From Vicingus serpentipes (GTDB lineage: Bacteria > Bacteroidota > Bacteroidia > Flavobacteriales_E > Vicingaceae), in NCBI GenBank assembly GCA_024103385.1, contig JAGFIT010000072.1, positions 1-64,000 on the forward strand: DNA of 64,000 nt, written 5' to 3'. This document shows, piece after piece, positions 1 to 64,000 of this stretch; position 1 is the first letter of the stretch, and the number at the start of each line of letters is the position of its first letter. The position numbers and the translations under genes were made by a program. Under the pieces are notes generated by a model. It saw only the letters and a program-made list of their open reading frames with translations. It ran no database searches and was not told where the DNA came from.

Positions 1-311
1 TAAGAGAATCTTTTAATGAAACTTGAAGGTATTCTCTTTGATCGACTTGTAAATAAGTATATATTCCAGCATAACCATTTCCTGTTTTAGCTTCTTTATA
101 ACCAAAAAAATTAGTTGGAACACCATAACTACCTCCATTACAGCTATTATAAAGGTCTGGCGTATTTGAATTAGCAGTATTCCAGTAATTTGCTCTCGAG
201 ATTTGTCCTTGATTATCTGGGCATAATGATATATCTTCAAAACTACCATTATTAACTATGTTTTGAGTAAAGCAAAAAGCAAAAAGCAAAAAGTACAAGC
301 TTCTTTTTCAT
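1..311 (-). pseudogene. Secreted modular protein, 5' part, currently out of frame (phase OFF or pseudogene)
   Basis: The gene starts at the ATG at 311 and runs off the left edge. The reading frame from that ATG gives a signal-peptide start (MKKKLVLFAFCFLL) but stops at 252-254 after 19 residues. Another frame is then open to the window edge. It reads QNIVNNGSFEDISLCPDN and onward, and matches the mature part of the neighbour at 379-1347 (QNLVPNWSFENFFVCPNG), including the shared GYxEAKTG and REY motifs. The frame break lies in a 7-bp tandem repeat (269-294) in the signal-peptide codons. Two or five full repeats would join signal peptide and body; the three present do not. I read it as a secreted, probably T9SS-exported paralog switched off by repeat number. 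A fixed pseudogene or an assembly error is possible. The C-terminus is outside the window. Confidence 0.75.
269..294 (-). repeat. Heptanucleotide tandem repeat in signal-peptide codons (3 units plus partial)
   Basis: On the coding (minus) strand the tract reads ACTTTTT, GCTTTTT, GCTTTTT and a partial GCTTT, directly after the MKKKLV codons. The unit is 7 bp, so each gain or loss shifts the reading frame. The same kind of tract occurs in the neighbouring paralog (1296-1330) with five units and an intact frame. Confidence 0.9.
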
Positions 312-325
312 ATCCTATAAAATTA

Positions 326-359
326 CTAAACTCCTGACAATCATTTACCAGGAGTTTAG
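326..359 (-). terminator. Hairpin downstream of the 379-1347 gene
   Basis: The arms CTAAACTCCTG and CAGGAGTTTAG pair over 11 bp around a 12-nt loop, followed on the minus strand by a T-rich stretch. A near copy at 1362-1395 has a compensatory C-to-T and G-to-A pair change in the stem, which supports a functional hairpin. It also lies just upstream of the next gene (start 311). Confidence 0.65.
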
Positions 360-378
360 CTTATACGTATTGAATGGT

Positions 379-1347
379 TTATTGTTTTATCATCAATAAC
401 TTTTCGGTGTGTACTACTTGCTCATTTACAATTACCTTGTAAAGGTATATTCCGTTTTCTTGATTGTTTAAATTGATATGCTCTCGTTTTAAGCCAGGAT
501 TCAGTGGCTGAGAAAAAACCTTTTTCCCAATTAAATCATACAACTCTAACCCTCCTTTTTCGCTTTTCTTTAACTCATGTTCTACAAAAAACTGCCCCAT
601 GCTAGGATTAGGGTAAACTTTAATTCCATGCTTATTGTTATTTTCTGTTATACCTACAATGCTATCTATTAAAATAACGGAAACGTCATCTACATAGTAA
701 TATGCCCATGTACTTGATCCTCCAGTAACATTTACTTTTGAAGTAGTACTATCATTGTTAAAATTACCAATGGTCATAAATTGTTCCCCACCGTTAGCCA
801 CCAATGTGTCTTGTATTTTTATCCAATTTAAGGTGTCATTTATTATCCCATTCTTGTTAATTATTTGTGGGGAATGAGGCAATACATAATAATCATTTGT
901 CAACACACTATCAACGGAAAAATGTGCACCAATGGCATCTATGGCAAAACCTGAGACCTCACCTAAATTCACATAAAAACTGACCAAATACCTATAATTC
1001 GGTTTTAGTGAGTCTGTTAATTTAATTTCCATATACTCCCGAGCATTAAATGTCAAACTCATGAATAAAATAATTCCTCCATATGCCACACCAGTTTTTG
1101 CTTCTTGATAACCCCGTTGGTTTGCAGGAACTCCGACAATCGAAGTCGCACATTGGTTAAAATAATCCGTAGTAGTAGACATGTTTTGCTCAGGTTGAAA
1201 CCAAGGAACTGCTTTAGTAATCTGACCACCACCATTAGGGCAAACAAAGAAATTTTCAAAGCTCCAATTGGGGACAAGGTTTTGCGAAACACTACAAAAA
1301 GCAAAAAGTAAAAAGTAAAAAGTAAAAAGTACAACCTTCTTTTTCAT
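379..1347 (-). CDS. Secreted T9SS-cargo protein with NLVPN-type module (phase-variable signal peptide, ON)
   Basis: A 322-residue secreted protein of unknown function. I chose the ATG at 1347 (MKKKVVLF) because it begins a signal peptide; the longer upstream frame adds 11 residues with no signal character. After the signal peptide, about residues 23-235 form one module, from NLVPNWSFEN with CPNGGGQI to a closing YYYVDDVSV. The same module occurs at about residues 742-945 of the adjacent 1958-residue protein. The last 75 or so residues (VYPNPSMGQFFVE to HTEKLLMIKQ) are a type A T9SS sorting domain, so surface attachment or release is expected. The signal-peptide hydrophobic core is coded by five 7-bp repeats (1296-1330), so its expression may vary by slippage. 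The sorting-domain end is almost identical in DNA to that of the upstream gene, which suggests recent duplication or gene conversion. Confidence 0.85.
   Translation of the reverse strand: MKKKVVLFTFYFLLFAFCSVSQNLVPNWSFENFFVCPNGGGQITKAVPWFQPEQNMSTTTDYFNQCATSIVGVPANQRGYQEAKTGVAYGGIILFMSLTFNAREYMEIKLTDSLKPNYRYLVSFYVNLGEVSGFAIDAIGAHFSVDSVLTNDYYVLPHSPQIINKNGIINDTLNWIKIQDTLVANGGEQFMTIGNFNNDSTTSKVNVTGGSSTWAYYYVDDVSVILIDSIVGITENNNKHGIKVYPNPSMGQFFVEHELKKSEKGGLELYDLIGKKVFSQPLNPGLKREHINLNNQENGIYLYKVIVNEQVVHTEKLLMIKQ
1296..1330 (-). repeat. Heptanucleotide tandem repeat in signal-peptide codons (5 units)
   Basis: Thirty-five bases make five 7-bp units on the coding strand: four ACTTTTT and one GCTTTTT. 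They encode LFTFYFLLFAF, the hydrophobic core of the signal peptide. Five units keep the frame; four or six would break it. The unit encodes hydrophobic residues in all three frames, so the core survives changes of three units. Confidence 0.9.
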
Positions 1348-1361
1348 ATAACATACAATTA

Positions 1362-1395
1362 CTAAACTCTTGGTAATCATTTACCAAGAGTTTAG
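1362..1395 (-). terminator. Hairpin downstream of the 1958-residue protein gene
   Basis: The arms CTAAACTCTTGGTAA and TTACCAAGAGTTTAG pair over 15 bp around a 4-base loop (TCAT). It lies between the stop at 1415 and the next start at 1347. It is a diverged copy of the hairpin at 326-359 with a compensated stem change. Confidence 0.65.
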
Positions 1396-1414
1396 TTTAT
1401 ACGTACTTAATTTA

Positions 1415-4400
1415 TTATTGTTTTATCATCAATAATTTTTCGGTGTGTACTACTTGCTCATTTACAATTACCTTGTAAAGGTATATTCCATTTTCATAAT
1501 CAACCAAATTAAGCTTCAACATATTATTGGCGCCAGAAGTTAATGGAAAAGATTCTTGTAATTTTCCGGTTACATCTACTATTTGCAACACTCCTTTTTC
1601 TGCAACACCCAAACTGTACTCCAAGAACATGTTGCCATTGGTTGGGTTAGGGTAAAGTGTAAACTTCGCTTCTTTACTAAATGTTGAGTTGCCCAACTCT
1701 ATTTCCTCCTGCACCTTCTCTCCTTTTTTACTGCTTTCACTGCTGCCCTGGCTGCTTGCTGTTCCACAGTTGCTATCATCGTATTCATAGGTACTATCAC
1801 TCAACAATTGGAGCATGGTTCTGGCAGCAAATACCGCTTTACCCCCCAATAACGGACATTGAGCTGCAATTCCCTCTACCTCATTAAATTGTGCGGTGGT
1901 CAACTCATTACCGGCTGCCCACAAGCAATAAATGGCATTGCAGCTTTGTTGGTTGCTTTCCATCAGGTTATTGGGTACAATGCTGGCATTCAATCCATGC
2001 GCCTGAGCATAATCACTGTTGCACAACAATTGACCAACCGTTACCAACTGCCCTATAGCTGTAGTTTTTACACTATCGAAAAAATGTTGAAGTATAGCGG
2101 TATCTTCCGGAGTACCCATATTCATAATAGAGTCGTTTGCCATCATAGCACTATACGCAAACTCTTTGGCAAACTGCATGTTTTCTTCCTGTAATGTGGG
2201 AAATACCACCTGGTTATTCACAAAGAGCAACAACGCCTGTTGCAAACAATTGGAAGGGCTGGAGCATTGACCTGCGGCATTGCAATTAAAAGGAGCTCCT
2301 GTTACAGGTGTTTGTAATAAAACTGCATCCGTAGGATCTAATGTAGGATTAAAATTTACAGCGGGTACTGATCCACCGGCATCACCACGAATAAACCAGT
2401 CTGGGTCTATCCCTAGCGAATTACTGACAATATCAAACTGAGCAGTGCCAAACCATTGGTTATCCGAAGGGTTGGTACTACTTCCTTGGGTGCCTATGGT
2501 AGCGGTTTCTAAAAAGAAACCTCGCTGGCATTGGTCTAGCACATTGCATCGGATGGAGCTATTGATGTTTACTCCCCTCATAATAATACCACTTCCAAAC
2601 TCCGTAATGGTGTTGTTGTTCATTAAGGTATTGCCACTTAGGGTAACATCTACTCCTCGCACACGGTCAGTAGCAGCGGCAGTTGCTGCTATAACAGGCC
2701 ATATATTGTTTTCAACAATTTCAGAGTTAACGCAATTCTCTACCCTTATTCCATAAGAAGGAAAGGCCGAAATACCGATATCCTTTATATTGGTAATGGT
2801 ATTGCCTTCTACCAATAACAGGTCGTCTGCTATAGTGGTTGCCCATATTCCTGTTCTAATGTTATCAATGGTGTTGTTGGTAATGCGAATTTCATCTCCC
2901 GAACTTAAGTTAGAGTAGAATATAACCTCTTGTACTGCAATACCTAAAGTGAGTGCCACGGTGGGGTTACCAATTAAATTGTTGTTATCAATCTCTATGT
3001 TTCCAGTACGGTTATCAAAACATAGAATAGCATTACTGAAATTGTTTAGGGTATTATCGTTAACAGTAATTGGTTGCTCAATGCAATTGGTAATAAATAT
3101 TCCATTTCTTACATCAATAAAACTGTTGTTTAAAATGTTTACCGTAGTGCGATCTTCCACACGCACTCCTTCGGTACAGTTATTAAACGTATTGGTAGCT
3201 AGCGCTGTGCCATCTCCAACATCAATGGTATGTGCATTGTTTACATCACCACTAGACCATATTGCAATTCCCGGCAATATACAAGGTGTTGGAGGGGTGG
3301 GGCAAGCGCTGTTAGGTGGGGTAATGATGTTCGTAAAATTATTGTTGAATACACTTAAATTGCTTCTAACATTTGTGATTCCAAAATCCATGTTATCAAA
3401 GCTATTGCTTCCAAATGCAGGATCGCCCATTTGTATATTTGCTACATCAGTAATTTCCACCCCTACACTGGTACGTTGGTTACTTCGAGGCACTTTTAAC
3501 GTATTTCCCGGAGAAGTAGCACTTGCATTACAAGAAAGCATGGAGTTAACCACCGTTGCAGTGTGAGCAGCAGTAAAAGCGTTCACCACAATGTGTTTGA
3601 AGTTTTTGTTTAAAATAGCTCCATCTAACTGATAAACACCTCCATTTGTGGATACGATTGCTGTTTCTGCATCCTCGACACTGGAATTGCCATCAATGAT
3701 TAACGTACTCGTATTATCCGGAATAAAAATACCGTTCCAGAGTTCGGTACAGGAAAAAAGATGAGAATTGTTGGTAATGGTTAATGTTACTCCACTTTGT
3801 ATATTGATTTGTGCATCCTTACGCATGATAAAATTAGTGGCATTTAAGGTGTAAGGAACATCTACATTCAGTATGCTGTTTGCATCAAAGGCAATAGTAG
3901 CACCTACGATAGTATTTGCAGGTAATGTGCCAGCAGTAATTAAATCAGAAAGTTGATGTGTTCCAGAAATTGTTTGACTTTGTGTGCCACAAACGGCAAC
4001 ACAACTATTATCAATAGTTACTGTTACATCATCCGTATTCACACAACCGTTTGCATCTGTTCCTGTTACGGTATAAGTAGTAGTTGCTGTAGGACTTGCA
4101 TTTGGAGTAGCTATGTTTGGGTCGTCCAATCCGGTAGCTGGAGTCCAGCTAAAAGATGTTCCACCACCTGCCATTAATGTTGTACTCTCTCCAGCACATA
4201 TTATTACATCATCTCCAGCGTTGACTGGAGGTAATGGGTTTACCGTAACGGTGAAGGTTGCCGAAGGTGGAGGACAGGCACAGTCCAATATAGCTTCTAC
4301 AGTATATGTAGTAGTTGTTGTTGGAGAAACAGTAATGGAAGAAGTTGTTGCTCCATTACTCCATAAATAAGAAGCTGCCCCCGTAGCACTCAACGTTACG

Positions 4401-7291
4401 CTTTCGCCTTCACAAATCGTGGTTTGAGTAGCAGTAATTTGAGGTGCTTGAGGAATAATACTAATGTCATCTACGTAATAATAAGCACCATTTAGAAAAG
4501 CACTAGGAAAACCAGTTGGTGTAATCATTGATGATGCCGCATCCAAAAAATTACCAATGGTAATAAACTTTTCTCCTCCCCCAATAAAATTGGATTCCCG
4601 AAGTTGTATCCATACAGGACCTGTATTAGTAATCACACTAGAAGAAGCTACTTGTGGAGTAAAAGGTAATGGTGTAGGTCCGGAAATAGGGTTATTTACA
4701 GGAGTAGTTGATAGGTATATACCTGGCCCTTTTGTAGCAAATTTACTATTTTCTGCAAGGCTTACATACATAATTACATCATAAACCTGACCAACTTCTA
4801 GTTCACAAAGAAGTTCAGATTGAACAAATTCTACTTGCCCCGTTGTATGCATTCCAACATATCCTGAACCTCCTCGAGCGAGTTGTGAACCAAAAAGATT
4901 ATTAGGAGTACCAACCAACGAACTATTACAATTAAAATAATCAGGAGTCCCTAAAGTTGGTCTGTACCAAGGTAGTATTTTATTGATTTGATCGAGCCCA
5001 CCACCACCAGATATATCTGTAGGACATGAAGAATAATCTTCAAAACTTGGATTAGGGACTAGATTACAATTGGCTTGAAGAGCAGGTAAAGGGAACCCCC
5101 CATTACTTGGAGGTAATATTAATAAGGAATTACTAGGTTCACTGATAGATACACCATTCATAGCAACTACAGTAACAACATCTCCTCCTTCCAATAAGTT
5201 AGCAGTAAAGTTATTATCTCCACTATTTTGGGCAGAAATACCATTGATAAAGAACTCATAGTTGTCAAAATTACTAGGAGTAGCAAAAAACTTATTTACC
5301 ATTCCTTCCGGATCAGGGTTTAATGTTACAGTAATTGTTCCTGGCACACAACTTGAAAACCCTGAAGTATTACCATTAACATCGGTAACTGTAGCAGTAA
5401 TGTCCCCTGCCATTGATAGCGATAATGACCAGTTTCCATTTTGATCTGCAACTGTACTTCCAATCAATATTTTACCTTCACAATAAGAGTAAGAATCATC
5501 CATAAATAATTCTACCACTCCATTTGAAACACTTTCTCCAGTTATTTGGCTAGATGTTACTGATGTAATTAATACTGATTGAATACCGTTATTAGCTCCT
5601 GTTACTAATCTAATTCCTCCATTACCTGTTGTCTGTGAGTTACCAAAGAAACTATTTTTCCTTACCTCTACTTCATAATTTGTTGCACTGCACACACAAA
5701 CACCTTCTTCTCCGTTAAATGCAATGATATTACCTTCTCCGTTGTTTGTTCCACCTATCAATATGTTATCTGTAGTACCAGCTGTTTCAACACCATATTC
5801 TCCATTACCTAACTCTTCTGTTCCATTAGTTCCTGTACCAATACTATTGCCTTGTACGATAAAAGCACCACTGGTCGCGCTAAGTTCGAGTCCATCTCCT
5901 ACATTAGCTGAAATAATATTTCCTTCTCCTGTATTTGCTCCTCCAATAGTAATGGTTCCTCCTGTGTTGTTGGCATGAATACCATCACCTCCATTGCTTT
6001 GTGCAAGTGTTCCTGTTTCGTCTGTTCCTATTAGGTTACCTGTAATCGAATAATTAGGATTAGTGAGACTAATATCTATACCATGATTGCCATTTCCTGC
6101 AATGTGGTTTTCACTAATACTCCCACTACTGGTGGAACCGTTTATTGCTATACCATTATCGGTGAAATTGATAATGGAGAGTCCTTTTATTACTACATTT
6201 TCTGCGTTTAGAATATTAATTCCTGTATTTACAGCATTGTTACCGTCCAATACAATTTTAAATGCAGCACTTCCTGTTTGTGTGCTAGCATCAATGGTAA
6301 TATCATTTTCTGTAATATCAGGCAATTGACTATTAAGTGTAATGGTATGGGGCGCATTACCATCGATACAAAAAGAAATGACATCGGCTACTCCATTACT
6401 GTTGGCTGTATTGATGGCATCACGCAAAGAACCAGCTCCATCGTTGTTGGTGTTCAATACACAAATAGTTCCTGGAAAGGCGTTAATCGTGACGGTAGCA
6501 GTATCGGAAAAAACAACGCAGCTATCAGTAACTTTTGCTCGAAAATATACACTCCCAGGGCCTAATAACGAAGCAGTAGTATAGGGTGTTGTTGTAGCAC
6601 CAACAATATCAGAAAAATTAATGCCATCAGTAGATTGTTGCCATTGAATAGTTCCTGAGTGACCATTCAGTGTTAGGGTAGTTGATTGGTTGTGTTCAAT
6701 GTTAATAGGTGCAGCTATTGCTGTTCCTGCTATTGTTGTACAACTACCGCTTACACCTGTTACTAAAATGTTATCAAAATTATGTGTTTCGGTACTACTA
6801 TTATTATTCACTTTAATGATGATTTGTAGAGAATCGATACTATCACCTATATTGATGCTAGCAGAAGTAGAGCCAAATTCCTGATTGGAAGGGTCGAACC
6901 ATGCTATTTCTGAACCACTAGCGCTAGTTTTGTAAAATGCTTTAATGAAATCGCTACCATCATCGGTGTTTTGTTCTTCGAAATTTCCAGAAATAGTAAC
7001 ATTGGTAAAGTCTTGTACGTTAATCCATTGGGATATCCATAAGACAGTACCATCGACATCTCTTCCTTCAAACTTATTACTCCTTGTTTCAAAATAATCA
7101 CCAACACCAAAATCACCTCCACTAATGTCTATTGTCCATGCCGCAGGGTTACCTCCTCCTACTATTGTGCCATCGGGATAGGTAAAATCTTCCAAGTATA
7201 AAGTATCTTGTGCATAAAGGGAAGTTGTAAAACTGAAAAGTAGAACAATGAATAACTTACAGATGAAAGAGCGATAGGTAGTAATTGACAT
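1415..7291 (-). CDS. Giant secreted beta-helix adhesin-like protein with T9SS sorting domain
   Basis: A 1958-residue modular exoprotein. Approximate order: signal peptide 1-27 (ends SLYAQ); a jelly-roll-like module opening DTLYLEDFTYPDG, to about 180, of a type also seen in the genes at 28000 and 30907; an Ig-like module to 270; the SLRDAIN motif near 287, typical of polymorphic-outer-membrane or CSLREA-type proteins; a right-handed parallel beta-helix to about 620; the NLVPNPSFED module 742-945, shared with the two genes downstream; Ig/PKD-like modules 955-1095; a second NosD-like beta-helix about 1130-1650; and a type A T9SS sorting domain from about 1880 (LYPNPTNGN). Such proteins act as adhesins or polysaccharide-binding or -degrading proteins; no catalytic motif is obvious. 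Its last 25 residues are identical to those of the 379-1347 protein. An ACGTA-AAAA-TACGT palindrome lies about 86 bp upstream. Confidence 0.85.
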   Translation of the reverse strand: MSITTYRSFICKLFIVLLFSFTTSLYAQDTLYLEDFTYPDGTIVGGGNPAAWTIDISGGDFGVGDYFETRSNKFEGRDVDGTVLWISQWINVQDFTNVTISGNFEEQNTDDGSDFIKAFYKTSASGSEIAWFDPSNQEFGSTSASINIGDSIDSLQIIIKVNNNSSTETHNFDNILVTGVSGSCTTIAGTAIAAPINIEHNQSTTLTLNGHSGTIQWQQSTDGINFSDIVGATTTPYTTASLLGPGSVYFRAKVTDSCVVFSDTATVTINAFPGTICVLNTNNDGAGSLRDAINTANSNGVADVISFCIDGNAPHTITLNSQLPDITENDITIDASTQTGSAAFKIVLDGNNAVNTGINILNAENVVIKGLSIINFTDNGIAINGSTSSGSISENHIAGNGNHGIDISLTNPNYSITGNLIGTDETGTLAQSNGGDGIHANNTGGTITIGGANTGEGNIISANVGDGLELSATSGAFIVQGNSIGTGTNGTEELGNGEYGVETAGTTDNILIGGTNNGEGNIIAFNGEEGVCVCSATNYEVEVRKNSFFGNSQTTGNGGIRLVTGANNGIQSVLITSVTSSQITGESVSNGVVELFMDDSYSYCEGKILIGSTVADQNGNWSLSLSMAGDITATVTDVNGNTSGFSSCVPGTITVTLNPDPEGMVNKFFATPSNFDNYEFFINGISAQNSGDNNFTANLLEGGDVVTVVAMNGVSISEPSNSLLILPPSNGGFPLPALQANCNLVPNPSFEDYSSCPTDISGGGGLDQINKILPWYRPTLGTPDYFNCNSSLVGTPNNLFGSQLARGGSGYVGMHTTGQVEFVQSELLCELEVGQVYDVIMYVSLAENSKFATKGPGIYLSTTPVNNPISGPTPLPFTPQVASSSVITNTGPVWIQLRESNFIGGGEKFITIGNFLDAASSMITPTGFPSAFLNGAYYYVDDISIIPQAPQITATQTTICEGESVTLSATGAASYLWSNGATTSSITVSPTTTTTYTVEAILDCACPPPSATFTVTVNPLPPVNAGDDVIICAGESTTLMAGGGTSFSWTPATGLDDPNIATPNASPTATTTYTVTGTDANGCVNTDDVTVTIDNSCVAVCGTQSQTISGTHQLSDLITAGTLPANTIVGATIAFDANSILNVDVPYTLNATNFIMRKDAQINIQSGVTLTITNNSHLFSCTELWNGIFIPDNTSTLIIDGNSSVEDAETAIVSTNGGVYQLDGAILNKNFKHIVVNAFTAAHTATVVNSMLSCNASATSPGNTLKVPRSNQRTSVGVEITDVANIQMGDPAFGSNSFDNMDFGITNVRSNLSVFNNNFTNIITPPNSACPTPPTPCILPGIAIWSSGDVNNAHTIDVGDGTALATNTFNNCTEGVRVEDRTTVNILNNSFIDVRNGIFITNCIEQPITVNDNTLNNFSNAILCFDNRTGNIEIDNNNLIGNPTVALTLGIAVQEVIFYSNLSSGDEIRITNNTIDNIRTGIWATTIADDLLLVEGNTITNIKDIGISAFPSYGIRVENCVNSEIVENNIWPVIAATAAATDRVRGVDVTLSGNTLMNNNTITEFGSGIIMRGVNINSSIRCNVLDQCQRGFFLETATIGTQGSSTNPSDNQWFGTAQFDIVSNSLGIDPDWFIRGDAGGSVPAVNFNPTLDPTDAVLLQTPVTGAPFNCNAAGQCSSPSNCLQQALLLFVNNQVVFPTLQEENMQFAKEFAYSAMMANDSIMNMGTPEDTAILQHFFDSVKTTAIGQLVTVGQLLCNSDYAQAHGLNASIVPNNLMESNQQSCNAIYCLWAAGNELTTAQFNEVEGIAAQCPLLGGKAVFAARTMLQLLSDSTYEYDDSNCGTASSQGSSESSKKGEKVQEEIELGNSTFSKEAKFTLYPNPTNGNMFLEYSLGVAEKGVLQIVDVTGKLQESFPLTSGANNMLKLNLVDYENGIYLYKVIVNEQVVHTEKLLMIKQ

Positions 7292-7376
7292 AGTTGAAAA
7301 ATTTTGGTTGAGAGGAAAATATATTCCGCTACCAAAATAAATAAAAAAATCACAACTTTCATCAGTTCAAATACTT

Positions 7377-7390
7377 ACGTAAAAATACGT
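7377..7390. promoter_or_regulatory. Putative operator palindrome ACGTA-AAAA-TACGT
   Basis: A perfect 5-bp inverted repeat with a 4-bp A-tract spacer, about 86 bp upstream of the start of the 1958-residue protein. Sites with the same GTA-N4-TAC core stand before two other large T9SS cargo genes (27890-27901 and 30845-30858). The bound regulator is unknown. Confidence 0.4.
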
Positions 7391-7442
7391 GCGCCAAAAA
7401 ACTTAGAATAAAATAAGCCATAGATAATAGATAGTTGAAAAC

Positions 7443-8651
7443 CTAAACAATATCTTTCAACTGAGAACCATCATTCATAAATGCAGAAATCCCAGTAACA
7501 TCCATCCCTGTGATTAACAAATGAATATCATGTGTTCCTTCATAAGTAATTACCGATTCTAAATTCGCCATGTGACGCATAATAGGGTATTCTCCTGTAA
7601 TTCCCATACCGCCATGCATTTGTCTTGCTTCACGAGCAATTTTTAATGCCATATCTACATTGTTTCGTTTTGCCATAGAGATTTGCGCAGAAGTGGCTTT
7701 TCCTTCGTTTCTCAACACGCCTAAACGCCACGTTAATAATTGTGCTTTGGTAATTTCAGTAATCATCTCTGCTAATTTCTTTTGAGTTAACTGAAATGAA
7801 GCTACTGGTACTCCAAACTGTATTCTTTCTTTAGTGTAGCGTAAAGCCGAATCATAGCAATCCATTGCAGCACCAATAGCTCCCCAAGCAATTCCAAAAC
7901 GTGCAGAATCTAAACATCCGAGTGGTGCTCCCAATCCTGATTTATTCGGCAATAAATTTTCTTTAGGAACCTTCACATTATCAAATACTAGCTCTCCAGT
8001 AATCGATGCTCTTAACGACCATTTATCATGTGTTTCTGGAGTGGTAAACCCTTCCATCCCTCTTTCTACTAATAGTCCATGAATTCTTCCTTCTTCATTC
8101 TTGGCCCACACTACTGCAACATCTGCAATAGGCGCATTGGTAATCCACATCTTTGCTCCATTGAGCAAATAGTGGTCGCCCATATCTTTAAAATTAGTAA
8201 TCATTCCTCCAGGATTAGAGCCGTGATCTGGTTCTGTTAATCCAAAACAACCCATCATTTCTCCGGTGGCTAACTTAGGTAAGAATTTTTGTTTTTGCTC
8301 TTCATTTCCATATTTCCAAATCGGATACATCACTAAAGAACTTTGAACAGAGGAGGTTGATCTTAAGCCTGAATCACATCTTTCTAATTCTTGCATAATC
8401 AATCCATAAGAAATTTGATCTAATCCTGCTCCTCCGTATTCTTCAGGAATATACGGTCCAAAACCACCAACCTCAGCTAATCCCGGTATTACCTGCTTGG
8501 GAAATTCTGCTTTTTGCGCATACTCTTCAATAATTGGAGAGACCTCTTTTTTTACCCACTCTCTAACAGTAGCTCTAATTAATTTATGTTCTTCTGTTAA
8601 AAGTTCATCCAGTTGGTAATAATCTGGTGCTTGAAATCTATCGTCTGCCAT
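7443..8651 (-). CDS. gcdH: Glutaryl-CoA dehydrogenase (acyl-CoA dehydrogenase family)
   Basis: A 402-residue FAD flavoprotein that oxidises and decarboxylates glutaryl-CoA to crotonyl-CoA in lysine/tryptophan breakdown, in the cytoplasm. All three acyl-CoA dehydrogenase parts are present: N-terminal helical domain, middle beta-domain with GCFGLTEPDHGSNPGGM (FAD and substrate contacts), and C-terminal helical domain with the QMHGGMGITGEYPI signature. The YEGTHDIH motif near the C-terminus places the catalytic glutamate at about residue 371, the position and context typical of glutaryl-CoA dehydrogenases. The length is normal for the family. It stands alone, divergent from the cupredoxin operon, with no lysine-degradation genes next to it. 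A short-chain acyl-CoA dehydrogenase is the alternative, but the overall pattern favours GcdH. Confidence 0.88.
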   Translation of the reverse strand: MADDRFQAPDYYQLDELLTEEHKLIRATVREWVKKEVSPIIEEYAQKAEFPKQVIPGLAEVGGFGPYIPEEYGGAGLDQISYGLIMQELERCDSGLRSTSSVQSSLVMYPIWKYGNEEQKQKFLPKLATGEMMGCFGLTEPDHGSNPGGMITNFKDMGDHYLLNGAKMWITNAPIADVAVVWAKNEEGRIHGLLVERGMEGFTTPETHDKWSLRASITGELVFDNVKVPKENLLPNKSGLGAPLGCLDSARFGIAWGAIGAAMDCYDSALRYTKERIQFGVPVASFQLTQKKLAEMITEITKAQLLTWRLGVLRNEGKATSAQISMAKRNNVDMALKIAREARQMHGGMGITGEYPIMRHMANLESVITYEGTHDIHLLITGMDVTGISAFMNDGSQLKDIV

Positions 8652-8720
8652 AATAGTGTGTTTTACAAAACAAAAATAGTTATTATCATTTAAGATAACT
8701 CCTCTACCTTACAAAAAGTG

Positions 8721-8728
8721 TATATTTG
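8721..8728 (+). promoter_or_regulatory. -7 box TATATTTG of the cupredoxin operon
   Basis: Exact match to the Bacteroidota TAnnTTTG -7 element, 28 bp before the ATG at 8756. I do not see a clear -33 TTG at the usual 19-21 bp spacing. Confidence 0.5.
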
Positions 8729-8755
8729 AAATTATGGATTGTAAATTATGAAAAA

Positions 8756-9337
8756 ATGGAAAAGATTTTATTATTTATTGGACTTCTTATTTCTAGTTTC
8801 CTAACTGCCCAAACTAAATTTACCGTTATTGTTACAAATGGGAGCTTCAACCCCAGTAGCCTAACAATAGCTATTGGTGATACTGTAGAATTTGTTAATC
8901 AATCAGGATTTCACTGGGTAGATGGAACACAAACAACTTATCCTTCCAATCCTGTTTCGTTTGATAATCAATCTCAATCAGGGTCAGGATGGACTTACAG
9001 CCAAGTTTTCAATACTGGAGGGGTATATAACTACAGATGTGGTATTCATACAACCACTATGTTTGGATCCATTACCGTTCAATTTCCATCTAGTGTTAAT
9101 ACTTCTTTTGATATAAATTCTTTTAATTTTTATCCAAACCCTACCTCAAAAAACATATTTTTCTCAGAACTTAAATCCATTGAAAGTATAATTATCTACT
9201 CTATAAGTGGTGAAAAAGTATTGATTTCAAACTTAGTAGATAATTATTTAAATGTATCAACATTAAGTTCAGGCGTGTATATTTTAGCTATAAACACTAA
9301 CCACAAAATAATTACAAAGAAATTGATTATTCAATAA
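8756..9337 (+). CDS. Secreted plastocyanin-like cupredoxin with T9SS sorting domain
   Basis: A 193-residue blue-copper-like protein. I start it at the ATG at 8756 (MEKILLF), which opens a signal peptide ending at FLTAQ; the frame extends ten residues upstream from a TTG with no signal character. Residues 21-115 look like a cupredoxin fold, with likely copper ligands His53 (GFHWV), Cys95, His98 and Met102 (RCGIHTTTM). A T9SS sorting domain follows (FYPNPTSKN to KKLIIQ), so the copper protein is probably cell-surface bound. It heads a tight cluster with a haem c lipoprotein, a YceI-like protein and a DUF5777 barrel, which suggests electron transfer at the outer membrane. Redox partner and substrate are unknown. 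Confidence 0.8.
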   Translation: MEKILLFIGLLISSFLTAQTKFTVIVTNGSFNPSSLTIAIGDTVEFVNQSGFHWVDGTQTTYPSNPVSFDNQSQSGSGWTYSQVFNTGGVYNYRCGIHTTTMFGSITVQFPSSVNTSFDINSFNFYPNPTSKNIFFSELKSIESIIIYSISGEKVLISNLVDNYLNVSTLSSGVYILAINTNHKIITKKLIIQ

Positions 9338-9348
9338 AGAATTTACTC

Positions 9349-9723
9349 ATGAAAAAAGCATTAACGGTTATACTCATCCTAATAATGGTATCCTGCCGTT
9401 ATAATAAGGAAGAATTGCCTACCCCTAAAAATAACAGTACTCCTACGCCTACTTATAATGGTCCTGTAATTACCTACACCAATCATACTAAAAAATTGTT
9501 TGATAATTACTGCATAGCTTGTCATGCGCCTGGAGCATCAGTATCATTTTGGCCTTTAACTAGTTATACTGAAGTAAGTGTTTACACTAACCCTGGAGGA
9601 AAAATACAAGTTAGGGTATTGGATCAAGGAAATATGCCTCCCACTGGTTCCGCTTCAGGATTTTTAACGCCTGCTGAAAAAGATACCTTACAAATGTGGC
9701 TCGACCAAGGTGCTCCACAATAA
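9349..9723 (+). CDS. Cytochrome c-type lipoprotein
   Basis: A 124-residue lipoprotein. The signal peptide ends in a lipobox with the lipidated Cys16 (IMVSC). A Pro/Thr-rich linker leads to a small cytochrome c domain with the haem attachment motif C55-I-A-C58-H59 and a likely distal ligand Met96 in GNMPPTG. The ending TPAEKDTLQMWLDQGAPQ is typical of cytochromes of this group. It begins 11 bp after the cupredoxin gene and is probably co-transcribed. The expected location is the periplasmic face or the outer membrane. It could be an electron donor or acceptor for the cupredoxin; no enzyme domain is present. Confidence 0.85.
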   Translation: MKKALTVILILIMVSCRYNKEELPTPKNNSTPTPTYNGPVITYTNHTKKLFDNYCIACHAPGASVSFWPLTSYTEVSVYTNPGGKIQVRVLDQGNMPPTGSASGFLTPAEKDTLQMWLDQGAPQ

Positions 9724-9737
9724 TAATCCACAGACTC

Positions 9738-10277
9738 ATGAAACAACTTAATATATTATTATTCATCTTTATTACTTCAATCGGCTATTCACAAAATTTA
9801 TTTAAAGCCACTTCCGGAGAAATTTCTTTTTTTTCTACTACTCCTATGGAAGATATTGATGCCACCAATAAATTGGTAAAAGCATTAATTAATGCCGACA
9901 ATAATGAAATAGTTTTTATGGCCACCATTATTGGTTTTCATTTCAAAAAACCTTTAATGGAGGAGCATTTTAATGAAAACTACATGGAAAGTGACAAATA
10001 CAAAATCGCTTCTTTTAAAGGAAAAATTTTGACTCCTGTTGATTATAACGTAGATGGTAAATACAATGTGAAAGCAAGAGGAACGCTAAATATTCATGGT
10101 GTTGATCAAGTGAGAGAAATATCAGGAGAACTTCTTATTAAAAATAATCATATCGAATTAGTATCCGCCTTTGATGTTAAATTAGCTGACCACAACATAA
10201 AAATACCTAAACTGGTCATGAAAAATATAGCCGAAATGGTAACGGTAAAGCTGAACGTTAATTTTGAGAAAAAATAA
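9738..10277 (+). CDS. YceI-like periplasmic protein
   Basis: A 179-residue exported protein with a signal peptide (MKQLNILLFIFITSIGYSQ) and a YceI-like lipocalin fold that normally binds polyisoprenoid or amphiphilic ligands. Support comes from ATSGEISFFSTTPMEDIDATN near the N-terminus, the NENYMESDKYKIASFKGKI region, and the later GTLNIHGVDQVREISGEL strands. I chose the ATG at 9738 because the longer frame overlaps the preceding gene and lacks a signal peptide. It starts 14 bp after the cytochrome gene. The ligand is unknown; a quinone-like or isoprenoid ligand would fit the electron-transfer context, but that is inference. Confidence 0.8.
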   Translation: MKQLNILLFIFITSIGYSQNLFKATSGEISFFSTTPMEDIDATNKLVKALINADNNEIVFMATIIGFHFKKPLMEEHFNENYMESDKYKIASFKGKILTPVDYNVDGKYNVKARGTLNIHGVDQVREISGELLIKNNHIELVSAFDVKLADHNIKIPKLVMKNIAEMVTVKLNVNFEKK

Positions 10278-10280
10278 TCC

Positions 10281-11183
10281 ATGAAATATTTCACTACACT
10301 TTTTATTCTGCTTTCTTACTTCCCTCTCTTTGCTCAAGAAGACTTAATGGAGATGCTTGAAGATGAAGTAAAACAAGAAACATCAAAAGAAAAAATCATA
10401 GCAACATTTAAAGGCACTAAACTTATTAATGCACAGACCATTCAGACTACAAAGAAAAGAACATTGGAATTTAACATTGCGCATCGATTTGGAAATATGG
10501 ATATCACTGGATCAACAGGAAAACATACCCTTTATGGACTAGAAAACGCATCCAACATTCGTTTTGCGTTTGATTATGGATTAACTGATAACATAAGTAT
10601 AGGAGTAGGAAGAAGCAAAATGAATGAACATATTGACGGGCATATGAAATTTCGTTTTTTAGAGCAAAAAATAAAAGGTAGCCCTATTTCTATAGCTTAC
10701 TATACTTCTGCCGCTATCTCCCCTATTGCAAATATTCCCAATGATGATTTTAATAATCGTTGGTCTTATGTTCATCAATTGATTATAGCAAGTAAATTAA
10801 GCCGCTCTATTTCCTTGCAAGTTCTTCCCACACTTGTTCATAGAAACTATGTAGATCAAACCTTGCTTCATCCTAAAAATGGCTCTAGTGATCAAAATGA
10901 TTTATTTTCATTAGGTTTTGCTGGTAGGGTTAAGATAACTAAACGGATGGCCTTTGTTATAGATTATTTCTTAGTCTTTTCTGAATTTAGAGATGCTGAC
11001 AATAGTTTTTATGACCCATTAGGTATAGGAGTTGAAATTGAGACCGGAGGGCATGTGTTTCACATTAATATTACCAACTCTGCTGGAATTATTGAGAATG
11101 ATTTTATTCCTTATACATCTGATGCATGGGATGACGGAGGATACAAACTAGGGTTTAATATTTCAAGAGTATTTAGTTTCTAG
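10281..11183 (+). CDS. DUF5777-type outer-membrane beta-barrel protein
   Basis: A 300-residue protein with signal peptide (ends FPLFAQ), a charged helix (about 20-50), then alternating amphipathic strands typical of an outer-membrane barrel, ending in an aromatic C-terminus (SRVFSF). The stretch TLEFNIAHRFGNMD with YGLTDNISIGVGRS and DPLGIGVEIETGGHVFHI resembles DUF5777 proteins, which in Bacteroidota often sit beside cytochrome and YceI-like genes. It begins 3 bp after the YceI-like stop, so it is the last gene of the operon. Its end overlaps the convergent O-antigen ligase gene by 11 bp. Function is unknown; an outer-membrane scaffold for the haem and copper proteins is a guess. Confidence 0.75.
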   Translation: MKYFTTLFILLSYFPLFAQEDLMEMLEDEVKQETSKEKIIATFKGTKLINAQTIQTTKKRTLEFNIAHRFGNMDITGSTGKHTLYGLENASNIRFAFDYGLTDNISIGVGRSKMNEHIDGHMKFRFLEQKIKGSPISIAYYTSAAISPIANIPNDDFNNRWSYVHQLIIASKLSRSISLQVLPTLVHRNYVDQTLLHPKNGSSDQNDLFSLGFAGRVKITKRMAFVIDYFLVFSEFRDADNSFYDPLGIGVEIETGGHVFHINITNSAGIIENDFIPYTSDAWDDGGYKLGFNISRVFSF

Positions 11184-12750
11184 CATCATTTTTCTCTTTC
11201 AATAACAGTATTGTATTAAATAATGTAAAGAAATTAATTCCAACCTGTGTTTCTAAGGTGTCTTCTGTAAACATCGATAACAGCACAATACTAAAGAATG
11301 CTACATAAGTAAAGTCCTTGTATAATCCCATATTAACAATAGGAAAAATTAGAAAAAAAGCAAATGCTAAAATCCCCAATATTCCAAAAGTCACAGCATA
11401 AGTGATATATTGATTGTGTGCTCTTAAACGGTATTTTGGAAGTAATTGTGACTGGTCTTTTTCATATTGAGCATTAAATGCATCTTGAACATCTCCAGTA
11501 CCAACACCCATCCATAGGTTTTGTTTAAATATTCGCCCCCCCGTCTTCCAATATTCCCATCGCATAATTACCGAATGCCCATTGAAATCTCTTTTATCTT
11601 GATAATTATCATATTCCCAAATAATTTTGTGTACTCTTTTCTCAAAATTATTCATATAAAGATAATGATAGTTGGCAATCCCTTTTTCTATCGCTGCAAT
11701 TTCCTCTAAAGTTAATTGGTTAACACTTGTACCATTTTTAATCATTCCTTTTGATGCCAAAAACCGAATTAATGTAGTTGACAATTCCTGATGTTTTAAA
11801 TCTTCTCCTCTAAACGGTAAATTACTTTTGCTATTCCATGCTGTTTCTAATTCTTTCCATGCAATATTTCTCCATACATAGTGTCCATTTTCTTTTTCTT
11901 CTTTTCTGGTTGAAGTAACATCATGATAATATCGCTCTCCAGATGTGGAAAACAATTCTTTATCAAGTTGGTTGATATTTTTATCTTCTCGATAATTCTC
12001 AATTATTTCGTTAATAGAAAATATTCCATAAAAAATTGAAATCAATAGTCCAAAAAACAAGATATATCTCATTTTTAGGTTAGTTGAAATGAAACTAAAT
12101 AATAAAAGTAGAATTAATGTGGTCAACACTAACACTATCATCCCTGTAAATAAACTTATGATGTATAAAAATGCTATTAACCATAAACCAATAATACCCC
12201 AAATCATTTTTTCAGTATTAGATTTTGATAGATACATATAATAAGCGGAACCAAAAATGGCAAAACACACCTCTAAGCCAAATCGAATATGGGAATTAAA
12301 CCTTGAATACTCACGAACATCTATAATCATTTTGTTTAATCCTCCAAAATAAACATACATGCTCCAAAAAGAAGCCACTAGAACACCTGCAACATAAACC
12401 TTAAAAATAATTTTCCACTCTTTAGTTGAAATAGGCTGAAACCCTGATATTAAAAAAGGTAGTCCAAACAAAGCCGCTTTTCTCCTAACATCACCTACGG
12501 CATAATCGAAGTTGGAAGTATAAAACAACCCAAACAACGTTAATAGATAAATGCTACTGAGTACTACTGCTGTTTTGTTACGAAAAAAAGACATGACCCG
12601 GTCTTTCATCTTTCCATCTATTAACCATGTCAGTAAAATAATAATTTGTCCTAACGAAATGAGAGGCTTAGACATAGACAATCCAACCATCATCGTAGCT
12701 ATTCCCAATAAAAAGAAGTTTCTTGGCTTAAATATCTCGTAGAGTTTCAT
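11173..12750 (-). CDS. O-antigen ligase/polymerase family membrane protein
   Basis: A 525-residue polytopic membrane protein with ten or more hydrophobic segments and a large extracytoplasmic loop at about residues 240-400. The motif RAHNQYITYAVTFGILG lies after the loop, as in the Wzy_C/O-antigen ligase (WaaL-like) family. Such proteins transfer or polymerise undecaprenyl-linked glycans at the periplasmic face; the true substrate cannot be told from sequence. I use the ATG at 12750; a TTG three codons upstream is possible. It follows the protease gene by 17 bp and is probably in its operon. Its stop region overlaps the convergent DUF5777 gene. Confidence 0.75.
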   Translation of the reverse strand: MKLYEIFKPRNFFLLGIATMMVGLSMSKPLISLGQIIILLTWLIDGKMKDRVMSFFRNKTAVVLSSIYLLTLFGLFYTSNFDYAVGDVRRKAALFGLPFLISGFQPISTKEWKIIFKVYVAGVLVASFWSMYVYFGGLNKMIIDVREYSRFNSHIRFGLEVCFAIFGSAYYMYLSKSNTEKMIWGIIGLWLIAFLYIISLFTGMIVLVLTTLILLLLFSFISTNLKMRYILFFGLLISIFYGIFSINEIIENYREDKNINQLDKELFSTSGERYYHDVTSTRKEEKENGHYVWRNIAWKELETAWNSKSNLPFRGEDLKHQELSTTLIRFLASKGMIKNGTSVNQLTLEEIAAIEKGIANYHYLYMNNFEKRVHKIIWEYDNYQDKRDFNGHSVIMRWEYWKTGGRIFKQNLWMGVGTGDVQDAFNAQYEKDQSQLLPKYRLRAHNQYITYAVTFGILGILAFAFFLIFPIVNMGLYKDFTYVAFFSIVLLSMFTEDTLETQVGINFFTLFNTILLLKEKNDARN

Positions 12751-12767
12751 GTACCTCAAACGGCTGT

Positions 12768-14441
12768 TTATTCTTTTTTATAAGTGCCATCCAGTATAGA
12801 TGAGTACAATTTACTGTTGGTTAATGTGTTGATGGCTTCATCAAATGCAGCATCATTTTTTAGCGTCACTTCTATTTGCCCTTTTTGATAGTAATAACGC
12901 GCAATAATTTCACTTTCTAAAACATACTTCACTTCATCTTTAAATTTATAGAGATCATCTTTTTTATTAAATGCTAGTTTATTTTTTAAGATTTCATATT
13001 CCTCTTTAATATCATCATAATATTTATCCTCTTTTGCTGTTTTTTCCAACTCCTTCAATAAATTCTCACTTTTAGTCACGTACTCATAATCCTTATCCTC
13101 CAGATAATGAACAAAATCTTCATATTCATCTTTAGTCAAAGAAAATTCACTTACAGTAGCAATTTTTTTATTTTTCACTCGGTAAGCTGTGGCATAATCA
13201 AAAATCAAATTTTTAATTAGCAAAACACTTGTTATCTCACTTAAATAGTCTTTTTTAACTGCAATATCTGGTGTAATTCCTTTTCCATCAAAAACACTTC
13301 TTTTACTGTGTAATGTTTTAAATTCTGTAATCAAAGAGTCGGGAACTTCTTCCACCTCTCCATCTCCGTTTCTGTGTGAATAATCTAATTTTTGAATACA
13401 TCTTCCACTAGGCGTGTAATATTTTGCTACTGTTACTTTTAACTTCGAGTTATAACTTAACGGTCGAACCTGTTGAACTAACCCTTTTCCAAAAGAAGGA
13501 GAACCAATAACCACAGCTCTATCATTATCTTGGAGTGAGCCTGACACAATTTCCGATGCTGATGCCGATCCTTTATCCACTAAAACCACCAGAGGTATTA
13601 TTGTATCAATTGGAGCGTTAAGTGCTTTATACGTTTTATCCCAGTCTTTAATTTTTCCTTTAGTACTTACCACATCAGTGCCTTGAGGAACAAAAAAATT
13701 AACAATATTTACCGCCTCATTTAAAAGTCCTCCACCATTTCCTCTTAAATCTAAAATAATAGATCTGGCATTTTGTTCTTTTAATTCCTTTAATGCTACT
13801 TTAACTTCAGCACTGGCAGACTCTGTAAAACCAGTCAATTTAATATAGCCAATAGAATCTTTAATGATACTGTAATAAGGAACATCTTTAATTTTTACTT
13901 TTTCTCTTGTTACTGTTTTAAGTAAAGGTTTTTCTTCTCCAAGCCGTTCAATACTAATTTTTACCTCTGTTCCTGGTTCTCCTAATAAAAAGTCTCGTAT
14001 TTCAGCACTTGTTTTTCCTTTTGCAGAGTTTCCATTGACTTCCAATATTTTATCTCCTGCCATTAAACCCGCTTTAAAAGCTCCAAAACCTTCATAAGGT
14101 TCAGAAATAACAATATAATCCCCTTGTTTTTGAATCAATGCTCCAATCCCTCCATACTGCCCTGTCGTCATCATTTTATAATCCTCCATATTAGATTCAG
14201 GAATATAATTGGTGTAAGGGTCTAATGATTCTAACATGGCATCTATACCCGTTTTCATTAATTTCCCTGGATCAGCACCATCAACATAATAAATATTTAA
14301 TTCTCTAAAAAGGGTAGCGAAAATGTCTAAGTTTTTAGAAACTTCAAAATAACTATCTGTAAACCCTAATGTAAAAATTGATGTAGTTGCAATGGAAATA
14401 ATTACAACTATTTTGGCAATTTGTTTTTTCATGCTTTTCAT
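12768..14441 (-). CDS. C-terminal processing protease, peptidase S41 family
   Basis: A 557-residue exported serine protease. A signal/anchor sequence is followed by the S41 N-terminal region, a PDZ domain at about 85-170 (GGIGALIQKQGDYIVISEP, then AGLMAGDKILEVNG), and the protease core. The catalytic serine lies in DKGSASASEIVSG (about 295) and the catalytic lysine in SFGKGLVQ (about 320). A lysine-rich C-terminal helical extension of about 180 residues follows, common in Bacteroidota CtpA homologs. It trims C-termini of envelope proteins in the periplasm. It lies downstream of rnpA-yidD on the same strand with a 91-bp gap. Either start (MKSMKKQ or MKKQ, three codons apart) is possible. Confidence 0.9.
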   Translation of the reverse strand: MKSMKKQIAKIVVIISIATTSIFTLGFTDSYFEVSKNLDIFATLFRELNIYYVDGADPGKLMKTGIDAMLESLDPYTNYIPESNMEDYKMMTTGQYGGIGALIQKQGDYIVISEPYEGFGAFKAGLMAGDKILEVNGNSAKGKTSAEIRDFLLGEPGTEVKISIERLGEEKPLLKTVTREKVKIKDVPYYSIIKDSIGYIKLTGFTESASAEVKVALKELKEQNARSIILDLRGNGGGLLNEAVNIVNFFVPQGTDVVSTKGKIKDWDKTYKALNAPIDTIIPLVVLVDKGSASASEIVSGSLQDNDRAVVIGSPSFGKGLVQQVRPLSYNSKLKVTVAKYYTPSGRCIQKLDYSHRNGDGEVEEVPDSLITEFKTLHSKRSVFDGKGITPDIAVKKDYLSEITSVLLIKNLIFDYATAYRVKNKKIATVSEFSLTKDEYEDFVHYLEDKDYEYVTKSENLLKELEKTAKEDKYYDDIKEEYEILKNKLAFNKKDDLYKFKDEVKYVLESEIIARYYYQKGQIEVTLKNDAAFDEAINTLTNSKLYSSILDGTYKKE

Positions 14442-14532
14442 TCTAGTGAGAGTTCAAAAATTAAACCCTTATCATTTTTCTTCTTACTTTTTTATCATTT
14501 TTCTTCTCTTAATTCACAAAACAGTCTATAAT

Positions 14533-14754
14533 TTACGGAACTGGATCATGACCATGCCCTCCCCAAGGATGACAAGAAAAAATTCGTTTCATTGAATACC
14601 ATCCTCCTTTTAATGGCCCATACTTATTAATCGCTTCAATACTATATTGAGAACATGTAGGTATATATCTACAATTTTGACCTAAAACAGGAGATATACT
14701 CAACTGATAAAAACGAATTAAAACAATAAATATTTTACTCACCAACCACTTCAC
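14533..14754 (-). CDS. yidD: Membrane protein insertion efficiency factor YidD
   Basis: A 73-residue protein with an N-terminal amphipathic or membrane helix, then [19 protein letters not shown] and the [12 protein letters not shown] ending that define YidD. It assists YidC-dependent insertion of inner-membrane proteins. It overlaps the upstream rnpA gene by 20 bp, a common arrangement that implies translational coupling. Neither yidC nor rpmH is nearby. Confidence 0.95.
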
Positions 14755-15133
14755 TCAATTCAATTAAACGTGTTAAAATTACTTTTATTTTTTCTTCGAT
14801 TTCTTTATAGGGTAAAATTTGTTTTGCAGTATAAATAAACATCATATTGAGCTCTACCTCTGTCTTTTGAAGATGGGTTTTTAATTCATGGTTATTTAAA
14901 CGATACGCCTCTCTCATTCTTCGCTTTAGCAAATTTCTATTGACCGCTAGTTTAATATTCTTTTTAGGAACAGCCACACTCATATTTATTGGAATTTGGG
15001 TAGCTAATTCTTTTTGCTTGTAAATCGCTCTAATTGGAAAAATATGGATGGTTTTCCCTTTGCTAAAAAGCAAATCGATAGCCTTTTTACTTTTTAGTTT
15101 TTCATTTTTCGATAATTTATTGCTCCTTTCCAT
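14735..15133 (-). CDS. rnpA: Ribonuclease P protein component
   Basis: A 132-residue basic protein that binds RNase P RNA and helps mature tRNA 5' ends. The signature [13 protein letters not shown] is intact, preceded by the usual [23 protein letters not shown] start and a SVAVPKK strand. The length is normal. A TACATTTG -7 box lies 10-17 bp upstream on the minus strand (15143-15150). The frequent neighbour rpmH is absent. Confidence 0.95.
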
Positions 15134-15142
15134 AATTCATCA

Positions 15143-15150
15143 CAAATGTA
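15143..15150 (-). promoter_or_regulatory. -7 box TACATTTG of rnpA
   Basis: Matches TAnnTTTG on the minus strand just upstream of the rnpA start. It implies a very short leader. No clear -33 element was seen. Confidence 0.4.
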
Positions 15151-15203
15151 ATAGATAAAAAGAGGTTTATTAATTTGATGTATTATTAGTTTATACAATT
15201 TCT

Positions 15204-15211
15204 TATCTTTG
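15204..15211 (+). promoter_or_regulatory. -7 box TATCTTTG of the PAP2-crcB-pafA operon
   Basis: Matches TAnnTTTG. It would place the transcript start near 15217, which limits how far upstream the PAP2 coding region can begin. Confidence 0.45.
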
Positions 15212-15263
15212 TTTACCTTAAAAAAATCTTATCCTTAGTTACATCAACGATATTGACACCTCT

Positions 15264-15812
15264 TTGTTTCTGTTCTTAAACAGCATTCACTCTCCAGTTG
15301 GAGATATTGTTTTTGAATGGATAACTGATAAGCGGTCATGGATTCCTTTTTATATTTTGCTATTGGTGATAACTATTTTTAAATACAAATGGAAGACCTT
15401 ATACATTGGATTATTTATAGGCGTTTTGATGCTGGTAAGCGATCAAGTATCTGTTCAATTATTTAAAAACGTATTTGAACGTTTGCGTCCCTGCCATAAT
15501 CCCGATATAAATACCATGATACACATTACTGGTAAGTGTGGAGCTAAATTTGGGTTTGTTTCTTCTCATGCTGCTAACAGTTTTGCTTTAGCTGTGTTTG
15601 TTGGATTATTATTGAAGCGGCATTATCCATTTATCGTGACAGGAATGTTATTTTGGGCCGCAGTGGTTTCTTATAGTCGTATTTATGTTGGGGTTCATTA
15701 TCCTGGGGATATTTTAGGAGGAGCATTACTAGGGAGCGTCATCGCGCTGCTAATTTATTCTCTAATGAGATACATGAATCATCGATTTAATTTAAAAATT
15801 ACGCTTAACTAA
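15264..15812 (+). CDS. PAP2-family membrane phosphatase (non-ATG start)
   Basis: An integral membrane phosphatase of the PAP2/undecaprenyl-diphosphatase type. The three motifs are present: KNVFERLRP (motif 1), SSHAANS (motif 2, His) and SRIYVGVHYPGD (motif 3, His/Asp). Hydrophobic segments surround them. It could dephosphorylate undecaprenyl diphosphate, phosphatidic acid or another lipid phosphate. The start is uncertain. The frame is open back to a TAA at 15219-15221 and reads KNLILSYINDIDTSL before LFLFLNSIHSP. Family members usually have about ten residues before LFLFLN, but no ATG or GTG is there; I list the TTG at 15264. An ATT at 15252 or ATC at 15231 is possible. The stop overlaps the crcB start by 1 bp (TAATG). 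Confidence 0.85.
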   Translation: MFLFLNSIHSPVGDIVFEWITDKRSWIPFYILLLVITIFKYKWKTLYIGLFIGVLMLVSDQVSVQLFKNVFERLRPCHNPDINTMIHITGKCGAKFGFVSSHAANSFALAVFVGLLLKRHYPFIVTGMLFWAAVVSYSRIYVGVHYPGDILGGALLGSVIALLIYSLMRYMNHRFNLKITLN

Positions 15813-16180
15813 TGTTGAATGTTTTAGCCATATTTATAGGTGGAGGATTAGGGAGTATATGCCGATACGGCATAGGAAGACTTACATTGTCGTTATTTCC
15901 CATTTCATTTCCATTAGGTACTTTTATCTCAAACACATTAAGTTGTATATTTTTAGCTATTACTGTACTCTATTTTAATGGAAAAATTTCTGAAAATGTA
16001 ATCCTAAAACTTTTTTTAATTACCGGTTTTTGTGGAGGGTTTAGCACTTTCTCTACTTTTAGTTTTGAAACTTTTGAATTGATAAAATCTGGTAACATTC
16101 TTGTTGCTTTACTCAATATTACTCTTAGTATAACCGTGGGTGTTATACTAATATTTATGCTCTTAAAAAACCAAACCTGA
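15812..16180 (+). CDS. crcB: Fluoride ion channel CrcB/FluC
   Basis: A 122-residue, four-helix membrane protein that exports fluoride as a dual-topology dimer. Hallmarks are GGGLGSICRYGIGR near the N-terminus, GTFISNTLSC in helix 2 and GFCGGFSTFSTFSFE in helix 3 (the Phe-lined pore and Na+ site). It is translationally coupled to its neighbours by 1-bp overlaps at both ends (TAATG and TGATG). There is no space for a fluoride riboswitch of its own. Confidence 0.93.
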   Translation: MLNVLAIFIGGGLGSICRYGIGRLTLSLFPISFPLGTFISNTLSCIFLAITVLYFNGKISENVILKLFLITGFCGGFSTFSTFSFETFELIKSGNILVALLNITLSITVGVILIFMLLKNQT

Positions 16181-17796
16181 TGAGATTCGTCATCCTTCTT
16201 TTTCTTTTACCTCTTACTACAATTTGTCAAGTAAACCAACCAAAGTTAGTTATAGGTATTGTTGTCGATCAAATGCGCTACGATTATCTTGACCGCTTTT
16301 GGAATAAATATACTCAAAATGGTTTTAAAAAATTGGTTACTGAAGGGCTCAATTGCACCAATACACACTACAACTATATGCCCACCTTTACTGGTCCAGG
16401 ACATGCTTCTATATTTACTGGTACTACTCCAGTAAACCATGGTATCATTGCAAATAACTGGCACAATAAATATACTCAAAACAATGTTTATTGTGTCGAA
16501 GACACTTCATTTTACACTATAGGGAGTACATCAAATAATGGGAGAATGTCTCCTAAGCAATTATTAACATCAACAGTTACTGACGAATTAAAATCGGCTA
16601 CCAACAATAAAGGAAAAGTAATTGGCATTTCCATAAAAGATAGAGGTGCTATTTTGCCTGCGGGACATAAAGCTGATGCTGCTTATTGGTTTGATGGAGA
16701 TAACATTGGTCAGTGGATAACGAGTTCTTACTACTGCCAATCTTTACCCAATTGGCTCGTAGAATTAAATAAAACCAACCCCGCTGAACAATATTTAACT
16801 AAACCATGGAACACCCTATTCCCTATCAATCAATACATTGAAAGCCTGCCAGATAGTAATCCTTATGAGGGATTATTTATCGGAGAAAAAGCTCCTGTTT
16901 TTCCTCATGATTTGCCATCATTAAGAATAAATAATCGCAACTACAATTTAATTAAAACTACTCCCTTTGGAAATACCATTTTAAAAGAATTGGCTTTAGT
17001 AATTTTAAAAGAAGAAGAATTTGGTAAAGATGATTATACAGATTTTTTAACTATCAGTTTTTCTTCTACAGATTACATTGGTCACCAATATGGCCCAATG
17101 TCTGTAGAAATAGAAGATACCTACTTGCGGTTAGATATAGAAATTGCTGAATTACTCAATTACATCGAAAACCACTACCAAAAGGAAGATGTATTGATCT
17201 TCTTAACTGCTGACCATGGTGTGGTGGATGTTCCTCAATATTTAATGGACAATAATCTGTCTGGAGGATATTTTAATGTCAAAAAAATGGGTCTAGAATT
17301 AAATACTCACCTCATTAAAGAATACCAAACTGACAAATTGATTGCTAATATTTCGAATTCACAAATCTTCCTGAACCATTCACTGATTAAAAAAAACAAC
17401 CTAGACCTAGGGTCTATAGAAACTAGTATCTCCAAATTTTTACTGCTAAAGAAAGGAATTAGTAAAGTTTTTACTTCTACTGAATTAACATCAAACACTT
17501 ACACCGACACAATATCCTTAAGTATTCAAAAAGGGTTTCACCATAGCAGGTCAGGAGACATCCTCTATCTTCTTCATTCAGGATGGATAGAACATGAAAA
17601 ACATACTATTACAACCCATGGTTCTCCTTATAATTACGACACTCATGTTCCATTAATATGGTTTGGAGCAGCTGTTAAAGCTAATGAAATAAATAACTTT
17701 ATTACAATTCCTGACATTTCTGCTACGCTTTTCAAGGTATTAAACATTCAACAACCCAAAAGTTGTACAGGAAAGCCTATTTCAACGATTTTTTAA
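16180..17796 (+). CDS. pafA: PafA-type alkaline phosphatase
   Basis: A 538-residue secreted phosphatase of the alkaline phosphatase superfamily, with signal peptide (ends LPLTTICQ). D30 in VVDQMRYD begins the metal site. The nucleophile is probably Thr71 in FTGPGHAS. The PafA-type substrate-binding residues appear as Asn92 (IIANNW) and Lys153/Arg155 (SIKDRGAILPAGH). The second metal half-site is DYIGHQYGP with TADHGVVDVP, and the last His is in TTHGSPYNYDTHVP. This set favours a phosphomonoesterase of the PafA type over a phosphodiesterase. It would release phosphate from organic phosphate outside the inner membrane. It is the third gene of the PAP2-crcB operon. No PHO box was identified. Confidence 0.85.
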   Translation: MRFVILLFLLPLTTICQVNQPKLVIGIVVDQMRYDYLDRFWNKYTQNGFKKLVTEGLNCTNTHYNYMPTFTGPGHASIFTGTTPVNHGIIANNWHNKYTQNNVYCVEDTSFYTIGSTSNNGRMSPKQLLTSTVTDELKSATNNKGKVIGISIKDRGAILPAGHKADAAYWFDGDNIGQWITSSYYCQSLPNWLVELNKTNPAEQYLTKPWNTLFPINQYIESLPDSNPYEGLFIGEKAPVFPHDLPSLRINNRNYNLIKTTPFGNTILKELALVILKEEEFGKDDYTDFLTISFSSTDYIGHQYGPMSVEIEDTYLRLDIEIAELLNYIENHYQKEDVLIFLTADHGVVDVPQYLMDNNLSGGYFNVKKMGLELNTHLIKEYQTDKLIANISNSQIFLNHSLIKKNNLDLGSIETSISKFLLLKKGISKVFTSTELTSNTYTDTISLSIQKGFHHSRSGDILYLLHSGWIEHEKHTITTHGSPYNYDTHVPLIWFGAAVKANEINNFITIPDISATLFKVLNIQQPKSCTGKPISTIF

Positions 17797-17875
17797 CATT
17801 ATTTTTGTTAATTTCTATGTTAATAAATAGGTGCTTTTACTTATTTAAAAAACCTATATAAGAAGCTCATTTCAG

Positions 17876-17883
17876 TATATTTG
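17876..17883 (+). promoter_or_regulatory. -7 box TATATTTG of gyrB
   Basis: Exact TAnnTTTG match 36 bp before the gyrB ATG, in a 123-bp gap. No convincing -33 element was seen. Confidence 0.5.
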
Positions 17884-17910
17884 TTTTGCTGTAAAAAAGG
17901 CACAAATTAA

Positions 17911-19869
<1,959 letters not shown>

Positions 19870-19890
19870 TTAAAAATCCTAATTTCTAAA

Positions 19891-19926
19891 AACAGCTCTA
19901 TAAATAATTATAGGGCTGTTTTTTTA
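19891..19926 (+). terminator. Intrinsic terminator after gyrB
   Basis: The arms AACAGC and GCTGTT, with an inner CTATAA/TTATAG pairing, are followed by a T-run. It lies 22 bp after the stop codon. Confidence 0.8.
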
Positions 19927-19975
19927 TGTTTGTACTCTAGATTAATTACTTTTACTCCTCTCAAAATAAAAAGAA

Positions 19976-21133
19976 ATGCAAAACGAAAAAGAAATGAAAT
20001 TTGCCACCAAAGCAATTCATGCAGGATTAGAGCCTGACCCAGCCACAGGAGCTATTATGACTCCCATTTACCAAACTTCCACTTATGTTCAAGAAGAAGT
20101 TGGAGTTCATAAAGGATACGAATATTCAAGAACTTTAAACCCAACAAGACATGCTTTAGAAAAAAATTTAGCAGCAATTGAAAATGGAAAGTTTGGGGCT
20201 TGTTTTGGCTCTGGTTTAGCAGCCATGGATTGTATTCTGAAAATGTTTAACCCTGGCGATGAAATCATATCTACTAATGATTTGTATGGAGGATCATATC
20301 GAATTTTTACCACTATATTTCAAAAATATGGCATAAAATTTCATTTTGTTTCGATGCATGATACGCATGAAATAAAAGAAAAAATAAATGCGAATACCAA
20401 AATGATTTGGGTAGAAACCCCTACTAACCCAATGATGAATATTATTGACATAGAAGCTGTCAGTAAAGTTGCAAAAACGAGTAATTGCTTATTAGCTGTT
20501 GATAATACATTTGCTACTCCTTACTTACAAACACCCCTAGATTTAGGTGCTGATATTGTAATGCATTCTGCTACGAAATATTTAGGAGGACACTCAGATG
20601 TAGTGATGGGAGCTTTAATTGTGAAGGATGAAAAATTGGCAAAAGAAATTTATCGAATTCAAAACAGTAGTGGTGCTGTTTGTGGTCCGCAAGATTCTTT
20701 TTTGGTTTTACGAGGGATTAAAACTTTACACTTAAGGGTACAACGTCACTGTGAAAATGGAAAAACTATTGCCAATTTCTTAAAAAATCACCCAAAAGTA
20801 GATAATGTATATTGGCCAGGGTTGGAATCTCACCCAAACCATGAAGTAGCTAAAAAGCAAATGCGCGATTTTGGAGGAATGGTTTCTTTTACCCTAAAAG
20901 GAAATAAATTGGCTGATGCCTTAAACGTAGTAAAAAAAGTAGAAATATTTGCTTTAGCAGAATCCTTAGGTGGAGTAGAATCATTAATTGGACACCCCGC
21001 AACTATGACACATGCAGCCATTCCAAAAGAGAAACGAGAAAAAACAGGGGTTGTTGACTCTCTAATTCGATTGAGTGTTGGTGTAGAAGACGCTGAAGAT
21101 CTTATTGAAGACTTAAAAAATGCATTGAACTAA
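19976..21133 (+). CDS. PLP-dependent Cys/Met metabolism enzyme (cystathionine gamma-synthase or lyase)
   Basis: A 385-residue type I PLP enzyme. Family features are the N-terminal TKAIHAGLEPDP, the phosphate- and substrate-binding YEYSRTLNPTR, GSGLAAM, ETPTNPMMNI, DNTFATPYLQTPLDLGAD, and the Schiff-base lysine at about 201 in HSATKYLGGHSD. The C-terminal SLGGVESLIGHPATMTHA is also typical. It makes or splits cystathionine in cytoplasmic methionine/cysteine metabolism. Synthase (metB) and lyase cannot be separated safely by eye; the lack of a nearby beta-lyase gene does not help. The SDR gene follows 11 bp after it. Confidence 0.88.
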   Translation: MQNEKEMKFATKAIHAGLEPDPATGAIMTPIYQTSTYVQEEVGVHKGYEYSRTLNPTRHALEKNLAAIENGKFGACFGSGLAAMDCILKMFNPGDEIISTNDLYGGSYRIFTTIFQKYGIKFHFVSMHDTHEIKEKINANTKMIWVETPTNPMMNIIDIEAVSKVAKTSNCLLAVDNTFATPYLQTPLDLGADIVMHSATKYLGGHSDVVMGALIVKDEKLAKEIYRIQNSSGAVCGPQDSFLVLRGIKTLHLRVQRHCENGKTIANFLKNHPKVDNVYWPGLESHPNHEVAKKQMRDFGGMVSFTLKGNKLADALNVVKKVEIFALAESLGGVESLIGHPATMTHAAIPKEKREKTGVVDSLIRLSVGVEDAEDLIEDLKNALN

Positions 21134-21144
21134 ATTATTGTAAT

Positions 21145-21867
21145 ATGAATTACTTTTTTATAACAGGATCAAGTAAAGGGCTAGGAAAAGCCTTAAGTGA
21201 ATTGCTTTTAAAAGATAATTCAAATTATGTGTATGGCTTTGCTAGAAACTGTTCTATAGAACACGTTAACTACCATCATACCACCATTGATTTTAACAAT
21301 TTAGATGCCGTACAAAACTATAGTTTCCCTGAATTAGATAATGTAGAAAAACTAGTTTTAGTTAATAATGCTGGTTTAGTTGGAGACGTAAAACATGTAG
21401 GAAAAATCGATCCTAAACAAATTATACTATGTTACAATGTTAACTTAGTAGCTCCTGCAATTATTACCAATAACTTTATTTCTACTTATGGCGACAATAC
21501 CCTTGAAAAGTTAATTATCAACATTAGTTCAGGTGCTGGAAGATCTGCTATTGATGGATGGAATGTTTATTGTTCTGCAAAATCGGGAATCGACATGTTT
21601 AGCCAAGTGCTCAATGAAGAAATAAAAATTGATAACAGCAACATTAAAGTATTGAGTCTAGCCCCTGGAATCATTGATACTGATATGCAAGTGCAAATTA
21701 GAGCTGCCGACCAAACTAACTTCTCTAATATTGCAAAATTCATTGAATACAAAAAAGGAGGAGACCTTTCCAGTCCAGAAGCTACTGCTAGTTTAGTACA
21801 TCAAATTATTGAAACCCCTACCTTATTAACCAACGTACTTTGCTCAGTTAGGGATATTTCATCCTAA
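21145..21867 (+). CDS. Short-chain dehydrogenase/reductase
   Basis: A 240-residue Rossmann-fold oxidoreductase. The NAD(P) motif TGSSKGLGKA is at residues 7-16, the NNAG motif near 73, and the catalytic YxxxK in YCSAKSG near 146-150, with the usual upstream serine in NISSGAGR. The R in FARN after strand 2 suggests NADPH preference. It resembles the benzil reductase/sepiapterin reductase-like branch, but the substrate cannot be assigned. It is probably co-transcribed with the preceding PLP enzyme. Confidence 0.82.
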   Translation: MNYFFITGSSKGLGKALSELLLKDNSNYVYGFARNCSIEHVNYHHTTIDFNNLDAVQNYSFPELDNVEKLVLVNNAGLVGDVKHVGKIDPKQIILCYNVNLVAPAIITNNFISTYGDNTLEKLIINISSGAGRSAIDGWNVYCSAKSGIDMFSQVLNEEIKIDNSNIKVLSLAPGIIDTDMQVQIRAADQTNFSNIAKFIEYKKGGDLSSPEATASLVHQIIETPTLLTNVLCSVRDISS

Positions 21868-22099
21868 AGCAGAAAGCATTTATTTACAACAAATTGGAAT
21901 TCTATAATCTATTGAAAAACTGATTGTTACTAATATTTTTCTGTCTTATTTTAACAACAAACACAACCGTTAATCGAAACATCAACAAATACTTTGTTTT
22001 CTTTTCATTAAATTTGATTGTATTTGTCTTGTAATGTTATCTAATTGTGACATTAGTTTTATATCTATACTAAACTACTAACTAAACTTACTATATAGC

Positions 22100-24241
22100 A
22101 TGAAATCTATTCTATTATCTCTATCGGTAGCGATATCCGTGTTGATTTTTATATCAACTACAAACGCTCAAAATCCTGAACAAGGTAATTGGTGTTATAC
22201 CGATGAACACCAAAAACACTTAATAGAACAGGATCCTTCATTAATTCAACAGCATCAAGAATTAGAAGACTATATCTTAAATTTTAAAAAAAACTATAAC
22301 GCTTCTGATAAAAAAGCTGCAACAATCATTATACCTGTAGTTATACACAACATTACTCATGATGGTGGTATTGCGTATGTTTCAAAAGCTACTATTGATG
22401 CTCAAATACAAGCCATGAACGATGATTTTCAACGCTTAAATGCGGATGCGATAAACACTCGATCACTTTTTCTTCCTTACGTAGCTGATTTAGATATTGA
22501 ATTCAGATTAGCTCATCTTGATCCTAATGGAGAATGTACGGAAGGTATCGTAAGAAAAGAATCTCCGTACAGCTATAATACCTCTAAAAGTGCTGCAGAA
22601 AATGTTAAAGGCGTGAGTTATTGGGACAGTAAAAAATACTTAAATATATGGGTGATTGATGAAATTGAAGATAACGGTGATGGGACTTATATTGCTGGAT
22701 ATGCTCAATTCCCTGGGAATGGAATTAATAGCACATATGGGATAGTAATCGTAGATCAAAATTTCGGTGGAGGAAGTCGTACATTAACCCATGAGGTAGG
22801 TCATTGCTTTAACTTATACCACACTTTTCAAAGTGGCTGTAGTTCAAATTGTGATGGAGGTGGAGATCGTTGTTGTGACACCCCGCCCGTATTCGAATCT
22901 TCTTTTAATTGTGACAATAACAGAAACACTTGTTCGACCGATGCTGTAGATGTTTTAAGTCCATATAGTAGCGATGTAGTAGATCAATATGAAAACTACA
23001 TGAGTTATTCCAATTGCCAGAACATGTTTAGCCTCGATCAAAAAACAAGAATGTTGGCTACTTTAAATAATACAAGTACTAGTACTGGATTAGCTCAACT
23101 ATCTACTTCAGGAAATTTAGCTTTTACAGGAACAGCGGATCCATACACCACTCCTATTTGTAAACCTATTGCAGATTTCTCTTACAATAAAGAATACATC
23201 TGTGAAGGAGGTAACGTAACTTTTACAGATGAATCATACAACGCTACTCCTACGGGTTGGGCTTGGACATTTACAGGTGGTTCTCCTGGAGCTTCTGGAG
23301 CTTCCTCTCCAACAATTACTTACAACAATGCCGGAACGTACGGAGTAACTTACTCCTCTTCAACGAGTGCTGGTAGCTCTGCTCCTATTACTAAAAATAA
23401 CATTATTACAGTAAGTTCGTTAACTGCGGATTACCCTGGACCTATCACCTATGAAAGTTTTGAAAATACTACCACTTTTAATAATGAATGGATCATTGAA
23501 AACCCTGAGGGGCTAGCTTGGGAATCAACTACTGCAGCAGCCACTACTGGAAGCAGATCTGTAAGAATCAGAAATTATTTTACTTCTGAAGTGGGAGAAG
23601 AAGATGCTCTAATTAGTCCTTCTTATGATTTATCTACTGCTGTTTCAAAAACCATGCGTTTTAAAGTGGCTTTTGCTAAAAAAGTTTCTACTGATACTGA
23701 CAGGATGATTGTCTATTATTCTACCAATTGTGGAGAATCTTGGTCTCTTAAATCTGTATTGTCTAATGCAAATTTAACAACAGTCGCCAACCAGACTAGT
23801 AACTTTACCCCTACATTATCTTCGCATTGGGATGAAAAAGTAGTTGATTTATCTTCTATCGGAACTGCTACCAATGTTCGTTTTAAATTCTTATTTAAGT
23901 CTGGCGGAGGAAATAACATCTATCTTGATGACATTAACGTTGGTGGCTTTAGTGTGGGGATTGATGAATTTAACAATGTTGGTGCATTTAACATCTACCC
24001 TAATCCAGCCCACTCTAATGCAAAAATTTCATTTAGCTTATTTAAAAATGTAGAAAATTTAAGCGTGAATGTGAAAAATGCACTAGGACAAAACGTAACA
24101 AGTATCATTAATGGGCAAGCTTTTACTTCAGGACAATATACATTGAGTATTGACGAGCAAAGAAAATTACCTGCTGGTATCTACTTTATCGAATTTAATG
24201 CTGATGAAGTAAGTAGAGTTCAAAAATTGATTATTCAATAA
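22100..24241 (+). CDS. Secreted M43 (pappalysin-like) zinc metalloprotease with PKD and T9SS sorting domains
   Basis: A 713-residue exoprotease. Order: signal peptide (ends STTNAQ); propeptide-like region; M43 catalytic domain to about 350 with the zinc motif HEVGHCFNLYH (His231, Glu232, His235, His241) and a Met-turn in YENYMSYSNCQNMFS; a PKD domain about 360-440 (ADFSYNKEYICEGG); a jelly-roll-like domain about 450-620 (ITYESFENTTTFNNEW to GGGNNIYLDDINVGG); and a T9SS type A sorting domain (IYPNPAHSNAK to VQKLIIQ). Paired cysteines in CSSNCDGGGDRCCDTPP and nearby are typical of the family. It is monocistronic and ends in a strong terminator. Flavobacterial members degrade extracellular protein; the actual substrate is unknown. 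Confidence 0.9.
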   Translation: MKSILLSLSVAISVLIFISTTNAQNPEQGNWCYTDEHQKHLIEQDPSLIQQHQELEDYILNFKKNYNASDKKAATIIIPVVIHNITHDGGIAYVSKATIDAQIQAMNDDFQRLNADAINTRSLFLPYVADLDIEFRLAHLDPNGECTEGIVRKESPYSYNTSKSAAENVKGVSYWDSKKYLNIWVIDEIEDNGDGTYIAGYAQFPGNGINSTYGIVIVDQNFGGGSRTLTHEVGHCFNLYHTFQSGCSSNCDGGGDRCCDTPPVFESSFNCDNNRNTCSTDAVDVLSPYSSDVVDQYENYMSYSNCQNMFSLDQKTRMLATLNNTSTSTGLAQLSTSGNLAFTGTADPYTTPICKPIADFSYNKEYICEGGNVTFTDESYNATPTGWAWTFTGGSPGASGASSPTITYNNAGTYGVTYSSSTSAGSSAPITKNNIITVSSLTADYPGPITYESFENTTTFNNEWIIENPEGLAWESTTAAATTGSRSVRIRNYFTSEVGEEDALISPSYDLSTAVSKTMRFKVAFAKKVSTDTDRMIVYYSTNCGESWSLKSVLSNANLTTVANQTSNFTPTLSSHWDEKVVDLSSIGTATNVRFKFLFKSGGGNNIYLDDINVGGFSVGIDEFNNVGAFNIYPNPAHSNAKISFSLFKNVENLSVNVKNALGQNVTSIINGQAFTSGQYTLSIDEQRKLPAGIYFIEFNADEVSRVQKLIIQ

Positions 24242-24286
24242 CTAAAAAAGAGTGCTTGACATATCTGTCAAGCACTCTTTTTTAGT
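24241..24286. terminator. Bidirectional terminator between convergent genes
   Basis: A perfect 21-bp inverted repeat (ACTAAAAAAGAGTGCTTGACA and its complement) around a TATC loop. A-runs and T-runs on the two sides let it serve both the M43 protease gene and the gene ending at 24306. Confidence 0.9.
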
Positions 24287-24305
24287 TATTTGTTGAAGAT
24301 ATTTT

Positions 24306-24908
24306 TTACCCTGAGTGATTTTTATTCAGCTCATCCTGTAATTTTCGCATCAACTCTTGCTCTTTTTTAAGTGCTTTCTTTTTTGTTTGATCCAACTCAT
24401 CTTCTAGTTTATTAAGCTCATCCTTAGTTTTCTTTGTAGTTGCGTAATTATTTTTAAACTGTAAAACAAAAAATATCAAAGCAATTGTCAATACCACAAT
24501 AATAGACCATACCATCGAATTATAGGTTGATTTAGTACAAGAACCTCCTAAAAAAGTGAACTCATCCTTGACCTGAACAACCCCGTCTAATTTATTTTGT
24601 AATGAAGTTACTTTGTTTTTTAAATCTTCTACCGTTGCTTCTTGGTTACTCTTATAAGAATTAGAAGCATTCAACTCTTTTCGAACTATTTTTAAAGAAT
24701 CCAACGCATGTTTTTTTACTTTTAAAATAGATTCCCGCCTAATTAATTGGAATTCTTTGAAAGAGGAAGACTTAGTAATGATATAATCAAACTGATTCTC
24801 TATACTTCCAGTATCTAATTCTGGCTGAACTATACCTCCTTGATTCTCTTCTTGCGCAACAGTAAAAAAGGCAATAAATAATAATATAAGTAAAGTAGGA
24901 TATTTCAT
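24306..24908 (-). CDS. Coiled-coil membrane protein of unknown function
   Basis: A 200-residue protein with a signal peptide (ends FFTVAQ), a charged periplasmic coiled coil (about 50-110: KVKKHALDSLKIVRKELN, VEDLKNKVTSLQNKLDG), one membrane span near 130-152 (MVWSIIVVLTIALIFFVLQF) and a basic cytoplasmic coiled coil to the end. I recognise no enzyme motif. It starts 5 bp after the der stop and is probably the third gene of the era-der operon. That neighbourhood gives no firm clue to function; an envelope scaffold is only a guess. Confidence 0.7.
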   Translation of the reverse strand: MKYPTLLILLFIAFFTVAQEENQGGIVQPELDTGSIENQFDYIITKSSSFKEFQLIRRESILKVKKHALDSLKIVRKELNASNSYKSNQEATVEDLKNKVTSLQNKLDGVVQVKDEFTFLGGSCTKSTYNSMVWSIIVVLTIALIFFVLQFKNNYATTKKTKDELNKLEDELDQTKKKALKKEQELMRKLQDELNKNHSG

Positions 24909-24913
24909 AATAA

Positions 24914-26221
24914 TTATTTTTTTCGCATAAATATTTGAATTGGGACACCTGTAAAATTAAAATTTTCTCGCAACTTATTTTCTAAGAAACGTTTATAGGG
25001 TTCTTTTACATACTGAGGCAAGTTACAAAAAAATGCAAATGCAGGCGCATAAGTGGGTAATTGAGTAACAAATTTGATCTTTATCCACTTTCCTTTTAGT
25101 GCCGGAGGTGGGTTTTTAGCAATCACGTCCAACATAGTTTCATTTAATTTTGATGTAGGTATTTTTCGCCTTCTATTCTCACAAACAGCTATCACTTCCT
25201 CCAATGCTTTTAAAACTCTTTGTTTATTGATAACCGATGTAAAAATGATAGGGACATCCGTAAATGGAGCAATCTTTCTACGAATAATTTCTTCATATTG
25301 CTTTGCAGTATTGGTGTCCTTTTCAACTAAGTCCCATTTATTTACCACAATAGCTATCCCCTTTTTATTTTTTATAGCTAACCCAAAAATATTCATATCC
25401 TGTGCACCCATGCCATCCTGAGCATCAATCATCAATACACAAACATCTGAATTTTCTATCGCCCGAACTGACCGCATTATCGAATAAAATTCAATATCTT
25501 CATTCACTTTTCCTTTTTTTCGAATACCAGCTGTATCAATCAATTTAAAATCGAACCCAAAAGAAGTATAGTGAGTGGTAATTGTATCTCTAGTAGTTCC
25601 TGGAATATCTGTAACGATGTTTCGCTCTTTACCAATTAATGCATTTAATAATGATGATTTTCCTACATTAGGTTTTCCTACTATCGCCAATTTTGGAATA
25701 CCATCATCTTCCTCCTCCTTCGTATCTTCTAAATGCAAAGTAACTTCATCCAATAACTCACCAGAACCACTTCCACTCACAGAAGAAACATTAAAAATTT
25801 CACCTGGCATACCCAATCCATAAAATTCTGCAGAATCTAATAGCCTGGAAGAATTATCTACTTTATTGGCTACTAATATGATTTTTTTATTGGTTCTTCT
25901 CAACAAGTTTGCAACAGCTTGATCTAAATCCGTAATTCCAACCGTTACATCCACCACAAAAATAATGATATCTGCTTCTTCTATTGCTATGATAACTTGT
26001 TTACGTATCTCCCCCTCAAAAACATCCTCCGATCCTTTTACGTATCCACCAGTATCAATTAACGTAAATTCTTTACCATTCCAATTTACTTTACCATAGT
26101 GGCGATCTCTTGTTACTCCACTAGCTTCATCAACTATTGCACTCCTGCTCTCTGTTAATCGATTAAATAATGTTGATTTTCCTACATTGGGTCTTCCTAC
26201 TATCGCTACAATATTGCTCAT
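24914..26221 (-). CDS. der: Ribosome biogenesis GTPase Der (EngA)
   Basis: A 435-residue tandem GTPase needed for 50S ribosomal subunit assembly. The first G domain begins with [14 protein letters not shown] and has [11 protein letters not shown] and NKVD. The second begins near residue 182 with [14 protein letters not shown] and has [11 protein letters not shown] and NKWDLV. A KH-like C-terminal domain ends PIQIFMRKK. The length is normal. It starts 2 bp after the era stop, so the two GTPase genes form an operon. Confidence 0.96.
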
Positions 26222-26223
26222 TT

Positions 26224-27105
26224 CTAATTATTTAAATACCCAAATCGTTTTAATTGAGCCTCATTATTTCTCCAATCTTTATTCACTTTTACATACAGCT
26301 CCAAAAATACTTTTTTATCAAAGAATTTTTCAATGTCTTTTCTTGCCATTGTTCCTACTTTCTTCAGCTCTTTTCCTTGATGCCCTATCAATATTCCTTT
26401 TTGAGAATCTCTTATAACCATTATTACAGCTCTAATTCGAATAATGGTTGGTTCTTCTTTAAACTCTTCAATTTCTACTTCACAAGAGTAAGGAATCTCT
26501 TTTTTGTAGTTCAATAATATTTTTTCTCGAATAATTTCAGACACAAAAAACTTTTCTGGCTTATCTGTCAATTGCTCTTTATCGTAAAAAGGCGGACATT
26601 CTGGGAGCAAGGCTTTAATTTCTAGCACAACCTGATCTACATTAAAATTATGCAAAGCAGAAATCGGATAAATTTTAGCTTTAGGCAATAACTCTTTCCA
26701 GTGGTTTACTTTTTCTTCTAAAAAACTTTGATCTACCTCATCAATTTTATTCAGCAATAAAATGATAGGTACTTCTGTTTTTTGTAATCTCTTTAAAATG
26801 TCTTGATTTTTAAACTGTTTTTCTCTTACCTCTACCATCAACAAAATAACATCTGCATCCGTTAATGCAGATTTCACAAAACCCATCATCCCTTCATGCA
26901 TCTTATATGCTGGATCAACAATACCCGGAGTATCAGAAAAAACAATTTGATGCTCCTCATCGTTTACTATTCCTAAAATGCGATGCCGAGTAGTTTGAGC
27001 CTTAGATGTAATAATAGATAATCGCTCTCCCACCAAAATATTCATTAATGTTGATTTTCCAACATTAGGATGACCAATAATATTGACAAAGCCCGATTTA
27101 TGCAT
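26224..27105 (-). CDS. era: GTPase Era
   Basis: A 293-residue GTPase that binds the 3' end of 16S rRNA and aids 30S maturation. It has [14 protein letters not shown] (G1), TRHRI (G2), [10 protein letters not shown] (G3) and LLNKIDEV (G4). The C-terminal KH domain has [22 protein letters not shown] followed by [12 protein letters not shown]. It is the first gene of era-der and is divergent from the tRNA at 27189. Confidence 0.96.
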
Positions 27106-27119
27106 TATTTTATGAATAA

Positions 27120-27152
27120 TTTGTGCTGCAAAGAAACAAAATATTATATTTG
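27120..27152 (+). promoter_or_regulatory. Promoter of the initiator tRNA gene
   Basis: A -33 TTTG (27120-27123), a 21-bp spacer and a -7 TATATTTG (27145-27152) give the full Bacteroidota consensus, 37 bp before the tRNA. This is the best two-box promoter I see in the window. Confidence 0.65.
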
Positions 27153-27188
27153 CATCCGCATTTAGAGAGAATAGTTACTAAAATATAT

Positions 27189-27261
27189 CGCGGGGTAGAG
27201 CAGTTGGTAGCTCATCGGGCTCATAACCCGAAGGTCGTCCGTTCGAGTCGGGCCCCCGCTA
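27189..27261 (+). tRNA. Initiator tRNA-Met (CAU)
   Basis: A complete cloverleaf. The acceptor stem is 27189-27195 with 27254-27260, the D stem GAGC/GCTC, and the anticodon stem TCGGG/CCCGA around loop CTCATAA (anticodon CAT at 27222-27224). The T arm is GTCCG-TTCGAGT-CGGGC. Initiator marks are an unpaired first position (C1 against U72), three G-C pairs at the base of the anticodon stem, and A11:U24 in the D stem. CCA is not encoded. The last 26 bases are duplicated at 27581-27606. Confidence 0.93.
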
Positions 27262-27271
27262 CTAAGAAAAA
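27236..27271 (+). repeat. Direct repeat copy A (tRNA 3' end, att-like)
   Basis: This 36-bp sequence spans the last 26 bases of the tRNA (from the variable loop through the discriminator base) and ten bases beyond. It recurs perfectly at 27581-27616, 345 bp downstream. The two copies bracket a GIY-YIG gene. Confidence 0.95.
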
Positions 27272-27298
27272 CCCACATTTAAACCTGTGGGTTTTTTT
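27269..27298 (+). terminator. Intrinsic terminator after the tRNA
   Basis: The arms AAACCCACA and TGTGGGTTT are followed by a T-run. It lies inside the segment bracketed by the direct repeats, so it probably belongs to the inserted cassette. Confidence 0.85.
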
Positions 27299-27310
27299 AT
27301 TACTAGAATA

Positions 27311-27574
27311 ATGTTCACAGTTTACGCGCTATATTCTCAGAAACACAATAAAATCTATATTGGGTATACCAGTAATATAGTACAACGCTTACTCTCCCAT
27401 AATAAATTAGGAACAAAAGGATATACAATAAAATATAGACCTTGGGAAGTCGTTTTTACCGAAGATTATAAAACTAAAGAAGAAGCTATACTCAGAGAAA
27501 AAAACTTAAAAAGTGCTATAGGAAGAGAATTTGTATGGAATAAAATTAAAAATAGAGGGCTCTTATCCGCCTAA
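27311..27574 (+). CDS. GIY-YIG family endonuclease, small stand-alone type
   Basis: An 87-residue single-domain GIY-YIG nuclease. The core is VYALYS and KIYIGYTSN (the GIY and YIG halves), followed by the catalytic-type Arg in VQRLLSHN and Glu in EEAILREKNLKSA, then FVWNKIK. I start at the ATG at 27311, since the extended frame would begin at a GTG inside the tRNA terminator. The TAA stop is the centre of a 15-bp palindrome (27566-27580) that abuts the second tRNA-end repeat. Proteins of this kind are often annotated as UPF0213. Its position between duplicated tRNA ends suggests it drives, or drove, insertion of the cassette; this is inference. Confidence 0.88.
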   Translation: MFTVYALYSQKHNKIYIGYTSNIVQRLLSHNKLGTKGYTIKYRPWEVVFTEDYKTKEEAILREKNLKSAIGREFVWNKIKNRGLLSA

Positions 27575-27580
27575 GGCGGA
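27566..27580. repeat. Palindrome TCCGCC-TAA-GGCGGA at the cassette boundary
   Basis: A 6-bp perfect inverted repeat around TAA, which is also the stop codon of the GIY-YIG gene. It directly touches direct repeat copy B. It is GC-rich against an AT-rich background and may be the nuclease recognition or folding site. Confidence 0.75.
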
Positions 27581-27616
27581 CGTCCGTTCGAGTCGGGCCC
27601 CCGCTACTAAGAAAAA
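27581..27616 (+). repeat. Direct repeat copy B (orphan tRNA 3' end)
   Basis: A perfect 36-bp copy of 27236-27271. It contains a T arm and 3' acceptor strand but no 5' half, D arm or anticodon arm, so it cannot be a tRNA. Confidence 0.95.
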
Positions 27617-27644
27617 AGCTTCAGCAAATTGCTGGAGTTTTTTT
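27613..27644 (+). terminator. Second terminator, after the orphan tRNA end
   Basis: The arms CTTCAGCA and TGCTGGAG (one wobble) are followed by seven T. It is probably the ancestral tRNA terminator, displaced by the insertion. Confidence 0.75.
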
Positions 27645-27999
27645 GTTTTATCTAAAAGGCTTTTTATGAAAAAAATAAATACTTTTCTTCCATAAGAAAC
27701 GTAACTTTTAATTCTGTTTCTTGATCATTTGAAACACAGCCAACAAACTCACTTTTAGAAATTTTAATTCTCTATAAATCAATGTAAAAGAGAGTTTATA
27801 CAGTGAATAAATAACGAAAAAACATCAAAAATAAACCTTTGTAAAGGTTAAAATAAGTAATTATAAATTATTTGGAAATGTTACTTTTCGGTATTTTTAC
27901 CTAATGATTATTTTGAATAATGAATATTATTTACATATAAAGACAACCTTTAGTGATTTTTAACGTCTATAGGGAAAGTATTATTACGTTAATACAGCT
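27617..27999. other. Intergenic region upstream of the 28000 gene, no gene seen
   Basis: After the terminator this AT-rich stretch holds no plausible coding frame. It contains an inverted repeat AACCTTT-GT-AAAGGTT at 27834-27849 and a GGTA-TTTT-TACC palindrome at 27890-27901. Both probably belong to the control region of the gene starting at 28000. I could not fix a -7 box. Confidence 0.6.
27890..27901. promoter_or_regulatory. Putative operator palindrome GGTA-TTTT-TACC
   Basis: A 4-bp inverted repeat with a T4 spacer about 99 bp upstream of the 924-residue protein. It shares the GTA-N4-TAC core with the sites at 7377-7390 and 30845-30858. Confidence 0.4.
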
Positions 28000-30774
28000 A
28001 TGAAACTTATCTTCCAAATACTATCCAAGTCGATTTTAACTATATCGCTTTTTTCATTATTTATTATTCAAATGAATGGGCAAACCACTCTTTATTCTGA
28101 ACCCTTTGGAACAAATGATATTACTAATGATTGCCCTAGCTGGAGCACCCAATATTCTACTGTAGGTAAATCTGATTATTTTGAAGTTGTTTCTGGTGCA
28201 ATGACGGGTATGGATCTCGACAACAACACAACTAATGGCATGGCTTTGTGGTATTCTGAAGTCATTACCACTACTGGCAATGCGACATTCGATCTTGCCG
28301 GAGATTTTTATGAATGTGGGTTTATGGGGCCAACTGATTACATCCGGGCATATTACAAAATTGATGGGGGAGCAGAAACATTGTGGTTTGATCAAACAGA
28401 TGATAATGGAATAGATTGTGCACTACAAGCAGGTTCAGCAACTACTATCGCAGCAGGAACTAATGTGCAAATAATAATTAAAATGAGAAATACTAGTAGT
28501 AGATACCACAAGTTTGATAATATTACAATTACTGGGGATGTAAGTGGTGTATTGTACTCCGAAACTTTTGGAACCAATACACTTAGTAGTGATTGTCCTT
28601 CTTGGCATGGTGAATGGTGGGATGATGAGCCTCAATATTTTAAGGTGACTAGTGGGGTCATGGAAGGTAAAAACTTGGACTATGAAGCCATTTGGTATTC
28701 AGAAACAGTAGATATCACTGGCTACAACGTCAACTTTTCTGCAGATTTTGGCTATGGTGGCTCCATGAATGGAACGGAATATATTAAAGCCTATTACAAG
28801 TTAGATGGCGGAGCAGAAACATTGTGGTTTGACGGTACTGACGATACTTGGACAGCAGGAAATAAAACAGCTGTAGCAGCAGGTGTTAGTTGTTTAAGCG
28901 GAACCTCATTACAAATAGTTATACGCGTTTATAACACAGGAACTACAGATACTTATACCTTTGACAATGTATTAATTGAAGGAACTTCTACTGCACTAGC
29001 CAACTTCACCTTTGCTAGCCCGAGTATCTCTTTGTGTAACGATATAGCTGGAAGCACTTCTGATTATACGTTTACACAGTCAACCACTTCCGATTGTAGA
29101 AGTCAAATTAATACGGGAGTGACGGTTACGGTTAATTTCCCTGCTCCAACTAATGTGTCTGGATGCACGGGTGGAACATTTAATGGTGTTACCATTGCAA
29201 GTTATACGGTGGTTACTCCAACTCAAATTACGTTTACCACACCTACCTCTGTAGGAATGTCTGAAACATTTGATATTGTATTTTATGACATCAGCAATGG
29301 ATCCATCACAGGAGGAAACGCGAATGTATCAGCTCCTAACATTTCTGGAGGCGTTGATGCATATACTACCTACACCTTCTCTACATCTGCGGTAGGAGGA
29401 AGTACAGACTATACTTTCACTTCTCCTGAGGTTACTTTAAGTTCTATTTTAGGAGACTGTGTATCAGACTATACTTTTACGCAAGTTTTCCCTAACTCTA
29501 GAGCTTCTATCAATGCAGGAGAGACTGTTACCGTAAACTTCATAGCTGGAACAGATGCTACCACCATGACGGCCGGAACTTTTAATGGCACAGCCATTAA
29601 TATGGGAACTGTTACTACCACTGCAACCCAAGTAACATTTACAGCACCGGCAATAGCTACAACTTGTCCTACTGATACCTTTACAATAATATTAAACGAC
29701 ATTACCAACCCAACATGGGGAAGTAGTGGAAACGCCACAATTGGTGTAGACAACATTACCACAGGTAGAGATACAGGAACCTACCCTTATGCAATAGCTT
29801 TTAACAATGCCGATTTTGTAGATTTTGACAGAGCAACTACTCCAGATTTAGCTACTCAAGATGCCTTAGGAAACTGTTATACTGGATTAGTTGCAGGAAC
29901 ACATTGCTTCCGTTACACACAACCTACCTCTGGAGATGCGCAGATGGTGGTGATAACTGATTGTGCCGGTATGGGGGGTGGCTCTTCTTCTGCCTACACC
30001 AGTGATGTTACAAGTGGTTGCGCATCAATAGGAGGTAATTGGAGTCCTCAAATGTATGAAGGCTGTACTTACAACAGCGCCTCTGCTGTAAAAATAGGAG
30101 GATGTCTCACCCCCGGAGAAATTTATACCGCTTGTGTTACTGTTACTCCAGCTTGTGCTGCCGCAGGAGCAAGCTTCTGCCCGTTATTGGATTGTTCTGT
30201 TGGGGTTTGTGGGTCAGCCTCTTTACCTATTGAACTACTGTATTTTAATGCTATAATGGATGGAAAGGTTGTAAAACTAAACTGGACAACTACTGCTGAG
30301 ATTAATAACGATTATTTTACCATTCAACGTACACAGGACGGATTTATTTACACAGAAATTGGAACAATTGCAGGTGCAGGAAATAGTAACACCATTCTTA
30401 ACTACCGTGAAGTTGATCAATATCCATTATCAGGAATTTCTTATTATCGTTTAAAACAAACTGATTTTGATGGAAATTATACATACAGCAAGTTGGTTGC
30501 TGTAGAATTGGCTCCTAAAGGCTCCTTGTTTATAGACTACGTTTACCTAGATCATGACAACAACAATTTAGAATATTATTTTAGCTATAATCACAATAAA
30601 CCCCTTAGTGTTGATATTCTTGATGTTTCCGGAAAGGTAATTTATTCTGAAACAATCTCCACTAATAATAGCAACAATGTGAAAGCCATCTCTTTAAGCA
30701 ATATCAGTCAAGGTGTTTATTTATTAAGGCTTTCTGATGGTGTTAACTCTAAAGTGAAAAAATTCATTTACTAG
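28000..30774 (+). CDS. Large secreted T9SS-cargo protein, paralog 1 (924 residues)
   Basis: A modular exoprotein of unknown function. Order: signal peptide (ends IQMNGQ); two similar jelly-roll-like modules, each opening LYSExFGTN and containing CPSW, AxWYSE and AETLWFD (about 27-185 and 187-330); two copies of a repeat module with DYTFTQ, TVTVNF and GGNA/GNAT motifs (about 335-470 and 470-595); a Cys-rich stretch with VTVTPACAAAGASFCP; a fibronectin-like region LPIELLYFNA to RLKQTDFDGNYTYSKLV (about 743-840); and a T9SS sorting domain ending GVYLLRLSDGVNSKVKKFIY. The gene at 30907 is a close paralog lacking one repeat module. It is probably surface-exposed; no catalytic motif is visible. Confidence 0.83.
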   Translation: MKLIFQILSKSILTISLFSLFIIQMNGQTTLYSEPFGTNDITNDCPSWSTQYSTVGKSDYFEVVSGAMTGMDLDNNTTNGMALWYSEVITTTGNATFDLAGDFYECGFMGPTDYIRAYYKIDGGAETLWFDQTDDNGIDCALQAGSATTIAAGTNVQIIIKMRNTSSRYHKFDNITITGDVSGVLYSETFGTNTLSSDCPSWHGEWWDDEPQYFKVTSGVMEGKNLDYEAIWYSETVDITGYNVNFSADFGYGGSMNGTEYIKAYYKLDGGAETLWFDGTDDTWTAGNKTAVAAGVSCLSGTSLQIVIRVYNTGTTDTYTFDNVLIEGTSTALANFTFASPSISLCNDIAGSTSDYTFTQSTTSDCRSQINTGVTVTVNFPAPTNVSGCTGGTFNGVTIASYTVVTPTQITFTTPTSVGMSETFDIVFYDISNGSITGGNANVSAPNISGGVDAYTTYTFSTSAVGGSTDYTFTSPEVTLSSILGDCVSDYTFTQVFPNSRASINAGETVTVNFIAGTDATTMTAGTFNGTAINMGTVTTTATQVTFTAPAIATTCPTDTFTIILNDITNPTWGSSGNATIGVDNITTGRDTGTYPYAIAFNNADFVDFDRATTPDLATQDALGNCYTGLVAGTHCFRYTQPTSGDAQMVVITDCAGMGGGSSSAYTSDVTSGCASIGGNWSPQMYEGCTYNSASAVKIGGCLTPGEIYTACVTVTPACAAAGASFCPLLDCSVGVCGSASLPIELLYFNAIMDGKVVKLNWTTTAEINNDYFTIQRTQDGFIYTEIGTIAGAGNSNTILNYREVDQYPLSGISYYRLKQTDFDGNYTYSKLVAVELAPKGSLFIDYVYLDHDNNNLEYYFSYNHNKPLSVDILDVSGKVIYSETISTNNSNNVKAISLSNISQGVYLLRLSDGVNSKVKKFIY

Positions 30775-30844
30775 AAACCACCCTCATCATACTCTCAAAA
30801 AAGTAATTTATCAGAAAAAAGAAGTTTTAAGAGTCGTAAATAGC

Positions 30845-30858
30845 AAGTATTTTTACTT
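30845..30858. promoter_or_regulatory. Putative operator palindrome AAGTA-TTTT-TACTT
   Basis: A perfect 5-bp inverted repeat with a T4 spacer, about 49 bp before the start at 30907. It has the same core as the sites upstream of the 1958- and 924-residue proteins. Confidence 0.4.
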
Positions 30859-30906
30859 ACGTTGAGTAAAGAAAACTAGAAAAAAACGCTATTTATTCCC
30901 GTACTT

Positions 30907-33279
30907 ATGAAACTGATAACTACTTTTTTAAAATTATCCCCAATACTACTAAACACAACTCTAGTATTAGTCTTCTGTGTGTTATCTACAACCAATTTAG
31001 TTGCACAAACCACGCTTTATTCTGAAACTTTCGGAACTGATGATATTACCAATGATTGTCCTAGTTGGAGCACACAATATTCAACTGCACATACTGGCGA
31101 TTATTTCGAAGTAGTGGGTGGCATGATGGAAGCAACAGATCTTGATGGTAGTGGAGAAGCTGTTTGGTACTCTCAAGTAGTAAATACATCTGCTGAAGCA
31201 ACATTAACTTTTTCAGGAGATTTTTATGAATGTGGAACTATGGAAGTTGCTGATTACATTAGAGCCTACTATGTAATTGACGGTGGAGCCGAAGTGCTTT
31301 TCTTTGACCAAACTGATGACAATGGAGTAAACTGTGTACTGCAAGCAGGCTCTGCAGCCGCTATAGCAGCAGGTACAACTGCACAAATTGTGGTAAGAAT
31401 CTCAAATGGTGCGAGCGAAATCCATAAATTTGATAATGTTTCCATTACTGGAAATGTGAGCGGTTCATTGTATTCCGAAACTTTTGGAACAGCTAACTTA
31501 ACCAGTGACTGTCCTTCTTGGTCTTCAGAATGGTACGATACAGGAGAATGGTTTAAAGTAACTAGCGGAGCAATGGAAGCTAGAAATCTAGATGTTGAAG
31601 CCATTTGGTATTCTGAAGTTGTTACCATTACTGGTTATAGTACTTCCATCTCTGCAGACTTTGATTATCCAGATGGATCCGTGCTTGGTGGAGATTACAT
31701 TAAAGCTTACTATATATTAGATGGAGGAGCAGAAACTTTATGGTTTGATGGTACTGGTGATACTTGGGCAACGGGAACTCAAAATTCAGCTACTTTGGCG
31801 GGCTGTTTAACAGGATCTACGCTACAAATAGTAATTAGAGTTTATAATTCATGGGTTCGGAGATATACCTTCGACAATGTGCTTATTCAAGGATTTACAG
31901 TACCTGTACCAGGAGCTGCAACAGACTACACCTTTACATCTCCTTCTGTTGCTCTGAGTGCTCCATTAGGAAATTGCCTCTCGGACTATACCTTTACACA
32001 GACCCTCCCTAGTGATCAAGCAAATATTAATTCAGGAGAGACAGTTACCGTTAATTTTATAGCGGGGACAGATGCCACCACCATGACTGGTGGAACATTT
32101 AATGGTACAGCTATTAATATGGGAACGGTGACCACAACTGCTACTTCTGTTACTTTTACAACTCCTACAGGAGCTGGCGAATGTTCCTCTTTATTATCAT
32201 TCGTGCTTAATGACATCACTAATCCAACCTGGGGATCTTCGGGGAATGCTACAGTTGGCGTGGATAACATTACCACAGGTAGAGATACAGGTACCTATGC
32301 TTATGAAATAGCCGTTAATGACCATGACTTTGTAGATTATGATGGTACTACTGCTGGTAATTATGCAACTCAAAATGGCTTGGGAAATTGCCACAATGGT
32401 TTATCTGCAGGGGTAAATTGTTTTCGCTTCACGAATCAACATTCAGGGAGTATGCAACTACTACTGATTAGTGATTGTGGTGGAACGGGGAACACCTCTA
32501 GTATTACAATAAGTGGTGGAAGTACTACAGTATCACAAGGTGGAGGTATCGCTTCTCTAGGAACTTATGATGGATGTAGTACAATTAGTAGTGGTTTAAG
32601 TATAGGTACTGCTTATCCTGCAGGAGTGCTAACCTACTGCGTAACGGTAACCCCGGCATGTGCTGCTGCCGGTGCTAGTTTTTGTCCAGAGTTTGATTGT
32701 TCTGCTGGTGATTGTGGATCAGCTTCTTTACCTATTGAATTACTTTACTTTAATGCCGTAAGAGATGGAGAAGTAGTAAAATTAAATTGGACAACAACCG
32801 CTGAAATTAATAACAACTATTTTACCATTGAACGTTCTCTCAATGGATCCTTGTTTGAAGAGGTATCAATAATCCCTGGCGCAGGAAATAGTAATACATT
32901 AATCAACTATCATGATGTTGACAAAAACCCACTAGTTGGAACTTCATATTACCGTTTAAAACAAACCGATTTTGATGGGCAATATGCTTATAGCAAAATA
33001 GTGGCTGTTCAACCAGCACCTGATAGTCCTTTAAAATTAAATTATATATATGTTAACCCAACTAACAATAATTTACAATATCAATTTAGCTATGATCAAA
33101 ACAAACCGCTTTCTGTTGATTTACTTGATATTACAGGTAAAATAATTTATTCTGAAGAAGTTTCTGCAGAAGAAAATGGTCAAGTAGTTAGCTTAGGAAC
33201 TCGCAACATCAATAAAGGCATTTACCTCTTAAGAATATCGGATGGAGTTTATTCTGAAGTAAAAAAATTCGTTTACTAA
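30907..33279 (+). CDS. Large secreted T9SS-cargo protein, paralog 2 (790 residues)
   Basis: A close tandem paralog of the 28000-30774 product. It has the signal peptide (ends TTNLVAQ), two LYSETFGT jelly-roll-like modules, a single copy of the DYTFTSPSVALS/GTFNGTAINMGTV repeat module, the VTVTPACAAAGASFCPEFDCS segment, the LPIELLYFNAVRDG fibronectin-like region and a T9SS sorting domain (NKGIYLLRISDGVYSEVKKFVY). The difference from paralog 1 is mainly loss (or non-duplication) of one module of about 130 residues. It has its own upstream palindrome and ends at a strong terminator, so it may be expressed separately. Function is unknown. Confidence 0.83.
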   Translation: MKLITTFLKLSPILLNTTLVLVFCVLSTTNLVAQTTLYSETFGTDDITNDCPSWSTQYSTAHTGDYFEVVGGMMEATDLDGSGEAVWYSQVVNTSAEATLTFSGDFYECGTMEVADYIRAYYVIDGGAEVLFFDQTDDNGVNCVLQAGSAAAIAAGTTAQIVVRISNGASEIHKFDNVSITGNVSGSLYSETFGTANLTSDCPSWSSEWYDTGEWFKVTSGAMEARNLDVEAIWYSEVVTITGYSTSISADFDYPDGSVLGGDYIKAYYILDGGAETLWFDGTGDTWATGTQNSATLAGCLTGSTLQIVIRVYNSWVRRYTFDNVLIQGFTVPVPGAATDYTFTSPSVALSAPLGNCLSDYTFTQTLPSDQANINSGETVTVNFIAGTDATTMTGGTFNGTAINMGTVTTTATSVTFTTPTGAGECSSLLSFVLNDITNPTWGSSGNATVGVDNITTGRDTGTYAYEIAVNDHDFVDYDGTTAGNYATQNGLGNCHNGLSAGVNCFRFTNQHSGSMQLLLISDCGGTGNTSSITISGGSTTVSQGGGIASLGTYDGCSTISSGLSIGTAYPAGVLTYCVTVTPACAAAGASFCPEFDCSAGDCGSASLPIELLYFNAVRDGEVVKLNWTTTAEINNNYFTIERSLNGSLFEEVSIIPGAGNSNTLINYHDVDKNPLVGTSYYRLKQTDFDGQYAYSKIVAVQPAPDSPLKLNYIYVNPTNNNLQYQFSYDQNKPLSVDLLDITGKIIYSEEVSAEENGQVVSLGTRNINKGIYLLRISDGVYSEVKKFVY

Positions 33280-33300
33280 AAATTTAAGCTTACTATTTAA

Positions 33301-33339
33301 AACAAAAAAGCTTTAGCAAATTGCTAAAGCTTTTTTGTT
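33301..33339. terminator. Bidirectional terminator between convergent genes
   Basis: A near-perfect inverted repeat of about 19 bp (AACAAAAAAGCTTTAGCAA and its complement) with flanking A-run and T-run. It serves the 790-residue gene and the gene ending at 33355. Confidence 0.88.
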
Positions 33340-33354
33340 TTCTTAACTCTTTCT

Positions 33355-35424
33355 TTATTGCTTTAATACCTTCTGAGTGATTCGATTGCTTCCATCTATT
33401 ACTTGAACAAAGTAAACCCCATTCGCTTGATTGCTTAAGTCAATTAAAGTTGTTTTTTGTTGAACAGCTTGCTGAATTACTTCTTCTCCTATTATATTGT
33501 ACACACTTATTGTTGCGTCTTCATTTTTCAATTCATAAACTACTGCAAATTGGTTATGAAAAGGGTTAGGATAAACTAATAGTGAGTTATTTGCTTTTTT
33601 GTTTTTACTCACACTCAATGCACCTCCACAAACTGAAGCAAAACCGTTAGTATAATAACTTCTAATCGAGTCTACTCTTTCCTGCATTACTACTACCCCA
33701 GCATCTGCACCAGGAGTTTGATAATCTCTTCCAAACACAAAAGCTAAGGTAATTTCATCAACTTCTCCTGGCTCAAAAGTAAAAGGACCTGTAGAACCTA
33801 ATCCTCTTCTATCTAAAGGCACATTTCCTTCCGTTTTTTCTGACCAAAGAGAAGGACTTGGTGCTCCGCTTACAGAAGGTGTACTCCAACCGATAGGGTC
33901 TGAAATTCCTGGGAACATGTAATTGCTTGGAATAGTCCCTCCCGATGAAAAATGCGCATTTCCTCCCCAAACCATTTGAGTACCATCTCTCCAACGCCCT
34001 CTTAAATAGCTATAATAATCTAAAGGTGACTGAGGGTCTCCTTGTACAGATGAAACGCTGTTATTATAATAAACAAAATGACTCATCCCTAATTGTTCGT
34101 TATCAACTATGCCATCTCCATAACCCAACCCTAATCCTGCATACGGAATACCGTTAGAATCCAATGCATCTTGTTTTACCATAGTTAACGGATTATCTAT
34201 TCCATCATAGTCTTTATACGGTCCTCCTAAAAAAGTAACCCCTTGAGCAGGGGGATACCATCCATAACCTATACCTGCACCGTCATCTGAATCAAAATCA
34301 TCTCCATTGTACCCATAAAAAGTACCTCTTTGTACATCACAACCAATATAATCATCATTATGTCCTCCAATATCAATATCTACCCATGCTCCAACATAAG
34401 TGTTATTGTAAGTATAGGCAGAGCGATTAAAAATCGTATAATCTACAAATACGGTGTTGTTAATTGCTGAATCAAGAGAACAATTATAGGCGTAAGCCAT
34501 TATATGTAATTCGGTTCCCATAGAAGACATTCCCGTAATTGTATTTGTATCTCTAATGTCATTAGTAATAAAGAAAATGGCTTGTTGTCCTTTTATTTTA
34601 GGGTAATCTCCATCGTATGGATCATAAATCCCATCATTATTGCGATCTACAAAAGGGGCTAAATGACTATATTCTCCTTTAGAAGTATCTGGGTTTGCTG
34701 GCCAACTCTCAATTACTTCAATGGGTTGATAGCCTCCATTATTCCAATTGTTTTGATGGTAAATAATGTCCGTATGGTTAATTTTCCATACCCTATCCCA
34801 TTTCTCTTCATAAGTTTTGTATTGATTCGTAGTCCTGAATGGTCCAGCAAAGTTTCTTCCCCCACTATTATATGTTTCAACATTTCCTTTAAGTTGCCCA
34901 TTTACATCTAATCCTGCCACCCATAAATTAGCAGCATAAATAGTATGTGCACCACTTCCTTTAGGAACCTCAAAACCAGCATATGCGTTTTTATCATCAT
35001 GAAACAACGCATTTATTCCCACTCGAGCTTTAATATTATTTAAGTCTATATAATCATAAGTTTTCCTTTTCACTATAAAATAAATAGTAGAGGTATCATA
35101 GCGCACTGGCACTCCATCATCTTTAATGACAAACTTCGCACTATCTAAACCATAAAAATCCAACTCTGGTTTATAGTCTATAAAAAATAGATTTGAAATT
35201 TTTCTAATGTTAAAATCTCCTAACCCACTATAATAAGCTGTGTCAGAAAAAATATTATCTCCATCAGGATCAGAATCATTATTTGTTAATATACTGTTAG
35301 CATTAATTGTAATGGAATCATTAAAACCTACATAAATAGTGTCATTCAGTGCTACTGGAGCGTTTTGACTAAACATATGCCCTGCAAAGCACAAAAATGT
35401 TAAAAGAGGTAAAATTGTTTTCAT
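33355..35424 (-). CDS. Secreted T9SS-cargo protein with cadherin-like N-terminal domain
   Basis: A 689-residue exported protein. The signal peptide (ends AGHMFSQ) precedes an Ig/cadherin-like module at about 20-110 (APVALNDTIYVGFNDSITIN, DSDPDGDNIF). A long central region of unknown fold has Asp/Asn/Gly-rich, possibly calcium-binding stretches (DRNNDGIYDPYDGDYP, NGDDFDSDDGAGIGYG). The stretch EVDEITLAFVFGRDYQ leads to a C-terminal type A sorting domain (VYPNPFHNQFAVVYE to ITQKVLKQ). I recognise no enzyme motif. It is monocistronic. A TATTTTTG -7 box followed by a run of seven C on the coding strand lies upstream. Confidence 0.82.
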   Translation of the reverse strand: MKTILPLLTFLCFAGHMFSQNAPVALNDTIYVGFNDSITINANSILTNNDSDPDGDNIFSDTAYYSGLGDFNIRKISNLFFIDYKPELDFYGLDSAKFVIKDDGVPVRYDTSTIYFIVKRKTYDYIDLNNIKARVGINALFHDDKNAYAGFEVPKGSGAHTIYAANLWVAGLDVNGQLKGNVETYNSGGRNFAGPFRTTNQYKTYEEKWDRVWKINHTDIIYHQNNWNNGGYQPIEVIESWPANPDTSKGEYSHLAPFVDRNNDGIYDPYDGDYPKIKGQQAIFFITNDIRDTNTITGMSSMGTELHIMAYAYNCSLDSAINNTVFVDYTIFNRSAYTYNNTYVGAWVDIDIGGHNDDYIGCDVQRGTFYGYNGDDFDSDDGAGIGYGWYPPAQGVTFLGGPYKDYDGIDNPLTMVKQDALDSNGIPYAGLGLGYGDGIVDNEQLGMSHFVYYNNSVSSVQGDPQSPLDYYSYLRGRWRDGTQMVWGGNAHFSSGGTIPSNYMFPGISDPIGWSTPSVSGAPSPSLWSEKTEGNVPLDRRGLGSTGPFTFEPGEVDEITLAFVFGRDYQTPGADAGVVVMQERVDSIRSYYTNGFASVCGGALSVSKNKKANNSLLVYPNPFHNQFAVVYELKNEDATISVYNIIGEEVIQQAVQQKTTLIDLSNQANGVYFVQVIDGSNRITQKVLKQ

Positions 35425-35483
35425 AATGTAAATATTAGATTAATTATTGTTTTCAATTATATACACGTAAAAAATATAGTTTA

Positions 35484-35498
35484 GGGGGGGCAAAAATA
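35484..35498 (-). promoter_or_regulatory. -7 box TATTTTTG followed by a C7 tract
   Basis: On the minus strand TATTTTTG (35491-35498) matches TAnnTTTG and is directly followed by seven C (35484-35490), about 60 bp before the ATG at 35424. A seven-base G/C homopolymer at the expected transcript start is unusual in this AT-rich DNA. Confidence 0.45.
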
Positions 35499-35575
35499 TT
35501 TTTCATAATAATAAAGCTTCAGAAAAATCTGTCAACCTATTTTAGGACAACACAAAGCATAAACAACTATATCCT

Positions 35576-35583
35576 TATATTTG
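35576..35583 (+). promoter_or_regulatory. -7 box TATATTTG of ispG
   Basis: Exact TAnnTTTG match 16 bp before the GTG start of ispG, which implies a very short or nearly absent leader. Confidence 0.5.
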
Positions 35584-35598
35584 TTAAAATTTTAATTT

Positions 35599-37512
35599 GT
35601 GTACTGCAACAGTTTAACCAAATATCAACGTTTACAAACTCGAGAAGTTAAAATCGGTAATATTGCTGTTGGAGGAAATAATCCCATTCGTGTGCAATCC
35701 ATGACTACTACTGACACCATGGATACGCAGGCAACTGTGGAACAGTCTATCAGAATGATAGATGCGGGTTGTGAGATTGTACGGATCACTGCTCCAAGTA
35801 AAAAAGAAGCGGAAAATTTAGCGAACATTAAAAATGAGCTCAGAAAGAGAGGATATAACACTCCTCTAGTAGCTGACATCCATTTTACCCCCAATGCTGC
35901 TGAAATTGCTGCCACTATTGTAGAGAAAGTTCGTATTAATCCAGGGAATTATGCCGATAAAAAGAAATTTGAAGAAATTGAATACACGGATGCTTCTTAC
36001 CAAAAAGAATTGGAACGAATCCGAGAACGTTTTATTCCACTGATTAAAATATGTAAAGAACACGGAACAGCTCTACGAATAGGAACCAATCATGGTTCTT
36101 TATCAGATCGAATTATGAGTAGGTATGGAGATTCCCCTAAAGGAATGGTAGAATCTGCCATGGAGTTTTTACGCATCTGCAGAGATGAAGATTTTCATGA
36201 GATTGTACTTTCTATGAAATCAAGTAATACCCAAGTAGTAGTTCAGGCCTATCGTTTATTGGTTAGTAAAATGTTGGAAGAAGGGATGAATTACCCTTTA
36301 CACCTAGGTGTAACTGAAGCAGGTGATGGAGAAGATGGCAGAATAAAGTCTGCGGTAGGCATTGGCACTCTTTTAGAAGATGGATTGGGAGATACCATTC
36401 GTGTTTCTTTAACTGAAGAGCCTGAATTAGAAATTCCAGTAGCGCAAGAATTGGTAAAGCGATATCAAAACCGAAATAGACATGATGTCATTGAAGAAAT
36501 TGAAAAAAATCCTTTAACCCCATACGAATACAACAAAAGATTATCCAATGAAGTCTTAAATATTGGAGATAAAAATGTTCCAATTGTAGTAGCTGATTTT
36601 TGTTTAAAAGAAAAGATTACTCCCGCTTCGTTTTTTGCTTTAGGCTACAATTATTCTGTGCCACTTGATAAATGGAATATTGCTGATTCCGCTTGTGATT
36701 ATGTTTTTTTGGGTGATAAAGTCATTGATTTTGAAGTACCTGGCACATTAGGAATTATTTACAATTACAAAACGTGGCTAAATCATCAAGCAAAAAGTTT
36801 TCCTTTTTTAACTACTAAAGAATATTTAAGTGTTAGTGTTATTTCAGATAAATTAAATATCATTTACACCACTTATAAAGAACTAACTGATGAATTGATT
36901 AGTAATCTAAAAACCGATGCTACTGCTGTTTTAATGATTGACACCTACAATAAGCACGGAATGGCCGAACAAAGAAGGTTATTTATTAAACTAATTAATA
37001 ATAGTTGCAATACCCCTGTTATTATTGGAAGAGCTTATGGCGATTTAACTTCCACTCAATTACAATTACAAGCTGCCACTGATATGGGCGGGTTGTTGAT
37101 TGATGGGTTAGGTAATGGAATATTTATTGCTGCAGAAAATTGTGGTGGAGATCAGTTGATCAATTCAACCGCTTTCGGTATTTTACAAGCCACCCGAACA
37201 CGTATTTCAAAAACAGAATACATTTCTTGCCCTAGCTGTGGAAGAACCTTATTTGACCTACAAGAGACCACTGCTAAAATTAGAGCTGTAACCTCTCACT
37301 TAAAGGGGGTTAAAATAGGAATAATGGGATGTATTGTAAATGGACCCGGAGAAATGGCTGATGCTGATTATGGATATGTAGGAACGGGTGTTGGAAAAAT
37401 AACCCTCTATAAAGAAAAAGAAGTAGTACAACGAAATATCCCTGAAGCAAAAGCTGTGGATTCTTTAATAAGTCTCATCAAAGATCATGGAGATTGGATA
37501 GAGCCTAAATAA
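35599..37512 (+). CDS. ispG: 4-hydroxy-3-methylbut-2-enyl diphosphate synthase (IspG/GcpE), long form
   Basis: A 637-residue [4Fe-4S] enzyme of the non-mevalonate isoprenoid pathway. It converts the cyclic diphosphate MEcPP to HMBPP. The N-terminal TIM barrel holds VGGNNPIRVQSMTTTDTMD, the central part has GVTEAGDGEDGRIKSA, and the C-terminal cluster domain has SCPSCGRTLFDLQ and IGIMGCIVNGPGEMADADYGYVG, with cysteines in CPSC and MGC. It is longer than the E. coli enzyme because of an insertion of about 250 residues between barrel and cluster domain, as in other Bacteroidota and plants. I use the GTG at 35599, since the -7 box lies only 16 bp upstream. The MazG-like gene follows. Confidence 0.94.
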   Translation: MYCNSLTKYQRLQTREVKIGNIAVGGNNPIRVQSMTTTDTMDTQATVEQSIRMIDAGCEIVRITAPSKKEAENLANIKNELRKRGYNTPLVADIHFTPNAAEIAATIVEKVRINPGNYADKKKFEEIEYTDASYQKELERIRERFIPLIKICKEHGTALRIGTNHGSLSDRIMSRYGDSPKGMVESAMEFLRICRDEDFHEIVLSMKSSNTQVVVQAYRLLVSKMLEEGMNYPLHLGVTEAGDGEDGRIKSAVGIGTLLEDGLGDTIRVSLTEEPELEIPVAQELVKRYQNRNRHDVIEEIEKNPLTPYEYNKRLSNEVLNIGDKNVPIVVADFCLKEKITPASFFALGYNYSVPLDKWNIADSACDYVFLGDKVIDFEVPGTLGIIYNYKTWLNHQAKSFPFLTTKEYLSVSVISDKLNIIYTTYKELTDELISNLKTDATAVLMIDTYNKHGMAEQRRLFIKLINNSCNTPVIIGRAYGDLTSTQLQLQAATDMGGLLIDGLGNGIFIAAENCGGDQLINSTAFGILQATRTRISKTEYISCPSCGRTLFDLQETTAKIRAVTSHLKGVKIGIMGCIVNGPGEMADADYGYVGTGVGKITLYKEKEVVQRNIPEAKAVDSLISLIKDHGDWIEPK

Positions 37513-37522
37513 ATTTAAAAAA

Positions 37523-37849
37523 ATGACCATTCAAGAAGCACAAGAAACAGTTGATCAATGGATTAAAGAAAATGGTGTTCGCTATTTTAATGAATTAACA
37601 AATATGGCAATGTTAACCGAGGAAGTAGGAGAAGTTGCGAGAATTATTGCTAGAAGATATGGTGAACAATCAGAAAAAGAAAGCGATAAAAACAAAGACT
37701 TAGGGGAAGAAATGGCTGATGTGCTTTTTGTTCTAATCTGTCTAGCCAATCAAACTGGTGTTGATTTAACCAAAGCTCTTGAAAAAAATTTAGCAAAAAA
37801 AACACAGCGAGATAAAGAAAGACACCATAACAACCCTAAATTAGGATAA
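37523..37849 (+). CDS. MazG-like nucleotide pyrophosphohydrolase
   Basis: A 108-residue all-alpha NTP pyrophosphatase-like protein. The metal-binding signature is present: EEVGEVARIIARRYGE, followed about 25 residues later by DLGEEMADVLFVLICLAN. The C-terminal KKTQRDKERHH is typical of the short MazG-type proteins. It would hydrolyse (d)NTPs to NMP and pyrophosphate, perhaps cleaning the pool. It starts 10 bp after ispG and is probably co-transcribed; a functional link is not evident. It converges on the M23 peptidase gene 7 bp away. Confidence 0.88.
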   Translation: MTIQEAQETVDQWIKENGVRYFNELTNMAMLTEEVGEVARIIARRYGEQSEKESDKNKDLGEEMADVLFVLICLANQTGVDLTKALEKNLAKKTQRDKERHHNNPKLG

Positions 37850-37856
37850 CTTCTTT

Positions 37857-38726
37857 CTAAAAAGTCATATAATCTTCAGGATTAATAGGAATACCATTAT
37901 ACCAAAATTCAAAATGCAAATGAGGACCCGTGGAAAGTTCTCCTGAATTACCCACAATAGCAATCACTTCTCCTGCTTTTACATGATTTCCTACTTCTTT
38001 ATGTAGTACTGAATTGTGCTTATATACAGAAATTAAATTATTACTGTGCTGTAATTGGATTACATATCCTGTTTTTGCTGTCCATTCTGCAAAAATAACT
38101 GTTCCATCTAATGTTGCTTTTATCGCCTCATTTTTTGGAGCAACCACATCAATTCCAAAATGCTGTTTTTTTACATTAAAACGGTTGGTAACAATTCCTT
38201 TTAGTGGTTTGAAAAAAGTAAAACTGCTAATATTATTTCCTGAAGTACTTCCCGCAACACTAAATAAATTGTATTTTTCTTCTGTCTCGACCATATTCCT
38301 CAATAAAGAATCTTCTTCTACCGGAATATTGGTTATCAACCCATAGTTTACGGATGTATCCACTATCGTAGTTTGATCAAATTGAATCGGGTTACCCTGT
38401 ATAATGTGCCTAATGTTTTCAATGTACATTTCTTGTTGCTTCAAAACAGTAGTTAAAGAATCTAATTTTAACGTGTTTTCTACCCCTTGTTTTCTAATCA
38501 TAACGTTAGCATAACCAGGTATAAATTCTCTTAATGGAGTAAATGCAATCAATAACGTTACTAAAACAATCAAAACCAATGAACTTAGTCCTGCGGCCAC
38601 AAAAACATTTAACCGAGAAAGCCGAAAAGAAATTTTTTCCTCAAAAGTATCATCGTTTAATATCACCAACCGATACTTATTCTTCAGCTTTTGAAACTTC
38701 TTTGGTTTTTCTTTAAAGTTAGACAT
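37857..38726 (-). CDS. M23-family metallopeptidase (LytM-like), membrane anchored
   Basis: A 289-residue type II membrane protein with a basic cytoplasmic start, one membrane span at about 35-60, a short coiled coil (SLTTVLKQQEMYIENI) and a C-terminal LytM domain. The zinc motif HFGIDVVAP (HxxxD) and the later TGPHLHFEFW (HxH) are intact, so it should be an active peptidoglycan endopeptidase and not a degenerate activator. A TACCTTTG -7 box lies at 38744-38751 on its strand. It is monocistronic. Physiological role (cell division or wall turnover) is not resolved. Confidence 0.87.
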   Translation of the reverse strand: MSNFKEKPKKFQKLKNKYRLVILNDDTFEEKISFRLSRLNVFVAAGLSSLVLIVLVTLLIAFTPLREFIPGYANVMIRKQGVENTLKLDSLTTVLKQQEMYIENIRHIIQGNPIQFDQTTIVDTSVNYGLITNIPVEEDSLLRNMVETEEKYNLFSVAGSTSGNNISSFTFFKPLKGIVTNRFNVKKQHFGIDVVAPKNEAIKATLDGTVIFAEWTAKTGYVIQLQHSNNLISVYKHNSVLHKEVGNHVKAGEVIAIVGNSGELSTGPHLHFEFWYNGIPINPEDYMTF

Positions 38727-38743
38727 AACAGATAAAATCTGTA

Positions 38744-38751
38744 CAAAGGTA
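38744..38751 (-). promoter_or_regulatory. -7 box TACCTTTG of the M23 peptidase gene
   Basis: TAnnTTTG match on the minus strand, 18-25 bp upstream of the start codon. Confidence 0.4.
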
Positions 38752-38887
38752 ACAAATCAACCTATAAGTTTATTGCTGAGCATTTTTTCTTAACGCTTAT
38801 GCTTGCCTTTTTTATTTTATTTTACAACTAATAAGTATTTTAGCAAATTGTATAATAAAACAAGGGCTTTAACAGTTAAGTAACCAC

Positions 38888-41446
38888 TTGAAAAAAAATC
38901 TATCTATACTATTTATTGTAACTGTAATTATTACAGGATTTTTGGGCTGTTCAAGAAAAAAAAACAGTTTTACCCGCAGAGCATACCATAATACGACAGC
39001 CAGATACAATGGTTATTTTAATGCTCGAGAAATTAAAAAGGAAAACGTAGCCACTTTATATAATGAGTATAAAGATGATTACTCCGAAATTCTTCCCTTA
39101 TTTATTTACCCCGATGAGGTTAAATCCAAGAGCATGTACCCTGACATGGATAAAATCATCGAAAAATGTTCAGAAGTTATTGACCGGCACTCTATGTACA
39201 TTAAAAAGGAAGAACACAACCGTTGGATAGACGATTGTTATCTTTTAATAGGTCAAGCCCGGTTTTACAAACAAGAATATTTCGTAGGAGAGGAAATATT
39301 TATTTATGTTGCTAAAACATTTAAAAATAACCCTAGCAAATACGAAGGCTTAATGTGGTTAATTCGTACTTATATGGAAGTAGGTGAAATGCAAAAAGCA
39401 GAATCTTACTTAGATGTTATTGATCAAGAAGGTATCCCAAAGCAATACAGTAGTGAATATCATGCTTTATATGCTGAATATTATATCAGAAAAAAAAATT
39501 ACGATGAAGCCATTAATAAATTAACCAAAGCACTAGAAACCACTCGAAAAAAATCAGATCAACGGAGGTTCAATTATGTGTTAGCTCAACTTTGGTTAAA
39601 GAAAAAAGAATATGGACAAGCTTCAGCGTTATTTACGAAAGTTATCAAACTAAAACCTGAATACAGCATGATGTTTCATGCTAAAATTAATCGTGCCCTA
39701 TCTTATGATGTTGGTGGTGAAGATAACAAAGCCATCAAAAAAATGTTAACCAAAATGGTGCGCGACACAAAAAACGCAGAATACTTAGACCAGATTTATT
39801 ACGCTCTTGCAGACATTGCTTTCAAAGAAAACGATGAAGATCTAGGAATTGAATATCTTCAAAAATCGGCCGCTGCAAGTACTTCAAACACCAAACAAAA
39901 AGCCCTATCTTATTTAAGGTTAGGAGAACTTTTTTACGAAAAACCTCAATACGTTTTAGCACAATCTTATTATGATAGCTGTTTAACTGTTTTACCGAAA
40001 GATTATAGTGATTATGATAAAATTTATGAACGGAATAATGCATTAACAAAATTGGTAACTAATATAAAAATTGTAGAAGAACAAGACAGTTTATTGAAAA
40101 TGAGTACTGACGAAGAATACCGAAAAAAAGTAATCAACCAGTTAGTACAAAAAGCAATTGACGAAGAAGCCAAATTAAAACAGCAAGCCAATACAATTAA
40201 CACCCCTACTGGTGTTAACCTCCCTACAAATACGACTAAAGGGGGGTGGTACTTTTATAATAAAACCACTTTGGGTTTTGGGTTTACCGATTTTAGAAAA
40301 AAATGGGGAGATAGAAAACTAGAAGACGACTGGCGAAGGAAAGACAAACAATCTGTTGCAACATTTAATGAAGAGGCAGCAAAAATAGATTCCTCTTCCA
40401 CAGACAGTACTGTTGTTAATGAAAAAACCAACCCTGATTATTATTTGCAATTTATTCCAACAACAGATGCGGATATCATTGCATCACATAATAAAATTAT
40501 TGAAGCTTTATACGCTTTGGGTAATATTTATCGAGAAGATTTTCAAAATTACCCCGGGGCCATCAATTCATTTGAAGAATTAATAACCAGATACGATACC
40601 TCCCACTACAAACTACCATCATGGTACAACCTTTACCGAATAAGTTTGTTAATTGAAAATGACGAAATGAAAACGAAATATAGGAACTTGATATTGAACA
40701 ATTATCCGGAAAGTGAATATGCCAAAATAATACAAGACCCTACTTATAATAAAGTAACACGAGAAAATAGGAAAAGAGTAGATAATTATTACAGCCGTGT
40801 TTTTGAATTATACACTGAAAAATACTACGATAACGTATTAATTCGGTGTGAAAAAGCAAAAGCCATTTTTGCAGACAACCACATTCAAGATAAATTTGAT
40901 TTTTTAGCCGCAATGTCTATTGGACATACCAACACACTGGATTCTTTTAAGCTAGCCTTAGAAGATATCATCATTAAACATCCAAAATCTGATGTTAGTG
41001 ATGAAGCAAAAAGAATTTTAACCTTAATTGAAAAAGACCCTCGTGCGTTATCTTCAGGAAAAACAAGCTTTTACCAACATGACCCTACTGATGATTTTGT
41101 TTTTGTTGCTGTTATTCCTACTACCGACAATAAAACCCCTAAGTATAAAATTGCTATTTCTGACTTCAACCAAAAATATTATAGTGCTAACTCTTTTGAG
41201 CCTATACAAAGTATTTTATTAAATAAAGACAGGCAAATAATTACTGTTAAAAAATTTAAAGGAAATGCTGATGCTATAGACTACTACAAATCTTTCGTTT
41301 TAAATAAAGATAATTTAAAAGAACTCAACGAGAAAAAGTACGACTACTTCTTAATTTCAGAAAAGAATTTTGTTCACTTTTATGGAGATAAGGATGTGGC
41401 TGCTTATCTTGAGTTTTTTCGTAAAAACTTTGATATAAAGCTATAA
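38888..41446 (+). CDS. PorW/SprE-like T9SS lipoprotein with TPR repeats
   Basis: An 852-residue outer-membrane-type lipoprotein. It starts at a TTG (38888); the signal peptide ends in a lipobox with Cys21 (GFLGC). The stretch KKNSFTRRAYHNTTARYNGYFNARE after the lipobox is characteristic of PorW/SprE proteins, which are needed for type IX secretion and gliding. Many helical TPR-like repeats follow (about 90-400 and 520-700, for example YYIRKKNYDEAINKLTKALE), with a variable Gln/Asn-rich linker between them. The family links the PorLM motor or PorKN ring to the translocon. It is consistent with the seven or so T9SS cargo genes in this window. No other por/gld genes are adjacent. Confidence 0.85.
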   Translation: MKKNLSILFIVTVIITGFLGCSRKKNSFTRRAYHNTTARYNGYFNAREIKKENVATLYNEYKDDYSEILPLFIYPDEVKSKSMYPDMDKIIEKCSEVIDRHSMYIKKEEHNRWIDDCYLLIGQARFYKQEYFVGEEIFIYVAKTFKNNPSKYEGLMWLIRTYMEVGEMQKAESYLDVIDQEGIPKQYSSEYHALYAEYYIRKKNYDEAINKLTKALETTRKKSDQRRFNYVLAQLWLKKKEYGQASALFTKVIKLKPEYSMMFHAKINRALSYDVGGEDNKAIKKMLTKMVRDTKNAEYLDQIYYALADIAFKENDEDLGIEYLQKSAAASTSNTKQKALSYLRLGELFYEKPQYVLAQSYYDSCLTVLPKDYSDYDKIYERNNALTKLVTNIKIVEEQDSLLKMSTDEEYRKKVINQLVQKAIDEEAKLKQQANTINTPTGVNLPTNTTKGGWYFYNKTTLGFGFTDFRKKWGDRKLEDDWRRKDKQSVATFNEEAAKIDSSSTDSTVVNEKTNPDYYLQFIPTTDADIIASHNKIIEALYALGNIYREDFQNYPGAINSFEELITRYDTSHYKLPSWYNLYRISLLIENDEMKTKYRNLILNNYPESEYAKIIQDPTYNKVTRENRKRVDNYYSRVFELYTEKYYDNVLIRCEKAKAIFADNHIQDKFDFLAAMSIGHTNTLDSFKLALEDIIIKHPKSDVSDEAKRILTLIEKDPRALSSGKTSFYQHDPTDDFVFVAVIPTTDNKTPKYKIAISDFNQKYYSANSFEPIQSILLNKDRQIITVKKFKGNADAIDYYKSFVLNKDNLKELNEKKYDYFLISEKNFVHFYGDKDVAAYLEFFRKNFDIKL

Positions 41447-41460
41447 TTCGTTAAAATCAC

Positions 41461-41468
41461 TATATTTG
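41461..41468 (+). promoter_or_regulatory. -7 box TATATTTG before bactofilin and the atp genes
   Basis: Exact TAnnTTTG match 20 bp before the bactofilin start. It could also drive atpZ and the following gene. Confidence 0.5.
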
Positions 41469-41487
41469 TTACCTATTTAACTTTAAT

Positions 41488-41916
41488 ATGCTTAAGAAAA
41501 AAAGATTCCCTATGGCAAAAAACCAAGAAATAGAAACTCCAGAAATTAACATTATCCGAAAAGGAACAGAAATAAAAGGTGATATCACCTGTGCTGGAGA
41601 TATACGAATAGACGGAATTTTACAAGGCTCTTTAATTTCTGAAGGAAAATTAGTGGTTGGTACCACTGGTGTTATTGATGGAAAGGTAACTTGTAAAAAT
41701 GCGGATGTATCTGGAAAAATTAAAGCTAAATTGGTGGTGAAGGAGTTATTACAACTCAAAGCTTCTGCTAATATTTTGGGTGACATCAATACCAACAAGT
41801 TATCAATAGAACCTGGTGCTAATTTCACTGGAACTTGTAATATGGGTTCTGTAGTTAAAGATATGCATCATGGAGAAAAAAGAGAAATCTTCGAAGAAGA
41901 AGCCCAAGCAGTTTAA
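41488..41916 (+). CDS. Bactofilin (polymer-forming cytoskeletal protein)
   Basis: A 142-residue protein whose middle is a beta-helical bactofilin domain (INIIRKGTEIKGDITCAGDIRIDGILQGSL to DINTNKLSIEPGANFTGTC). Short repeated beta turns with Gly and hydrophobic positions fit the filament-forming fold, and both termini are charged tails. Bactofilins polymerise without nucleotides at the inner membrane and help organise cell shape or envelope complexes. The start may be 41488 or the ATG at 41512. Its last 47 bp overlap atpZ in another frame, so it is probably translationally coupled to the ATP synthase genes. Confidence 0.88.
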   Translation: MLKKKRFPMAKNQEIETPEINIIRKGTEIKGDITCAGDIRIDGILQGSLISEGKLVVGTTGVIDGKVTCKNADVSGKIKAKLVVKELLQLKASANILGDINTNKLSIEPGANFTGTCNMGSVVKDMHHGEKREIFEEEAQAV

Positions 41917-42109
41917 TAATTTTGCTCGATTTTCAGGTATTGCTTTTCAAATGGGCGCTACCATTTTTTTAGCCGCTTATGTGGGAAAATGGTTAGATCA
42001 AAAATATCCTAGTGAAAAAAAGTGGTTCACTATTGGGTTAACCCTTTTGGGTGTTGGAATTGCTTTGTTCAATGTGCTTCGACAAATCAATAAGAATAAT
42101 GAAGAATGA
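41870..42109 (+). CDS. AtpZ/AtpI-like ATP synthase accessory protein
   Basis: A 79-residue protein with a Lys-rich start and two membrane helices (FSGIAFQMGATIFLAAYVGKWLDQKYP and WFTIGLTLLGVGIALFNVL). This is the AtpI/AtpZ pattern of genes that precede F0F1 operons. Members assist c-ring assembly or Mg2+ uptake. It overlaps bactofilin upstream by 47 bp and the next gene by 11 bp. Confidence 0.85.
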   Translation: MEKKEKSSKKKPKQFNNFARFSGIAFQMGATIFLAAYVGKWLDQKYPSEKKWFTIGLTLLGVGIALFNVLRQINKNNEE

Positions 42110-42491
42110 TTTGGTAAAGTATACCATTCAGTTTACATTCCTTTTAGCGTTAATTACCGTTACCATTTGCCTACTACATTTTTTAGTGCTGCATTTTATA
42201 GCAGCCCCATTATTTGACAATAATATAATAGGAGCTTATGTAGCAAATTATGCTTTAGCAATAGTTATTTTTGGTTCTCTTGTTCTCCTAAAAAAGAAAT
42301 TTTCAGACTCATTAGGTTTTATTTTTATGGGAGGTAGCATACTAAAATTTGCCTGCTTTTTTATCTTTTTTTACCCCTCTTATAAGTTAGATGGAAAAAT
42401 AAGTCCACTAGAATTTTCTGCCTTTTTTATTCCCTATACAATTTGCTTAATTACAGAGGTGATTTTCCTCATAAAATTGCTCAAAGATTAA
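42099..42491 (+). CDS. Small four-helix membrane protein of the ATP synthase locus
   Basis: A 130-residue integral membrane protein with four hydrophobic segments (starting YTIQFTFLLALITVTICLLH and ending CLITEVIFLIKLLKD). I start at the ATG at 42099, overlapping the atpZ end; the longer frame to 42051 lacks support. A small protein sits in this slot between atpZ and atpB in many Flavobacteriales; I think it corresponds to DUF6168 but cannot confirm that. It may assist F0 assembly, as AtpI does elsewhere. Confidence 0.7.
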   Translation: MKNDLVKYTIQFTFLLALITVTICLLHFLVLHFIAAPLFDNNIIGAYVANYALAIVIFGSLVLLKKKFSDSLGFIFMGGSILKFACFFIFFYPSYKLDGKISPLEFSAFFIPYTICLITEVIFLIKLLKD

Positions 42492-42572
42492 GGCGAAATT
42501 TGCCAAAAATTTCAATAATAAAATAGTGTGAATAAAACCTGTAAATTGTTTTTCCTATTTAATATAAATACC

Positions 42573-42580
42573 TATTTTTG
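42573..42580 (+). promoter_or_regulatory. -7 box TATTTTTG of atpB
   Basis: TAnnTTTG match 36 bp before atpB in a 124-bp gap. It suggests that the main atp transcript begins here, apart from bactofilin-atpZ. Confidence 0.45.
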
Positions 42581-42615
42581 CACCGATTTTAAAGCACCTT
42601 TATTATTCGTGTAGT

Positions 42616-43707
42616 ATGCAAGTGAAAAAATTGATGAAGATCCTATTGTTATTGCTTTTTGTGAGCCCATTAACTATTTTGGCTAATGCTGACACTGAGC
42701 ACGTTTCCGAAGAACATGGAGTAAAATCTGAAGAATTATCTGAGGAAGATCAAAAAAGTAAGAAAAGAAAAGAATACATCAATCATCATTTATTAGATGC
42801 ACATAGTTTTACTATCTGGCACGCTAAAGGTTGGGAATTTCCACTTCCTATTATTTTATGGGATGAAGGTCTACATGTTTTTTCATCCTCAAAATTTCAT
42901 CATGGGGAAGCAGTAGCTGAATCTAAAGGAAACTACTATAAATTACATCACGAAAAAATTTACAAAACAGATGCTGAAGGCACCTTAGTGATGGATGAAC
43001 ATCACCACCCCACCAATGCTAAGCCACTAGATTTTTCTATCACTAAAAATGTGTTTACAATAATGCTAATGTCATTATTTATCTTTTTCCTATTTACTCG
43101 TTTTGCAAAAACATATACCAACAACTTAGTTCCTCAAAAAGGCGGAAAATTTCTAGAGCCTTTAGTTATTTTTATTAGAGACGAAATTGCCAAACCAAAC
43201 ATTGGAGAAAAACATTATAAAAAATACATGAGTTATTTATTAACAGTTTTCTTTTTTATCTGGTTTTTAAACTTAGCAGGAATGACTCCTTTAGGAATTG
43301 GAGTGACAAACAATATTGCTGTGACTTTTGGATTGGCATTAATCACGTTTATTATCACTCAATTCACTTCTAACAAAAATTATTGGGGACATATTTTTTG
43401 GATGCCAGGAGTTCCTTCCCCAATGAAAATTATTTTAGCCCCAATAGAATTATTAGGTGTTTTCATTAAACCCTTTGCATTAATGATTCGTCTGTACGCG
43501 AACATGACTGCTGGGCATATTGTTTTAATGAGTTTAATTGGTCTATTGTATGTATTTACTAACTGGTTCGCTAAAGGAGCATTCCTTGGGTTAACCTTGT
43601 TTTTATCTATAATAGAACTATTAGTTGCCTTTTTACAGGCATATATATTCACCATGTTAACTGCCCTTTATTTTGGAGGTGCTGTTGCAGAGCATGATGA
43701 ACACTAG
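42616..43707 (+). CDS. atpB: ATP synthase F0 subunit a
   Basis: A 363-residue subunit a that forms the proton half-channels beside the c-ring. The membrane core begins at about residue 145; the essential arginine is in IRLYANMTAGHIVLMS. It has the Bacteroidota-type N-terminal extension, with a signal-peptide-like start (LLLLLFVSPLTILANA) and a His/Glu-rich periplasmic region (HHGEAV, MDEHHHP). It is the first gene of atpB-E-F-H-A-G. Confidence 0.95.
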   Translation: MQVKKLMKILLLLLFVSPLTILANADTEHVSEEHGVKSEELSEEDQKSKKRKEYINHHLLDAHSFTIWHAKGWEFPLPIILWDEGLHVFSSSKFHHGEAVAESKGNYYKLHHEKIYKTDAEGTLVMDEHHHPTNAKPLDFSITKNVFTIMLMSLFIFFLFTRFAKTYTNNLVPQKGGKFLEPLVIFIRDEIAKPNIGEKHYKKYMSYLLTVFFFIWFLNLAGMTPLGIGVTNNIAVTFGLALITFIITQFTSNKNYWGHIFWMPGVPSPMKIILAPIELLGVFIKPFALMIRLYANMTAGHIVLMSLIGLLYVFTNWFAKGAFLGLTLFLSIIELLVAFLQAYIFTMLTALYFGGAVAEHDEH

Positions 43708-43727
43708 ATAAGTAATTTATTAACCTT

Positions 43728-43745
43728 GTCTGCCGATAGGCAGGC
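43728..43745. repeat. Short palindrome with CTGCC-GATA-GGCAG core between atpB and atpE
   Basis: A seven-base stem with one wobble around GATA, 20 bp after the atpB stop and 16 bp before the atpE ATG. It is GC-rich for this region and resembles dispersed intergenic palindromes of Bacteroidota. The palindrome at 59945-59962 has a related CCGATAG core. Confidence 0.6.
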
Positions 43746-43761
43746 TATAAAATTTTATATT

Positions 43762-43953
43762 ATGGAAATTCCAGCGATTGTAGGAGCAGGATTAGTTGTT
43801 ATCGGTGCAGGTATCGGTATTGGTAGAATAGGTGGTTCAGCAATGGACGCTATTGCACGTCAACCAGAAGCAACTAACAAAATTCAAACAGCGATGTTGA
43901 TTGCAGCAGCGTTAATTGAAGGTATTGGATTTGCTGCATTATTTGCAGTTTAA
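43762..43953 (+). CDS. atpE: ATP synthase F0 subunit c
   Basis: A 63-residue two-helix proteolipid. The start is the ATG at 43762 (MEIPAIVGAG); the frame extends upstream through the palindrome without support. Helix 1 has the glycine-rich GAGIGIGRIGGSAMDAIARQPE, with the polar loop RQPE at 33-36. Helix 2 carries the ion-binding Glu53 in ALIEGIGFAALF. Glycine after Glu53 and the absence of the Na+ signature point to proton use. A strong hairpin follows before atpF. Confidence 0.95.
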   Translation: MEIPAIVGAGLVVIGAGIGIGRIGGSAMDAIARQPEATNKIQTAMLIAAALIEGIGFAALFAV

Positions 43954-43965
43954 ACAATCAATTTT

Positions 43966-44000
43966 AAGAAAGCTGTAACGGTTGGTTACAGCTTTCTTTT
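43966..44000 (+). terminator. Intra-operon hairpin between atpE and atpF
   Basis: A perfect 14-bp stem (AAGAAAGCTGTAAC and its complement) with a GGTTG loop and a CTTTT tail looks like a terminator, yet it lies inside the atp operon. Partial termination would raise subunit c output relative to the downstream genes. Confidence 0.75.
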
Positions 44001-44023
44001 AAAAATTATAAAATTAAAAAGGA

Positions 44024-44524
44024 ATGGAAAAGTTATTAAATGATTTCTCAGTTGGTTTGTTCTTCTGGCAAACGCTTTTGTTTGTAGTATTATTATTCTT
44101 GTTAAGAAAATATGCTTGGAAACCTATTTTGAATGCGGTTAATGAAAGAGAAGACTCTATCAAGGATGCTTTAAATTCTGCAGAAGAAGCTAAAAGAGCA
44201 ATGGCAGAGCTAAAATCCAGCAATGAAACGTTGTTGAATGAGGCAAGAGCCGAAAGAGATGCGATGCTAAAAGAAGCTAGAACAGTTAAAGAAAAAATGA
44301 TTGCTGATGCTAAATCAAAAGCCAGCGAAGACGCTGAAAAAATCATTACTGCAGCAAAAGAGAGTATTCAACACGAAAAGATGGCTGCATTAACTGAGTT
44401 AAAAAATCAGGTAGCAGTATTGTCTATTGAAATTGCTGAAAAAATCTTAAAAGATGAACTATCTTCTGCTGATAAGCAAAAAGCAATTATTGATAATGTG
44501 GTAAAAGATATTAATCTAAATTAA
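44024..44524 (+). CDS. atpF: ATP synthase F0 subunit b
   Basis: A 166-residue stator subunit with one N-terminal membrane helix (FFWQTLLFVVLLFLLRKYAWKPI), then a long Ala/Glu/Lys-rich coiled coil (EEAKRAMAELKSSNETLLNE onward). It connects subunit a to the delta subunit on F1. It lies 70 bp after atpE and 6 bp before atpH. Confidence 0.95.
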   Translation: MEKLLNDFSVGLFFWQTLLFVVLLFLLRKYAWKPILNAVNEREDSIKDALNSAEEAKRAMAELKSSNETLLNEARAERDAMLKEARTVKEKMIADAKSKASEDAEKIITAAKESIQHEKMAALTELKNQVAVLSIEIAEKILKDELSSADKQKAIIDNVVKDINLN

Positions 44525-44530
44525 ACTTAG

Positions 44531-45091
44531 ATGAGAGATATTAAAGTAGCTTCACGGTACGCTAAATCATTACTTAAAATTGCTATTGAAGAAAAAGCAT
44601 TAGAAGAGCTTTATGCAGATATGCAATTTATTAATAAGATATGTACTGAAAATCGTGAGTTAATGGTCGTATTAAAAAGCCCTGTGATAAAAAACGATAA
44701 AAAACAGGCGATTTTAAATGCCATTTTTGATAAAAATATCTCTAAGATAGCTTCTATCTTCACAGCACTTATTACCAGTAAAAAAAGAGCAGGAATCATT
44801 GGAGATATTGCAGCATCGTTTATTGAGGTTTACAAACAACATAAAAACATCAAAACGGCTCAGGTAACTTCTGCTGTAACACTATCTAAATCACAAAAAG
44901 AGGCTATCGCTGCCATTTTAAATAGCACTAAATCTGCTGATAGTATTGAATTACATGAAATAATTAACAAAGATATTATTGGAGGATTGATAGTCCGAAT
45001 TGGTGATAAACAAGTGGATGAAAGTATAAAACGAAAATTAAAGAACCTTGCAATGGAGTTTGATGAAAACCCATATGTTAGGGAATATTAA
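44531..45091 (+). CDS. atpH: ATP synthase F1 subunit delta
   Basis: A 186-residue OSCP/delta subunit with the N-terminal six-helix domain (ASRYAKSLLKIAIEEK) and the C-terminal KDIIGGLIVRIGDKQVDESIKRKL motif. It joins the stator stalk to the alpha-3 beta-3 head. It is followed by a 93-bp gap before atpA. Confidence 0.93.
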   Translation: MRDIKVASRYAKSLLKIAIEEKALEELYADMQFINKICTENRELMVVLKSPVIKNDKKQAILNAIFDKNISKIASIFTALITSKKRAGIIGDIAASFIEVYKQHKNIKTAQVTSAVTLSKSQKEAIAAILNSTKSADSIELHEIINKDIIGGLIVRIGDKQVDESIKRKLKNLAMEFDENPYVREY

Positions 45092-45184
45092 AATAATAAA
45101 AATAGTTAGAAGGTTAACAGTTTAGAAGGTTAGCAATAATCAAATTAAACTTTAAACCAAATAAACACATAAACTTAAAAAAAC

Positions 45185-46765
45185 ATGGCCGAAGTAAAAC
45201 CCGCAGAAGTTTCAGCAATTTTAAAGCAGCAATTAGCTGGATTTAAAACAGAAGCACAACTAGAAGAAGTTGGTACAGTTCTTCAAATTGGTGATGGTAT
45301 TGCCCGTATTTACGGATTATCAGAAGTACAAGCTGGAGAGTTAATTGAATTTGAAAACGGATTAACTGCAATTGTATTGAACCTTGAAGAAGACAATGTT
45401 GGAGCCGTACTTTTAGGTTCTTCAAAAGGAATTAAAGAAGGTGATACCGTAAAAAGAACAAACAAAATTGCTTCACTAAAAGTAGGTGAAGGGTTGGTTG
45501 GTAGAGTAGTAGATACACTAGGTGATCCTATTGATGGAAAAGGTCCTATCCAAGGTGAACTGTACGATATGCCTTTAGAACGAAAAGCACCAGGTGTTGT
45601 TTTTAGAGAGCCCGTAACTGAACCTTTACAAAGTGGAATCAAAGCAATTGATTCTATGATTCCTGTAGGAAGAGGTCAAAGAGAGTTGATTATTGGAGAT
45701 AGACAAACAGGAAAGACAACTGTTGCTATTGATACCATTATTAATCAAAAAGAATTTTATGATAGAGGAGAACCTGTATTTTGTATTTATGTGGCAACAG
45801 GACAAAAAGCCTCTACCGTTGCAGGGATAGTGCAAACATTAGAAAATGCTGGAGCAATGGCTTATACAGTTGTTGTAGCGGCAAATGCTTCTGACCCTGC
45901 GCCAATGCAATTTTACTCTCCCTTTGCTGGAGCAGCTATTGGTGAGTACTTCAGAGATACTGGTCGACCAGCATTAATTGTATATGATGATTTATCAAAA
46001 CAAGCTGTTGCTTATCGTGAGGTTTCCTTATTATTAAGAAGACCTCCAGGACGTGAAGCTTACCCTGGAGACGTATTTTACTTACATTCAAGATTATTAG
46101 AAAGAGCTGCAAAAATTATTAATGTTGACAGTATTGCTCAAAACATGAATGATTTACCAGAATCTATTAGACCTTTAGTAAAAGGCGGTGGGTCATTAAC
46201 TGCTCTTCCAATTATTGAAACACAAGCAGGTGACGTTTCTGCATATATTCCAACCAACGTAATTTCTATTACTGATGGACAAATTTTCTTAGATGGTGAC
46301 TTGTTTAACCAAGGGGTAAGACCAGCAATTAACGTAGGTATTTCTGTATCTCGTGTTGGGGGTAATGCTCAAATTAAATCCATGAAAAAAGTAGCAGGAA
46401 CACTAAAATTAGATCAAGCACAATTTAGAGAGCTAGAAGCTTTTGCTAAGTTTGGTTCTGATTTGGATGCTGCTACTATGGGCGTAATTAATAAAGGTAA
46501 ACGAAATGTCGAAATCTTAAAACAAGGTCAAAATGCACCTTTACCAGTAGAGCAACAAGTAGCTATTATCTATTTGGGAGCTAGAGGGTTAATCAATAGC
46601 ATCCCTGTTGATAAAGTACGAGAGTTTGAAACAGAATACTTAAGTTTCTTAGTCAATACGCACCAAGAAGCACTAGATGCTTTAAGAGCAGGAAAATTAG
46701 ACGAAGACACTACTGACACCTTGGAAAAAGTAGCAAAAGAATTAACAGCAAAATACAAAAACTAA
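45185..46765 (+). CDS. atpA: ATP synthase F1 subunit alpha
   Basis: A 526-residue non-catalytic nucleotide-binding subunit. It has the Walker A motif GDRQTGKTT, the [33 protein letters not shown] region with the Walker B aspartate, and [17 protein letters not shown]. The length is normal. An 86-bp gap with a 14-bp inverted repeat follows before atpG. Confidence 0.97.
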
Positions 46766-46782
46766 GTTCAAAGTTGAAAGAG

Positions 46783-46824
46783 AAAAGTTGAAAGTGATTC
46801 TTAATTCGTACACTTTCAACTTTT
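46783..46824. repeat. Perfect 14-bp inverted repeat in the atpA-atpG gap
   Basis: AAAAGTTGAAAGTG (46783-46796) and its exact complement (46811-46824) flank a 14-nt loop. There is no long T-run after it, so it may be a processing or stability element and not a terminator. AAGTTGAAAG-like words also occur just beside it. Confidence 0.7.
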
Positions 46825-46851
46825 AAACTTTTCACTTTTAAACTCAAAAAA

Positions 46852-47733
46852 ATGGCGAACTTAAAAGAAATACGTAACCGGATTGTTTCCATTTCATCAA
46901 CGATGCAAATTACATCTGCGATGAAAATGGTGTCTGCAGCTAAATTACGTAAAGCTCAAAATGCAGTTACACAAATACGCCCTTATACTAGTAAGTTAAA
47001 AGAGATTTTATCCAATTTAACAGCTAATCTAGATGGAATTGATGGAGTATATTCAGCTCCAAGAGAAGTCAAAAATGTTCTAATAGTAAGTGTAACTTCC
47101 AATAGAGGACTGTGTGGGGGATTTAATAACAATGTTATAAAAACGGTAAAACGATTAGCATTAAAGGAATATAAAGATGCTCGTGTAACTGTTTTATCAA
47201 TTGGTAAAAAAAGTAATGACGCTTTTAAAAATACAGAGTGGGGGATAAAAGGAACTTTACTTCCTCGTCATGCTGAAAACATTTGGGACGAACTTACATT
47301 TGAAAATTCTTCTGATATTGCTCAAGTTTTAATGGAGCAATATGCTGATATGCATCAGGATAAAATTATTTTGGTGTATAACCAATTTAAAAATGCTGCT
47401 GTTCAAGAAGTAATAACAGAACAATTTTTACCTGTATTACCGCCAAGTAATAATGACGAAAATACAAACGCTGTTGATTATATTTTTGAACCCAACAAAG
47501 AGTTTATTTTAGAGGAGTTGATTCCAAAATCATTAAAAACACAATTATTTAAAGCCTTATTAGATTCTCAAGCTTCTGAACATGGTGCGCGTATGACAGC
47601 AATGCATAAAGCAACCGATAACGCAAAAGAATTACAAGATGATCTTAAATTGGTTTACAATAAAGCACGACAAGCAGCCATCACAAATGAAATATTAGAA
47701 ATTGTTGCTGGAGCCGAAGCTTTAGATGGATGA
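46852..47733 (+). CDS. atpG: ATP synthase F1 subunit gamma
   Basis: A 293-residue central-stalk subunit. The N-terminal coiled coil starts NLKEIRNRIVSISSTMQITSAMKMVSAAKLRKAQ. The Rossmann-like middle has SNRGLCGGFNNNVIK. The C-terminal helix has SEHGARMTAMHKATDNA followed by YNKARQAAITNEILEIVAGAEAL. It ends the operon, followed by a terminator. atpD and atpC are absent from the window and must lie elsewhere. Confidence 0.96.
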   Translation: MANLKEIRNRIVSISSTMQITSAMKMVSAAKLRKAQNAVTQIRPYTSKLKEILSNLTANLDGIDGVYSAPREVKNVLIVSVTSNRGLCGGFNNNVIKTVKRLALKEYKDARVTVLSIGKKSNDAFKNTEWGIKGTLLPRHAENIWDELTFENSSDIAQVLMEQYADMHQDKIILVYNQFKNAAVQEVITEQFLPVLPPSNNDENTNAVDYIFEPNKEFILEELIPKSLKTQLFKALLDSQASEHGARMTAMHKATDNAKELQDDLKLVYNKARQAAITNEILEIVAGAEALDG

Positions 47734-47758
47734 TAAAATCCTAAAATCAAAAGTTTAT

Positions 47759-47789
47759 AAAAGCTTCACAAGATTGTGAAGCTTTTTTT
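47759..47789 (+). terminator. Intrinsic terminator of the atp operon
   Basis: The arms AAAAGCTTCACAA and TTGTGAAGCTTTT are followed by more T, 26 bp after the atpG stop. Confidence 0.9.
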
Positions 47790-47841
47790 ATTAATGCAAC
47801 AATTTTGTTTTTCGTAAATTCACAGCATTAAGGGTAAAAAA

Positions 47842-50800
47842 ATGAAAAACATTATTCGAAATTTATGGTTGCATTTAGGAGCTGGAGGTTGCTTAATTAT
47901 TTCTCTTTTTATCCAACCCGAATTTTTTTTCACTACCTCCTTCTCTCCCCTGCAATTCAATAAAGTACTTCATGAGAAAGAAACATTGGCGAGTAAAGAA
48001 TTACATCGTTTAATCACTACTCTTGACTTAGAAAAAGAATTTAATACTTCATCCCATTTTAATAAGTTAGCACACAGCGGAATTACATTTTATATTTTCG
48101 AAAACAATCAACCCATTTATTGGAGCAGTCGAAATACTTCTTTCTTAAATTCATTAACGGAATTTGAGAAAGATAAAAATATCGTTCTTCTTAAAAATGG
48201 CTGGTATCAATACCTCATCAAAAAGAAAAATAAAAAAACGTATCTCGCATTAATCCATATAAAACAGCAATACTCCATTGAAAATAAATACCTCAAGAAC
48301 CATTTTCATGAAAGCTTTAATACTCCTTCTAACTATACCATCCAATTAACCCCTTCAAAAAACGCATCCCTTATCAAATTCATCAGCGGAACCCCTCTAT
48401 TTTATTTATCTTCAAATAAAAAAAATACTACTTCTTCCAACACCAACTGGATAATTATCGCATTCTTCTTTTGTGGAATTGGTCTTATTATTTCTTTCAT
48501 TAACCAATTCTTTCAAAAATTAAATTTCATTCAAAAATATACTCCTTTATTAGTTTCTCTATTTATTAGCCTCTTGTGGTTAGCTACCTTCTTACTTAAA
48601 CTGCCTAAAATCGTTTTTCAGCAAGAGTTATTTAGCCCAACTATTTATGCTCAATCTGCTATTTTACCCTCCCTCGGACATTTTTTAATGTTTGCTTTCT
48701 TTTTTACGCTACTGATTTACCAAATCAAAAAAGCCATAAAAAATATTAACCCTTATAACAAAAGTATTGCAAGTGCAGCAATTGTATTTATTGCCTTTTT
48801 CCCTCTTATTTTCTCTAATTGGATAGAAGGATTGGTTAAGAACTCTACCATTATTTTTGATACCAACTTCCTTTTTGAGTTAACTCCGTATAGCTTTATT
48901 GCTCTTTTCATCATTATACTACTCTGTATCTCTTTCCTTATTTTTATTCAACTGATATTAGATACTTTCTCTAATAAAGCATTTAAGGATTATCATCTTA
49001 ATACTTTACTCATTATTACATCCATATTCTTTATTATTATTGGTGCTTTCTTCTACGACACCTACATTCTTCTTAGTTTGTGGGGTATTGCTTATATACT
49101 AACAAACATGGGTTTAAAAAGTAACAAAAACCCTTTCTATAAAAGTATTATAACAGTCATCATTATTGCCCTCACTTTTTCATATGGATTTATCCATTTT
49201 GGCGAAGAAAAAGAACTCTTAAAAAAAGAGTTTTTAGCAAAAAAGTTGGCCAAAGAGAAAGACCCTGTCGCAGAATATTTATTTAAAGAATTAAAGCAAA
49301 AAATTGAGACTGACACCCTTCTTAAAAGTAACATTTCTTCTTATTGGCAGAAAAAAAACATTCTCGATAAGCACCTGATAGATAAATATTTTGGAGGGTA
49401 CTGGAATAAGTATGATGTGAATATTATTACTGCGTGCCAAAATCAAGATAGTTTGTTGATAGAGGATAAAGGCATCAATGTAAACTGCCTTTCCTTTTTT
49501 AAAGAAAAAGTTGAGAATGAAACAGAACATCCTTTTAATATTGATCCTAATATTAATTTTTTGTATTCAGAAGAAGGAATTAGTAGTTACTTAGCTCAAT
49601 TAAAAATTGAGCTCCCCAACCAAAAACCCTACTTTTTATTCATTGAATTTTTTCCCAAAGTTTTTTCTAAAACAGAAGGCTATCCAGAATTGCTACTCAA
49701 TCAAAAAGAAATTGAAACCATCGTTAACCTCAATCAATATTCATTTGCAAAATATAAAAATGGTAAGCTGGTTAACAACTCGGGTAACTTTATATATACC
49801 CTATCCCTCTATGATAAATCACTCTTTAATGAAGCTGGTTTTTCATCTCTTAATTTTGATCAGCACAACCACTTGTTTTACCAAAGTGATAAGAATACTG
49901 TTGTGATTGTTAGCTCTCCTCAAAAAACCATTTTTAACTACATCACTACTTTTTCTTACTTATTCCTATTTTGTTTTATAGCAGTTTTGCTCTTTGGCTT
50001 AACATTAAAAACGAGTCCTTTTGATTGGCATATTGCCTATACTGATTTTAGCACTAAAATTCAGTTGTTTATTATTTCCTCTATTTTTTTATCCTTCATT
50101 CTTTTTGGATGGGGAACTTCCTACTATATCAAAAAGCAACACCTTGAAAAAAATAAAAAGAACATTACCGAAAAAGTTCAATCTGTACTCATTGAATTAG
50201 AACATAAATTAGGCAACAAAAACAAACTAACTCTTTCGGATTATGATGAGATGACTTATTATTTAATTAAGTTTTCTAATGTGTTTTATACCGATATTAA
50301 TTTATATGATACAACTGGAATGTTATTAGCCTCATCCCGATCTGAAATATTTAATATTGGATTAGTAGGTGAAAAGATGGAACCGAATGCTTATCGTGAA
50401 TTGCATTTAAATAGCAAATCTTCATTCATTCATCAAGAAAACATTGGAGGCTTAAATTATTTATCTGCTTATGTGCCATTTAGGAACGAGAATAATAAAA
50501 TACTGGCCTACATGAATTTGCCCTATTTTGCTAAACAAAATGAATTAGAAAATGACCTATCTTCCTTTTATACAGCTCTTTTGAATATATACGGATTGTT
50601 ATTCTTAATATCAGCCATTATTGCTGTTTTCTTTGCCAACTACATTTCTGAACCTTTACGAATGATTAAAGATAAAATTAGCGCATTACAACTAGGAAAA
50701 TCCTACGAGCAAATCGATTGGGAATCCAACGATGAAATTGGCTCTTTGGTGTTAGAGTACAATCAAAAAGTACTAGAATTAGAACGAAGTGCACAATTAC

Positions 50801-51489
50801 TCATTAAATCTGAACGAGAAAGTGCTTGGCGAGAAATGGCAAAACAAGTGGCTCATGAAATAAAAAACCCACTAACTCCCATGAAACTAAGTATTCAGCA
50901 GTTACAACGTGTTGTTACGGATAACCCTAATGATTTAAATGAGCGTATTGATAGAACTGCTAAAACATTAATAGAGCAAATTGAAACCTTGACTAAAATT
51001 GCTGACGAGTTTTCTAGCTTTGCCAAAATGCCCAAAGCTGACGAATCGAAAATTGCTTTATTACCTATTATAGAAACGACTATTGACCTATTCAATCAAG
51101 CAACAACTAGCATAACATTAACAAACAAATGTGCTTCTCCTCCAACAATAGTTGCTGATAAAGATCAACTATCAAGAGTATTTAATAACTTGATTAAAAA
51201 TGCTTTACAAGCTATCCCTGAAAATAAGAAAGGAATAATCAATATTACCATTCAAGATAAAAATGAAATGGTGCTCATCAGCATTCAAGATAATGGAACA
51301 GGCATACCTGAAGATAAAAAAGATAAAATATTTGTTCCCAACTTCACGACCAAAACAACAGGAATGGGATTAGGATTAGCTATTGTAAAAAATATTATCG
51401 AAGCAGCTCAAGGAAGTATCCGATTTGAAACACAAGAGGATGTGGGAACTATTTTCTTTATCGAATTACCTATTACAGAATCTAATTAG
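47842..51489 (+). CDS. Large NtrY-like membrane sensor histidine kinase
   Basis: A 1215-residue kinase. A first membrane helix (13-32) is followed by an extracytoplasmic region, a block of about seven or eight membrane helices (205-455), a second large extracytoplasmic domain, further helices near 700-760, another sensor domain and a HAMP domain (ISEPLRMIKDKISALQ). The kinase core has the phospho-acceptor His1005 in QVAHEIKNPLTPMKLSIQQLQR, then N-box LINNL-type NNLIKNALQA, G1 DNGTGIPEDKKDKIF and G2 TTGMGLGLAIVKNI. The H-box with NPLTPMKLS is characteristic of NtrY-like kinases. No response regulator is adjacent, so the partner is unknown. The stop overlaps the convergent gene by 8 bp. Confidence 0.88.
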   Translation: MKNIIRNLWLHLGAGGCLIISLFIQPEFFFTTSFSPLQFNKVLHEKETLASKELHRLITTLDLEKEFNTSSHFNKLAHSGITFYIFENNQPIYWSSRNTSFLNSLTEFEKDKNIVLLKNGWYQYLIKKKNKKTYLALIHIKQQYSIENKYLKNHFHESFNTPSNYTIQLTPSKNASLIKFISGTPLFYLSSNKKNTTSSNTNWIIIAFFFCGIGLIISFINQFFQKLNFIQKYTPLLVSLFISLLWLATFLLKLPKIVFQQELFSPTIYAQSAILPSLGHFLMFAFFFTLLIYQIKKAIKNINPYNKSIASAAIVFIAFFPLIFSNWIEGLVKNSTIIFDTNFLFELTPYSFIALFIIILLCISFLIFIQLILDTFSNKAFKDYHLNTLLIITSIFFIIIGAFFYDTYILLSLWGIAYILTNMGLKSNKNPFYKSIITVIIIALTFSYGFIHFGEEKELLKKEFLAKKLAKEKDPVAEYLFKELKQKIETDTLLKSNISSYWQKKNILDKHLIDKYFGGYWNKYDVNIITACQNQDSLLIEDKGINVNCLSFFKEKVENETEHPFNIDPNINFLYSEEGISSYLAQLKIELPNQKPYFLFIEFFPKVFSKTEGYPELLLNQKEIETIVNLNQYSFAKYKNGKLVNNSGNFIYTLSLYDKSLFNEAGFSSLNFDQHNHLFYQSDKNTVVIVSSPQKTIFNYITTFSYLFLFCFIAVLLFGLTLKTSPFDWHIAYTDFSTKIQLFIISSIFLSFILFGWGTSYYIKKQHLEKNKKNITEKVQSVLIELEHKLGNKNKLTLSDYDEMTYYLIKFSNVFYTDINLYDTTGMLLASSRSEIFNIGLVGEKMEPNAYRELHLNSKSSFIHQENIGGLNYLSAYVPFRNENNKILAYMNLPYFAKQNELENDLSSFYTALLNIYGLLFLISAIIAVFFANYISEPLRMIKDKISALQLGKSYEQIDWESNDEIGSLVLEYNQKVLELERSAQLLIKSERESAWREMAKQVAHEIKNPLTPMKLSIQQLQRVVTDNPNDLNERIDRTAKTLIEQIETLTKIADEFSSFAKMPKADESKIALLPIIETTIDLFNQATTSITLTNKCASPPTIVADKDQLSRVFNNLIKNALQAIPENKKGIINITIQDKNEMVLISIQDNGTGIPEDKKDKIFVPNFTTKTTGMGLGLAIVKNIIEAAQGSIRFETQEDVGTIFFIELPITESN

Positions 51490-51841
51490 AATACATCTCT
51501 CTAATAATCACTTTCTGCAACTCTCTTTTTAAAATGAGGTCTGTTATCACCTCATCTGTATCCGCATTTGCTGTAGTTTTTAATTGACGATTTAAAAATT
51601 CCTCGTCAATATCTATGCGATACAGCATGGACATTAATTTGGGGTAGTCATCATTCAATAATTCTTCAATGAGTGGTAATATCTGCGAATATAATTCTTG
51701 ATATGGGGATTCCGCATTTCCAACAAATGTAATTTCGTAACTGAACCAATTGAAATCTTTTTTAACCTGTTCCACTACTTTTTCTAGTAAATCTACCCGA
51801 TGATAATAAGGTGCTAATTCACTTAATCTAGGAAAATTCAT
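51482..51841 (-). CDS. Conserved-looking small protein of unknown function
   Basis: A 119-residue soluble, mostly helical acidic protein (MNFPRLSELAPYYHRVDLLEKV; YPKLMSMLYRIDIDEEFLNRQLK). I recognise no domain. It starts 1 bp after the [2Fe-2S] gene stop and is the last gene of a six-gene operon, so it is probably translated. Its end overlaps the convergent kinase gene by 8 bp. The pattern RIDIDEEFL recalls small proteins encoded beside 2Fe-2S ferredoxins in Flavobacteriales, but I cannot assign a role. Confidence 0.7.
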   Translation of the reverse strand: MNFPRLSELAPYYHRVDLLEKVVEQVKKDFNWFSYEITFVGNAESPYQELYSQILPLIEELLNDDYPKLMSMLYRIDIDEEFLNRQLKTTANADTDEVITDLILKRELQKVIIREMYSN

Positions 51842-51842
51842 C

Positions 51843-52157
51843 TTAGTTGAATTTTAAGCGTAAACGTTCTACTGGCCGATTGTTCAAAATATGTTCTTCA
51901 AAAATTTCCGCCACATCACTTAATTGTACGTTTCCATAAAATACGCCTTCAGGATACACGACCATTGTTGGTCCTTGTTCACAAATATCTAAGCAACTTG
52001 TGCGCTGGGCTCTTACCTTAGTTCTTAATTTATTTTCCTGAATCAACTCCTTGAATTGAGCAGCTATTGCTTCTCCATGCTCCTTCCCACAACTTCTTCT
52101 TGAAGCTCCTTCTTCCCTCTCATTGATACAAATGAATATGTGTTTGGCATACTTCAT
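51843..52157 (-). CDS. Thioredoxin-like [2Fe-2S] ferredoxin
   Basis: A 104-residue protein with the cluster pattern of thioredoxin-fold [2Fe-2S] ferredoxins: Cys10, Cys23, Cys55 and Cys59 (C-x12-C and C-x3-C in SCLDIC), with the EQGPTMVVYPEGVFYGNV strand pair after the last cysteine. It is cytoplasmic and probably a low-potential electron carrier. It begins 3 bp after the polyprenyl synthase stop. The partner enzyme is not evident. Confidence 0.87.
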   Translation of the reverse strand: MKYAKHIFICINEREEGASRRSCGKEHGEAIAAQFKELIQENKLRTKVRAQRTSCLDICEQGPTMVVYPEGVFYGNVQLSDVAEIFEEHILNNRPVERLRLKFN

Positions 52158-52160
52158 TCT

Positions 52161-53135
52161 CTAACTCTCTCTATTCATTAACTTCTTAGCAAAATTCTCA
52201 AAAACCCGTTTTTTATCTGCAGGGGCATCAATACTATCTAAATTAGATAATGCGGTGTTATAGAACAAATCCATCTCTTCCGTAGCTAATTGTTTAACCC
52301 CCAACTCATCAAAAATAGCTTTCACCTTTTCTACTTTCTTAGTGTCAGTTAGTGCCGTTGATGATAACGCAAATTCTAACTCTTTCTTAACATTCCCTGT
52401 AGCCAACTCTTGTGCTTTGAGTAATAAGTAAGTCTTTTTATTACTAACTACATCCCCCCCTACCCTTTTTCCTACTTTTTTAGGGTCTCCATATAGATCC
52501 AATATGTCATCCATTAACTGAAAAGCTATTCCTAAGTTTTTGCCAAATTCATAAATATGATTGGCTTCAGCAGGTTTTGCATTAGCAAGCAATGCTCCTA
52601 TTTTCAAACTACAAGCTAATAATACAGCTGTTTTCAGTTCAACCATCGTTAAGTAATCATCTATTGAAACATTAGCTAGTATTTCAAAATTCATATCGTA
52701 TTGCTGTCCTTCACAAACCTGAACAGCGGTGGTATTAAATAATTCTAATATCGTTTGCAATTGTGCTGGTTTATCTTTACTCAACAATTGAATAGCCTGA
52801 ATCAACATAACATCTCCTGAAAGGATAGCAATATTTTCATTCCATTTTTTATACACAGTAGATTTACCTCTTCTTAAAGGCGCTTTGTCCATGATATCAT
52901 CATGCACCAACGTAAAGTTGTGAAAAACCTCAATGGCTAAAGCAGTATTTATCGCTTGCTCTTTGGTTCCTCCAAACAAATCATTTGCTAACAATAATAA
53001 AGCAGGTCGAATACGTTTTCCTCCTAATCCTAAGGTATATTTAATTGGGGCATATAATTCTTTGGGTTCTTTTTTTAAAGCGATGTTTTCCAACGCGTCA
53101 TCTACTAAAGCAATGTAACCTAGAATTTTATCCAT
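52161..53135 (-). CDS. Polyprenyl (farnesyl/geranylgeranyl-type) diphosphate synthase
   Basis: A 324-residue all-alpha trans-prenyltransferase. The first Asp-rich motif is LVHDDIMDKAPLRRG (about 78-92) and the second is QLMDDILDLYGD (about 210), both intact. The GGKRIRPALLLLA region binds IPP. The residues before the first Asp-rich motif (HNFTLVHDD) suggest a short-chain C15-C20 product, but chain length cannot be fixed by eye. It uses precursors from the IspG pathway. It starts 7 bp after the epimerase stop in the same operon. Confidence 0.9.
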   Translation of the reverse strand: MDKILGYIALVDDALENIALKKEPKELYAPIKYTLGLGGKRIRPALLLLANDLFGGTKEQAINTALAIEVFHNFTLVHDDIMDKAPLRRGKSTVYKKWNENIAILSGDVMLIQAIQLLSKDKPAQLQTILELFNTTAVQVCEGQQYDMNFEILANVSIDDYLTMVELKTAVLLACSLKIGALLANAKPAEANHIYEFGKNLGIAFQLMDDILDLYGDPKKVGKRVGGDVVSNKKTYLLLKAQELATGNVKKELEFALSSTALTDTKKVEKVKAIFDELGVKQLATEEMDLFYNTALSNLDSIDAPADKKRVFENFAKKLMNRES

Positions 53136-53142
53136 CCAATTA

Positions 53143-54087
53143 TTATAAAATGAAAGAGGTGTCTTTTAAAATTTCCTTAATCCCATCTTCTAAAGAAATC
53201 AAGTCTTCCTTTAGTAATGTTTTCATTTTGGTGATGTCTGGATGTCTTCTTGTCATGTCCCCCTCTTCCAGCGCAGGTAAATGTTGTATCTCTGATTTTG
53301 AGTCCGTAAGTGATATGATTGTTGTTGCTAGATCTAAAATAGTCGTTTCAATATTATTCCCAATGTTTATTGTTTGGTTGACATAGTTTTCATCAAATGC
53401 AGCATTAATACATGCCTCTACATTGTTTTTTACAAAACAAAATGTTCTGGTCTGATCTCCTTTTCCGTAAACAGTTATTGGTTCATTGTTGAGTGCTGCA
53501 TTTAAAAACTTAGAAATCACAAAATCTTTACTCTGCTTTGGCCCGTAAGTATTAAAAAATCGAAATATGGTATAATCTAATCCATATTCTTGTTTATATG
53601 ATTTCAAAAATGCTTCTCCTACATTTTTTACAATCGCATAAGGTAAACGAGAATTTAACGGTGTTGTTTCTTCATTTTGAGGATATTCTACTGGCTCTCC
53701 ATAAACTTCCGAAGAAGATGCATAAATAACTCGTTTTACCCCTGTATTTTTTGAAAGATTTAACACATTCTTAATTCCAGTGATATCATTCAATACTTTA
53801 ACAGGGTTATCTAAAGTTCTTTTAACTCCTACTAATGCCGCATAATGAAAAACATAATCAAACGAAAAAGTATGAAATACACTGGTTATTTCATCTTCTT
53901 TATTCACATCACATTGGATAAACTTAAGGTTTCCATGCTGAGCTACGGGAAGTTTTTCTTTAGATCCTGTTTGCAAATTATCCACCACCACCACAAAGTT
54001 ATTTTCGTCATTAATTAATCCTTCTACCAACGAGCTTCCTACAAAACCCGCTCCACCTGTGACTAATATGTTGTTTTTATTCTTCAT
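53143..54087 (-). CDS. NAD-dependent nucleotide-sugar epimerase/dehydratase
   Basis: A 314-residue extended SDR with the NAD motif [15 protein letters not shown] near the N-terminus, [15 protein letters not shown], and the active-site Tyr/Lys in [13 protein letters not shown]. The nucleotide-sugar pocket residues appear in [10 protein letters not shown]. It resembles UDP-sugar epimerases and decarboxylases; the exact substrate is unclear. Its start overlaps the rfbA end by 11 bp, so a sugar-nucleotide role with RfbA is likely. Confidence 0.85.
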
Positions 54088-54943
54088 TTACAATTTCCAT
54101 TAAATAACTACCATAACCACTTTTTAATAGGGGTTTTGCTAATTTTTCTAAATCCGACTTAGTAATAAACCCTTTTCTGTAAGCTATTTCTTCCAAACAA
54201 CCTATTTTTAACCCTTGGCGTTCTTCTATCACCTGAACATACTGTGATGCTTGCATTAAAGAAGCGTGTGTTCCCGTATCTAACCACGCTGTACCTCGAT
54301 CTAAAATACCCACTTTAAGCTGCTTCCTTTGCAAATAGATACTATTAATATCCGTGATTTCATACTCTCCACGTTCACTTGGTTGAAGCGTTTTAGCAAT
54401 TTCTACTACTGAATTATCATAAAAGTATAACCCAGGAACGGCATAATGTGATTTAGGTTTCAACGGTTTTTCCTCTATAGAAATGGCATTGTGATTTTTA
54501 TCAAACTCTACCACCCCATATCGTTCAGGATCTGAAACGTGGTAAGCAAAAACCATCCCTCCAGTTGGAGATGTGTTTTGCATCAATAATTCTTCCAATC
54601 CTGTTCCATAAAATATATTATCTCCTAAAACTAAAGACACCGCATCATTTCCAATAAATTCTTCTCCTATTACAAAAGCCTGTGCTAATCCATTAGGAAC
54701 ATCTTGTATGGCATACTGAAATGAACATCCAAATTGCGAACCATCACCTAATAACCTTTTAAAAGCTGCATTATCTTCTGGGGTGGTGATAATTAAAATT
54801 TCATTTATCCCTGCTTGCATTAAAATAGAAATAGGGTAATAAATCATCGGCTTATCATACACAGGCATTAATTGTTTGCTAACAGCTAACGTTAATGGAT
54901 GTAAGCGTGTTCCTGATCCTCCAGCAAGTACAATTCCTTTCAT
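54077..54943 (-). CDS. rfbA: Glucose-1-phosphate thymidylyltransferase
   Basis: A 288-residue nucleotidyltransferase making dTDP-glucose. The signature [36 protein letters not shown] is at the N-terminus, with [10 protein letters not shown] (metal Asp) and [10 protein letters not shown] (sugar site) following. The length is normal. The usual partners rfbB, rfbC and rfbD are absent; instead an epimerase gene overlaps its end and an MMPL transporter gene precedes it by 2 bp. Confidence 0.93.
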
Positions 54944-54945
54944 AG

Positions 54946-57390
54946 TTATATCACTTTTTCTTCTGTTAAATCTTGTATTTCTAATTCATCCAAATCGATG
55001 TCTTCCTCTTCATCAATTATCTGTATAAGAGGCTCTTTCTTAAACGCTTTTGTAGTTAACGCTTTATCTAACGATAATAAAAGAGATGGCAATAAAATTA
55101 AATCAGCCAACATAGCAACTACTAATGTCAAAGATACCAATACTCCCAAAGCAACAGTTCCTCCAAAACTAGAAACTGTAAAAACACCAAACCCAAAAAA
55201 CAATATAATAGAAGTGTAAATCATACTCACGCCTGTTTCTCTTAGCGCAATGTGAGCCGCTTCTTTAATGTTCCATTGATGGTGCTTTAATTCTTGCCTG
55301 TATTTCGCTAGAAAATGAATAGTATCGTCAACCGTAATTCCAAAGGCAATACTAAATATCAAGATGGTAGAAGGTTTTATAGGAATATCGAAAAAGCCCA
55401 TTAATCCTGCTGTTGTTAATAGCGGTAATAAATTAGGGATTAGCGAAACCAATACCATTCTGACAGAAGAAAACAAAACAGACATCAATGAAGCTATTAA
55501 AACAATCGCCAAGGTTAAACTCGTAAATAAGTTATCGACTAAATAGTCGGTTCCTTTTAAAAAGATGACACTTGTTCCTGTAAGTGTTACTTTATAATCT
55601 TGTGGAGGAAAAATAGTATCCACTTTAGATCTGATGTCTTTTAACAGCCTATCCATTTCTTGTGTTCCAATGTCTGCCATTTGAAAACTAATTCGAGTGC
55701 GTTGATTGGTACTATCAATAAAGGAATTAAACTTATTCTTCTTGTCATCTTCTTGAATGTACTTTTTTAATTTATTTAGCTCTGTTGCTGGAGGTAGAAT
55801 GTAAAATTTAGGATTCCCATTTTTATAAGCTTGGTAAGAAAATTTTATTGCCTCAACAATAGATAAAGGTTTAGAGAATTCAGGATGATTAGCAAATTCT
55901 TTTTGTAGCTTCTGAATTTTATACAATACTTTCCCATTGTTAGCAAAAACTCCTCCACTCTTTTTTGTATCAACAATCACCTCAAAAGGCATCACACCAT
56001 TAAAAGAATGCTCAAAAAACTTTAAATCTTCTACTATTGGGTCATCTTTAGGTAAATCGTCAATAATATTTCCTGTAGTGGTCATCAACGACATTCCATA
56101 AACACTTAATACAACAACCATTACCGTAACAATATATATCCATTTTCTGTGATAAGTTACTAAATAGCCCATCTTACTTACCACAGCAACCATTATTTTA
56201 TTTTCTAAATGCTTAGTATGTCGTTCTTTAGGGGGAGCTAAAAAGCTAAAAATAATGGGTATCAATAAAATAGAAAGAAGAAAGACAACAAATATATCAA
56301 TGGCAGCTACTATTCCAAACTCTACCAAAATAGCGCTTTGAGTAAAGATAAAAGTAGCAAAACCCAATGCAGTTGTTGTATTTGTTAAAAATATGGCATT
56401 TCCTATTTTCTGAATCACACGACTCAATGCCTTTATTTGATTGCCATGATTTTTGTACTCTGAATGGTATTTGTTAAGCAAAAAAATACAATTCGGAATA
56501 CCGATAACGATTAGCAAAGGAGGAATTAACCCGGTTAAAATAGTAATCTCAAAATCAAATAAAGACAATATACCTATAGACCATATTACCCCGATACTCA
56601 CTACTAGCATAGAGTAAAAAGTTACTTTAAAGGACCTAAAGAATAGATATAGAATAAAAGAAGTAATTAAAATAGAGAGGATTAAAAAAATCTTAATTTC
56701 AGCTGCAACTTTAGTAGTAGAGTTAGCTCGAATATAGGGCAGCCCTGACTTATGTACTTTGATACCCGTTTTATCTTGAAAGTCGGCTACTTCTGAATCA
56801 ATTTTATCGAATAACTGAATTCTGTATTTTGAATCCAACACTTCTCGATGAAGTGTAACTACCATCAACGTGGCTGCAGAAGAATCAGCATATAAAAACC
56901 TTTCATAAAAAGGATGTTGAAATAAAAGTTGTTTTAAACTATCAACCTCTGCTTGCGTTTGTGGTTTTTGCTTGATAATCTGCTCAAAATTAAATCTTTT
57001 TTGTGCTTTATTTTTATGCAGAGTGTAAGCATTGGCAATAGATAAGGCTTCTGTCACCCCCTTCACCATCACTTTCTCTCCGTCTTTAAGAAATGGGGTT
57101 TCTATTTTTTTGATGTTATGTGCTAAATCATACCAAGCATTAAAATTAGCTAGTTCATATAATCGTTCATCATCAATGCCTACCACCACAACACTACCAT
57201 CTTCTCCAAAAGTATTTTTAAACTCTTTGTATTCAATATAAGTGCTATCCGATTCTGGAAGCATTTGAGCCAATTGATAACTCATTCGTACAAACTGAGC
57301 CTGATAAGCCATAAATAGGGTAACCAATGCCAATATAATAATAATGACCAATCGGTTTCTAAGTACTATTCTGAAAAATTTAAACCACAT
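54946..57390 (-). CDS. RND/MMPL-family membrane transporter
   Basis: An 814-residue inner-membrane protein with two repeats of one plus five membrane helices and two large periplasmic loops (about 35-235 and 440-620). The second repeat shows [20 protein letters not shown], a hallmark of the MMPL/Patched-like RND branch; the first has [16 protein letters not shown] at the matching position. The C-terminal tail is acidic ([16 protein letters not shown]). Related proteins export lipids, hopanoids or siderophores. It is the first gene of the operon with rfbA, epimerase, prenyl synthase, ferredoxin and an unknown gene, so a lipid or glycolipid cargo is plausible but unproven. Confidence 0.85.
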
Positions 57391-57504
57391 TTACTAAAGG
57401 TACATTGTTTGCTGGTCAGCAAATATCGTTATTAATACGTAATAGCCGAAAATTGCCATCACATATTTTGAAAAGTTAGGGAGTTAAATTACGGAGATTA
57501 AAAT

Positions 57505-58200
57505 TTAATCATGCACCATGAATCGAAATCCTATCCCATGAACATTCATAATTTCAATATGCTCATCCTGGTTTAAATGCTTGCGAAGTTTAGCAATATA
57601 TACATCCATACTTCTTGCATTAAAATAATTATCATCTTCCCAAATAGCTTTTAAGGCATATGTTCTTTCTAATACTTTTCCTTCACTAATAATCAATAAA
57701 CGAAGTAATTCATTTTCTTTTGAGGTTAATTTTTGCTCTGTCCCATTAATCGACAAAATACGTTTTTGAGCATCAAAATGATACTTTCCAATCTTAAACT
57801 TAGTCTCTATTTGTTTTTCATTATCTCCTTTTGATCTTCTTAAAACTGCATTGATTCGAGCCAACAATTCTTCCATGCTAAATGGTTTTGGAATATAATC
57901 ATCCGCTCCTACTTTAAACCCTTGCAAAGTATCTTCTTTCATGGATTTTGCTGTTAAAAAAATAATTGGAATATCCTCATTAATTTTTCTAATCTCTTTA
58001 GCGAGTGTAAATCCATCCTTAACGGGCATCATCACATCCAACAAACACAAGTTATAAACCCCTTTCACAAAAAGTTTAAACGCTTCTTCTCCATTAGAAG
58101 CTAACACAGTATTATACCCTTTGGCTTTCAAGTAATCACATAATAAGTTTCCTAAATTAGTGTCGTCTTCTGCTAATAATATTTTGATGTTCTTATTCAT
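57505..58200 (-). CDS. OmpR-family response regulator (RprY-like)
   Basis: A 231-residue regulator. The receiver domain has the acidic pair in LLAEDD (12-13), the phospho-acceptor Asp55 (CLLDVMMPVKDG), FLTAKS and the KPFSMEELLARI switch lysine. The C-terminal winged helix reads KLTSKENELLRLL and ARSMDVYIAKLRKHL. It starts 9 bp after the kinase stop and is its partner. It is very like RprY, the Bacteroidota regulator paired with RprX. Confidence 0.92.
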   Translation of the reverse strand: MNKNIKILLAEDDTNLGNLLCDYLKAKGYNTVLASNGEEAFKLFVKGVYNLCLLDVMMPVKDGFTLAKEIRKINEDIPIIFLTAKSMKEDTLQGFKVGADDYIPKPFSMEELLARINAVLRRSKGDNEKQIETKFKIGKYHFDAQKRILSINGTEQKLTSKENELLRLLIISEGKVLERTYALKAIWEDDNYFNARSMDVYIAKLRKHLNQDEHIEIMNVHGIGFRFMVHD

Positions 58201-58209
58201 AGTTTTAAG

Positions 58210-59793
58210 TTAATTGGATTGAAATGGAAGATATACACTAAACTTTGTCCCTTTGCCGTATTCACTAACAACAGAGATCTCTCCATTATGTTTTTCTATT
58301 AATGCTTTAACGTAATTTAATCCTAACCCAAACCCCTTAACGTTGTGTACATTTCCTGTTGGAACACGATAGAATTTATCAAAAATTTTATTCAAGTTTT
58401 CCTTTTTAATCCCTAATCCGTTATCTGAAACCGTTAACATAATCCCTTCTCTGATATTTTCAGTTGTTATAACAATACTTGGTGTTGTTGGGCTATATTT
58501 ATTAGCATTATCTAATAAGTTGTAAACCATATTGGTTATATGCACTTTATCTGCAAAAAGAACTTGATTTTCTGCTCCTAGTTCTTTCTTAATTTGTCCT
58601 TTCTTACTAGAGACTTGAATAGAGATATTCGCCACCACCTCATTAATAATTTGGTGTAAGTTTAAGCTCTCTTTTTTTAGTTTTAAATCTTCATTATTCC
58701 ATGTTGCACTTTTTAGCACTCGTTCCACAAGCACCCCTAGTCTTTTATTCTCTTGATAAATCATATTGACATAATTTGCCTTTACTTCTTTATTATCCGA
58801 GATATCTTTATCGTTAAGTGCTTCACACGCTAAAGAAATGGTAGATATTGGTGTTTTTAACTCATGTGTCATGTTGCTTATAAAATCATTCTTTACTTCT
58901 GAAAGTTTCTTTTGCTTAAAGATTGTTTGAATGGTATATGTAAATCCGAAAACAATAGAAATTAGGAGCAAAACTGAAGTCAACAACATGGCCCACATTG
59001 TTTTAAGCAAATAGCCTTTTTGATGTGGAAAATAAACACTTAAAAAATGAGGGTTTTCTAAAAGGTCATTAGGAAATAACTGGGCAAAATATCCTGACTG
59101 CCTAATTTTATCCACATTAGCAATTGAATCAATTAAAAGCTCCTGTCCATTATAATCAAAAACACCGTATTGAAATTTGGTTTTGATTCCTCTGTTTAAA
59201 AACTCCACTTTCAATAATGAATCTAAAATGTTTTTATTCAATCGTTCTAATACGGTTTTATACTTATTTGCTTCAAATAAACTCTCTAACACCTCATTCA
59301 CCATCAATGATTTTTCATTTTGCCTGTAATAGTACAATGAATCTTTTTTTCTCTTAGAAAAAGAATGTATCCCATTCCCTTGTATACTTAGTTGAAAAGC
59401 CATACCTCCATTGGGAGAAATGGATTGTATGGATTGCTCATAAATTTCTTCTCCCGACAAATTATTTTGTTGCCGCTCAGAAATTTTATATTGTACTCCA
59501 TTTTCCTCATAAACAGCTGTTGTATCATAGTCTAAATCTTTAAATTGGTTATTAATTTGTCCCATTCTCTTATTGAATAGTGCCTGCCCTTTTTGGTGAG
59601 CTTTAATCCGATTAATCGCCTCTATTTTTTCTAATCGGTTTGTAACAGAATAGATGGCTGATGTCACATCTCTTTTAAATTCTTCTTCTTTGAGTGTAAC
59701 CGCATTATTAATCCAATAAATTTGGATAGCCACTAACCCTATGAGTGATAGAGTAATTATTCCTATTAAAATATAGATATAATTTTTTTTCAT
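58210..59793 (-). CDS. Membrane sensor histidine kinase (RprX-like)
   Basis: A 527-residue two-span sensor kinase. Helix 1 is at about 7-28 and helix 2 at about 268-292, flanking a periplasmic domain. The phospho-acceptor His310 lies in SNMTHELKTPISTISLACEAL. The ATPase has NLLDNANKYS, DNGLGIKKENLNKIFDKFYR and GFGLGLNYV. The kinase is transcribed just ahead of its regulator. Its role in Bacteroidota homologs is envelope or stress signalling; the trigger is unknown. Confidence 0.9.
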   Translation of the reverse strand: MKKNYIYILIGIITLSLIGLVAIQIYWINNAVTLKEEEFKRDVTSAIYSVTNRLEKIEAINRIKAHQKGQALFNKRMGQINNQFKDLDYDTTAVYEENGVQYKISERQQNNLSGEEIYEQSIQSISPNGGMAFQLSIQGNGIHSFSKRKKDSLYYYRQNEKSLMVNEVLESLFEANKYKTVLERLNKNILDSLLKVEFLNRGIKTKFQYGVFDYNGQELLIDSIANVDKIRQSGYFAQLFPNDLLENPHFLSVYFPHQKGYLLKTMWAMLLTSVLLLISIVFGFTYTIQTIFKQKKLSEVKNDFISNMTHELKTPISTISLACEALNDKDISDNKEVKANYVNMIYQENKRLGVLVERVLKSATWNNEDLKLKKESLNLHQIINEVVANISIQVSSKKGQIKKELGAENQVLFADKVHITNMVYNLLDNANKYSPTTPSIVITTENIREGIMLTVSDNGLGIKKENLNKIFDKFYRVPTGNVHNVKGFGLGLNYVKALIEKHNGEISVVSEYGKGTKFSVYLPFQSN

Positions 59794-59944
59794 TGAAAAA
59801 CAAAAATACGCTTAATGGCCTTAGACTTCTGATGATTAACACTTTTTAACATTTGTTAACTATGTTTTAACAAAGTGATCACTATTTTCCCTTTACCTTT
59901 GAATTGTTTTTGAAGAAAAACTACCACCTTAATTAATCCCGATA

Positions 59945-59962
59945 TTCCGATAGCTATCGGAA
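59945..59962. repeat. Perfect 18-bp palindrome with CCGATAG core
   Basis: TTCCGATAGCTATCGGAA is fully self-complementary. It is preceded by a partial copy (CCCGATA). It shares the CCGATAG word with the palindrome at 43728-43745 and looks like a dispersed intergenic palindrome. Confidence 0.7.
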
Positions 59963-59992
59963 CCGGTACCCACCTGTTTAGTTAGTGCAAAA

Positions 59993-60029
59993 GAACTCCT
60001 CCGATGAAAAGGGAGGAGTTCGCTTTTTT
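59993..60029. terminator. Terminator hairpin, plus-strand T6, minus-strand T4
   Basis: GAACTCCTCC and GGAGGAGTTC form a 10-bp GC-containing stem. On the plus strand GC and six T follow; on the minus strand four T follow, right after the comF stop. It may terminate both a plus-strand small RNA and comF. Confidence 0.8.
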
Positions 60030-60708
60030 ATGCTGATGAAAAAGCAATAGCTGCAACATAAATTGTACAGTTGTATTCTTGTAAAACCGATGCACAAGCT
60101 TCTATTGTTGATCCTGTAGTAATTACATCATCCACCAATAGGATTGATTTATTCCTAAGCATTTCGCCATCCTTTACTTCAAAAACTGCTCGTACATTTT
60201 CCCAACGAGGATACCGACCTTTATTGGTTTGTGTATCAGAATTAATCTTTCTATACAAACAATTGGTATTCATAGTAACTCCTAATTGAGTTGCCAACCC
60301 TTTAGCAAAAAATTCACTTTGATTATATCCTCTTTTTTTTAATTTCTTTCCATGTAAAGGAACAGGTATAATTAGGTCGATATTCGTATAATGAATTGAT
60401 TCTTTTAACTCCATACCGTACAACTCCCCTATTTTTACTCCCACTTCTTTATGTCCTTTGTATTTTAACTGGTGCAATAAGTGTTGTACACTACTTTTTT
60501 TATCAAATTGGTAATATGCCCCAGCCATTTCAATAGTAATTCGCCCCCAAAAAATCTGATTTAATGAATTTGTTTTATCTAGATGATGATTGGTTTTAGG
60601 TAAATTGATTTGACATGCAGTACATATAACCTGTTCATTTTTAAGTAATGCTTCATTACAAGCAGCACACAAATGAGGAAATATTAAATTAAAAAAATCG
60701 TTGAACAT
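60028..60708 (-). CDS. comF: ComF-family phosphoribosyltransferase-like protein
   Basis: A 226-residue protein with an N-terminal four-cysteine zinc ribbon (HLCAACNEALLKNEQVICTAC) and a C-terminal phosphoribosyltransferase domain with the PRPP motif LLVDDVITTGSTIEAC and VPLHGKKLKKRGYNQSE. ComF is required for DNA uptake in naturally competent bacteria. I use the ATG at 60708 (MFNDFFNLIFPHL), the usual family start; the frame runs 23 codons further upstream. It is monocistronic and divergent from the next gene. Confidence 0.9.
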   Translation of the reverse strand: MFNDFFNLIFPHLCAACNEALLKNEQVICTACQINLPKTNHHLDKTNSLNQIFWGRITIEMAGAYYQFDKKSSVQHLLHQLKYKGHKEVGVKIGELYGMELKESIHYTNIDLIIPVPLHGKKLKKRGYNQSEFFAKGLATQLGVTMNTNCLYRKINSDTQTNKGRYPRWENVRAVFEVKDGEMLRNKSILLVDDVITTGSTIEACASVLQEYNCTIYVAAIAFSSA

Positions 60709-60784
60709 GAATGTGTTACTTGTTATACACAAATAAATATGCATAACTTTTAATTCAAAAAAAATTGACCATTTCAAATAAAAC

Positions 60785-60792
60785 TAATTTTG
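60785..60792 (+). promoter_or_regulatory. -7 box TAATTTTG of the coiled-coil protein gene
   Basis: TAnnTTTG match 23 bp before the ATG at 60815. Confidence 0.35.
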
Positions 60793-60814
60793 GTTGAATA
60801 AAATATTTTTAAGG

Positions 60815-61741
60815 ATGGAAAATAAAGAAACGACAACTATTCCGACAGAAAAGAAAAAAAACAATCCCAATAAATTAATGGTTGTTGTGATTATCCTTTT
60901 ACTAGGATTTTGTAGCTATCTAATATGGCAAAACATGCAATTACAAGAATTAATTGTAAATAATGAGATAGTTATTACTGATGTTTCTTCTGAAAGAGAT
61001 CAAGTACAGGCAGACTTAGAAGAGATGCTTGCTCAATATAATACTATGGAGACCACCAATGAGAAATTAAGTGCCGAATTGGCTGCTGAGAAAGCAAAAA
61101 TAGAGGAGTTGATTAAAAAAACGAAAGGCAAAGATTGGTCGATATACAAATTAAAAAAAGAAACCGAAACCCTACGAAAAATAATGAAAGGCCTTTACGT
61201 TCAGTTAGATTCTCTCCAGCAAGCAAATGGGGCCCTCGAAGAAGAAAACTATACTGTAAAAACGGAACTGAACAATGAAAAAAATGTGACTAAAAATTTA
61301 ACCGAAAGAAATGAAGATTTATCCGATTTAGTAACTGTTGCTTCTTACCTTAAAACAAGCGACTTAAAATCTTATGGTGTTAAGATAAAAAACGATAATA
61401 CTGGAAAAATGACGGATAAAGCTAAACGAACAGGAAAAATTAGAACCGAGTTCACTATTCTTAAAAACAGTATTACAATTCCTGGTAAAAAATGGATTTA
61501 TGTTCGTATTTTAACTCCTGACGGAAAAGTATTATCAGAAAAAACAGACGACAGTAATAAATTTGATTTTAATGGAGTAAGAGGCTTGTATTCTTCAAAA
61601 AAACAAATTGATTATAAAAATCAAGCATTATCCTTAACCATTGATTGGCAAAAAACAGAAGATTTTCCAATAGGAGAATACAACGTAGAAGTTTATGCTG
61701 ACGGTGTTGATATAGGAAAAACAAAATTCTTTTTAGAATAA
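60815..61741 (+). CDS. Membrane-anchored coiled-coil protein of unknown function
   Basis: A 308-residue protein. I start at the ATG at 60815 (MENKETTTIP), after a TAnnTTTG box; the frame upstream adds seven residues. A basic cytoplasmic start leads to one membrane helix at about 20-43 (VVVIILLLGFCSYLIWQNMQ). A long coiled coil fills about 55-180 (VQADLEEMLAQYNTMETTNEKLSAELAAEK), and the C-terminal 110 residues look like a beta-rich domain (SITIPGKKWIYVRILTPDGKVL to GEYNVEVYADGVDIGKTKFFLE). No enzyme motif is seen. It is probably co-transcribed with the DUF3078 gene 28 bp downstream. Confidence 0.75.
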   Translation: MENKETTTIPTEKKKNNPNKLMVVVIILLLGFCSYLIWQNMQLQELIVNNEIVITDVSSERDQVQADLEEMLAQYNTMETTNEKLSAELAAEKAKIEELIKKTKGKDWSIYKLKKETETLRKIMKGLYVQLDSLQQANGALEEENYTVKTELNNEKNVTKNLTERNEDLSDLVTVASYLKTSDLKSYGVKIKNDNTGKMTDKAKRTGKIRTEFTILKNSITIPGKKWIYVRILTPDGKVLSEKTDDSNKFDFNGVRGLYSSKKQIDYKNQALSLTIDWQKTEDFPIGEYNVEVYADGVDIGKTKFFLE

Positions 61742-61769
61742 TTTTCATTTTCTAAGCCTTTTTTAATAA

Positions 61770-62744
61770 ATGAAAAAAATATTTGTCCTCTTAGCTTCAA
61801 TTTTAATTATTGGAAATACTTCTGCTCAGCCAATTGAAGCAGATAAAGTTTTAGAAGCCGAAGAAATAATAAAAAATGAAAACAAAGATACACTTGATGG
61901 ATGGTCAACTGGAGGTGTTTTTGGTATCAATTTTACTCAAGTTAGTTTAACAAATTGGTCGGCAGGTGGTGAAAATTCTATTTCATTAAATACTTTTTTA
62001 AGTGTTTTTGCCAACTACCAAAAAGGGAACACTTCTTTTGATAATTCGCTAGACGTTGGTTATGGTTTTCTAAAATCAGGAAACGCCAATACTCGAAAAA
62101 CAGATGACAAAGTTGATTTTACTTCTAAATTTGGACACAAAGCTTCTAAAGGTTGGTATTATGCTGGGTTAGCTAACTTTAAAACTCAAATGATGCCTGG
62201 ATATAATTACCCTGATGACTCAACTAAAATATCTGATTTCATGGCTCCTGCTTATATTTTAGGAGCCATTGGAATGGATTATAAGCCTAATAAATATTTT
62301 ACAATGTTCATCTCTCCCTTCACTACTAAAATTACCATTGTAAATAATCAAAATTTGGCTAATGCAGGAGCTTATGGTGTTGATGCTGCCGTACTAGACA
62401 CACTAAATAATATTATCACCAAAGGAAAATCAATTCGTTCTGAATATGGAGGATACTTAAGAACGATCTTTAAAAAGAGTGTAATGAAAAATGTTAACCT
62501 TCAAACAAAGCTAGAATTATTTTCTAATTATGGAAAAAACCCTTCGAATATTGATGTTAACTGGGAAACATTAATTACTATGAAAGTGAATAAATACATC
62601 AAAGCTTCTATCTCTACACTACTCTTTTATGATGATGATATCAAAATTGCTATTGATAAAAACAATGATGGTATAATTGATAAGGTTGGCCCGCGAGTTC
62701 AATTCAAAGAAATTTTAGGAATAGGTATTTCTTTTGATTTATAG
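61770..62744 (+). CDS. DUF3078 outer-membrane beta-barrel protein
   Basis: A 324-residue protein with a signal peptide (ends GNTSAQ) and a barrel-like region. The conserved opening GWSTGGVFGINFTQVSLTNWSAGGENSISLN, the FKTQMMPGYNYPDD stretch and the ending GPRVQFKEILGIGISFDL match the DUF3078 family. Function is unknown; such proteins are common in Bacteroidota outer membranes. It follows the coiled-coil protein gene on the same strand. Confidence 0.83.
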   Translation: MKKIFVLLASILIIGNTSAQPIEADKVLEAEEIIKNENKDTLDGWSTGGVFGINFTQVSLTNWSAGGENSISLNTFLSVFANYQKGNTSFDNSLDVGYGFLKSGNANTRKTDDKVDFTSKFGHKASKGWYYAGLANFKTQMMPGYNYPDDSTKISDFMAPAYILGAIGMDYKPNKYFTMFISPFTTKITIVNNQNLANAGAYGVDAAVLDTLNNIITKGKSIRSEYGGYLRTIFKKSVMKNVNLQTKLELFSNYGKNPSNIDVNWETLITMKVNKYIKASISTLLFYDDDIKIAIDKNNDGIIDKVGPRVQFKEILGIGISFDL

Positions 62745-62841
62745 CTTATCCATAAGAAATCCAATTTTATATAAGAAATAGCTCAACTCATCGCCAATTT
62801 CCTTTTACTATATTAAAAGAATTAATTACTTTCACTATAAA

Positions 62842-62868
62842 AATTAAGGTATAGAGGCAACCTTAATT
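62842..62868. promoter_or_regulatory. Inverted repeat upstream of the sigma-factor gene
   Basis: AATTAAGGT and ACCTTAATT (9 bp each, 9-nt loop) lie 26 bp before the sigma-factor ATG. It could be an operator or leader hairpin. Confidence 0.4.
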
Positions 62869-62894
62869 CTTATCTTACGTCTATAGTAAAAATA

Positions 62895-63467
62895 ATGGAT
62901 CAAAAAGATCAGCATATTTTAGATGACATTGTAAAAAGATGTGTCAAAGGTGATCGAAAGGCCCAGCGGGAACTGTATAAATGTTTTTACAGTAAAATGA
63001 TGGGAGTTTGTTATAGGTACTCTAATAATGCTGAAGATGCAAAAGATTTATTACAAGATGGGTTTGTGAAGGTATTTTCTAATTTAAAGAAATACAATTT
63101 TGATGGTTCTTTAGAAGGTTGGATTAGACGAATAATGGTAAATACAGCTATTGATTATTATCGGAAAAATAAAGATGTTTTTTTCGTGGATAGTAATGAC
63201 GACTATATTTTAGAGAATAATAATACAGTTAGTGCTAATAGTATTTACAGTCAATTTGGAGTTAATGATATTATGGAAGCAATTCAATCATTAAGTCCTG
63301 CTTATAAAGCCGTTTTTAACTTAAGCGTAATTGAGGGTTACCCGCATAAAGACATCGCTAAAAAACTAAATATAAGTGAAGGCGCATCTAAATCAAACTT
63401 AGCTAAAGCCAAACAAAATTTAAAAAACCTGTTAAAACAAAAAGAAATTAACCATAGCAATGGATAA
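62895..63467 (+). CDS. ECF-type RNA polymerase sigma factor
   Basis: A 190-residue sigma-70 family protein. Region 2 is at about 20-90 (YSNNAEDAKDLLQDGFVKVFSNL, LEGWIRRIMVNTAIDYYRKN); region 4 is at about 130-185 (LSPAYKAVFNLSVIEGYPHKDIAKKLNISEGASKSNLAKAKQNL), including the helix-turn-helix. No region 1 or 3 is seen. The last 8 bp overlap the next gene, which encodes a membrane protein and may be its cognate regulator. The regulon is unknown. Confidence 0.9.
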   Translation: MDQKDQHILDDIVKRCVKGDRKAQRELYKCFYSKMMGVCYRYSNNAEDAKDLLQDGFVKVFSNLKKYNFDGSLEGWIRRIMVNTAIDYYRKNKDVFFVDSNDDYILENNNTVSANSIYSQFGVNDIMEAIQSLSPAYKAVFNLSVIEGYPHKDIAKKLNISEGASKSNLAKAKQNLKNLLKQKEINHSNG

Positions 63468-64000
63468 CTTAATAAAAGAAAAATTAGAGCAATTCAATGT
63501 TCCTTACAACGAATCCCACTGGGCTGAGATGGAAGGAAGATTAAATACCATACGTACCAACAAAATAAAGCGAAATGTGATGAGTACCATTGGTGTGTCT
63601 GCGTTAATTGCCATTTCTAGTTATTTTTATTATGCTAATGACAATAACCAACTTACCGAAACTAAAAATACAGATACAACGGAAATTATTTCGGCAGAAA
63701 ACAATACCCCTCAAAAAGAAACTACTTTAAATATAAAACAAACTGAACAAAAAAATAGCTCAGATAGTCCTACTGTAAATTTATCACAAAACAACACTAC
63801 CGTAACGGATAAGAATGTTATTGAAGAAAAAGACATCGACAAAACAATTTCTTCTCCTGTTAATGTGACTGAAAATACCAATAATACAAATCCTAAAGAG
63901 ACTATTTTGAGTGCCGAATTTATAATATTCAACAATTATGTATGTATGGGGGAAGAAGTAAGTTTTGAAACACAAGAAAAAACTGTTCCTGTTTCCTATC
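63460..64000 (+). CDS. Membrane protein coupled to the sigma factor, partial (possible anti-sigma)
   Basis: The first 180 codons of a gene that runs off the right edge. It starts at an ATG overlapping the sigma-factor stop by 8 bp. A short cytoplasmic N-terminus (MDNLIKEKLEQFNVPYNESHWAEM) precedes one membrane helix at about 43-60 (VSALIAISSYFYYA). After it comes a long Thr/Asn/Glu-rich, low-complexity linker and the start of a possible Ig/PKD-like module (FIIFNNYVCMGEEVSFE). This topology fits an anti-sigma-like protein fused to an extracytoplasmic domain; the pairing with the sigma gene is the main support. The C-terminus is unseen. Confidence 0.75.
   Translation, partial: MDNLIKEKLEQFNVPYNESHWAEMEGRLNTIRTNKIKRNVMSTIGVSALIAISSYFYYANDNNQLTETKNTDTTEIISAENNTPQKETTLNIKQTEQKNSSDSPTVNLSQNNTTVTDKNVIEEKDIDKTISSPVNVTENTNNTNPKETILSAEFIIFNNYVCMGEEVSFETQEKTVPVSY

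Follow-up and report, generated by a model that had tools for sequence, protein, structure and literature searches.

Two heptamer arrays at the edge of a contig

The DNA analyzed here, hereafter the window, is the whole 64,000-nucleotide stretch of Vicingus serpentipes presented above. At its beginning lie two neighboring minus-strand genes, gene 1 and gene 2, both of which carry tandem heptamers of the form RCTTTTT straight after their MKKK codons (Table 1). Tandem Repeats Finder reports 3.6 copies at 100% match for the gene 1 array (269–293) and 5.1 copies at 96% match for the gene 2 array (1296–1331). All three full units of gene 1 have G as the spacer base before CTTTTT, whereas the impure array of gene 2 has A, A, A, and G.

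From its ATG at 1347, gene 2 reads in frame as MKKKVVLFTFYFLLFAFCSVSQNLVPN and onward over 322 amino acids. Gene 1, read from its ATG at 311, gives MKKKLVLFAFCFLLYSKHS and reaches a stop at codon 20. The body frame of gene 1, which begins TQNIVNNGSFED, is open but offset by one frame from this ATG: 46 nt separate the ATG from the Gln codon, and 46 mod 3 is 1, leaving the start out of frame with the body. The repeat itself translates to one cyclic hydrophobic peptide whatever the frame, either LFAFCFL or LFTFYFL. The initial annotation had already placed the heptamers after MKKK in both genes, and it is borne out by the sequence and by Tandem Repeats Finder at the positions it gave. Translation likewise confirms what it had read from them: that five units keep gene 2 in frame, that three units and a partial one lead gene 1 to a TAA at codon 20, and that the unit is hydrophobic in all three frames.

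Arrays with at least three units occur at these two sites only in a pattern search of the whole 3.1-Mb genome. We find 12 two-unit matches (≤1 mismatch) in the window, where 1.75 are expected; none of 100 shuffles reached 12, and this enrichment is not due to chance. Separately, a heptamer-like tract at 15083–15102 sits opposite the start of an RnpA-like frame; it was set aside.

Table 1. Positions of the genes, arrays, and hairpins at the start of the window.
Feature	Position	Strand	Remarks
Gene 1 body frame	2..298	-	Open as far as the end of the contig; the simplest path takes it on into C53 (L009:63-679)
Gene 1 start and signal-peptide codons	263..311	-	ATG (311) to Gln codon; start frame ends in TAA at codon 20
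Gene 1 heptamer array	269..293	-	Three pure GCTTTTT-type units and a partial unit (Tandem Repeats Finder, pattern search)
Hairpin close upstream of gene 1 ATG (gene 2/gene 1 spacer)	326..359		Fold -21.2 kcal/mol
Gene 2	379..1347	-	ON state; encodes a secreted protein of 322 aa that bears a T9SS type A sorting domain
Gene 2 heptamer array	1296..1330	-	Five in-frame CTTTTT units; spacer bases A, A, A, G
Homologous hairpin close upstream of gene 2 ATG	1362..1395		Fold -27.4 kcal/mol
Upstream neighbor of gene 2	1415..7291	-	1958 aa; member of the tandem set

A tandem set of type IX secretion cargo genes

Gene 1 and gene 2 are two of at least six paralogous type IX secretion system (T9SS) cargo genes that lie in tandem and that the assembly has split up. 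The genes share a single orientation and are separated by spacers tens of bases long. The 1958-aa neighbor shares the C-terminal sorting domain and carries a related domain, with 42% identity to residues 20–226 of gene 2. Scores against TIGR04183 (cut-off 23 bits) are 42.5 for gene 2, 39 for the second gene of contig C53, and 45.1 for the start of C53, where gene 1 ends if the simplest contig path is followed. A Pfam match to PF18962 (Por_Secre_tail) supports the sorting domain, and the tested genes thus bear the C-terminal mark of T9SS type A cargo. As judged from the sequence itself, a Sec signal peptide is in frame in gene 2 and C53 gene 2 but not in gene 1. The genome also encodes T9SS machinery: SprA_N is found in a 2450-aa frame on contig C77 (570.7 bits) and is absent from 14 controls. 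With the type A sorting domain and SprA both present, the assignment of these proteins to T9SS cargo in the initial annotation holds. The Pfam scan returned only Por_Secre_tail above cut-off and no homology to Opa outer-membrane beta-barrels. A structure model (mean pLDDT 75.8) shows a beta-rich fold whose PDB matches, among them sugar-binding sandwich domains of GH2 enzymes, have TM-scores of about 0.2, and we therefore claim no function from it.

Contig C54 ends at base 1 of the window, and gene 1 runs on into either C53 (3636 bases) or C2. The ends of these three contigs have sequence in common: a 127-nt tail is identical in gene 1 and the final gene of C53, the first 127 nt are identical in C53 and C2, and there is a 62-nt overlap between C53 and C54. 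These ends would fit a 192-nt repeat that an assembler working at k = 127 had cut. The simplest path through them is C54(-)-C53-C2(-), on which the body of gene 1 extends over 303 codons with zero stops and ends in a T9SS sorting domain, giving a full-length protein.

Among the tandem paralogs, the sorting-domain 3' ends, the spacer hairpin, and the leader are near-identical, and the mature parts differ. The near-identical regions are window positions 1–440 and 1400–1550, L009 positions 1–750, and the end of L010. These near-identical ends account for the break in the assembly, and from their sequence the paralog ends and leaders look as if they had been homogenized by gene conversion.

Hairpins lie in the spacers before the start codons of gene 1 and gene 2, and another precedes the ATG of C53 gene 2 (L009, about 700–737). 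We find compensatory base changes among the three copies. The hairpins are strong (-21 to -27 kcal/mol), end a little before the ATG, and lack a clear T-run. They may be processing, terminator, or translation-control elements located in the spacers of the tandem set.

Unit number and the frame of gene 1

A third paralog with a matching leader, C53 gene 2 (L009:751), is in frame with two units. From ATG to Gln it measures 42 nt, compared with 63 nt in gene 2, and the gap of 21 nt equals three units. The leaders of these paralogs (ATGAAAAAGAAGSTTGTA) and their upstream spacers are homologous, so the arrays are the variable part. Thus, within one genome, the in-frame (ON) paralogs have five and two units and the out-of-frame (OFF) gene 1 has three, in agreement with the earlier prediction that two or five units would restore the frame. 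These arrays share two properties with contingency loci: a tandem repeat whose unit is not divisible by 3 changes the frame in the 5' coding region, and unit number varies with the ON alleles in one mod 3 class, here among paralogs of one genome. The pure G-type units of gene 1, set against the A, A, A, G of gene 2, suggest concerted turnover since duplication, with the number and type of units changing by loss and copying within each array. Relatives in the genus, at one genome per species, offered only distant homologs (26 to 45% identity), and a search of viral contigs found no copies of the leader.

The explanation that we judge best, with somewhat better than even confidence, is that slippage-prone heptamers in signal-peptide cores produce slow, stochastic, gene-by-gene ON/OFF variation of T9SS cargo. 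The heptamers would form a slippage-prone microsatellite where tandemly duplicated cargo genes encode the hydrophobic core of their signal peptide. Since 7 cannot be divided evenly by 3, the body would shift frame with each unit gained or lost. The core itself would survive any such change, its cyclic hydrophobic heptapeptide being identical in all frames, and steps of three units (7 residues) would be neutral. Gene 2 (five units) and the C53 paralog (two) would presently be ON, and gene 1 (three) would be OFF, making a 19-aa abortive peptide. Differences in unit number would arise by slipped-strand mispairing, with each cargo gene changing independently, and the OFF state of gene 1 would be reversible and mean no secreted protein.

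Support is good for a frameshift made by slippage; a dedicated ON/OFF switch is no more than a possibility. The stability of repeats is set mainly by unit number and purity (PMC3899988), and in Haemophilus influenzae, where surveys count heptamers from three units, functional heptamer arrays have 13 to 38 units (PMC2651432). Here gene 1 has three pure units and gene 2 has five impure ones. Since the arrays have three to five units and are partly impure, a low switching rate is to be expected, that is, a slow, stochastic switch for each gene rather than a fast contingency locus. The phase switch proposed by the initial annotation consequently stands in part: frame arithmetic, the hydrophobic unit, the T9SS cargo, and unit turnover all speak for it, and it is weakened by the short and partly impure arrays, by housekeeping hosts of similar arrays elsewhere, by the frequency of the motif in intergenic DNA of many phyla, and by a reversed control motif of similar frequency in the class (see below).

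The strongest alternative is that gene 1 reflects a one-way loss, a recombinant chimeric paralog or pseudogene with a single frameshift at the repeat and no selection to switch. Gene 1 is in fact a mosaic of a gene 2-type leader and a body like that of the C53-end gene, whose own signal peptide is unrelated, and this mosaic makes one-way loss a serious rival. The heptamers would then be incidental, arising by neutral slippage in the T-rich codons of a Phe/Leu-rich signal peptide. Like arrays do occur in the signal peptides of many unrelated exported proteins, housekeeping ones included; the motif is also frequent between genes across phyla, and short arrays rarely slip. However, the gene 1 body is stop-free, keeps the conserved positions of the family where they are covered, and is free of decay. 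Over the first 88 mature codons, comparison with the closest paralog gives dN 0.05 and dS 0.35, an estimate that pools both branches, and the ratio of about 0.14 argues against loss, although the purifying signal may stem from the other branch. The cleavage region of gene 1, CFTQ, seems weaker than the SVSQ, SISQ, and ATSQ of its paralogs, which speaks against the slow-switch explanation. On balance, we regard one-way loss as a real prospect that falls short of even.

Expression of gene 1 despite its frame is improbable. An in-frame TTG start is present at 298 (MYFLLFAFCFTQN), and ribosomal or transcriptional slippage on A- or T-runs could in principle bridge the frames. The product from this TTG, however, would lack a signal peptide's positively charged n-region, the frame change required is +1 (or -2) rather than the common -1, and both paralogs with a gene 1-type leader start at an in-frame ATG. 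Least credible of all is an assembly or consensus error hiding an in-frame allele: the locus does lie at a contig end broken by a repeat common to the paralogs, in a draft consensus of 95 contigs where minority alleles could be hidden, but the 25-nt array is far below the inferred k of 127, sits about 270 bases in from the contig end, and has flanks unlike those of its paralogs. Collapse of the arrays in assembly is unlikely, because arrays of 25 to 36 nt fit inside single k-mers.

Similar arrays and known phase-variable systems

We surveyed the class for similar arrays with the pattern CTTTTTRCTTTTTRCTTTTT, which is present in 22 of 396 genomes; in one large family it is present in 19 of 350. 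A reversed control pattern was present in 23 genomes of the class survey as against 22, and RCTTTTT was rejected as a special motif of the class. Searches at family and order level around G187 and G156 covered only 7 to 10 genomes and added little. Simple rules were used to place arrays as in frame, broken, or intergenic. Among 52 distinct arrays in Bacteroidia, 17 are in frame within signal peptides, three appear frame-broken (gene 1, L177, and L016), and the remainder are mostly intergenic. Seventeen of 20 signal-peptide arrays are thus in frame, where one third would be expected were the frame free (P = 3e-6), and this excess indicates that the frame is under selection. The two broken cases besides gene 1 exceed a background of 0.5% (P = 0.004), with the caveat that this background is assumed and that L016 is doubtful.

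One of these cases, L177 (G178:C11), has a four-unit GCTTTTT array after ATGAAAAAATCTTTG that puts a 443-aa secreted-looking protein out of frame. It is an apparent second OFF case, in a gene unrelated to gene 1; no useful homolog was found to confirm its start. The other, L016 / L237 (G006:C12, same genus), encodes an OstA/LptA-like protein, present in 14 of 14 genomes of the genus, whose signal peptide contains a three-unit array. In G006 the gene has no in-frame ATG, unlike most of the orthologs that could be read. Because it may instead start at GTG or TTG, we downgraded L016 from a clean OFF case to a doubtful one.

The proteins that host such arrays include PorP/SprF, GldH, PorW/SprE-like, OmpA/PorE-like, LolB1, and LptA-like proteins. 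Most are not obvious targets of phase variation and some are housekeeping proteins, which favors a neutral origin for many arrays; many of the arrays are probably neutral. The housekeeping hosts (LolB1, LptA-like, GldH, and PorP/SprF) also argue against a general adaptive switch. Signal-peptide arrays were not significantly shorter than intergenic ones (P = 0.11).

In a scan of all species, the motif was common in intergenic DNA of many phyla, and longer arrays were chiefly intergenic, in Cyanobacteria, Alteromonas, Bacteroidota, and others. At L185 / L203 (G345:C60), L168 (G416:C32), L070, L128, and L164, the RCTTTTT arrays are long and often lie away from clear genes; they reach 18 units, and some are degenerate across more than 100 nt.

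A broader reading, which we consider unlikely, is that heptamers in signal-peptide cores act throughout Bacteroidia as recurrent, frame-tolerant hot spots of frameshifting, giving low-rate stochastic ON/OFF variation of exported proteins, here meaning T9SS cargo, T9SS and gliding components, and envelope proteins. If this were true, the adjacent paralogs of the window would switch independently and create combinatorial surface variation. Even if the arrays are neutral, signal-peptide codons would be frameshift hot spots, with consequences for gene calling, since bodies would be annotated without their start.

In Bacteroidota, DNA inversion is the main route by which phase variation is known. 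Heptamer frame switching in the signal-peptide core of T9SS cargo, if real, would be a second route. Its arithmetic (a 7-nt unit, hydrophobic in every frame, with ON at each third unit) gives clear predictions for read data. Our literature search, limited in reach, found no paper joining type IX secretion, phase variation, and tandem repeats.

Related arrangements are known from other bacteria. In Helicobacter pylori genes of the oipA/hopZ type, CT repeats in the signal-sequence codons of an outer-membrane family switch ON and OFF by slippage. Unlike the present arrays, these have a dinucleotide unit, lie in other proteins, and have had their switching demonstrated across strains. Heptanucleotides are a common repeat length in bacteria, as in the intergenic repeats of cyanobacteria, Xanthomonas, and Beggiatoaceae (PMC4692102, PMC4679880). 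Most of these lie outside genes and leave reading frames untouched, whereas the arrays described here are coding and set the frame.

The Neisseria opa genes carry CTCTT pentamers within their leader-peptide codons (PMC3960869, PMC3899988). Both systems place a non-triplet repeat in the signal-peptide codons of a surface family, where unit number sets the frame and paralogs can differ. In contrast to opa, the unit is 7 nt rather than 5, the arrays have two to five units, and the proteins are unrelated T9SS cargo. Escherichia coli K1 neuO has 2 to 93 AAGACTC heptamers after its start codon (PMC3046976) and likewise combines a heptanucleotide repeat in the 5' coding region with an ON state every three units, each such step adding seven residues (PMC3046976). 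The neuO repeat forms a hydrophilic extension of a cytoplasmic enzyme, whereas the repeat here forms the signal-peptide core, with an ON class of n = 2 mod 3. By analogy, the heptamer arrays of V. serpentipes would work like those of opa and neuO while belonging to neither family.
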